Positions 1 through 34,193 of a stretch of 34,193 bases of DNA are shown here, one piece after another. The DNA comes from Snowella sp. Its GTDB lineage: Bacteria; Cyanobacteriota; Cyanobacteriia; Cyanobacteriales; Microcystaceae. The DNA is taken from positions 1 to 34,193 of the forward strand of contig QBMS01000033.1 in NCBI GenBank assembly GCA_003249095.1, in the 5' to 3' direction. Both the position numbers and the translations under genes were made by a program. Numbering within the stretch: the stretch's first letter is position 1; every line of letters starts with the position of its first letter. The notes under the pieces are model-generated. The model saw only the letters and a list, made by a program, of their open reading frames with translations. It was not told the origin of the DNA and made no database searches.

Positions 1-219
1 GTTAAGTCCTTGTCTTGTAAGGATTTCATTCTAATAATTAGACTGAACCAGTGCCGCTAAGATGAACTAAATGATAAAAAGCAAGATCCAATCCTGCGAT
101 CGCTTTTTAGATTCGGGGTTAAGAAGCGATCGTCAAAACATTTCCAACTGACCAACCTTTCAGGCTAAAAATTAATACATACTCCACTTTTTCCACACCT
201 TGTTTTTTGCCAGAATTGC

Positions 220-918
220 CTATTCAGTTAATTCCACCAGGTCAATTTGATAAACTTCATTGACAACCCGCACTTTAGCCGCCGTTAAATGTTCTGCGAT
301 CGCGTCGATGGCTTCAGTGGGATCATGTTTTGCGATCGCGTCATAAATACGACGATGTTCTACCCGCACCTCTAGCACTTGGGGATTCCGTTTCATCGTT
401 TGAATCCGCAGTAATAACATTTTGTCAAAAACCTGTTCTAATAGGCTGACTAACCAAGGATTTCCTGAACTTTGGGCTAATAGACGGTGAAATTGATAAT
501 CCAAATCCAAAAGCTCTAAATGAGGGCGATCGCCGTTTGACTGAAAAACTTCTTCCGCTTTGACAACTAGGGAATTTAATTCTTCCAATTGTTCTGGGGT
601 TACATTCAGGGCCGCACCTTGTACTGATAATTTTTCTAGGGCAAGCCGACAATCATAGAGTTGGGCCACATCCTTGGCGGAAATTTTCGTAACCCGCAAA
701 ACACCATTAGCATCGACTTGGGCCAGATTTTCATGTTCCAGTAAGGCAATCGCCTCTCGAATGGGAGTACGACTTACTTGAAAACGTTGAGCCAATTGGG
801 TTTCGATTAATCTTTCGCCCGATTCCATTTCTCCCGACAAAATAGCAGTCCTGATCGCGTGATAGGCCAATTGCTGAAGGTTTTGCTGACGGGGAAGCGA
901 TCGCGAAGAAGGGGACAA
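220..918 (-). CDS. GntR-family (FCD subfamily) transcriptional regulator
   Basis: A winged-helix repressor of the FadR/FCD branch, probably controlling the divergent xanthine dehydrogenase genes. With the start chosen here the protein has 232 residues, usual for the family. The DNA-binding domain covers about residues 11-76, with the recognition region SRTPIREAIALLE. The all-helical FCD ligand domain follows at about 82-215. Asp140, His144, His188 and His210 fit the metal-binding set known for FCD proteins. The open frame runs upstream to an ATG at 1053, but that adds 45 residues with no family match and would place an operator-like site inside the gene. I prefer the TTG at 918-916, which has AGGAG at 930-926, seven bases upstream. 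The ligand is unknown; a purine-related compound is an inference from the neighbours. Confidence 0.88.
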   Translation of the reverse strand: MSPSSRSLPRQQNLQQLAYHAIRTAILSGEMESGERLIETQLAQRFQVSRTPIREAIALLEHENLAQVDANGVLRVTKISAKDVAQLYDCRLALEKLSVQGAALNVTPEQLEELNSLVVKAEEVFQSNGDRPHLELLDLDYQFHRLLAQSSGNPWLVSLLEQVFDKMLLLRIQTMKRNPQVLEVRVEHRRIYDAIAKHDPTEAIDAIAEHLTAAKVRVVNEVYQIDLVELTE

Positions 919-972
919 AACACAACTCCTGAAAATTAAAATCGACTTAAGTCGTAAAAACAAACTTGTAAC

Positions 973-987
973 TGAATACAGTATACC
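973..987. promoter_or_regulatory. Second operator-like site for the GntR regulator
   Basis: TGAATACAGTATACC matches the perfect palindrome at 1057-1071 at 13 of 15 positions. The two centres are 84 bp apart, about eight helical turns, so two bound dimers would face the same side of the DNA. It lies upstream of the preferred TTG start of the regulator, as expected for autoregulation. Confidence 0.55.
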
Positions 988-1056
988 GACTGAATGGAAA
1001 TTTTTCGCACCCTTCATGAAATTTGTATCACAAAACACAGAATATTGGGCCATTAT

Positions 1057-1071
1057 TGTATACAGTATACA
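1057..1071. promoter_or_regulatory. Perfect palindromic operator, TGTATACAGTATACA
   Basis: A perfect inverted repeat with 7-bp arms around a single A, in the intergenic region between the GntR regulator and the xdh genes. FCD-type GntR proteins typically bind short palindromes containing TGTATAC or TGGTAC-like half-sites, so this is the likely binding site of the adjacent repressor. The pairing of site and protein is inferred. Confidence 0.65.
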
Positions 1072-1243
1072 TTCGTTAATGGGGTTAAGAGTTTAACTTC
1101 ACGATTTTCCCTAAACTATTGCTAAACTATTGGTATTTTTAGTCAACCATCAATAATTGGATTGATTCAAAACAATATGTTTAAAAAGTCTTAATTATTA
1201 AAAATATTAGAAAATTTCCCCCATTCATTTCCCCCATTTAAAG

Positions 1244-2677
1244 ATGATCTCAACGGCTAATGGCTCCTTAGAAATCCAATTAAACGGAAAAAAACTGCGG
1301 ATTAACGATTCACCGCCGACTACGACCCTCTTGGAATATTTACGTCAACACGGTTATGTTGGAACCAAAGAAGGCTGTGGCGACGGAGATTGTGGAGCCT
1401 GCACGGTGGTGGTGGTCGGTCAAGGAGCCGATGGTAAAGCCCATTATCAAGCCATGAATAGTTGTCTGATTCCCCTGGGTTCCCTCGCAGACAGAGAAGT
1501 GATCACGGTGGAAGGCATCGCCAATGGAAAACTTCATCCCGTCCAGTCCGCAATGATTGCCACAGGCGGTTCCCAGTGTGGTTATTGTACGCCTGGGTTT
1601 ATTATGAGTATGTTTGCGGGCTATTACGATGGAAAAGTCGATGATATTTCGATTGAGGGTAATCTTTGTCGCTGTACAGGATATCTCCCCATTCGTGAGG
1701 CGGCCCAAAGGGTGACCAATGCCAAGGCTGATGATGATTTTAGTCAAAAATTGGCGATCGCGGCTCCTGAGCTGCTGGCGTTTTCCTATCAAGATGACAA
1801 TTACCAGTTTTATCGCCCAACCAGTTTGAATGAAGTTTTAAGTTTATTACAGGATCATTCTGATGCAACCTTCATTGCAGGAGGGACAGATTTAGGATTA
1901 GAACTCAGTCACCATCGCCGCGAGTTTCCTGTCTTAATTTCTCTAGAAGCGGTTCACGAATTAAAAATATTTAATATTACGGATGAATGGCTTGAAATAG
2001 GGGCAGGCGTTCCCCTCAGTCAGATTGAAGAGCGATCACGGGGAATTTTTCCTAGTATGGATGAAATGATCCATTGGTTTGCGGCCCGTCAGATTCGCAA
2101 TCGCGCCACCCTGGGAGGAAATATTGCAGTCGGCTCTCCCATTGGAGATTTACCCCCTGTTTTGCTTTCTTTGGATGCCCAGTTAAAGATTGCAGGACAA
2201 AATGGGACTCGGATGATCGCCCTAGCCGACTTTTTTCATGGCTATCGTCAAACGGATTTACAGAAAGGGGAAGTCATTGTTTCGGTTCATATTCCCCGAA
2301 CCTTGCCTTCAGGGACAGTCACACGCCTCAGTCAATCCTACAAAATTGGCAAACGGGGAACCGATGATATCAGTATTGTGGCGGCGGCTTTTTGTATTGA
2401 TCTCGATTCTGCCAAAAAAGTTGTCCAGGCGAGACTGGCCTATGGAGGAGTGGCGGCTATTCCCATTCGGGCGAAAAATGTAGAAGAAATGCTAGTCGGA
2501 CAGCCTTGGAATACGGTCGTCATACAACAGGCGAAAGCGGCTCTCAAAGAAACCTTTACGCCCTTGTCCGATTTTAGAGGCAGTGCGGAATACCGCAAAT
2601 CCCTGATTGCTAACCTTTTTGAAAAGTTTTTCGTTGAATTCGGCGGCATTGAAACCTATCCTTTGGAGGTCAAATAG
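1244..2677 (+). CDS. xdhA: Xanthine dehydrogenase small subunit (2Fe-2S and FAD domains)
   Basis: Electron-transfer subunit of a cytoplasmic molybdenum hydroxylase that oxidises hypoxanthine and xanthine to urate. The first [2Fe-2S] cluster is plant-ferredoxin-like (Cys45, Cys50, Cys53, Cys74). The second is held by Cys112, Cys115, Cys142 and Cys144 in CGYCTPG and LCRCTGY. After a short linker, the FAD domain starts near residue 188, with FIAGGTDLGLE at 210-220 and TLGGNIAVGSPIGD at about 289-302. At 477 residues it is the normal size for the fused FeS/FAD subunit. The ATG lacks an obvious Shine-Dalgarno sequence. It ends three bases before xdhB, so the two form an operon. Nearby operators suggest control by the divergent GntR protein. 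Confidence 0.95.
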   Translation: MISTANGSLEIQLNGKKLRINDSPPTTTLLEYLRQHGYVGTKEGCGDGDCGACTVVVVGQGADGKAHYQAMNSCLIPLGSLADREVITVEGIANGKLHPVQSAMIATGGSQCGYCTPGFIMSMFAGYYDGKVDDISIEGNLCRCTGYLPIREAAQRVTNAKADDDFSQKLAIAAPELLAFSYQDDNYQFYRPTSLNEVLSLLQDHSDATFIAGGTDLGLELSHHRREFPVLISLEAVHELKIFNITDEWLEIGAGVPLSQIEERSRGIFPSMDEMIHWFAARQIRNRATLGGNIAVGSPIGDLPPVLLSLDAQLKIAGQNGTRMIALADFFHGYRQTDLQKGEVIVSVHIPRTLPSGTVTRLSQSYKIGKRGTDDISIVAAAFCIDLDSAKKVVQARLAYGGVAAIPIRAKNVEEMLVGQPWNTVVIQQAKAALKETFTPLSDFRGSAEYRKSLIANLFEKFFVEFGGIETYPLEVK

Positions 2678-2680
2678 ATT

Positions 2681-5083
2681 ATGAGTGTACATCACAAATT
2701 AAAAAGCCATGAAAGTGCCAAACAGCACGTCACAGGGAAAGCGGTTTACACTGATGATCAACGCCTTCCAAGCGATATGCTCCACATTTGCCCCGTTCTT
2801 TCAACCCAGGCTAGGGCAAAATTTAGTCTAGATTTGACGATCGCCTCCCAGGTAGAGGGCGTAGTGACAATTATTACGGCTGACGATGTGACGGGAGAAA
2901 ATGAAACGGGGCCAATTTTTCACGATGAAATTCTTTTGCCCCAGGATGAAGTGAGCTACTACGGTCAGGCGATCGTCTGGGTTGCAGGGGAAACGGAAGA
3001 TGCCGCCCGACGAGGAGCGGAAAAGGTGATAGTAAACTACGAACCCCTACCGCCGATTTTGACCATTAAGGAGGCGATCGCGGCCAATAGTTATATGATG
3101 GAACCCCTCATCATGGGCAGAGGAGATCCCCTCTGTCACCTCAATGAGTCGGATTATCAGCTAGAGGGTGAATTGGAAATGGGAGGACAAGATCACTTTT
3201 ATCTCGAAACCCAGGCGACTTGGACGATTCCCGATGGTGAAGGAAATTATCAAGTCTATTGTTCCACTCAACATCCCAGTGAAACCCAACTGATTATGGG
3301 ACGAGTGTTGGGTATTCCTCGCAATCGAGTCGTCGTCACCTGTTTACGCATGGGGGGCGGTTTTGGGGGAAAAGAAAGTCAAGCCAATATTGGAGCCGCG
3401 ATCGCTACTTTAACTGCTCAGAAAACAGGGCGATCGGCACGAGTGCGTCTCAAACGAAGCCAGGATATGCAAATGACAGGCAAACGTCATGGCTTTTTAG
3501 GAAAATATAAAGTCGGCTTCGGTACCGATGGCAAAATTACCGCCCTAGATGTGGATTTATACGCTAACGGGGGTTGGAGCATGGATTTATCTCTCCCTGT
3601 GTTGCAACGCGCCCTTTTTCACATTGATAATGCCTATTACATCCCCAATCTCGCCATACGGGGGCATATTGTCCGAACCCATACCGTTTCTAATACCGCC
3701 TTTCGGGGATTTGGTGGCCCCCAAGGGATTCTGGTTATTGAAGAAATTATGGACTGCATTGCTCGTCAATTGAATTTACCTGCCGATATCGTCCGAGAGC
3801 GCAATTTTTATCACGGTCGGGGAGAAACCAACACCACTCACTATGGTCAGGAAATCCTCGATAATCGCACCTTCAAGGTGTGGGATCAGGTCAAAATTGA
3901 TGCGGACTTTAAAAAACGAAAAGAAGAGATCAAAGCTTTTAATCGGTCTAATGCCTTTAAAAAACGAGGGATTGCTATTACCCCCGTCAAATTTGGGATT
4001 TCTTTTACCAAAACCGAATATAACCAAGCAGGGGCTTTTTTGGTGATTTATCTGGATGGTAGCATTCAACTTAATCATGGTGGAACCGAGATGGGTCAGG
4101 GTTTACATACCAAAATGATCCAGGTTGCCGCTAAATCCTTGGGCGTGGACTATGACCGTTTTCGCATGATGCCCACCAGTACGGATAAGGTTCCCAACAC
4201 CTCTGCCACTGCCGCTTCTACGGGGTCGGATCTCAATGGACAAGCGGTTAAAAATGCCTGTGAAGTGATCAAAGAACGCCTAGCTCCCGTTGCGGCTAAA
4301 TTACTGAATCTTTACGCCCCCGAAGAATTAATTTTTGAAGATGACTGGATTTATTGTGCAGGCCATCCCTGGGATCGGATTTCCTTTGATGAAGTCATTA
4401 AACAAGCCTATTTGGATCGCATTAGTTTGTCAGCGACGGGCTATTATCGCACTCCTAATATTTACTACGATACGCAAACGGGCAAAGGCCGACCCTTTTA
4501 TTATTTTTGTTATGGGGCATCCGTTAGTGAAGTGGAAGTTGATGGTTTCACGGGAACTTTTAAGCTACGAGCGATTGATATTGTCCAAGATGCGGGGGAA
4601 TCGATCAATCCCATTGTCGATAAAGGACAAATTGAGGGTGGGTTTGTACAGGGGATGGGTTGGCTAACGATGGAAGAATTGTTCTGGGATGCCCAGGGTC
4701 GATTACGGACAGATGCCCCTAGTACCTATAAGATTCCGACGGTTAGTGAAATTCCTGAACATTTTGAAGTTCATCTCCTAGAACGGGCGGCCCAAAATGG
4801 CGTGATTTTTGGCTCCAAGGCGGTGGGGGAACCTCCCTTTGTGTTAGCGATTTCTGTACGGGAAGCTATTCGGGATGCGATCGCGTCTTTTGGGAATACT
4901 CAGTCTGTCCCTCTCAGTTCCCCTGCGACCCCAGAAGCGATTTTGAAGGCGATCGATTGGGTTAAACAAAATAGCGTTTCGGCTCCTTCTTCCTCCGCCA
5001 TTTGGGAAGGAGTAAAAAATAAAAGCCAATCAATGATCAAAAATACCAATTTATCAATGATTCATGAACCGTTAGATGATTAA
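2681..5083 (+). CDS. xdhB: Xanthine dehydrogenase molybdopterin-binding subunit
   Basis: Catalytic large subunit carrying the molybdenum cofactor. Cofactor motifs are GGGFGGKE (225-232), FRGFGGPQG (341-349) and GTEMGQGLH (468-476), and the catalytic glutamate is Glu717 in AVGEPPF. Residues that orient purines in bovine xanthine oxidase also appear conserved: Glu232 in the GGKE motif matches Glu802, and Arg310 in QRALFH matches Arg880. This favours a true purine substrate over a general aldehyde oxidase. The 800-residue length is slightly above the usual 770-790 because of a Ser/Asn-rich tail after about residue 750. GGAGG at 2665-2669, inside the end of xdhA, is the ribosome site. No xdhC-type cofactor-sulfuration gene follows. 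Confidence 0.95.
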   Translation: MSVHHKLKSHESAKQHVTGKAVYTDDQRLPSDMLHICPVLSTQARAKFSLDLTIASQVEGVVTIITADDVTGENETGPIFHDEILLPQDEVSYYGQAIVWVAGETEDAARRGAEKVIVNYEPLPPILTIKEAIAANSYMMEPLIMGRGDPLCHLNESDYQLEGELEMGGQDHFYLETQATWTIPDGEGNYQVYCSTQHPSETQLIMGRVLGIPRNRVVVTCLRMGGGFGGKESQANIGAAIATLTAQKTGRSARVRLKRSQDMQMTGKRHGFLGKYKVGFGTDGKITALDVDLYANGGWSMDLSLPVLQRALFHIDNAYYIPNLAIRGHIVRTHTVSNTAFRGFGGPQGILVIEEIMDCIARQLNLPADIVRERNFYHGRGETNTTHYGQEILDNRTFKVWDQVKIDADFKKRKEEIKAFNRSNAFKKRGIAITPVKFGISFTKTEYNQAGAFLVIYLDGSIQLNHGGTEMGQGLHTKMIQVAAKSLGVDYDRFRMMPTSTDKVPNTSATAASTGSDLNGQAVKNACEVIKERLAPVAAKLLNLYAPEELIFEDDWIYCAGHPWDRISFDEVIKQAYLDRISLSATGYYRTPNIYYDTQTGKGRPFYYFCYGASVSEVEVDGFTGTFKLRAIDIVQDAGESINPIVDKGQIEGGFVQGMGWLTMEELFWDAQGRLRTDAPSTYKIPTVSEIPEHFEVHLLERAAQNGVIFGSKAVGEPPFVLAISVREAIRDAIASFGNTQSVPLSSPATPEAILKAIDWVKQNSVSAPSSSAIWEGVKNKSQSMIKNTNLSMIHEPLDD

Positions 5084-5132
5084 TCCTCAATCAAATAGGC
5101 TTTGATAGTACGTCATTTTAAAAATAGCCTAT

Positions 5133-5170
5133 AAAAAAACTCCTACACTCAAGCAAAGAGTATAGGAGTT
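5133..5170 (-). terminator. Intrinsic terminator of petB-petD
   Basis: Read on the minus strand, AACTCCTA pairs with TAGGAGTT. One mismatch follows, then a further 4-bp stem and a 7-base loop. The hairpin (5138-5170) overlaps and is followed by a run of seven T. It lies just after the petD stop codon and faces the end of xdhB. Confidence 0.88.
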
Positions 5171-5184
5171 CATTGAGTTCAGAC

Positions 5185-5667
5185 TTAGAACAAGCCCAAA
5201 GTTAAAGAAGTACTAATGGGGAAAATCGCTCCTGCACCTAACCAAAGCGTTACTGCTGTTCCAAACAGAAAAACAGTCATCGCGATGGGGCGACGGAAAG
5301 GATTTTGAAACTTATTGATGCTTTCAATAAAAGGAACCAACATTAACCCCAAAGGAATGGCCGCCATGCCCGCAATTCCTAACAGCTTATTCGGTAAAAC
5401 TCGAAGCATTTGGAAAGTGGGATATAAATACCATTCAGGTAAAATTTCTAAGGGAGTGGCAAAGGGATTAGCAGGTTCCCCGATGAGAGCGGGGTCTAAA
5501 ATCGCTAAACCAGTGATTAATCCGATCGCACCCATGATACAAATCGGGAACATATAGAGAATGTCATTGGGCCAAGCGGGTTCGCCGTAATAATTGTGGC
5601 CCATACCTTTGGCAAGTTTGGCGCGTAAATCCGGATCACTGAGATCGGGTTTTTTCAGAATTGTCAT
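5185..5667 (-). CDS. petD: Cytochrome b6-f complex subunit IV
   Basis: Membrane subunit of the cytochrome b6f complex in the thylakoid, which moves electrons from plastoquinol to plastocyanin or cytochrome c6. It corresponds to the C-terminal part of mitochondrial cytochrome b and helps form the quinol-oxidising site. The conserved PEWY motif is at 77-80, and hydrophobic segments lie near 36-56, 94-114 and 127-150. At 160 residues the protein is exactly the usual length. AGGAG at 5681-5677, nine bases before the ATG, gives a strong ribosome site. It lies 126 bp downstream of petB, the usual petBD operon order. Confidence 0.98.
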
Positions 5668-5793
5668 CAGGAAGTTCTCCTAATCAGGTGGAATTTGGGG
5701 GAAATTTTGAAGAACCAGAAGATAGCAATGATTAACTTATGTCAAGATAGCTGAATCATTAATTATCCATTACCGTCTAATAGTCAGTATCGA

Positions 5794-6462
5794 TTACAAG
5801 GGGCCAGAAATGCCTTGTTTACGAATCATTAAGAAGTGAGTTAATAACAACACTGCAATGACCCAAGGTAAAACAAATGTATGCAGACTGTAGAAACGGG
5901 TTAAGGTCGCTTGACCCACACTAGGGCTACCCCGCATGAGTTCAACCAGTTGATCGCCCACCACAGGAATGGCCGCAGGGACACCAGAAACGATATTAAC
6001 CGCCCAGTAACCCACCTGATCCCAAGGTAAGGAATAACCCGTTACGCCAAAACTAACGGTCGTAACCGCTAACATTACGCCCACAACCCAGGTCAATTCA
6101 CGGGGTTTTTTGAATCCACCCGTTAAATAAACACGGAAAACGTGCAGGATCATCATCAACACCATCATGCTGGCAGACCAACGATGGATAGAACGGATCA
6201 ACCAACCAAAGTTAACTTCGTTCATGATGTATTGAACGGAAGTAAAAGCTTCAGCAACGGTGGGCTTGTAATAAAAGGTCATCGCAAACCCAGTCGCGAA
6301 CTGGATCAAGAAGCAAGTTAGGGTAATTCCGCCCAGGCAGTAAAAAATATTGACATGGGGGGGAACGTACTTGCTGGCAATGTCATCGGAAATCGCTTGG
6401 ACTTCTAGACGATCATTGAACCATTGGAATAATTTTGATTCGGTGACTTCTTTAGAAAACAT
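5794..6462 (-). CDS. petB: Cytochrome b6
   Basis: Four-helix membrane protein that carries the haems of the cytochrome b6f complex. The two b-haem ligand pairs are His93/His194 and His107/His209. Cys42 is the residue that covalently binds the extra haem cn (Cys35 in the usual numbering). All positions are shifted by seven because this protein starts with a short extension ([20 protein letters not shown]) and is 222 rather than 215 residues. The same longer form is known from Synechocystis, so it is a lineage variant and not a wrong start. It heads the petB-petD operon. Confidence 0.98.
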
Positions 6463-6993
6463 TGAAGCTATACTTCTCTAAGGATTGTGGGTAATTTGGG
6501 GAATGACTCTATCTAGAGTCGGAATTGCCATATATATTAAGCGTACTATGCCAGGCTCACATAGAGAATAGACGGGTCTATCTGTAGGTGAGTTGAAAGA
6601 TACTATTAAAAAATGTAACACAGCTTTAAGGTTCAAAGCTAGGCTGTCTAAGCTTTGTTTTATTTTCGAGTGAATGGAGAAATAGGCGGCAAAGTTGCGA
6701 TCGCTTTTTGCTTGATCGATTTTTATGATTCTCGGAATGGCTTCAACTATTATTTACTTAGATTCAGACAGCAATTTAGGTTGAAATAATTGGGAAGGGA
6801 CAAAACGAAAACCACCTTAATCTTCTTGACGAATTAATAATCCTTGTTCTTCCATAGATTTAAGTTGAAGCAAGAGGGCGACAAAGGTTACAGCATCGAG
6901 TTTATCTATACTCTCAAAATAAACTGCTCGTTTCCCTCTTGACTACGGAGTTTGGTTGCAATCGCATTTTTAATAGATACTTACAACTATTCA
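6463..6993. other. Intergenic region with petB promoter area and a decayed gene end
   Basis: This 531-bp stretch has no intact gene. The part next to petB (about 6463-6600) should hold its minus-strand promoter; an AT-rich TATATATTAA segment near 6530-6540 is a candidate -10 area. A HIP1 site lies near 6698. The remainder contains the gene fragment listed separately at 6817-6942. Confidence 0.6.
6817..6942 (-). pseudogene. Possible 3' remnant of an unidentified gene
   Basis: An open stretch of 41 codons without a start codon ends in a protein-like sequence (LDAVTFVALLLQLKSMEEQG, then a charged tail and a stop). The neighbouring frame just upstream reads AIATKLRSQEG before its own stop, as if one frameshift separated two pieces of one reading frame. 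The hydrophobic-then-charged ending loosely recalls the C-terminus of ScpA-type chromosome segregation proteins, but I cannot support that assignment. It follows the coiled-coil gene on the same strand. Confidence 0.3.
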
Positions 6994-8055
6994 TTATCCC
7001 CGTTTGCCCATAGCATTTTTTTCCCAATAATTAGAAGAAATCATTTTTGCCTCTTTTTCATCTAAATAAAAATCGTAAATCGTTTCTCCCGAAAATTCAC
7101 AACGTAACGGCTCAATGATTTTAGTAAACGGATTCCAAATTGCCGTAATCATTCGTTTTGCTTTTTTTCTAGTTAATTCGCACTGTATATGAACGGTTGG
7201 CAGATAAATAACCATCGCACTATATAAATTTGCTTCTATTTGCATTGTATAGCGTTGTTCTAAATCCGCTAATTTTCTTTCTAATTCTCCCTCTGTTGCC
7301 GCTAAACGAAGTTCTTCTTTTTCCTTTGCCTCATCCACTAATTGTTTTGCATTCATCTTATGGCGAATTTCACTGCTAATCGTTCCATAATAGGCTCTCA
7401 ATCTTTCCTCATCTCTTACCTTGGCTCTGGCTAACTTGGCTGACCAATTTTGCAAATTTTCTGCAATTCTATTTTCAGAAATTTTTTCAATGATAGGAGT
7501 CAATTCTTCTAAAGCAATAATCTGAGGTTGAGTTTGAGGATCAACGGCAATGCGATCGCTTTGCCACAGTAGCGCGTCTCCGATATCCACAGGTGCAACG
7601 CCTGTTAAACCATTAAGAAAAAAAGAAATCATCCCAATCCTCTTTTCATCGGCTTCTGCGGAATAGGCGATATGACACCAAAGATAGGGCGTATTTTCCC
7701 GTTTAGCTTCTACGAATCGAATTAAACCATTGTGGGGAATAAGGGTTTGAATCACCATTTTCTCAAAACCACTGGTTTTAAAGTGTCCCGTAAACTGAAC
7801 CCCTAAACTGGCGACTAAGCCTTTTGTACCCAACAAATCGGAAAACTTTTGCAATAAATCCGAATGATAGGTGACAAACAAACTTTTAGAATTATCAATT
7901 TGAGTAGAAAGGGAAACTTCTTCTGGTAACTCTAGGGCTTTTGCAATATTTTCTGTTAGCAAAACATTCAAGGTTTGTTGCTCTTCTAATTCAGCAATGC
8001 CTCCCTCTAGGGAAACTAAATTGGTGATCGCGGCTAAAATCGGATCTGTACTCAT
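6994..8055 (-). CDS. Unrecognised coiled-coil protein paired with SNF2 helicase
   Basis: I do not recognise a family for this 353-residue soluble protein. An N-terminal acidic segment (about 1-50) leads into an alpha/beta-looking region (55-185) with YLWCHIAYSAEADEKRIG near its centre. A long charged helix or coiled coil runs from about 185 to 275 (RDEERLRAYY, KEKEELRLAATEGELERKLA). The C-terminal domain (280-345) holds two cysteines, Cys292 and Cys319, and the ending DFYLDEKEAKMISSNYW. It has no signal peptide or membrane segment. It lies 56 bp downstream of the SNF2 helicase gene on the same strand, suggesting a two-gene operon in which it is an adaptor or regulator; that role is inference. 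A HIP1 site at 7552-7559 suggests long residence. Confidence 0.75.
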   Translation of the reverse strand: MSTDPILAAITNLVSLEGGIAELEEQQTLNVLLTENIAKALELPEEVSLSTQIDNSKSLFVTYHSDLLQKFSDLLGTKGLVASLGVQFTGHFKTSGFEKMVIQTLIPHNGLIRFVEAKRENTPYLWCHIAYSAEADEKRIGMISFFLNGLTGVAPVDIGDALLWQSDRIAVDPQTQPQIIALEELTPIIEKISENRIAENLQNWSAKLARAKVRDEERLRAYYGTISSEIRHKMNAKQLVDEAKEKEELRLAATEGELERKLADLEQRYTMQIEANLYSAMVIYLPTVHIQCELTRKKAKRMITAIWNPFTKIIEPLRCEFSGETIYDFYLDEKEAKMISSNYWEKNAMGKRG

Positions 8056-8093
8056 GTTTACAATCTTATTTAAATTAATTTAACCGAAAATAT

Positions 8094-8113
8094 AATAGAG
8101 AAAAATCTCTATT
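8094..8113 (-). other. Hairpin at the SNF2 gene end
   Basis: AATAGAGA and TCTCTATT form a perfect 8-bp stem with a 4-base loop that overlaps the helicase stop codon (8112-8114). On the minus strand an AT-rich segment follows, not a clean T run. It may be an RNA-processing or attenuation element between the two operon genes. Confidence 0.4.
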
Positions 8114-9833
8114 AAGCTTCAAAGTCTTCCCCAAAAATTTGCTCTTCTAATTCTTGGGTTTCTTTATAACTGTCTTTAGCTTTTAATAAATCACTTGCTA
8201 ACTGATTAAAAGCCAAATCTAGCTCTGCTTTAGCCTGATTTTTTAACCACAAATCTCGCACAATTTCACTAAAATCTAGGTCTTCATCCATATTACCCAA
8301 AATCGTCTCAATTTCTCCCACCACTAATTCAAACATATTAATCTTGTCGTGGAGAACGCTTAAAATATATTCTTCAATACTATCTTTCAAACAAAAATTA
8401 AAAATGAATACATCCTGGGCTTGTCCGATCCGATGAATCCGTCCGATCCGTTGCTCAATTTTCATCGGATTCCAAGGCAAATCATAATTAACGATCGCGT
8501 TAGCAAATTGGATATTGCGACCTTCTCCCCCCGTTTCCGAAGCCAAGAGAACGGGAACCTGATCCCGAAACGCTTCTATCGCCGCATCCTTTTCTTTGAG
8601 AGACATATCACCGCGAAAGGTAACAAAGACAATACCCGCTTCCTGGAGCATGGTTTGTAAATAGTCACTGGTCGCTTTAAAGGTCGCAAAAACTAAGGTT
8701 TTCTGGTGAGATTGTTGCAATAGTTCAATTAATGCCTTGGCTTTTTCTGCTTTTTTGATTTGGGCAGAACGTTTGACTAAACTTTTAAGAACATCGCTTT
8801 CGATTCGTTTACTTAATTGCTTCAAAGAATCCGTCAAAGCATTGGGAGAAGAACCCGCTCGCATTAATAAATTAGTCGTTGAAAGTTTATCGAGGGGAAC
8901 ATCAGGATGGCGGAGAAATTCGGTCACATCTTCGTATAGTTTTTTCTCGGCACTCGAAGGAATGACAGAAATCGTCGTCGCAAATCGCTTGGGTAATTTA
9001 ACATCTACTAAAGCGCGGGTATTGCGTACCATCACTTCTCGCATTAATTGACGAAGCTTTTCGGGATTTTTCGGAACGCGACCGTTTTTAGAATTTACAT
9101 ATTCTTTTTTGAAGGCGGCTTCTGTTTTTAATAATCCTGGTTTAAGCAATGTTAAAAGGTTGAATAATTCGATTAAGGAATTCTGAACAGGTGTGGCAGT
9201 GAGCATTAAAATAAAACGCTTATTTAACGCATTTACCAATTTCCAGGAAAGGGTGTTTCTATTTTTGAGATGGTGGGCTTCATCGACAATTACTAAATCC
9301 CAATTGCGTCCAGTGGCAAAGGGAAAATGTTTAGCGGATTTGGCAGTTGGCAAGGAGGCAACAATTCTTTGATTACTCGTCCAAAATTCTTCGGGGTTTT
9401 GTTGTAGTAATTTGGAGTCGGTGGTGATACTATCTATATTAAATTTTTCGCTTAATTCTTGTTGCCATTGGGAGACTAAGGAGGCAGGACTAAGGATTAA
9501 TAAGGATTGAATTTGTCCTCTGGCTAAATATTCTTTACAAATTAAACCCGCTTCAATGGTTTTACCGAGTCCGACTTCATCGGCTAACAAGGCCCTTCCG
9601 CCTAATTGACGCATCACTTTTCGGGCGGTTTCGATTTGATACCAATATTTATCAATGGCCGTTAATGTGGGCAAACAAAGGAGTTGATCGTAGTCTGCCA
9701 TGATGGATAGGTTGAACAGGTCTAAACGCACTTGATAGTGGTCTAGATCGTCAAATTTTTGGGATTTTAGGGCTTCTAGGGCGAGGGAAGGGGTAAATTT
9801 AAAGGTGCGGGAGATGTTGGGGAGAGAAGGCAT
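8112..9833 (-). CDS. RapA-like SNF2/SWI2 family ATPase (compact)
   Basis: An ATP-driven DNA translocase of the SNF2 branch of superfamily 2. Motif I is DEVGLGKT (85-92), the DEAH box is at 184-187, motif III TATP is at 212-215, and motif VI QRIGRIHRIGQ is at 461-471. This order and the YQIETARKV segment before motif I fit the bacterial RapA-like group. At 573 residues it is much shorter than RapA (about 970), being essentially the bare motor with a short N-terminal segment and an acidic C-terminal helical tail (about 500-573). No nuclease or methylase domain is fused. The coiled-coil protein downstream is its likely partner. It could act in transcription recycling or phage defence; the latter is inferred from the neighbourhood. 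Confidence 0.92.
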   Translation of the reverse strand: MPSLPNISRTFKFTPSLALEALKSQKFDDLDHYQVRLDLFNLSIMADYDQLLCLPTLTAIDKYWYQIETARKVMRQLGGRALLADEVGLGKTIEAGLICKEYLARGQIQSLLILSPASLVSQWQQELSEKFNIDSITTDSKLLQQNPEEFWTSNQRIVASLPTAKSAKHFPFATGRNWDLVIVDEAHHLKNRNTLSWKLVNALNKRFILMLTATPVQNSLIELFNLLTLLKPGLLKTEAAFKKEYVNSKNGRVPKNPEKLRQLMREVMVRNTRALVDVKLPKRFATTISVIPSSAEKKLYEDVTEFLRHPDVPLDKLSTTNLLMRAGSSPNALTDSLKQLSKRIESDVLKSLVKRSAQIKKAEKAKALIELLQQSHQKTLVFATFKATSDYLQTMLQEAGIVFVTFRGDMSLKEKDAAIEAFRDQVPVLLASETGGEGRNIQFANAIVNYDLPWNPMKIEQRIGRIHRIGQAQDVFIFNFCLKDSIEEYILSVLHDKINMFELVVGEIETILGNMDEDLDFSEIVRDLWLKNQAKAELDLAFNQLASDLLKAKDSYKETQELEEQIFGEDFEA

Positions 9834-9859
9834 TATGAGGGGAAGAAACTTTTGATAAA

Positions 9860-9865
9860 ATTATA
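9860..9865 (-). promoter_or_regulatory. Candidate -10 box of the SNF2 operon
   Basis: TATAAT on the minus strand sits 26 bases before the helicase ATG, preceded by AAAACTGC. No good -35 hexamer is found 17 bases upstream. The same 13-base string AAACTGCTATAAT occurs before leuC. Confidence 0.45.
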
Positions 9866-10064
9866 GCAGTTTTGGCTTTGTTGATTGCGATTAATCAAAA
9901 TATTGTAAGTGAGTTTCTAAGCAAAACTTGAGATTTCAACTTAGGATAAGTACAGCCCGATGTGCAGTGAAATAGTCAAGATTAGTTTAGTTATGCTATA
10001 GTACGCCTATTGTTGCCTGAGAGATTCCTTAGCTTCACAACGCATCCAAGGTAATTTTTCTATT

Positions 10065-11207
10065 ATGCAGTACGCATTTGTTGATGGAAAAAGGCAAAAA
10101 GCATTCAAGGATGGCAGAGGTATTTGTCCTAAATGTCAAAGAACCGTGATTGCTAGTTGTGGAGAAATATATATTTGGCATTGGAAACATAAAAATAGTT
10201 GTGATTCATGGTTTGAACCAGAAACAGAGTGGCATCTTGACTGGAAAGAGCAATTTCCCGAAGATTGGCAGGAGTTTATTATCGAAGACAATGCAACAGG
10301 GATAAAACATATTGCTGATATTAAAACTGCTGAGGGAATGGTGATAGAATTCCAAAACTCACCTATTTCAAGTGCCGAAATTAAGGAAAGGGAGGAGTTT
10401 TATAAAAATATGATTTGGGTAGTAAATGCTGTAAAATTTAAAGATAATTTTTCACGTAGGAGTGTCGTAACAGATCAGCTCAGAGTTCTTGAGCAGAATA
10501 TAAACAATCAAAAAAAAGCAATTAAAGAGCAACTTGAAGAAGATTTAAATAAGGCGAAAAAAAATCTTGAATCACTTGAGAGTGACTATTTAAGTATCAA
10601 AAATGATAATACAAAACTCGAAGATAAATTTTCTGAATATGTGGAATATTTAAGTCAATTACAATGTTTTTCAGAAGCAATCGTTACACAATTAAAAAAA
10701 GCAAATTCTATCAAAGATGTAGAGTCTTTAACTCAAGCATACGTTATTGCCAAAATGGTTGTCACACAATTAGACAAGACCATAATAAATCAAGAAACAA
10801 AGATCAATTATTTAACCTCAACAAAATCAATACATGATATTTCATATAAAATTGATTGTTTATTAGAAGAAGTTCAAAAAAATGTGGGCAAAAAATTTAT
10901 AATAACTAATCAATCTATACAATCATTAAGAACGAGTTGGTTTAATTTAGAAGAACGAAATAAGTATCTAATTGGTTTGCCCAATTCTGATTTTTTACAA
11001 AACTATAAAATAATTGAGTTTAGTCAAATCGAAAAAGCTAATTTAGTAAATATAAAAGCTATTGAAACTATTAGTAAGCCTACCTTATTTCCCGTTATCT
11101 ATGATATGAATGAAGAAAAATTATCTGATTTCTTGATTAATTCTGGATATAAAGGCTATGAATTTTTATTGAATATTCAGCCAGAACTAGAATATATTAG
11201 GGATTAA
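10065..11207 (+). CDS. CoiA-like nuclease-domain protein with coiled coil (5' part of a frameshifted gene)
   Basis: The N-terminal third resembles the competence protein CoiA family. A cysteine/histidine cluster (Cys21, Cys24, Cys32, His39, His42, Cys46) could bind zinc. A PD-(D/E)XK-like nuclease core follows, with HIADI (Asp85) and VIEFQNSPIS (Glu95, Gln97) as catalytic candidates. From about residue 145 the chain is Lys/Glu/Asn-rich with a long coiled coil. It stops at residue 380 with TAA at 11205-11207, yet the next frame continues as plausible protein to 11643. One fewer base in the GGG at 11200-11202 would join both into about 525 residues. The region is very AT-rich, uses many ATA codons and lacks HIP1 sites, unlike its neighbours, which suggests recent acquisition. 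Function in DNA uptake or defence is inferred. Confidence 0.8.
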   Translation: MQYAFVDGKRQKAFKDGRGICPKCQRTVIASCGEIYIWHWKHKNSCDSWFEPETEWHLDWKEQFPEDWQEFIIEDNATGIKHIADIKTAEGMVIEFQNSPISSAEIKEREEFYKNMIWVVNAVKFKDNFSRRSVVTDQLRVLEQNINNQKKAIKEQLEEDLNKAKKNLESLESDYLSIKNDNTKLEDKFSEYVEYLSQLQCFSEAIVTQLKKANSIKDVESLTQAYVIAKMVVTQLDKTIINQETKINYLTSTKSIHDISYKIDCLLEEVQKNVGKKFIITNQSIQSLRTSWFNLEERNKYLIGLPNSDFLQNYKIIEFSQIEKANLVNIKAIETISKPTLFPVIYDMNEEKLSDFLINSGYKGYEFLLNIQPELEYIRD

Positions 11208-11643
11208 AAATGAAATAAGAAAACAGTCGTTTCAATATATTACGCTGTATAATCAAGTTCATGATTTGATTGAAATGTGGATAACAGATAAAATCAAAGA
11301 TATTGAAAATAAATTCAATGAATCTGTTTGCGAATTAAATAGAAAGGAACAGCTCATTGAGCAAGAAAAATATAAATTTGAGAAATTAGAATCAGAAATG
11401 CAAGAACACTCAAAACAAAGTTTGGCTAATTTAGAAATCAACTTAAAAAATGAAGGTATTTTGATTAAAAAGAAATATAAAGGATTATATTTTTATACAT
11501 GGAAGTATGAACGAAAAACCTGGCAATATGCAAAGAAAATTGTCTATTTTGATTTTGGCAATGGAGTATTATTTAAACGTGTTAGATCTGACTTATTTCG
11601 CAAAATACTAAAGCAAGATTTTATTAAGAAATACAGGCTGTAA
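11191..11643 (+). pseudogene. 3' part of the frameshifted CoiA-like gene
   Basis: This frame opens right after a TAG at 11188-11190 and overlaps the end of the previous gene by 17 bases. It starts with IKNEIRKQSFQYITLYNQ, continues as a charged coiled coil (KDIENKFNE, KEQLIEQEKYKFEKLESEMQ) and ends in a basic, aromatic domain (YFYTWKYERKTWQYAKKIVY). Base composition and coiled-coil character match the preceding gene. No ATG with a ribosome site is visible near its beginning. I read it as the C-terminal part of one gene split by a single-base insertion or a sequencing error. An independent small protein starting near 11266 is less likely. Confidence 0.6.
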
Positions 11644-11723
11644 ATTACACTATTTTTCCTAGTGAGTTATTCTGAGTCCTCTAATCATTAATCATTAATT
11701 TCAGGTGTAAAATTTTTATTTGA

Positions 11724-11792
11724 TCTTGCGATCGCCGCTTTTAATCTCCTTAAAGAAAGATTGCGATCGCCGACTTTTTCGTAATGGGATTA
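11724..11792. repeat. HIP1-bounded repeat, copy upstream of the ParE module
   Basis: Two HIP1 octamers (11728-11735 and 11763-11770) frame a segment reading CTTTTAATCTCCTTAAAGAA and are followed by CGACTTTTTCGTAATGGGAT. The same order of elements returns at 12347-12494 and partly at 13161-13217, on the far sides of the two toxin-antitoxin modules. Confidence 0.6.
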
Positions 11793-11874
11793 GAGAAAGT
11801 AAACAATTATTAGGAAAATAGACTATAATAACAAACAATTAGTCTTCAAAATAACACTGTAACAGAGCTAAAAG

Positions 11875-12063
11875 ATGACAACATTAAACATTAAACAACA
11901 AGCTCATAGTCTCATTGAACAATTACCCGATAACTGTACTTGGGATGATATTATGCACCAGGTTTATTTGATTTTAACAGTCGAAGCAGGTTTAGCAGAC
12001 AGCCAAGCAGGACGGGTCAAATCCGTAGAAGAAGTGCGATCGCAATTTGGTCTGCAACCATGA
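11875..12063 (+). CDS. Antitoxin of a ParE/RelE-type module
   Basis: A small protein of 62 residues whose stop overlaps the toxin start (ATGA at 12060-12063), a typical type II toxin-antitoxin arrangement. The sequence (NIKQQAHSLIEQLPDNCTWD, then DIMHQVYLILTVEAGLADSQ) resembles the short helical antitoxins commonly paired with RelE/ParE toxins in cyanobacteria. The end, VKSVEEVRSQFGL, is a usual toxin-binding tail. No classical DNA-binding fold is visible, so operon autoregulation is uncertain. The role is supported mainly by its partner. Confidence 0.8.
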   Translation: MTTLNIKQQAHSLIEQLPDNCTWDDIMHQVYLILTVEAGLADSQAGRVKSVEEVRSQFGLQP

Positions 12064-12344
12064 ACGTATTTTGGACAAATAAAGCAATTGAGCAGCTAAA
12101 AGCAATCCATGACTATCATGCTCAAATTTCGCCTGAATATGCCACTCGGCTAGTTGATCTCATTACAAAACGTTCAGAGCAAATTGCCAACTTTCCTAAT
12201 TCAGGTCGAATGTTACCCGAAATTAATCTAGAACAAACTCGTGAAATTATTGAAGCAAATTATCGAATTATTTACTACGTTGGAGTTGATAGAATTGATG
12301 TCTTAGGGGTTGTACATGGTCAACAAAAATTGTCTTCATTTTAA
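12060..12344 (+). CDS. ParE/RelE-superfamily toxin
   Basis: A 94-residue protein of the RelE/ParE fold. Its features are an N-terminal strand (NVFWTNKAIEQL), two helices (AIHDYHAQISPEYATRLVDL), the loop FPNSGRMLPEI, and closing strands REIIEANYRIIYYV and IDVLGVVHGQQ. The SGR motif and the R-I-I-Y strand are characteristic. The terminal VVHGQQ is closer to the ParE gyrase-poison branch than to ribosome-dependent RelE mRNA nucleases, but the target cannot be assigned with certainty. It is translationally coupled to the antitoxin through the ATGA overlap. Confidence 0.87.
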   Translation: MNVFWTNKAIEQLKAIHDYHAQISPEYATRLVDLITKRSEQIANFPNSGRMLPEINLEQTREIIEANYRIIYYVGVDRIDVLGVVHGQQKLSSF

Positions 12345-12346
12345 TA

Positions 12347-12494
12347 GCGATCGCTACTTTTCGTCAGTTTAAAGAATGATTGCGATCGCAGTCCTTAATC
12401 CCTTCAAAGAATGATTACGATCACCAACTTTACCGTAACAACATTAAAAAGGTGATCGCCGCCCTTAGTCCCTTTAAAGAATGATTGCGATCGC
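12347..12494. repeat. Repeat cluster between the two toxin-antitoxin modules
   Basis: This segment contains three versions of CAAAGAATGATTGCGATCGC or its variants (ending near 12389, 12425 and 12494). They alternate with CCTTAATCCCTT-like and ACTTTACCGTAA-like spacers. The units match the copy at 11724-11792. No gene is present in 12345-12567. Confidence 0.65.
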
Positions 12495-12546
12495 TTATAA
12501 ATATAATCTGTTGCTCACAGAAATTGTCTGATATAATTCGAGATGA

Positions 12547-12789
<243 letters not shown>

Positions 12790-12798
12790 TGGGATAAT

Positions 12799-13158
12799 AT
12801 GAAATTTAAAATTGATGAAAATTTGCCAACAGAATTTGCGGAAATACTTCAAGAAGCTGGCTATGATGCAATGACTGTACATCAGCAAAAACTAAAAGGA
12901 GAAAAAGACCCAATTCTTTTAGAGATTTGTCAACAAGAAAGTAGAACATTAATCACACTTGATTTAGATTTTACTAATCTTAAAAATTATCCTCCCGAAC
13001 AATTTTTAGGAATCATTGTATTTCGGGTCAATCGTCAAGACAAGCTCTATTTGCTTTCTATTCTTCAAAACATAATCCCGTTATTTGAGCAGGAAACAAT
13101 TATTCATCACTTGTGGATTGTCGAAGAAAACCGCATCAGAATACGCGGAGAAAGCTAA
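12799..13158 (+). CDS. DUF5615 PIN-like toxin
   Basis: A 119-residue PIN-like ribonuclease-type toxin, the usual partner of DUF433 antitoxins. Acidic residues expected in the active site are seen in KIDENLP near the start, in GEKDPILLEIC in the middle and in LITLDLDFTNL. Some family members cleave RNA, but the target here is unknown. It forms an operon with the DUF433 gene. Its 3' side carries another partial copy of the island's HIP1-related repeat. Confidence 0.9.
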   Translation: MKFKIDENLPTEFAEILQEAGYDAMTVHQQKLKGEKDPILLEICQQESRTLITLDLDFTNLKNYPPEQFLGIIVFRVNRQDKLYLLSILQNIIPLFEQETIIHHLWIVEENRIRIRGES

Positions 13159-13160
13159 AG

Positions 13161-13217
13161 GTGCGATGACAATATAAAAACATGATCACCGATTTTTCCG
13201 TAAAGAGATTAAAGATT
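13161..13217. repeat. Partial repeat copy downstream of the DUF5615 gene
   Basis: ATGATCACCGATTTTTCCGT (13182-13201) followed by AAAGAGATTAAAG parallels the CGATCGCCGACTTTTTCGTA part of the 11724-11792 copy and the central element at 12418-12437. It ends the series of repeats that bracket the two toxin-antitoxin modules. Confidence 0.5.
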
Positions 13218-13250
13218 GATTTCCTCACGGTTTTATCTTTTCAACAGAAA

Positions 13251-14663
13251 CTATTTTCCAGATAAAAACTCACGAACATCCGCAACTTCTCCTTTAATTG
13301 CGGCAGTGACAACCATTGCAGGACTCATTAACAACGTCCGACCAGTGGAAGAACCCTGACGACCTTTGAAATTGCGATTGGAAGAAGAAGCACTAATCTG
13401 ATCGCCTTGTAACTTATCGGGATTCATGGCTAAACACATAGAACAACCCGCTTCTCGCCATTCAAAACCCGCCGCTTCAAAGATTTTATCTAACCCTTCC
13501 GCTTCAGCTTCTTTTTTGACTCGTTCTGACCCTGGCACAATAAAAGCTGTCACACCGGCGGCAACTTGATTTCCTGCTGCAAATTTGGCCGCTTCCCTGA
13601 GATCACTAATCCGTCCATTAGTGCAACTGCCGACAAAACAGACATCTACCTTGGTTCCTTTGATGGGTTGACCAGGGGCAAGTTTCATATATTGATAGGC
13701 TTCTTCGGCGATCGCGCGATCGCTTTCCTCCAGACTTTCGGGAACAGGTAACACTTCACTAATACCCATACCTTGACCAGGGGTAATGCCCCAAGTAACG
13801 GTCGGTTCAATCTCTTTGGCATCAAAAACCACAATATCATCGTATTCCGCATCAGCATCACTAGCCATACTGCGCCACCAGGCAACGGCTTTTTCCCAAT
13901 CTTCTTCCTTGGGGCTAAAATCCAATCCCTTCAAGTAATCAAAAGTAACATCATCGGGATTGATATAACCGCATCGTGCGCCACCTTCGATCGCCATATT
14001 ACAGACTGTCATCCGTTCTTCCATTGACATGTCCGCAAAAGTAGAACCCGCGTATTCATAGGCATAGCCCACGCCGCCTTTTACACCTAATTTGCGAATG
14101 AGATGTAAAACCACGTCTTTGGCATAGACTCCTGGAGAAAGCTTTCCATTGACTTCAACTTTTCTGACTTTTAATTTTGCTAAAGCCAAGGATTGAGAAG
14201 CCAACACATCCCGCACTTGAGATGTCCCAATCCCAAAGGCGATCGCGCCAAAGGCTCCGTGAGTAGAGGTGTGGGAATCGCCACAAGCAATGGTCATCCC
14301 AGGTTGAGTTAATCCCTGTTCGGGAGCGATTACGTGAACGATACCCTGATTTCCTGAACCAATGTTATAAAATTTAATGCCATTAGTTTGGGTATTTTTT
14401 TCCAAAGATTGCATCATCTCTTCGGCTAAGTCATCGACAAAGGGACGGGATTGGTTATCCGTCGGCACGATATGATCCACTGTCGCAACGGTTCGTTCGG
14501 GATAAAGCACTTTTAGTCCGCGATCGCGTAACATGGCAAAGGCTTGGGGGCTAGTAACTTCGTGAATTAGGTGCAAACCAATGAAGAGTTGGGTTTGGCC
14601 AGAGGGTAAGGTTTTAACGGTGTGTAAGTCCCAAACTTTGTCAAACAGGGTTCTCGCGCTCAT
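13251..14663 (-). CDS. leuC: 3-isopropylmalate dehydratase large subunit
   Basis: Aconitase-family enzyme that, with LeuD, isomerises 2-isopropylmalate to 3-isopropylmalate in leucine synthesis. The catalytic [4Fe-4S] cluster ligands are in VGSCTNGR and GCSMCLAMN. Substrate and fold motifs include [24 protein letters not shown] and [12 protein letters not shown]. The frame is open to an ATG at 14699, but a TATAAT box at 14706-14701 would place transcription start at or beyond that ATG. I therefore start at [14 protein letters not shown] (ATG at 14663), giving 470 residues, the family norm. LeuD is not in this window. Confidence 0.95.
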
Positions 14664-14700
14664 AGGATTTTTGTGGGGAATACGTTCTCTCAAGCTCATT

Positions 14701-14706
14701 ATTATA
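14701..14706 (-). promoter_or_regulatory. Candidate -10 box of leuC
   Basis: TATAAT on the minus strand, preceded by AAACTGC, lies 37 bases before the chosen leuC start. A matching -35 hexamer is not evident. Its position argues against the longer N-terminus of leuC. Confidence 0.5.
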
Positions 14707-14808
14707 GCAGTTTCGACTCAATTTCTTACGCCAAATAGAGCGTGTTTTTTCTTGCATTGCTTGAATCAAAGTTTCATCGGGTTACCTTGGTTGATGAATT
14801 TCTGTTTG

Positions 14809-14979
14809 CTAATCGTGATAGTAGTCCAGCGCGGCATAGGCATCCACTAGAGTCATGGTAGGGTAGTAATAAAGAATTTCATCGGGAGACATTACCCATT
14901 TGTTAATTATTATTCCAAATTTTTGGAAAAAATAGTCTTTTTCGTCCCAATCGAGGAAGTCTTGGTTGATCGTTATTGT
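14809..14979 (-). pseudogene. Decayed DUF433 antitoxin fragment
   Basis: Read on the minus strand, 56 codons between two stops end with KWVMSPDEILYYYPTMTLVD and AYAALDYYHD. The motif SPDEIL-YPT-TL-D-YAAL-YY is the C-terminal helix-turn-helix part of DUF433 antitoxins, which normally continue YYHDHREEI. The N-terminal part of the family is missing and the tail is cut by a stop. Only an internal ATG (14892-14890) is available, giving 27 residues. No DUF5615 partner follows, since leuC is next. It therefore looks like the remains of a lost toxin-antitoxin module. Confidence 0.65.
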
Positions 14980-15142
14980 TTAATTTTTCAATATGATTAG
15001 GATCTGTTGAACTCAGAGTTACAGGTTAGGCTAATCATTAGGTAAATTAAGGAATTGGCCAAAATTCGCCTTTATCAGGCTATTTCTAAGTCTAGCGTCT
15101 TTTTTGTATCATGTTCCCTTGAGGTTCAATTACTCCAAATTT

Positions 15143-15985
15143 ATGCTTCCTCTCTCCGTTATTACAGTGACTCACAATCACGCCACTTATATTGGACGCT
15201 GTTTAGAATCCTTAATACCAGAAATTCAAAAAATCGACGGTGAAGCCATTGTTATTGACAATCGCTCAGATGACAACAGTGTTGAAATAGTAGGTAAATA
15301 CCCCCAAATAAAGCTTTATGTGAATGAACAACGCAGAGGCTTTAGTGCTAACAATAACTACGGTATGGCCCTAGCTAAAGGCAAATACTTATTATTACTA
15401 AACCCTGATACAGAGGTTTTGCCAGGGGCATTAGAAAAACTGATTGCTTTTATGGATGAATCCCCTCAAGTCGGATTGTGTGGCGCACAACTTTTATTTC
15501 CAGAGGGCAGTATTCAGCCTTCACCTCGTCGTTTCCCTACGTTGGGAGCAACCATTGCCAGAAGAACTCCCCTGCGTATTTTTCTGCGGAACTCCCGATT
15601 TAACCGACATCATCTAATGTTTGATTTAGATCATTCTCAACCCCAGCCTGTTGATTGGCTGCTCGGTGCTTGTTTATTTATCCGACGAGAGATATTGGAA
15701 ACAGTCGGGCCTTTAGATGAGGGTTTCTTTCTTTATGTTGAAGATATTGACTGGGCCAAACGAATACATCTAGCGGGTTGGCAAGTTTACTATGTCCCCA
15801 CCGCCCAAATTATTCACCATCATCTTGCTGTCAGTGATAAACATTTCTTAAGTCGTTATATGTGGCTACATCTACAGAGTATGACTCGCTACATTCGCAA
15901 GTATTTATTACCACCAATTCCTGGTTTAGTAATAAGGGAAAATAAGTTGGATATTTGGGAGTCTATGTCTGTGGGGAACAAGTAA
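15143..15985 (+). CDS. Family 2 glycosyltransferase
   Basis: A GT-A fold transferase of the rhamnosyltransferase-like GT2 group, probably adding sugars to extracellular polysaccharide or lipopolysaccharide. SVITVTHNHATYIGRCLESL opens the nucleotide-binding domain. IDNRSDDNS binds the sugar nucleotide, GFSANNNYGMALAKGKYLLL follows, and NPDTE is the metal-binding DxD-type motif. GPLDEGFFLYVEDIDWAKRI holds the catalytic acid region. I start at ATG 15143 (MLPLSVITV), giving 280 residues. A TTG at 15104 would add 13 residues not typical of the family. The acceptor sugar cannot be inferred, and no polysaccharide cluster surrounds it. Confidence 0.9.
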   Translation: MLPLSVITVTHNHATYIGRCLESLIPEIQKIDGEAIVIDNRSDDNSVEIVGKYPQIKLYVNEQRRGFSANNNYGMALAKGKYLLLLNPDTEVLPGALEKLIAFMDESPQVGLCGAQLLFPEGSIQPSPRRFPTLGATIARRTPLRIFLRNSRFNRHHLMFDLDHSQPQPVDWLLGACLFIRREILETVGPLDEGFFLYVEDIDWAKRIHLAGWQVYYVPTAQIIHHHLAVSDKHFLSRYMWLHLQSMTRYIRKYLLPPIPGLVIRENKLDIWESMSVGNK

Positions 15986-16141
15986 ATTCAAATTAGGCAA
16001 TATTAAGGAGTAACTTAAACAATAATCACAATTTTTAAATAAAAGTGAGTATAAAACTCTATTTTATAACATTTATTGGGAGTTTAAGTTTTTTGACGCG
16101 CTTTTTGACAGCAGATTTCATACCAGAAACCCTAGACAAAA

Positions 16142-16184
16142 AAAACTCTTGGGCGTCTTTCCGTGTTTCGACTCCAAGAGTTTT
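16142..16184 (+). terminator. Strong hairpin, possible glycosyltransferase terminator
   Basis: AAAACTCTTGG pairs perfectly with CCAAGAGTTTT (11 bp) around a 21-base loop. The T run on the plus strand is only four bases and lies within the stem; on the minus strand eight T follow. It may end the glycosyltransferase transcript, or act as a bidirectional terminator or RNA structure. Confidence 0.45.
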
Positions 16185-16435
16185 AATTACTCCTCACACA
16201 CAAATATACTATAACCCCAATGTTGCCCTATTGGATCGGACGCACTAGACAATTTTTGAATTGGCACTTTTTCAATCTACCATCAGAAAACGGGAATTGC
16301 TATTGATTCTGAATCTTGAGATGTTTTTGAACGGGCGGGGATCACTTTTACAGACTTATTATCAAGAAACCCTGACAATAGACTCCCGAAAGACTAGGAA
16401 AATCGTGGACAAGGGGATCTTGATCTCGAAAAGCC

Positions 16436-16465
16436 TTGACGAATCGGGGATGCGTCATGTTACAT
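16436..16465 (+). promoter_or_regulatory. Candidate promoter of the DUF4912 gene
   Basis: TTGACG (16436-16441) and TTACAT (16460-16465) are separated by 18 bases. This would give a leader of about 160 bases. It overlaps the left arm of an inverted repeat, so the assignment is tentative. Confidence 0.3.
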
Positions 16466-16493
16466 AAGGTTAAGCAAATGATCCCCGACTTCG
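16440..16493 (+). other. Inverted repeat in the DUF4912 leader
   Basis: CGAATCGGGGAT (16440-16451) pairs with ATCCCCGA and TTCG (16481-16493) in a 12-bp stem with one bulged C and a 29-base loop. It overlaps the candidate promoter and could be a protein-binding or RNA-folding element. Confidence 0.45.
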
Positions 16494-16629
16494 GCGATCG
16501 CCTAGCCCCTGAAATTACATCGGGAAAGCTAACAGACAGTTTAATAAAATTACCCTTGCGGTATTGACTCTGTTTAACCTGTCTTCAGTTCGACTAGGAG
16601 CAGTTCTCAACCATTGGAGAGTTTATCTC

Positions 16630-17919
16630 ATGACCCAAGAACGTCCCCCTCTAGATGAGATGACCCTGCGACAATTACGAAGAGTTGCAAGCGGATATAA
16701 CATCTCTCGATATAGCCGTATGCGAAAAACGCAATTACTGGACTCTATTGAACAAGCCATTAAAGAAAACACTCAAAATAAAAAACCTTTTAGTATGACT
16801 AGTCCCCAGGAGGAACAATCTGTGGAAGCATCCAAATTTGAACTTGGTCAAGATGACAAAACTGGTGGCCCTATTACGTTCATTGATGAAGCGTTAGGAG
16901 ATCTTCCTGGGGGGTATGGAGTCAGCCGAATCGTACTTTTACCCCGCGATCCCCAATGGGCTTACGCTTACTGGGATCTGCCTAATGAGCATAAGGAAGA
17001 ACTTCGTCGCCAAGGTGGTCAACAATTGGCCCTACGCCTTTATGATGTGACCGATCTCGGTGAAGGTCAGAGTCCCCACAGTGTTCAGGAATATCTCTGT
17101 GATGAATTGGCCCGTGAGTGGTATTTACCCATTCCCGTCAGCGATCGCGACTACGCCGTAGATATCGGCTACCGAACCTTTGATGGACGCTGGTTAGAAT
17201 TAGCCCGTTCCGTTCCTGTCCGCATTCCCCCCGTTTACCCTTCTGATTGGGTAGAAGACGTTTTTGTTACCGTCAATTGGGATCAGGAATTAGCAGGTAA
17301 GACCGTTTATGAACTCATTCCTCCCAGCAAAAAAGCCTTGGGTGTATCCAATGCCATCTATGACCAAATCTTTGGTTTAGCCGAAGGTGCAGAAGCGCAA
17401 CGGGTTGCAGGCTCTCTTTACGGTTCCATGCAACAAGTTCCCACCTCAGTTGGCCCCGAACAGGCAATTAGTTCCTATATCTTCCCCTCTGGAGTTGGTA
17501 TGTGGGCAGTTCCCACTGCTTCTGGTTTAACGGGTAGTTTAACGTCTGCCTTGACTATGTCGGGAGCGGGTTTAATGGCCTCTGGTTCGGGGGTAGGATT
17601 TGGTGGTGCTTCAGAATCCTTGGGTATTCGTCCCCGTCAATTCTGGTTAGTTGCTGATGCGGAATTGATTGTCTATGGTGCAACGGAGCCTGATGCAACC
17701 GTGACCATTGGTGGTCGTCCCATTAAGCTCAACGAAGATGGAACTTTCCGTTTCCAAATGTCTTTCCAAGATGGCTTGATTGACTATCCCATCATGGCGG
17801 TGGCAGTGGATGGGGAACAAACCCGCAATATCCACATGAAGTTTACCCGTGAAACTCCTTCTCGTAATACCAACACGAAAGCAGAAGCGGTTTTAGAGTG
17901 GCCCGTGAGCTTACTCTAA
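16630..17919 (+). CDS. DUF4912 domain protein with Rho-N/SAP-like N-terminus
   Basis: A soluble 429-residue protein whose biochemical role is not known to me. Residues about 8-45 (LDEMTLRQLRRVASGYNISR, then MRKTQLLDSIEQA) resemble the Rho termination factor N-terminal or SAP-type nucleic-acid-binding helices. DUF4912 follows at about 95-200 (RIVLLPRDPQWAYAYWDL, RLYDVTDL, EWYLPIPVSDRDYAVDIGY). A Gly/Ser-rich linker (about 270-335) leads to a beta-rich C-terminal domain (ADAELIVYGATEPDATVTIG). I use the ATG at 16630, with GGAG about ten bases upstream, and not the TTG at 16564. A clear terminator follows, and the region upstream is unusually long. Confidence 0.88.
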   Translation: MTQERPPLDEMTLRQLRRVASGYNISRYSRMRKTQLLDSIEQAIKENTQNKKPFSMTSPQEEQSVEASKFELGQDDKTGGPITFIDEALGDLPGGYGVSRIVLLPRDPQWAYAYWDLPNEHKEELRRQGGQQLALRLYDVTDLGEGQSPHSVQEYLCDELAREWYLPIPVSDRDYAVDIGYRTFDGRWLELARSVPVRIPPVYPSDWVEDVFVTVNWDQELAGKTVYELIPPSKKALGVSNAIYDQIFGLAEGAEAQRVAGSLYGSMQQVPTSVGPEQAISSYIFPSGVGMWAVPTASGLTGSLTSALTMSGAGLMASGSGVGFGGASESLGIRPRQFWLVADAELIVYGATEPDATVTIGGRPIKLNEDGTFRFQMSFQDGLIDYPIMAVAVDGEQTRNIHMKFTRETPSRNTNTKAEAVLEWPVSLL

Positions 17920-17956
17920 TCATCGGTTGACTGAATTTAAGTTTGCCAACTCAATG

Positions 17957-17986
17957 GCTCTCGACACGCGATCGGGAGCTTTTTTA
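17957..17986 (+). terminator. Intrinsic terminator after the DUF4912 gene
   Basis: GCTCTCGA and TCGGGAGC form an 8-bp stem (one G-T pair) with a 7-base loop, followed by TTTTTT. It lies between the convergent DUF4912 and HAD phosphatase genes and works only on the plus strand. Confidence 0.88.
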
Positions 17987-18005
17987 TTGAGCAAAAGATA
18001 ATGAA

Positions 18006-18650
18006 CTAATTTTGAGCCAGATCTGCGACTACCTTTAATAACTCGGTTGGATTATGCACTAAAAAATCGGGTTTATGTAAAGCAAGAATTGTCGGGGAAT
18101 TGAATCCCCAGGCCACAGAAACCATCCTAATTTTACTCTGTTGGGCCGCCCTAATATCCCTAGTTTCATCCCCTACATAGATAACTTCTTCTACGTTTAA
18201 TTGATGATCTTTCATCGCTCGATTAATAATTTTATCCTTGCCAAAAAGGGTAGTTCCTGAATAGACACAATCAAAAAACTGATCGAGTTCATTTTTTTCT
18301 AGGAAACTCATGACATTTTCTTTGAGATTAGAAGTGACAATGCCAATCAAATAGCCTTGTTCTTTTAGGGTTTTTAGCGCACAACTAATGGATTGGTAGG
18401 GTTCTAGGTGAGATATTTTTTTGCCCAGTTCTTTTTTGACTCGTTTGAGAAGAAACGGAATTTTAAGAGGAGGTATGGAGGATTCTTTAATGACTTCTAG
18501 AGAACTTAAATTTTTTAATCTTTCCAGTTGAATATAATCAATTTGAGGATAGCCAAATTCATCGGCTAAATCATTAACAATTTCTAAAAACGCATCCTGG
18601 GTATTAGCGATCGTGCCATCAAAATCAAATAAAACTGCTTTAATTGTCAT
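18006..18650 (-). CDS. HAD-family phosphatase, phosphoglycolate phosphatase-like
   Basis: A 214-residue haloacid dehalogenase-type phosphatase of the Gph/PGP group. Motif I is FDFDGT with nucleophile Asp9 and acid/base Asp11. Motif II is IVTSN, the motif III lysine is in LFGKDK, and motif IV GDETRD binds magnesium. The helical cap lies between motifs I and II (about 15-85). Closest known roles are removal of phosphate from 2-phosphoglycolate, important in cyanobacterial photorespiration, or from other small sugar phosphates; substrate cannot be fixed from sequence. It stands alone, convergent with DUF4912. Confidence 0.87.
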   Translation of the reverse strand: MTIKAVLFDFDGTIANTQDAFLEIVNDLADEFGYPQIDYIQLERLKNLSSLEVIKESSIPPLKIPFLLKRVKKELGKKISHLEPYQSISCALKTLKEQGYLIGIVTSNLKENVMSFLEKNELDQFFDCVYSGTTLFGKDKIINRAMKDHQLNVEEVIYVGDETRDIRAAQQSKIRMVSVAWGFNSPTILALHKPDFLVHNPTELLKVVADLAQN

Positions 18651-18755
18651 TATTAAGTTAGGGCTAATCAGATTGGAAAGTAAGAAGAAGCAATCGCAAG
18701 AAAATAAACAAGAGACTAAAACTGAGGATGCTAGATTTTTAGTTCTAGTTCCTGA

Positions 18756-19727
18756 TTAATCATCGCTATCGTAAAGGTAATTCAAATTCTTCGATGTATC
18801 TGTATCTAGATTAGCATGAGCGTTCCGTCGCCACATCATTGGTTTAATTCTTCGTAATGCGGAGGCGGGAAAGCGTCGCTCCCATTCTGTTTCCGTTATT
18901 TTGACAAAATCTGTTAGTTTTGAGTCAATATTGCCTTCATAGGGTTGAAAGTCGGCAATATCTGTTGCCTGGGCAAAGCGTTGATTCCAGGGACAAACAT
19001 CCTGACAAATATCACAGCCTGCCACCCATCCTTCTAGATGAGGAGTGATTTCTGGTGGTAGGGTTTCGGCGCGATTTTCAATGGTATGGTAGGCAATACA
19101 GCGATCGCTATTGATGACAAAGGGTTGGGCGATCGCCTTGGTGGGGCAGGCATCCAGGCAACGGGTACAGGTTCCGCAATGCTCGCTATGGGGTTGGTCA
19201 GGAGTCAGGGAAAGATTGGTTAATAGTTCACCCAGAAACACCCAACTGCCATATTGACGGGTGATCAAGTTCCCGTTTTTACCAATCCAACCCAGACCAG
19301 ACCGTTGGGCCCAAACCTTATCCTGTATAGGGCCTGTGTCTGCATAGTAACGGGTTTGGATAGTTGCATCCTGGGATTCTAGCCATTGACCGAGGGCTTT
19401 TAATTTTTTTCCCAGGACTTTGTGGTAGTCCCGACCCCAGGCATAGCGGGCAATTTTGGCGTATTCTTTGCCTTGCGGTCGTTGGTGAGGGGTGTAATAG
19501 TTGAGAGCAACGGAAATCACTGATCGCCCTTCGGGAAAACAGCTACGAATATCCAATCGTTTCGGGTTATTCATCCATTGCATCTTGGCTTGATACCCCA
19601 ACTCTAACCAAGCTTTGAGATGTTCTACGGCAGAATCGGGTTCAACTTCGGCGATCGCGGCAATACCGACTAAATGAAAACCCAAGTCAATGGCTTTTTG
19701 TTTTATCTCTTCACTGGTAACGGTCAT
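18756..19727 (-). CDS. queG: Epoxyqueuosine reductase
   Basis: Cobalamin- and iron-sulfur-dependent enzyme for the last step of queuosine synthesis in tRNA. Eight cysteines for two [4Fe-4S] clusters are seen: Cys184, Cys187, Cys190 and Cys194 in CGTCTRCLDACP, Cys210, and Cys238, Cys241 and Cys245 in CDICQDVCP. The catalytic aspartate is Asp130 in YYADTGPIQDKVWAQRSGLG. The frame extends upstream to 19799, but that part has no family match and overlaps a decayed MEKHLA fragment. I start at MTVTSEEIKQKA (ATG at 19727), giving 323 residues. The length is shorter than E. coli QueG (379) because the C-terminal HEAT-repeat region is missing or reduced. Confidence 0.95.
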   Translation of the reverse strand: MTVTSEEIKQKAIDLGFHLVGIAAIAEVEPDSAVEHLKAWLELGYQAKMQWMNNPKRLDIRSCFPEGRSVISVALNYYTPHQRPQGKEYAKIARYAWGRDYHKVLGKKLKALGQWLESQDATIQTRYYADTGPIQDKVWAQRSGLGWIGKNGNLITRQYGSWVFLGELLTNLSLTPDQPHSEHCGTCTRCLDACPTKAIAQPFVINSDRCIAYHTIENRAETLPPEITPHLEGWVAGCDICQDVCPWNQRFAQATDIADFQPYEGNIDSKLTDFVKITETEWERRFPASALRRIKPMMWRRNAHANLDTDTSKNLNYLYDSDD

Positions 19728-19772
19728 GGTGATTGTGCTAGAAAAATACGGGGTTTTGTTGGAGCTGAGGCA

Positions 19773-19833
19773 GAAAAAGCGGCTTATCCAGGATATCAAT
19801 GTTCAGAATTAAATAAATTCCAAACTAAAACAT
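19773..19833 (-). pseudogene. Decayed 3' end of a MEKHLA-family gene
   Basis: About 60 bp match the end of the intact MEKHLA gene (about 21126-21184) with roughly 80% identity and no gaps. Translated on the minus strand it reads NVLVWNLFNSEH, stop, YPG, stop, AAF, against DVLVWNLFNAENQYYGQAAF in the intact gene. It has two stops and lacks the rest of the domain. It sits between the RES toxin and queG, so the RES module is flanked by an intact and a broken MEKHLA sequence. Confidence 0.75.
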
Positions 19834-19837
19834 TGTT

Positions 19838-20458
19838 TTAATACACAACAATTAAATGATTATCCTTAGCTGCTTGTTGAATCGCAGGGCGTAATTGCGG
19901 ATCATTCAAAGCCATAACCTCAGTATCAGGACAACTTAAACCACAACTTGCCCGTTCATAAAGCGCGATCGCCTCCTCGTCATTGTGGGCATTATAAAAA
20001 ATCAGACCATCCAGTTTGTCATAAATATCAACGTGTTCATAGAAAAAACGTGACCATTCCTGACTTAATCGGCGATCAGAAACTTTCGCTAAAGCAGAAA
20101 CAGAACCCGCTCTCATTGCCCCTGAATCTCGTAAATCCAAAAGTTTAAGAGGACGAATCACCTCGACAAAAGCCACCTGTTGTCCCTTAATTTCAATGAT
20201 GCCCGTATCTCCAAAACACTCCACTAAACAGCTAGACAAAGTAAATGCTGCATAATAAACCCCTCTTTCTTGATCTACCCCAGGTTTATTACCGCGATGA
20301 TGATCAAAACGATGAAGTGGCCCATAATCTCGGAATGTTAAGGCTTGAGTGCCATAGGAATTGGGGTCAAAAATCCGAATTAAATAGGCTCCTTTTTCCA
20401 AATCGTAAAAAATAGGACTAGGATTACGTTGAGGCGGAGGCAGTAAAATTTGAACCAT
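19838..20458 (-). CDS. RES-domain toxin
   Basis: A 206-residue RES-domain protein; toxins of this family degrade NAD+ and are held by Xre/MbcA-type antitoxins. The conserved arginine is Arg28 in YLIRIFDP. The tyrosine and glutamate of the RES core are in GVYYAAFTLSSCLVECFGD (Tyr69, Glu80), and a histidine-rich GPLHRFDHHR lies before them. The gene follows its antitoxin with a six-base gap on the same strand. The toxin is complete, so the module could be active. Confidence 0.88.
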   Translation of the reverse strand: MVQILLPPPQRNPSPIFYDLEKGAYLIRIFDPNSYGTQALTFRDYGPLHRFDHHRGNKPGVDQERGVYYAAFTLSSCLVECFGDTGIIEIKGQQVAFVEVIRPLKLLDLRDSGAMRAGSVSALAKVSDRRLSQEWSRFFYEHVDIYDKLDGLIFYNAHNDEEAIALYERASCGLSCPDTEVMALNDPQLRPAIQQAAKDNHLIVVY

Positions 20459-20464
20459 GAGAAC

Positions 20465-21028
20465 TTAAAGAACTCCTACCCCAAGAGCTTCCTGAATAAC
20501 TCTCTCCTTCAATCCTTGCTTAAGGGCGGCGATCGGAGTCAAACCGTCTAAAATTGGATTAGAGCGCACTAACCAGTTTAATTTGGCAAAATCTGACATA
20601 TTAAGAGCGCGTAACACCTCTGGGAAACCTTCAATCACGCCATCGGGGCCTTCAGCGTCAAATTGCCAGCTCGGAAACCGATAAGCTCCTCGATCTAATA
20701 CTCCCAATAACGTTTTATTTTTTAGACGATCATGGGAAGTCTGCCGAGAAGTCCCTAGCAAAGCCGCTACCTCAGAAGCCGTTAAGGAATCGTCTAATAA
20801 CTCTCGACGACGCTCAAAGTAGCCCAATAGAGAATGTAACTCCAGCTTTATTTTCTCCGCACGAGAAAAACTGCGCCCTGTCAACCGACGGACTAAAGAC
20901 GATTCGACCTCTGTTTGATCGGGATGGACAAATGATTTGAGGATATCAACAATTTGTTGGCATTCATCAGGAGCTAAATCATTGAGAACAGTCTCAAAAA
21001 TTTGGGTTGATTCTTGGAGAGCGACCAT
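20465..21028 (-). CDS. Xre/MbcA/ParS-type antitoxin with HTH
   Basis: Antitoxin partner of the RES toxin, 187 residues. A helix-turn-helix appears at about residues 82-110 (LTASEVAALLGTSRQTSHDR). The C-terminal toxin-binding domain of the DUF2384 type follows (GFPEVLRALNM, then LNWLVRSNPILDGLTPIAAL, ending at Leu187). The N-terminal 60 residues are a helical extension. It precedes the toxin in the operon. A pair of 16-bp direct repeats next to its start codon is the likely autoregulatory operator. Confidence 0.85.
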   Translation of the reverse strand: MVALQESTQIFETVLNDLAPDECQQIVDILKSFVHPDQTEVESSLVRRLTGRSFSRAEKIKLELHSLLGYFERRRELLDDSLTASEVAALLGTSRQTSHDRLKNKTLLGVLDRGAYRFPSWQFDAEGPDGVIEGFPEVLRALNMSDFAKLNWLVRSNPILDGLTPIAALKQGLKERVIQEALGVGVL

Positions 21029-21034
21029 AACACA

Positions 21035-21089
21035 CTGTAAGAGATGTCAATTCCATCCTAACTTAAAATATACCTGTAAGGAATGTCAA
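21035..21089 (-). promoter_or_regulatory. Duplicated 16-bp operator and promoter of the RES module
   Basis: TTGACATTCCTTACAG (21089-21074) and TTGACATCTCTTACAG (21050-21035), read on the minus strand, agree at 14 of 16 positions with centres 39 bp apart. The upstream copy begins with a perfect -35 hexamer, TTGACA. A weak TTAAGT lies 17 bases further on. The downstream copy ends six bases before the antitoxin ATG. Confidence 0.6.
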
Positions 21090-21104
21090 GCTGTAGGAGC
21101 CTCA

Positions 21105-21578
21105 TTACAAAAATTGCCAATGCTGATAAAAAGCGGCTTGTCCATAGTACTGATTTTCAGCATTGAATAAATTCCACACTAAAACGTCTTGAATTTGAAA
21201 TCGGCGTTGATTTTTAGAAATCCGAATCCCTGCATAGTTGTCAATAAATCCTTGGGTTGTTACTACTTTTAATAACTTTGCTCTTTCTTCTTGGTTAGGG
21301 ACTTCCGCCGAGAGACGAGAAGGTAATAAAGTAAATTCTGCCCAATTCATTTCAAAAAGTTTTTGGGCAGTCAGATTGGCGTAATTAAAAATGGGATCGG
21401 GGTCTGTGTTATGGGAAACAATGACAAAGGGAGCATGATACAAATTCTTGGCTAAATTGTTTCTATTAAGACCAAAATCAGTGAATTGTTTCCCCGTTAA
21501 TCGTTGCAAACTATCATCCATGAGGGTGATGTGTTCAACTAAATAGGAATTATTGTTACTAGGTTCGGACAGTGCCAT
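21105..21578 (-). CDS. MEKHLA domain protein
   Basis: A 157-residue protein made almost entirely of the MEKHLA domain, a PAS-like sensory fold also found at the end of plant HD-ZIP III proteins and common in cyanobacteria. Typical segments are HAPFVIVSHNTDPDPIFNYA, LTAQKLFEMNWAEFTLLPSR and RRFQIQDVLVWNLFNAENQY. No output domain is attached, and the ligand is unknown. It begins ten bases after the IctB-family gene, so the two are probably co-transcribed. A broken copy of its 3' end lies beyond the RES module. Confidence 0.88.
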   Translation of the reverse strand: MALSEPSNNNSYLVEHITLMDDSLQRLTGKQFTDFGLNRNNLAKNLYHAPFVIVSHNTDPDPIFNYANLTAQKLFEMNWAEFTLLPSRLSAEVPNQEERAKLLKVVTTQGFIDNYAGIRISKNQRRFQIQDVLVWNLFNAENQYYGQAAFYQHWQFL

Positions 21579-21588
21579 GATTCTCGGA

Positions 21589-22980
21589 TTAAGAATTAGT
21601 ATCTAAAGGATTAGTTTTGACTAAATAAGAGTATTGACTGGCAATCACGGCAACTAAAAACCACCAGAGGGTACTGATCTGCGGACGATACCAAACCGTA
21701 TCTACAAAACCATGTACTAATAATCCGCTCATTCCTGCGATCGCGGCCATTACCCAAAATCCTTGGAGGTTAAGGCTTTTACGCAGAGCAATAATTTCAC
21801 GCACACCCTGACTGACGGTGACAATTAAAAACCAAAGAAAGGTAAAAAAGCCAATTAATCCCGTTTCTACACAAATTTCTAGATAAATGGAATAGGCACT
21901 CAAGGCACTATATTTGGGACTCATGTAGAGGGGATAAATCTTATTAAAGGCACTATTGCCAGGGCCAATACCGATAATCGGGCGATCGCGGATCATTTTT
22001 TTGACCCCTTCCCACACATTAATCCGAAAATTATTACTACTATCTTCTCGACCTGCAAAAATACTCATCACCCGAATGCGTAAGGGTTCAACCAAGAGAA
22101 AACCCAAGATAAACAATAATCCTGCTCCGCCCAAGAGCAGGGGCAATAACCAACGTTTCCAGAAATTCGGTAGGGTTTCTCGCCACCAGAGATAGGAGAG
22201 TAATAAAAAAACTACACAAGTTCCGACGAGTCCTAACCAACCGCCCCGACTCTGGGTGAAATAAAGGCAGGCAAAATTGATTCCCGTCATGGTTATGGCT
22301 AAGATTTTGGGCATTCCCTTTCGCCAGACAAAAATGGCCGCGACACTCAGGGCAATCATGGGCAAGAGATAAGCCGCCAAGAGATTGGGATTGCCTAGAT
22401 AGCTATAAACCCTGGTCGCACCCGCGAGATCCGAGGTGGGATCGTTCCAGGTGGCTAATTGTTCTACCCCATCGATTTGCTGTTTAATGCCGTAACTACT
22501 GACGACTAACCCGACAAGCAAGATGGCGGTGATGATTCGATTGAGTAAGATCGGCGATCGCAATATTCTCGCAGAAGCCAGAAAAAAGAATAAATTTAAG
22601 CTTAATTTACCAAAACCTACTAAAGCGGCCATTTTCACGGGAGAAAATCCCACAGCAACGGCTGAGATTCCCCAATAGAGAAGGACAATTAGGTGAATGG
22701 GGGTAATTCCACTGTTGATTCTGGAATCAGCTAGGGTTAATAGTCCCCAATACAATCCAAGAAGGGCTAATAAAAATCCGATCAGACTGGTTGCCACAAA
22801 CGGCCCAAGCAAAAAGACCAAGCTAATCATCAAAGCCGCGATCGCTTCTGACCACTGCATCAGCCAACTACTTTCTCGCCAGCCTGCGAAAAGACCAACC
22901 CATTGATAGAGAAAACTACTGTTCCGCCATTGGGAAGGAGAAAAATTAGTCAGCATTATCTGCTTTAAAACAGCGACCAT
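21589..22980 (-). CDS. ictB: IctB-family membrane protein (O-antigen ligase/Wzy-like)
   Basis: A polytopic inner-membrane protein of 463 residues with about ten to twelve hydrophobic segments. The conserved FTQSRGGWLGL motif and a large hydrophilic loop (about 305-345, REDSSNNFRINVWEG and GIGPGNSAFNKIYP) belong to the O-antigen ligase/Wzy superfamily. The N-terminal stretch SPSQWRNSSFLYQWVGLFAGWRE is the cyanobacterial IctB signature. IctB was first described as a bicarbonate transporter, but the fold suggests a polysaccharide ligase or polymerase, so the physiological role is unsettled. The start could also be the ATG at residue 9. It is upstream of MEKHLA in an apparent operon. Confidence 0.88.
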   Translation of the reverse strand: MVAVLKQIMLTNFSPSQWRNSSFLYQWVGLFAGWRESSWLMQWSEAIAALMISLVFLLGPFVATSLIGFLLALLGLYWGLLTLADSRINSGITPIHLIVLLYWGISAVAVGFSPVKMAALVGFGKLSLNLFFFLASARILRSPILLNRIITAILLVGLVVSSYGIKQQIDGVEQLATWNDPTSDLAGATRVYSYLGNPNLLAAYLLPMIALSVAAIFVWRKGMPKILAITMTGINFACLYFTQSRGGWLGLVGTCVVFLLLSYLWWRETLPNFWKRWLLPLLLGGAGLLFILGFLLVEPLRIRVMSIFAGREDSSNNFRINVWEGVKKMIRDRPIIGIGPGNSAFNKIYPLYMSPKYSALSAYSIYLEICVETGLIGFFTFLWFLIVTVSQGVREIIALRKSLNLQGFWVMAAIAGMSGLLVHGFVDTVWYRPQISTLWWFLVAVIASQYSYLVKTNPLDTNS

Positions 22981-23081
22981 AGGGATGAACTCGTAATTAG
23001 CGGTTTGTATTATAGCCCGTTTGGGTTTGGGACTCTTCGTTTCTGCCGAGAGTCTAGGGGAAGTTTGGGGAGAACCGAAGA

Positions 23082-23480
23082 TTAAATTTGAATATTAAAG
23101 AATTTCAAGCCAATGCCGACTAATGCACCCAGTACCAAGCCCAGTCCACTCAAGGTACTAATAGCAAATCCTGCGACCCTTTTTTCGGCCGCTTGATAGT
23201 AACCCCAGGCAAAAATGATTCTTCCCACTAGCCATACGGCTCCTAAAACCGCGCCCCACAGAGGACTGACATAAACAGAGAATAACCACAGAGCAGGCAG
23301 AAAAAAGACCAGTTGTTCTAGGGTATTTTGTTGGACTCGGACAACTCGCTCAAAATTTTCATCTCCCGACATGGCAGGGGGCATAATTTTATATTTCATT
23401 CTGGCTCGACCCACATTGACCGTTAAAACTTGGTAAACGATCAGAGTTAAAGCGGTGACAAGACTGGGATAAAGGTACAT
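23082..23480 (-). CDS. MAPEG family membrane protein
   Basis: A 132-residue protein with four predicted membrane helices, belonging to the membrane-associated eicosanoid and glutathione metabolism superfamily. Family signatures are NFERVVRVQQNTLEQLVFFL and GRIIFAWGYYQAAEKR, which contain the Arg/Glu/Asn/Gln residues for glutathione contact. In bacteria these proteins are probably glutathione transferases or peroxidases for hydrophobic substrates. It stands alone, with about 100 bp on each side. Confidence 0.9.
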   Translation of the reverse strand: MYLYPSLVTALTLIVYQVLTVNVGRARMKYKIMPPAMSGDENFERVVRVQQNTLEQLVFFLPALWLFSVYVSPLWGAVLGAVWLVGRIIFAWGYYQAAEKRVAGFAISTLSGLGLVLGALVGIGLKFFNIQI

Positions 23481-23596
23481 GGGGAAAGCTTCCTTTTTTA
23501 TATTCTGGATAAACTTTATTTATGCTGACATACATTAGGCGATCGCGCTTGACTAGAGTTTAGACAAAATGCGATCGCAAACTGAGTGATTTGGGT

Positions 23597-24190
23597 TTAG
23601 GGATTGAGGATTACAGCCAAATCAAGCACAAAACCAGGTAAAACTTCTTCTCCTGAAAGAAGAGGCGGATTATTGACCGAAAAATTCAGGATTTCCGTAG
23701 CTTTTCCCTGACGATAAATCTCTACCAAGGGCGTTTGAGGATCAATTAACCAGGCCAGACTCACACCATTATTTTGATATTCAATCATTTTTTTGCGTAA
23801 TTTAGCCAAGGAATCACTCTCAGAATGCAATTCAATAATAAAATCAGGACAAATCGGCGGAAAATGTACCCTCTGCTCTTGGGTTAAAGCTTGCCAACGT
23901 TCTAACTGAATCCAAGCCACATCAGGACAACGATACGCGCCGCTCGGCAACTTAAACTCCGTAGAAGAATCAAAAACTTTCCCTAATTTCGTTTGTCGAT
24001 TCCAGAGATTTAAATCCGTCGTTAAATTTGCATTTCTGATGCCACTTTCTCCGCCAGTAGGAGACATAATGATTAATTTTCCTTCTTGACTCAGTTCTAA
24101 TCGTTTGGGTTCATTGGCAATACAGAGTTGATAAAATTGTTCATCGGTTAAACCCACCACTGGCGGGAGGTTGAGAGTAAAAGTTTCCAT
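23597..24190 (-). CDS. Uma2 family endonuclease-fold protein (DUF820)
   Basis: A 197-residue member of the Uma2 family, very abundant in cyanobacteria, with a restriction endonuclease-like PD-(D/E)XK fold. Core elements are YRCPDVAWI (the PD motif) and PDFIIELHSESDSLAKLRKK (with catalytic Glu and a Ser/Lys in place of the classical ExK). The end, SLAWLIDPQTPLVEIYRQGK, is typical. Activity and biological role are not established for most members. It lies 20 bp downstream of rsmG on the same strand and may share its transcript. Confidence 0.92.
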   Translation of the reverse strand: METFTLNLPPVVGLTDEQFYQLCIANEPKRLELSQEGKLIIMSPTGGESGIRNANLTTDLNLWNRQTKLGKVFDSSTEFKLPSGAYRCPDVAWIQLERWQALTQEQRVHFPPICPDFIIELHSESDSLAKLRKKMIEYQNNGVSLAWLIDPQTPLVEIYRQGKATEILNFSVNNPPLLSGEEVLPGFVLDLAVILNP

Positions 24191-24210
24191 GATTAGCTCT
24201 CCAAACAGGA

Positions 24211-24948
24211 TTAAAGGGGCGTTTGGGTGGGAATTCCAACAGCACGCGGATAATAAGCAAGGGTTTTATCGATTTTTCGTAAATAGATAAAGTGGCGAGT
24301 TCCTTCTGTCCAAGGCGTTTTAACGGTTTTAATGGCTTCAATTTTACCGCCTAACTTTAGAATACCTTGGGTGAGCTTGGCCGTATCTTCTTCGTTCCAA
24401 TGACCCCGATAAAGGACAGCTAATCCACCAATTTTCAGTAAAGGTAGGGCATATTCCGCACAAACGGACGGTTCTCCTACGGCTCGAATAAGGGCAAGGT
24501 CATAGATGGCTCGATATTGCTTATCTTGCCCGATCACCTCTGAACGTCCTAATAGGGTCTTGGCATTGGATAGGCTCAAATGTTCTAAAAGTTCATCTAA
24601 AAACTGAATTTTTTTTCGGGTAGAATCCAGTAGTGTGATCTGCCATTGGGGAAACGCGATCGCGACGGGAAGCCCAGGAAAGCCCGCACCCGTTCCAATA
24701 TCAATCACTTGATAGGATTCATCTTGATTGAGATTATTGGTTAAAAGAATCCCCGCCAAAGAATCCCAAAGATGTTTTTCCACAAAATCCAACGGTTCGG
24801 TAATGCGGGTTAAATTTAACCGATGATTACCCTCTAAAATCTGTTCATAGAGCTGCTGAAATTGTTGCCATTCGTCAGAATTCGGTTGCCATTTTAGGGT
24901 ATTTTGCCAAATATCAAGATTTTGGGGCAGGGATACGGATGCTGTCAT
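24211..24948 (-). CDS. rsmG: 16S rRNA (guanine527-N7)-methyltransferase
   Basis: S-adenosylmethionine-dependent methylase (GidB) that modifies G527 of 16S rRNA. The signature NLTRITEPLDFVEKHLWDSL and the cofactor-binding YQVIDIGTGAGFPGLPVAIA are both present. The motif ALIRAVGEPSVCAEYALPLL follows, and the C-terminus has GTRHFIYLRK. The frame is open to 25017, but the first 23 residues are not family-like. I start at MTASVSLPQNLDIW (ATG at 24948), giving 245 residues, the usual cyanobacterial length. The start is not firmly decided, as no strong Shine-Dalgarno is seen at either ATG. Confidence 0.94.
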   Translation of the reverse strand: MTASVSLPQNLDIWQNTLKWQPNSDEWQQFQQLYEQILEGNHRLNLTRITEPLDFVEKHLWDSLAGILLTNNLNQDESYQVIDIGTGAGFPGLPVAIAFPQWQITLLDSTRKKIQFLDELLEHLSLSNAKTLLGRSEVIGQDKQYRAIYDLALIRAVGEPSVCAEYALPLLKIGGLAVLYRGHWNEEDTAKLTQGILKLGGKIEAIKTVKTPWTEGTRHFIYLRKIDKTLAYYPRAVGIPTQTPL

Positions 24949-25211
24949 GTTCTGTCTTTGCTCAATTCGTTTAGTTAATTCCATCTTAATTTTTATAGTT
25001 ACTATCCTGCGATCCAAGATGCGATCGCGGAATTAGGAAATATCACCACAATTCGGAAAAGCTTTATTAGGTTGCAGGGATATCTCTACTCGGAAGATCA
25101 AGTTGCTTAGTTTTTAAAATAGAAAATCAGCAGTTTAATCTGTGGAATAGAAAATTAAGCGGCAAACTAAGATCGCTAAAATATAACAATAATTCAGTAT
25201 TATCAAAGCCT

Positions 25212-27176
25212 ATGGCCCCCAAATTACCGCGACAACGTTGGAAAATCAAAGAAGCCGATCGCGTCCAGATTCAAGAATTAGTTGAAAAAACGGGATTATC
25301 GCCTCTGTTAGCCCAGGTTCTGATCCATCGCGATATTACGAATGCTGAATTAGCTCAGGTTTATCTAGACCCTGAAAGCCAGACTTTACCTGCGCCTCTC
25401 ACGGAATTTGCTGATTTAGCCATTAGTGTGGAATTACTCAAGGACGCGATCGCGAATCAGGATAAGATTGCCATTTGTGGGGATTACGATGCAGATGGAA
25501 TGACCAGCACGGCCCTGTTACTGCGAGCATTACGCCATTTAGGGGCAAATGTGGATTATGCCATTCCGAGCCGCATGAAGGATGGTTACGGCATTAATCA
25601 ACGTATTGTTCAGGAATTTGCTGATACTAATGTGCGATTAATTCTGACTGTTGATAATGGGATTTCTGCCTACGATGCGATCGCTTTGGCAGTGGAATTA
25701 GGCTTAAAAGTGATTATTACCGACCACCATGATTTACCCGAAAAATTGCCGCCTGCCCAAGCCATTTTAAACCCTAAATTATTAGCTAAAAATTCTCCCT
25801 ACGCAGGGTTAGCAGGGGTAGGTGTTGCCTATGTTCTCGCCATTTGTACGGCCCAAAGTTTAGGGAAAATAACGGGTTTAACGGAACAGTTATTAGAGCT
25901 TTATACCCTGGGAACCATTGCCGATTTAGCTCCTTTAACGGGTGTCAATAGACGCTGGTTAAAACGGGGATTACGCAAATTACCCCAATCCAAATTAATG
26001 GGGATTCAAGCCTTAATGCAAATGGCGGGGGTAAGTGAGGAACAAAAACAATTAAAACCCGATGATATTGGTTTTCGCTTAGGCCCCAGAATTAACGCGA
26101 TCGGACGCATTGGTGATCCTCAAATTATCATTGAATTATTAACCACAGAAGAAGACGGAATTGCTTTAGAAAAGGCGATGCAGTGCGAACAAGTGAATCG
26201 TCAGCGTCAAGAGCTTTGTGAACAAATTGAAACCGAAGCGATCGCCTATATTGAAACAACACAAATTCCTTGGCAAGAAAACCGAGTGTTAGTGATTGTG
26301 CAACCCCATTGGCATCATGGTGTAATTGGGATTGTGGCTTCTCGATTGTTAGAACGTTACGGAGTTCCTGTGTTTATTGGAACCTTTGAAGAAGCGGAAG
26401 AAAAAATCAGGGGATCGGCGAGGGGAATTGAAGAATTTAATATTTTTGAAGCGTTAGATTTTTGTCGGGATTTACTCGGAAAATATGGGGGACATCGGGC
26501 CGCAGGGGGTTTTAGTTTAGAGGCAAAAAATCTAGAGGCTTTTCAACAACGTTTACGAAAATTTGCCCATCAATGTTTAGAGCCTGAACAGTTAAAACCG
26601 TTGATTAAAATCGATGCCCAAGCCGAGTTAAGGGAGTTAAATTTAGAATTATATCATCAAATTGATGGACTCCAACCCTGGGGAATGGGCAATCCTTTTC
26701 CGATTTTCTGGACACCGAATGTGCGGATTTTAGAGCAAAATAAAATGGGAAAAAATCATCTGCGTTTAACCATTGCGAATGCTGATCGTTCCCATCCCAT
26801 TTCAGCGATCGCCTGGCGTTGGGGAGAATATTGTCCGTTACCAACCTTTGTGGATGTTGCCTATAAAGTTCAGGAAAACAATTATAAGGGTCATCGGATT
26901 CTTCAATTAGAACTGGTAGGAGTCAGATTACCTGAAGAGACTTCTAATAAAACTACTCAATTTAATCATCAAGGAAGGGTTTATTCCTGTGGTTTTGGAA
27001 AAACAAAAAATGAGTTACAAATTAAAAATGATCAGGGTAAGGTTTTAGCCATTCAGAAAGGACAAAAAATGGGATGGTTAGGAACGAATCAAGCAAGTTC
27101 AAAACCTGTTGATGTGACCCAACCCCATTATTTCCAACTGATTAAAACGGCGATCGCGACTCTGGAATCTGATTAA
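25212..27176 (+). CDS. recJ: Single-stranded-DNA-specific exonuclease RecJ
   Basis: A 5'-3' exonuclease for recombination and mismatch or base-excision repair. The DHH phosphoesterase motifs coordinate manganese: ICGDYDADGM (Asp91, Asp93, Asp95), LTVDNGIS (Asp148) and ITDHHDLP (Asp171, His172, His173). The DHHA1 domain carries GGHRAAGG at 426-433. The OB-fold follows (about 450-560), then a lineage-type C-terminal extension to residue 654. The gene is convergent with ureC, and only 12 bp separate the stop codons, so their transcripts may overlap at the 3' ends. Confidence 0.96.
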   Translation: MAPKLPRQRWKIKEADRVQIQELVEKTGLSPLLAQVLIHRDITNAELAQVYLDPESQTLPAPLTEFADLAISVELLKDAIANQDKIAICGDYDADGMTSTALLLRALRHLGANVDYAIPSRMKDGYGINQRIVQEFADTNVRLILTVDNGISAYDAIALAVELGLKVIITDHHDLPEKLPPAQAILNPKLLAKNSPYAGLAGVGVAYVLAICTAQSLGKITGLTEQLLELYTLGTIADLAPLTGVNRRWLKRGLRKLPQSKLMGIQALMQMAGVSEEQKQLKPDDIGFRLGPRINAIGRIGDPQIIIELLTTEEDGIALEKAMQCEQVNRQRQELCEQIETEAIAYIETTQIPWQENRVLVIVQPHWHHGVIGIVASRLLERYGVPVFIGTFEEAEEKIRGSARGIEEFNIFEALDFCRDLLGKYGGHRAAGGFSLEAKNLEAFQQRLRKFAHQCLEPEQLKPLIKIDAQAELRELNLELYHQIDGLQPWGMGNPFPIFWTPNVRILEQNKMGKNHLRLTIANADRSHPISAIAWRWGEYCPLPTFVDVAYKVQENNYKGHRILQLELVGVRLPEETSNKTTQFNHQGRVYSCGFGKTKNELQIKNDQGKVLAIQKGQKMGWLGTNQASSKPVDVTQPHYFQLIKTAIATLESD

Positions 27177-27188
27177 TTTCAGCTCGGA

Positions 27189-28898
27189 TTAAAACAAAAA
27201 GTAACGTTGAGCCATCGGTAAAATGGTGGCTGGTTCACAGATTAATAATTCACCATTGGCGCGGACTTGATAGGTTTCAGGATCAACTTCAATTTTGGGT
27301 AGGGCATCATTTAATTTCATACTCGCCTTACTTAAATTGCGGGTGTTACTGACGGCGATCGCGGATTTTTGTAAGCCTAATTTTTCGGCCACATTATTTT
27401 TGATCGCAATTTGGGACATAAAGGTAAAGGAAGTTGCTGAAATAGCCCCACCAAAACTACCAAACATCGGTCTCATGTGGACGGGCTGGGGAGTGGGAAT
27501 ACTGGCGTTAGCATCGCCCATTTGCGCCCAGGCAATCATGCCGCCCTTGATCACAATTTCGGGTTTCACGCCAAAAAAAGCAGGCCGCCATAGACAAAGA
27601 TCGGCTAATTTTCCTTTTTCGATTGAGCCAACTTGATCGGCAATACCGTGAGTGATCGCAGGATTAATCGTATATTTGGCGATATAACGCTTGGCGCGGA
27701 GGTTGTCGTTATCCCCTGTTTCCCCACTTAGTTTTCCCCGTTGGACTTTCATTTTGTGGGCGGTTTGCCAACTACGGATAATCACTTCTCCGACTCGTCC
27801 CATTGCCTGGGAATCAGAAGAAATCATACTAAATGCGCCTAGATCATGCAAAATATCCTCAGCCGCGATGGTTTCTCGGCGGATACGAGATTCCGCAAAG
27901 GCCACATCTTCGGGAATACTGCGATCGAGGTGATGACAAACCATCAACATATCCAGATGTTCTTCTAGGGTATTGAGGGTATAGGGACGAGTGGGATTGG
28001 TAGAAGAGGGCAAAACGTTGGCTTCCCCACAGACTTTAATGATATCGGGAGCATGACCGCCGCCCGCCCCTTCGGTATGGTAGGTATGAATAACGCGATT
28101 TTTGAAAGCATTAACCGTTGCTTCCACAAATCCCGCTTCATTAAGAGTGTCGGTATGGATCGCAACTTGCACATCGTACTTATCAGCAACATCTAGACAG
28201 GTATCAATGGTTGCAGGAGTGGTTCCCCAATCTTCGTGGAGTTTGAGACCGATCGCCCCTGCTTTGACTTGTTCGATTAAGCCTTCGGGCTGACTACTGT
28301 TTCCTTTACCGCAAAAGCCTAAATTGACGGGAAACGCATCAGCCGCTTGCAACATTCGGTACATATTCCATTCGCCTGGGGTACAGGTTGTAGCATTACT
28401 TCCCGTTGCTGGCCCCGTTCCGCCCCCGATCATGGTGGTCACTCCTGATGCGATCGCGGTTTCAATTTGTTGGGGACAAATAAAGTGGATATGGGTATCG
28501 ATTCCCCCCGCCGTGAGGATCATGCCCTCGCCCGCGACAACTTCTGTGGAAGGGCCAATAATAATTGTCACGTTGTCCTGGGTATAGGGATTACCCGCTT
28601 TCCCGATTTGGTCAATTCTGCCGTCTTTGATGCCCACATCGGCTTTGACAATTCCCCACCAATCTAAAATCAGGGCGTTGGTGATGACTAAATCCACTGC
28701 TCGTTTTGCACGGGAAATGGGAGATTGACCCATACCATCGCGAATCACTTTACCTCCGCCGAATTTGACCTCATCTCCGTAGGTCGTAAAATCCTGTTCG
28801 ACTTCAATAAATAGTTCGGTATCAGCCAAACGAACTTTATCTCCGACTGTTGGCCCATAGGTTTCGGCATAGGCGCGGCGATCCATGCGATAGCTCAT
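27189..28898 (-). CDS. ureC: Urease subunit alpha
   Basis: Catalytic subunit of nickel urease, which splits urea to ammonia and carbonic acid. All active-site residues are present, each two positions beyond the Klebsiella numbering. Nickel ligands are His136, His138, carbamylated Lys219, His248, His274 and Asp362. Catalytic residues are His221, Cys321 and His322. I use the ATG at 28898 ([16 protein letters not shown]), giving 569 residues; the open frame adds seven unlikely residues. Subunits ureA and ureB and the accessory genes are not nearby, in line with the scattered urease genes of many cyanobacteria. The protein looks intact and functional. Confidence 0.98.
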
Positions 28899-29022
28899 GA
28901 TTAATCTCTTATATTTCAACGGAACTTATAGTATTCTACTGAAATTTGCAGATAAAATTGTTTCTTCTAGAATCTTTTCAGCAAAACAAAAATTAAGAAG
29001 TTCAATGTTCCGAGTTTCAAAA

Positions 29023-29601
29023 TTAATTATTCAGTTTGGCGACAACGGTTGCAAGTTTATTTCCCAGTTGGTGAATTTCTTGTTGCTGTTGTTCATCTTT
29101 TAACTGGCCATTTTCATCAAAAGCTTCCTGGGCTTTCGCAATTCCTTTCTGGTTAGGCAACATTAAAACGCCGATATTTCCCAGAATAGCGCGGACATGG
29201 ACTAATCCTCTCAATCCGCCCAAGGCACCAGGAGACGTACTCATGATAACGGCAACTTTATCTCGAAAACAGATTAAACCAGGCTCCCCAGGTTCGGGAC
29301 GGGATGCCCAATCGATCGCATTTTTAAGGAGGGGAGTAATGGAGCTATTGTATTCAGGGCAAGCAATCAGTAATCCTTGATGGGCTTTCATTAGGGCTTT
29401 AAAGGTTTTGACATTTTCTGGGATGCCTTGTTCGGCCTCTAGGTCTTCATCAAATAGGGGCATGGGCAAGTCCTTGAAATCTAAATAGGTGACTTCTGCC
29501 CCTGCTAACCTGGCACCTTCCGCCGCAATTTTAACTAATTTTTTATTAAAGGAATCTCGACGACTGCTACCTGCAAAAGCCAGAATTTTAGGGATACTCA
29601 T
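29023..29601 (-). CDS. NADPH-dependent FMN reductase family protein
   Basis: A flavodoxin-fold oxidoreductase of 192 residues. The FMN phosphate loop is GSSRRDSFNKKL near the start. PEYNSSITPLLKNAIDWASR is the second signature, and STSPGALGGLRGL forms the third FMN-contact loop. Members reduce quinones, chromate, azo dyes or free FMN; the substrate here is unknown. A Gln-rich tail (DEQQQQEIHQLG) precedes the last helix. It is 17 bp downstream of the DUF3750 gene and 124 bp upstream of ureC, all on the minus strand. Confidence 0.92.
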   Translation of the reverse strand: MSIPKILAFAGSSRRDSFNKKLVKIAAEGARLAGAEVTYLDFKDLPMPLFDEDLEAEQGIPENVKTFKALMKAHQGLLIACPEYNSSITPLLKNAIDWASRPEPGEPGLICFRDKVAVIMSTSPGALGGLRGLVHVRAILGNIGVLMLPNQKGIAKAQEAFDENGQLKDEQQQQEIHQLGNKLATVVAKLNN

Positions 29602-29618
29602 TGCTCACTCCTGAATGT

Positions 29619-30017
29619 CTAAAAATGTTTACCAATCCCTTTAATACTAAGGCGATAATCGCTCTTTACTTGATTTAAAATCCATTGGGCATAGGTATTG
29701 CTATTGGGGCCTGGGAAATAGCGATAAAGGTATTTGTGGGGGTAGGTTTCGGGACTATTTTCGAGGATTTCCGCTAATTGGTGGGCGAATTCTCCTGTCC
29801 AGACGGTTTCTAGCCAACTGGCTCCGTTCCCGACTCCTGAGTTAACGGGCATTAAATTTTTGTGTAAATGTCCCCAACTATGGGCAGATAAATGGGGTTT
29901 TTGCCAGATTTCCCAGCGTGTTGCTTGGTTGTCTTGCAGGATAACATACCAATAATGAATCGCGATCGCGCCAATAAAAGGAATTTTAGCGGCTCTTAAT
30001 TGGACAATGGGTTCCAT
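29619..30017 (-). CDS. DUF3750-like protein
   Basis: A 132-residue protein that I match tentatively to DUF3750 from its pattern. It reads AIAIHYWYVILQ, then RWEIWQKPHLSAHSWGHLHK, then a conserved NSGVGNGASWLETVWTGE and FPGPNSNTYAQWIL. The histidine and asparagine-rich NSNTY motif suggests a possible enzymatic site, but no function is known to me. It is probably co-transcribed with the FMN reductase. It is divergent from the ABC permease gene, with only 55 bp between them. Confidence 0.75.
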   Translation of the reverse strand: MEPIVQLRAAKIPFIGAIAIHYWYVILQDNQATRWEIWQKPHLSAHSWGHLHKNLMPVNSGVGNGASWLETVWTGEFAHQLAEILENSPETYPHKYLYRYFPGPNSNTYAQWILNQVKSDYRLSIKGIGKHF

Positions 30018-30072
30018 AATGAAACGAGAAACAGACGGTTTTTGATTTTCAGGCTAAGACTTAATTTCTATT

Positions 30073-30993
30073 ATGAACTTTTTGATCGATGAATCGAGTC
30101 GTTATTATTTTTGGCAATCGGCTTTTCGGCGGTTTTGTCGCGATCGCCTAGCCTTATTCGGAAGCGTCGTTTTATTAATCATTATTTTGGGTGTGACTAT
30201 CGGCCCTTGGGTTTACCAGACTCCTATTGATAAAATTGATTTTAGTCAAATGGCGGCCCTACCGAGTTGGCAACATCCCCTGGGAACCAATGATTTGGGA
30301 CAAGACCAGTTAGCGCGTCTATTGGTCGGGGGTAGAATTTCCCTCGCGGTCGGCATTGCGGCGATGGCAGTCGCGATGGTTTTAGGAACGGTTATTGGCG
30401 CGATCGCGGGCTTTTATGGTGGTCTGATTGACACAATTTTGATGCGTTTGACGGATTTATTTCTATCTTTGCCCCAGTTACCGTTGTTATTATTAGTGGT
30501 TTATCTGTTTCGAGACTCGATTAAGGCGATCGCGGCGAACATTCCCTTAGTGACGGCTCCTTCTGAGGTAGGAATTTTTCTGTTAGTCGTATTAATGATC
30601 GGCGGATTGAATTGGATGTCCTTGGCTCGCTTGGTGAGAGGCGATATTTTAAAATTGCGAGAAATGGAATTTGTGAGTGCCGCAACAGCAATGGGAGCAA
30701 GACCGAGACGAATTATCTGGACGCATCTTTTTCCCAATGTTTTCAATGTGATTATTGTGGCCGCAACGTTGGCCGTTGGAAATGCGATTATTACCGAGTC
30801 AACCCTAAGTTTTTTAGGATTAGGATTTCCGCCCGATGTGCCGACCTGGGGGCAAATGCTCTACAGTGCCAAGGATTATCTCACTTCCGCGCCGCAAATG
30901 GTCTTTTTCCCTGGATTGGCGATTTTTCTGACGGTTTTAAGTATTAACTACATCGGTGATGGGCTGAGGGATGCCTTTGATCCCAAACGGTAG
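30073..30993 (+). CDS. ABC transporter permease, DppC/OppC type
   Basis: Inner-membrane permease of the dipeptide/oligopeptide/nickel ABC importer family, 306 residues. After an N-terminal cytoplasmic segment and one helix (about 28-48), a periplasmic part contains HPLGTNDLGQDQLARLL. Five further helices follow. The cytoplasmic coupling loop is EFVSAATAMGARPRRIIWTH, followed by LFPN. Near the end, LGLGFPPDVPTWGQML is typical. The partner permease, ATPases and binding protein are not adjacent, so it is an orphan subunit here, as often seen in cyanobacteria. Confidence 0.94.
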   Translation: MNFLIDESSRYYFWQSAFRRFCRDRLALFGSVVLLIIILGVTIGPWVYQTPIDKIDFSQMAALPSWQHPLGTNDLGQDQLARLLVGGRISLAVGIAAMAVAMVLGTVIGAIAGFYGGLIDTILMRLTDLFLSLPQLPLLLLVVYLFRDSIKAIAANIPLVTAPSEVGIFLLVVLMIGGLNWMSLARLVRGDILKLREMEFVSAATAMGARPRRIIWTHLFPNVFNVIIVAATLAVGNAIITESTLSFLGLGFPPDVPTWGQMLYSAKDYLTSAPQMVFFPGLAIFLTVLSINYIGDGLRDAFDPKR

Positions 30994-31108
30994 GGGAGCT
31001 TGGGTGGTTAAACTAAACTAAACTAAAATAATGTTAATCTTAGACAAAATCCTCCTCTAGAATTCAGCCAAAACTACAACCTTTATTTATTTTAGAATCT
31101 AGTTTCCT

Positions 31109-31594
31109 ATGGAAGAAATTTTGCTCGCTGATTTATCATTACCTTCTCATGGAGAAACTCTTATTTATCTTCTGAATGAGTATGCTAAAGATGAAATGGG
31201 AGGAGGTACGGAATTATCCGTTTTTGTTAAAAATAACCTAGTTTCTGAACTTAAAAAACGACAAGGAGTTCATATTATTCTAGCTTTCATAGATGATCAT
31301 CCTGCGGGTTTGGTGAACTGTTTTGAAGGCTTTTCAACCTTTGCTTGTAAACCATTATTGAATATTCATGATGTCATCGTTATTGAAAAATACAGAGGAC
31401 GGGGCATTTCCAAAAAATTGTTAAACAAAGCAGAAGAGATTGCCATTGATCTGGGTTGTTGTAAACTTACCCTAGAAGTTTTAGAAGGCAATACTATTGC
31501 CCAGATGGCCTACAAATCCTGTGGATATTCAGGATATGAATTGAATCCCAAAACAGGAAGAGCGATGTTCTGGCAAAAAAAGCTGATTCATTAA
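31109..31594 (+). CDS. GNAT family N-acetyltransferase
   Basis: A 161-residue acetyltransferase. The acetyl-CoA pyrophosphate-binding motif is EKYRGRGISKKLLNKAEEIA, and the later GNAT strand and helix are LTLEVLEGNTIAQMAYKSCG followed by YSGYEL. A strand with NCFEGF in the middle, AGLVNCFEGFSTFACKPLLN, may form the acceptor site. The acceptor is unknown. Base composition is more AT-rich than in its neighbours. It stands alone between the permease and psaE. Confidence 0.9.
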   Translation: MEEILLADLSLPSHGETLIYLLNEYAKDEMGGGTELSVFVKNNLVSELKKRQGVHIILAFIDDHPAGLVNCFEGFSTFACKPLLNIHDVIVIEKYRGRGISKKLLNKAEEIAIDLGCCKLTLEVLEGNTIAQMAYKSCGYSGYELNPKTGRAMFWQKKLIH

Positions 31595-31841
31595 GATAAA
31601 TGGTATGGGGCGCAAATTTGGCTAGGCGATCGCGACTAGATTGAAGAGAAAATAGGGATAGGCGGTTGCCTTGGGATGTAAAGATTTGTAATCGCAAACG
31701 AGGGTGAGTCATCGACAACGAGGGGAAAACTGGTAAAATTTGGCATTAAGTAAACTGGACAAACCCTGTTAATTGTCTTCCTTCGGGAATACAGAAAATC
31801 AGGTTTTTTTGAAATACGGACTTATCAAGGAATAAAAATCT

Positions 31842-32072
31842 ATGGCTATCAAACGTGGAGACACCGTTAAAATCAAGCGTCCCGAATCCTATTGGTACGG
31901 CGACGTTGGAACGGTTGCAACGGTAGAAAAAAGCGGTATTCTCTATCCCGTAATCGTCCGTTTTGATCGCGTCAATTACGCGGGTTATAGCGGTAGTGCT
32001 TCGGGCATCAACACCAACAACTTTGCCGAAAGCGAATTAGAATTGGTGAAATCTGCTCCAGCAAAAGGTTAA
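31842..32072 (+). CDS. psaE: Photosystem I reaction centre subunit IV
   Basis: A small peripheral subunit (76 residues) on the cytoplasmic side of photosystem I, with an SH3-like beta barrel. It helps dock ferredoxin and supports cyclic electron flow. The sequence [20 protein letters not shown] and [17 protein letters not shown] is diagnostic, and the ending [13 protein letters not shown] is conserved. AAGGA about ten bases before the ATG serves as ribosome site. Its own promoter should lie within the preceding 247 bp, though I could not define one. It ends 47 bp before mutM. Confidence 0.98.
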
Positions 32073-32119
32073 GATCATCAGGGAGATTCTCCTTGTCGAT
32101 TTTTTTAAATTAACTGATT

Positions 32120-33007
32120 GTGCCAGAGTTACCAGAAGTTGAAACGGTTTGTCGGGGTCTTAATCAATTGACCTCGAATCAAGTAATTAAAGGGGGAGAG
32201 GTGTTGCTACTCAGCACGCTGGCTTACCCCTTTTCTGTTGACCAGTTTTGGCAGCAGTTGCGGAATGTCAGGATTCAAACCTGGCAAAGACGGGGCAAAT
32301 ATTTATTGGCTGTCTTGGAAAACGCTGCGGGGAAATCGGCGGGTTACCTGGGGGTTCATCTCCGCATGACGGGACAATTGCTCTGGGTCAAGGCAACTGA
32401 GGAGCGATCGCGTCATACCCGAATTTACTTTGAATGTGACAATGGTCAGGAATTGCGATTTGTGGATATTCGCACCTTTGGCAAAATTTGGGCTATTCCA
32501 CCCGATATAAATCCAGAAACGATTATGACGGGTTTACAAAAGTTAGGGCCAGAACCATTTTCAACGGATTTTTCCGTCAGTTATCTCCAACAAAAATTAA
32601 GTAAAAGTCAGCGATCGCTTAAAACGACCTTGTTAGATCAAAGATTAGTGGCAGGATTAGGCAATATTTACGCCGATGAGGTTTTATTTCGGTCAGGCAT
32701 TCGGCCAACAGTTTTTGGGAATACCTTAAGGCTGAATCAAATTGAAAAATTACACCAAATGATTATCGAAGTCCTAGAAACTGCGATCGCATCAGGGGGG
32801 ACAACTTTCAGCGATTTTCGGGACGTGACGGGAATCAATGGCAACTATGGCGGTGTTGCTTGGGTTTATGGTCGCAAGGATGAACCCTGTCGCGTCTGTG
32901 GAACGCTGATTGAACGCATTAAATTGGGGGGAAGATCGAGTCATTTTTGTCCCCAATGCCAGGGGGAACGTGATTCAAATTTTAGGAATAATAGTAATTT
33001 AAACTGA
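32120..33007 (+). CDS. mutM: Formamidopyrimidine-DNA glycosylase
   Basis: Bifunctional glycosylase/AP lyase that removes 8-oxoguanine. It starts at a GTG (32120), which is certain because Pro2 must be the N-terminal nucleophile. PELPEVETV also supplies Glu3 and Glu6, and Lys60 is in RRGKYLL. The helix-two-turn-helix is LLDQRLVAGLGNIYADEVLF. The C-terminal zinc finger uses Cys257, Cys260, Cys277 and Cys280, with Arg272 in GGRSSHFC. The 295-residue length includes a short polar tail beyond the finger. The co-oriented psaE gene is 47 bp upstream, and the two may be co-transcribed. Confidence 0.97.
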   Translation: MPELPEVETVCRGLNQLTSNQVIKGGEVLLLSTLAYPFSVDQFWQQLRNVRIQTWQRRGKYLLAVLENAAGKSAGYLGVHLRMTGQLLWVKATEERSRHTRIYFECDNGQELRFVDIRTFGKIWAIPPDINPETIMTGLQKLGPEPFSTDFSVSYLQQKLSKSQRSLKTTLLDQRLVAGLGNIYADEVLFRSGIRPTVFGNTLRLNQIEKLHQMIIEVLETAIASGGTTFSDFRDVTGINGNYGGVAWVYGRKDEPCRVCGTLIERIKLGGRSSHFCPQCQGERDSNFRNNSNLN

Positions 33008-33026
33008 AAACAAGAAAAGCCTTTAG

Positions 33027-33045
33027 GGGCGTAAGGCTTACGCCC
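33027..33045. repeat. Short palindrome GGGCGTAAGGCTTACGCCC
   Basis: A perfect inverted repeat with 9-bp arms around one G, downstream of mutM. GGGGCG-AAGGC-type palindromes are dispersed widely in some cyanobacterial genomes. It may also help end the mutM transcript, although no T run follows. Confidence 0.5.
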
Positions 33046-33097
33046 AATGACCTAAATAACTAAAATCCATTGAATTTGGTAAAATTTATATAATCCG

Positions 33098-34193
33098 ATG
33101 AATTTAAAATTAACTAAGCTTGATGATGAAGGCGTAAAACGTCTTTTTATTGGTGCAATTGTTATTACCCTAGCTATTTTTTTAGTAAAATTTTGTTTAA
33201 CAGGATTTGGCGTTTTTGGTGATGGTATTGGTTATTATGGTCCCCTGCGATCGCTGTTATTCGACGGTGATTTAAGGGTCTTAAATGAGCATGAATTTTA
33301 TTCTCAATCGGCTTCTATTTTTGGTGGTGCAGTGCGTTCGACGGGGCCAGGTGTGGAATATAGTAAATACACCATTGGCATGGGTCTTATTCTTTTGCCT
33401 TTTTTTGCGATCGGGCATTTAGTTGCCTTAGCTCTCGGTTTAATCGGGGTAAATGTCGAAGCCAATGGCCTAACCTGGCCCTACGAATTATTTTATTGTT
33501 TGGGCAGTATCGGCTTAGGCATTACGGGTTTATGGTTGAGTTACCGCACGGCACGACACTATTTTAGTCCAACGGCTTGCGCGATCGCGGTGGGAGGAAT
33601 TTGGTTTGCCTCTCCTCTGACCTATTATTTGTTAATTGAAGTCTCAATGTCCCATGCAGTTTCCCAATTTTTAATTTCTCTATTTTTATATTTTTGTATT
33701 ACAAAATCTTGGAAAAAAGAACGGCGATTACAAATAGTATTAGGGGGGATTTTAGGCATAGCGGCCTTGGTTCGTCCCCAGGATATTTTATTTATTATTG
33801 TTCCTATTTTAATCGGTTGGTTAGGAATAGAAGAAAATTCAAATCCTCAAGTTAAAAAAATAAATTTTCGAGACCTATTCCGATTTCAGTATTTAAACGC
33901 GATCGCCTTAATTTTAGTCGTAACAGTTTTAATGCAATTACCCCAACTTATTATTTATATCTGGCAATACGGAGGGTTGAATCGTATTCCCTACCTAGAA
34001 GAAGGAAAAGCGAGGGGCTATGGACAAAGTTTTCATTGGTTACAACCCGAAATGTTTAAAGTGTTATTTTCAGGTTATCGAGGATTATTTACTTGGCATC
34101 CTTTAACGCTATTAGCTGTCATAGGCTTAGGACTTTTAGCAAAAAAAATGACTCGTCTAGCTTGTATTTTATTAATAGCAGTGGGTTTACAAG
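33098..34193 (+). CDS. Polytopic membrane protein, glycosyltransferase (GT39/ArnT)-like, 3' truncated
   Basis: An ATG at 33098 opens a frame that runs to the window end without a stop (365 codons seen). The protein is strongly hydrophobic, with at least eight membrane segments. An early periplasmic-type loop contains FGDGIGYYGPLRSLLFDGDL and later RSTGPGVEYSKYTIG. A first-loop Asp/Glu pair after the first helix (FGDG, EHEF) is typical of GT-C fold transferases that use lipid-linked sugars. Further on, IAALVRPQDILFIIVP and YGGLNRIPYLEEGKARGYGQ are seen. The family assignment is tentative, since the C-terminal part lies outside the window. It is 90 bp downstream of mutM on the same strand. Confidence 0.7.
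   Translation, partial: MNLKLTKLDDEGVKRLFIGAIVITLAIFLVKFCLTGFGVFGDGIGYYGPLRSLLFDGDLRVLNEHEFYSQSASIFGGAVRSTGPGVEYSKYTIGMGLILLPFFAIGHLVALALGLIGVNVEANGLTWPYELFYCLGSIGLGITGLWLSYRTARHYFSPTACAIAVGGIWFASPLTYYLLIEVSMSHAVSQFLISLFLYFCITKSWKKERRLQIVLGGILGIAALVRPQDILFIIVPILIGWLGIEENSNPQVKKINFRDLFRFQYLNAIALILVVTVLMQLPQLIIYIWQYGGLNRIPYLEEGKARGYGQSFHWLQPEMFKVLFSGYRGLFTWHPLTLLAVIGLGLLAKKMTRLACILLIAVGLQ

Follow-up and report, generated by a model that had tools for sequence, protein, structure and literature searches.

A SNF2 motor and its partner protein: a RapA/BrxHII-type helicase very probably split over two mobile genes

Helicase motors of the RapA and BREX type are usually single proteins. Here, we describe a pair of adjacent genes in the cyanobacterium Snowella sp. 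(contig QBMS01000033.1) over which such an enzyme is very probably split, as judged from a predicted structure: one gene encodes a SNF2 motor, the other a partner modelled with the fold of the region that follows the motor core in RapA. Our literature search returned no description of a split two-gene form of a RapA-type helicase. We analyzed a stretch of 34,193 nucleotides, termed the window. A preliminary description of this DNA, made from sequence alone, had proposed a two-gene system consisting of a SNF2 gene (573 aa) and, 56 bp further on, a gene for a 353-aa protein. The open reading frames (ORFs) confirm this arrangement, with both genes on the minus strand and a 56 nt gap between them, and Pfam confirms the neighbors that had been named, with matches to a CoiA-like nuclease domain, ParE, DUF433, and DUF5615. 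The features, by window position, are as follows.

8112..9833, minus strand: SNF2 motor subunit (573 aa) lacking an N-terminal domain of the RapA kind (ORF, Pfam, PDB match)
8280..9641, minus strand: helicase core, motor residues 65-518 (stretches 65-247 and 374-518 match RapA)
9561-9563, minus strand: motor Walker A lysine K91 (RapA alignment)
8115..8279, minus strand: motor C-terminal tail, residues 519-573 (conservation, 55 pairs)
6994..8055, minus strand: partner subunit, 353 aa, predicted RapA C-terminal-region fold encoded in trans (ORF, model)
7786..8055, minus strand: partner N-terminal alpha/beta domain, residues ~1-90 (model aligned with RapA 711-801, the Spacer)
7132..7767, minus strand: partner second domain, residues ~97-308 (secondary structure of model)
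7252..7512, minus strand: partner coiled-coil helices, residues 182-268 (model)
6997..7131, minus strand: C-terminal tail of the partner (residues 309-353), containing C319 (alignments)
10065..11207, plus strand: CoiA-like nuclease-domain protein, a neighbor of the pair (Pfam)
11875..13158, plus strand: short ORF and ParE toxin, DUF433 and DUF5615, neighbors of the pair (Pfam)

The nuclease domain of the CoiA-like neighbor scores 23.3 bits against a Pfam cut-off of 20.3. In a relative (G004), the ParE and DUF433/DUF5615 neighbors adjoin the SNF2 gene too, and the slot of the CoiA-like gene is occupied by a 727-aa P-loop protein without a Pfam or PADLOC match. By eye, this P-loop is GTPase-like.

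The motor carries an SNF2 ATPase core of the RapA type (Pfam SNF2-rel_dom, E 2e-37; Helicase_C, E 8.4e-25) with intact helicase motifs, as had been stated from the sequence. RapA is its best PDB sequence match (E 1.9e-44), aligning co-linearly with motor residues 65-247 (RapA 157-348) and 374-518 (RapA 501-649). K91, E185, and R468, the equivalents of RapA K183, E281, and R599, are identical in all 55 aligned SNF2 proteins from pairs. The RapA N-terminal domain (RapA 1-107), which gates the ATPase and meets RNA polymerase (RNAP), is absent; about 64 residues precede the core, and the PDB match starts at RapA 157. Across the 55 pairs, the motor tail (519-573) conserves a W, the residues AF, and a terminal FG..E, and it is possibly a docking segment. 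The motor reaches 241.4 bits with the NCBIfam RapA equivalog, whose cut-off is 576, and its best NCBIfam and PADLOC profile is DrmD (264.2 and 261 bits), far below the DrmD equivalog cut-off of 950 bits. Since Pfam recognizes no nuclease domain in either the motor or the partner, any cutting would be done by something else.

Sequence profiles agree with the earlier view that the partner belongs to no recognized family. The best Pfam match, KfrA_N, lies below its cut-off (21.8 vs 26.1 bits) and covers the coiled coil, which led us to reject identification as a KfrA plasmid protein. NCBIfam gave nothing up to E 1, the best PADLOC and PHROGs matches were Cmr5 (E 0.018) and one at E 0.027, respectively, and a PDB profile search with ten partners returned only a ubiquitin-fusion protein (E 0.53). 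The partner model matched nothing in a viral fold library at E <= 0.001, and no viral relatives turned up in phage records or in two IMG/VR scans, the latter relying on short peptide patterns; a viral origin was set aside.

At the level of the model, however, the label ‘unrecognized’ needs amending, because the predicted fold is that of the RapA C-terminal region, apparently a known type of machine in split form. In a Foldseek search against the PDB, the only one of 201 matches (E <= 10) with E <= 0.001 was RapA (8t0l, E 1.1e-7, probability 1.00). VIA aligned the model with RapA structures 8so8, 8t0l, and 8spg at Z 8.5, 8.4, and 8.1 over 230-232 residues, placing model residues 1-288 on RapA 710-968; the top VIA row was a coiled-coil match of 60 residues (Z 9.5). 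For a separate model of the partner N-terminus, confident only up to residue ~78, RapA filled rows 1-5 (Z 7.6-4.8; best unrelated row 4.3), and its register, model 2-84 on RapA 711-801, agreed with that of the whole model. The fold of the RapA Spacer and C-terminal domain is thus recognized only in a predicted model, for a protein whose gene is distinct from that of the motor. As the motor lies on RapA 157-348/501-649 and the partner on RapA 710-968, gene order equals RapA domain order. The model also bears out the coiled coil that had been noticed in the sequence (residues ~182-268), inserted in a second domain between flanking beta strands (111-148 and 272-308).

Two conserved cysteines had been pointed out in the partner, C292 and C319. 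Both hold among 56 homologues, in which C319 is invariant and C292 is kept in at least 90%, but conservation of C292 is confined to the cyanobacterial and sulfur-bacterial set. Among 18 wider homologues, only C319 is nearly invariant, with Rhodovastum lacking it. A zinc site formed by C292 and C319 in the window protein was rejected, as only C319 is old. In Pseudomonadota partners, C319 aligns with the Cys preceding a C-terminal zinc-finger-like stretch that is absent from the window protein. Lineages read beyond cyanobacteria and sulfur bacteria have a cysteine-rich partner end; the window protein's tail (309-353) marks the place of this extension in Pseudomonadota and haloarchaeal partners, and in some haloarchaea it is very long.

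The two genes are a real unit, as the preliminary description had suspected, and a mobile one. The partner is encoded at 79 loci elsewhere, and at 66 of these the stretch also contains an SNF2 match (broken at three, L061, L082, and L088). Eight of the other 13 have less than 1 kb before the partner (L043, L046, L059, L065, L076, L079, L081, L086). At L057 and L085, a full-length SNF2 gene lies elsewhere in the genome; at L058, the search recovered only the C-terminal part of SNF2, apparently located at the opposite end of that contig; at L077 and L080, the partner is truncated and the genome contains no intact close SNF2 gene, with a 56-residue remnant in one. A Nodularia plasmid has only a broken SNF2 gene, without a partner match. 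Partner homologues living mostly apart from SNF2 genes, or a pair tied to one housekeeping neighborhood, are not what we observed.

Co-occurrence is strict, and the two proteins co-diverge. Both genes are present in the same eight of 58 relatives; one further match (G042) was discarded because it rests on coiled coil, in a 973-residue frame with, by eye, the look of a PAS-type sensor. In a phylum sample of 291 genomes, seven share SNF2 and partner, and an eighth SNF2 genome has the partner too. In Pseudomonadota, SNF2 was found in 8 of 299 genomes: seven belong to one class (48 genomes), with the partner in the same seven, and the eighth is the Parabeggiatoa of L058. The partner hence occurs in 8/8 SNF2-bearing genomes in each of the two phylum samples. 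One candidate for an SNF2 gene without partner (G096) was rejected after DNA reading and profile comparison. Distance matrices of SNF2 and partner correlate at r 0.96 over 55 pairs hand-picked from the intact ones (maximum of 2000 permutations, 0.43).

A more distant form of the pair occurs in salt-loving archaea. Haloarchaeal and bacterial partner profiles are homologous (probability 94.3%, E 1e-7, 314 columns), and on haloarchaeal plasmids the partner follows the SNF2 gene in 13/13 loci (13 of 17 records covered), with only four of these matches independent because nine of the loci built the profile (A9). DUF499 and/or DUF1156 genes are annotated adjacent to seven of the 13, the DUF499 genes exceeding 1,000 aa; three further loci have a restriction endonuclease, and three have neither within the stretch. 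In a tree of motors, the bacterial pairs form one clade (bootstrap 99) and the haloarchaeal pairs another (100). Their union has a support of only 56 and takes in a plasmid-borne Bacillota SNF2 that yielded no partner match, so that one split is indistinguishable from two.

Several known systems resemble the pair in part. RapA shares the SNF2 core, and its region after the core (710-968) matches the partner model's fold, but RapA is one polypeptide with an N-terminal domain whereas the pair is two ORFs without it. BrxHII has a RapA-like layout of SNF2, a degenerate REase-like domain, and a C-terminal alpha+beta domain with a coiled-coil insert, and the description given for this C-terminal domain of BrxHII and RapA is like that of the partner's modelled second domain (PMC12839542). 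Unlike the pair with its separate genes, BrxHII is one polypeptide with a Tudor domain in a six-gene system. The BREX type 3 genes BrxC, PglX, PglZ, and BrxF are not co-located with the window pair; with a largest ORF of 800 aa, the window holds neither a BrxC-sized nor a DUF499 ATPase-sized gene. DUF499-centred BREX-related (BR) systems are built on a DUF499 ATPase and a DUF1156 methylase, the genes met beside haloarchaeal pairs, but their helicases are described as single chains. RapA-like helicases are also reported from ARMADA and from class I DISARM (PMC12458937). DrmD (DISARM), DpdE, and ArmA (ARMADA) are SNF2 helicases like the motor, with DrmD its best profile match; among the scanned window genes, no DISARM or ARMADA partner genes were recognized.

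Genomic neighborhoods give mixed signals on the defence role that had been suggested for the pair. Beyond the haloarchaeal DUF499/DUF1156 loci, one bacterial pair (L121/L144) adjoins a BREX-3 locus, and Cas1, Csx1, and PDC-M38 genes lie near another (L120). PADLOC was run on the neighbors of three of the seven loci in the Pseudomonadota class, with two positive, and the remaining four were read by eye. The BREX-3 neighbor, in genome G414, already includes a BrxHII of 932 aa, and a role of the pair as BrxHII substitute there was rejected on that ground. Against defence, neighbors of cyanobacterial pairs (120 of 435 proteins, at most two per family) matched 37 PADLOC families at E 1e-20 vs 52 in controls (120 of 147 proteins from 14 stretches in two genomes), i.e., no enrichment, in a test that is crude given 25 families per set among the matches listed. 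Neighbor counts are lower bounds, as the plasmid collection comes with incomplete gene tables. Together, these observations leave a defence function plausible.

SNF2 ATPases translocate on double-stranded DNA, and the motor subunit would do so through its core. The partner would correspond to the region fused behind the core in RapA and BrxHII, an alpha/beta domain followed by a beta-sheet with coiled coil. It may dock on the second motor lobe, take over the gating of ATP use from the missing N-terminal domain, and supply target recognition. Haloarchaeal pairs would provide DUF499-type BREX-related systems with their helicase; bacterial pairs would work alone or beside other systems. Overall, a two-subunit RapA/BrxHII-type DNA machine, with defence against foreign DNA as its likeliest task, is the explanation we consider probable, while for the defence role by itself we see an even chance.

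Defence is thus the favored reading, and its main rival is upkeep of plasmids or mobile elements, in which the split motor would clear proteins or transcription complexes or aid replication or segregation. Plasmid-type genes (ParA/ParB, relaxase, or SF1 helicase; ParB and SF1 helicase labeled by Pfam, the others by eye) at 28 of 57 bacterial loci of at least 10 kb, pairs on complete plasmids, a haloarchaeal pair between ParA and orc1/cdc6 genes, and the cyanobacterial neighbors without defence enrichment all speak for it. We nevertheless consider upkeep rather unlikely, as pairs also sit on chromosome-sized records (L053, 11.4 Mb; G137:C3, 6.8 Mb), presence among relatives is patchy, and DUF499/DUF1156 genes adjoin over half of the haloarchaeal loci. 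A third possibility is that the resemblance to RapA reflects a modelling artefact or convergence and that the partner is an unrelated adaptor. Profile comparison linked the partner neither to RapA (probability 1-2%; a single RapA sequence likewise) nor to one BrxHII C-terminal sequence, and whole-model superposition on RapA is poor (rmsd 9-12.6, TM 0.23), which would be expected from two movable domains and also from a partial match. With RapA the only significant PDB match, two models sharing one register, and gene order following RapA domain order, an artefact seems improbable to us.

Transcription recycling had been called equally possible, yet the missing N-terminal domain and the changes at most flap-tip contacts disfavor it. 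RapA contacts the RNAP flap-tip helix through L216, V217, L220, L229, I540, and I541, as described earlier (PMC8501970). In the pair motors (55 aligned), this hydrophobic patch is mostly lost, with five of six positions altered: L216 is replaced by Q (53/55), L229 by T (50/55), and I541 by K (46/55), V217 is mixed, and L220 is S/A/E and others. Only the I540 position is still hydrophobic (L in 48/55). By comparison, ten RapA proteins keep L216 and V217 (10/10) and L220 (7/10) and are hydrophobic at L229 and I541 (10/10). A RapA equivalent where RapA is missing would suit RapA being the closest solved relative of both halves, but a housekeeping factor in eight of 58 relatives would be odd, and we give this role little chance. 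SNF2 motors also act in repair, and Bacillus yqhH, an SNF2 gene of similar size, adjoins yqhG, encoding a protein of unknown kind. The yqhH gene of Bacillus thuringiensis is reported in UV tolerance (PMC10054049). For the pair, a comparable repair or stress function is improbable in view of its patchy, mobile distribution, and a family search with ten partners at E up to 1 gave no match to YqhG (PF11079).

The favored defence reading allows a wider, tentative proposal: the two-subunit RapA machine could be a self-standing defence module of bacteria and archaea, a motor with a detachable recognition gene that can be plugged into BREX-related loci or stand alone on plasmids, with fused RapA, BrxHII, and DrmD having evolved from or into it. 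From the RapA match of the model, proteins annotated only as ‘hypothetical’ gain a likely identity, in a family tied to the RapA/BrxHII helicases. The pair offers a natural division of this machine: as motor and regulatory half can be purified separately and mixed, the function of the RapA C-terminal region can be tested directly. This mobile, often plasmid-borne form is common to cyanobacteria, giant sulfur bacteria, other Pseudomonadota, and haloarchaea.

The two genes lie in the window as follows:

8112-9833, minus strand: SNF2 motor gene (open reading frame)
6994-8055, minus strand: partner gene, 353 residues (open reading frame)

This arrangement, in which the partner starts 56 nt downstream of the SNF2 gene, is as the preliminary description had it. 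The motor comprises SNF2 and Helicase_C domains and little besides; its top-ranked profiles in NCBIfam and PADLOC are DrmD, RapA, DpdE and BrxH, with scores far under the NCBIfam cut-offs. Pfam, NCBIfam, PADLOC and PHROGs place the partner in none of their families, and a single-sequence search of the PDB gave a best E of 0.42. An AlphaFold2 model built from 56 homologues (pLDDT 84.5, pTM 0.65) had one Foldseek match in the PDB at E <= 0.001, namely E. coli RapA (E 1.1e-7), so that the earlier statement that the partner is of no recognised family stands for sequence profiles and gives way at the level of the modeled fold.

In VIA, partner residues 1-288 were superposed on RapA 710-968 in three entries (Z 8.1-8.5, 230-232 residues) and less closely in a fourth (Z 6.8; values below 8 may reflect a common arrangement), while coiled-coil matches of about 60 residues made up the first-ranked row (Z 9.5) and most of the remainder. 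The rmsd on RapA of 9-12 would fit two mobile domains. A second model of residues 1-178, confident only to about residue 78, returned five RapA entries as its top five rows, aligned within residues 2-84 on RapA 711-801 at an rmsd of 2.9-4.0, and unrelated folds began at Z 4.3 and continued downward. Because the register repeats and a gap in Z separates RapA from unrelated folds, we argue that this match is probably more than a common arrangement. Since the motor matches RapA 157-348 and 501-649, gene order follows the domain order of RapA. The putative kinship of partner and RapA is one of fold and gene order only, as the partner profile gave no significant match to 11 RapA C-terminal regions.

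Across public genomes, a scan recovered 79 partner-encoding loci, mostly from cyanobacteria, with additions from Parabeggiatoa and Thiomargarita. Whether partner homologues adjoin SNF2 genes, a check proposed at the outset, was answered largely in the affirmative: in 66 of the 79, the stretch that holds the partner also holds an SNF2 match, as a rule upstream of it in the same orientation and often <100 nt away. Genome-level tests agree with this linkage. The partner occurs in 8 of 58 relatives (one further match was false), and the SNF2 clade, delimited at E <= 1e-120, in the identical eight. In a phylum-wide set of 291 genomes, 7 matched the partner profile and 8 matched SNF2; the eighth, a 45% relative on a GC-rich contig, encodes a 389-residue partner overlooked by the first profile (profile comparison: probability 97.5%, E 7.6e-12). 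In 299 genomes of Parabeggiatoa's phylum, taken as Pseudomonadota from its name, SNF2 (E <= 1e-60) was found in 8, i.e., Parabeggiatoa itself (partial SNF2) and seven genomes from one class of 48, in which the partner occurs in exactly these seven. Separated genes were also seen: in genome G004 both are intact but 1.08 Mb apart, with a transposase adjoining the partner; and in Cylindrospermum plasmid 3 carries the partner, with SNF2 on a different contig. Two genomes with a truncated partner have no intact close SNF2. Distances among the SNF2s correlate with those among the partners: for 55 pairs r is 0.96 (permutation maximum 0.43), and for the 48 pairs from cyanobacteria and sulfur bacteria it is 0.88 (permutation maximum 0.25), values to which common host descent adds.

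Window genes that we take to be petB/petD-like point to a cyanobacterium, as do the relatives of the genome, and presumed petB and leuC genes flank the stretch at 6.5-13.2 kb. Its G+C is below most of the window, with a minimum of 0.28-0.31 around the CoiA-like gene, and the 12-kb petB surroundings in seven relatives contain neither leuC nor the pair; on these grounds we infer that the stretch is a putative acquired island. The G004 SNF2 gene retains the window's ParE, DUF433 and DUF5615 neighbours. Because the slot of the CoiA-like gene holds a 727-residue P-loop protein in G004, the nuclease is exchangeable and probably outside the system. That protein (L126:3890-6073), GTPase-like in its P-loop and dynamin-like by eye, has no Pfam or PADLOC family.

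Other neighbours vary. A 23S rRNA-intervening-sequence-type protein (labelled by Pfam for L041, by family for L040, L042 and L085) directly precedes the partner at four loci; two extra genes separate SNF2 from the partner in L040 and L042, those of L042 being a glycosyltransferase and an EamA transporter. At six loci, one from Aliterella and the others from Nostoc (L028, L034, L035, L036, L074, L084), a small gene of no known identity comes after the partner together with an HNH nuclease, which in L034 bears a weak likeness to PtuB. A ferrochelatase-like gene, recognised by eye, lies a few kb from the G004 partner (L125) and the whole G044 pair (L131), perhaps an old common site.

Partners from the giant sulfur bacteria Parabeggiatoa and Thiomargarita (L058, L059, L060) share 47-50% identity with that of the window, which suggests transfer between mat dwellers. 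The pair is also present on a Rhodovastum plasmid and in the class genomes. Six class loci, all but G430, were read in detail: in five of them, as in the Rhodovastum locus, the stop of one gene overlaps the start of the other, and in the sixth, L112, the genes are separated by 178 nt. The Rhodovastum and class partners inspected have a cysteine-rich C-terminal stretch, and class motors carry an N-terminal extension. Next in closeness on plasmids come motors from haloarchaea, which account for 17 of 25 records. Thirteen of these 17 were retrieved, and all 13 have a downstream frame matching a haloarchaeal partner profile built from nine of the same 13; compared with the bacterial profile, it gave a match of 314 columns at E 1e-7. 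Two haloarchaeal partner frames are very long, at 1,378 (L194:6167-10303) and 1,097 residues (L197:6563-9856), and the cysteine-rich end of the profile is matched many times in the former. Within 5 kb of the pair, DUF499 and/or DUF1156 genes are annotated in 7 of the 13 loci; three others have an annotated restriction endonuclease, and the remaining three have neither. The available text of PMC12839542 describes a BREX-related core of DUF499 ATPase, DUF1156-type methylase and one-chain SNF2 helicase; the seven haloarchaeal loci share the DUF499/DUF1156 context, whereas their helicase is split.

The same text gives BrxHII the layout of RapA and terms the C-terminal domain unique to such helicases; the pair appears to have a like layout in two genes. 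The word "split" is absent from its main text, and searches of open-access full text, which leave aside most subscription papers, listed no paper that describes a split RapA/BrxHII pair in its title, opening of the abstract or retrieved passages.

A role in transcription recycling, also raised in the preliminary description, fared poorly. RapA possesses an N-terminal domain and six flap-tip contacts, listed in the available text of PMC8501970 as L216, V217, L220, L229, I541 and I540. The pair motor, unlike RapA, lacks both the domain and the hydrophobic patch, bar the I540 position: in 55 pair motors with invariant ATPase residues, the other five have changed, with Q, S/A/E, T and K as the main substitutes, and I540 is L in 48. 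The positions stay hydrophobic in ten RapAs, except L220 in three, and read V, A, Q, L, M and E in the single BrxHII compared. Judged from the missing domain and these residues, the pair probably does not recycle polymerase as RapA does.

The defence setting inferred at first found support outside cyanobacteria. The haloarchaeal DUF499/DUF1156 context speaks for defence, as do the patchiness and mobility of the pair and the service of fused relatives of the split pair in BREX, DISARM and ARMADA (available text of PMC12458937). Scanning three of the seven class loci for defence genes revealed, in G414 (L121/L144), a BREX-3 locus directly divergent from the pair, with BrxF, BrxC, PglXI, BrxHII and PglZ recognised and accompanied by Ppl and HEC-03B genes; in G386 (L120), PDC-M38A/B genes lie on one side of the pair and Cas1 and Csx1 on the other, where a CRISPR-like repeat stretch was also noted by eye. 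PADLOC matches are not enriched around cyanobacterial pairs, however, and plasmid-type genes occur in 28 of 57 bacterial loci of 10 kb or more, both of which favour a function in plasmid upkeep. Weighing the defence contexts against these two observations, we consider plasmid upkeep a possible but rather unlikely function, and give defence about an even chance of being what the pair does for its hosts.
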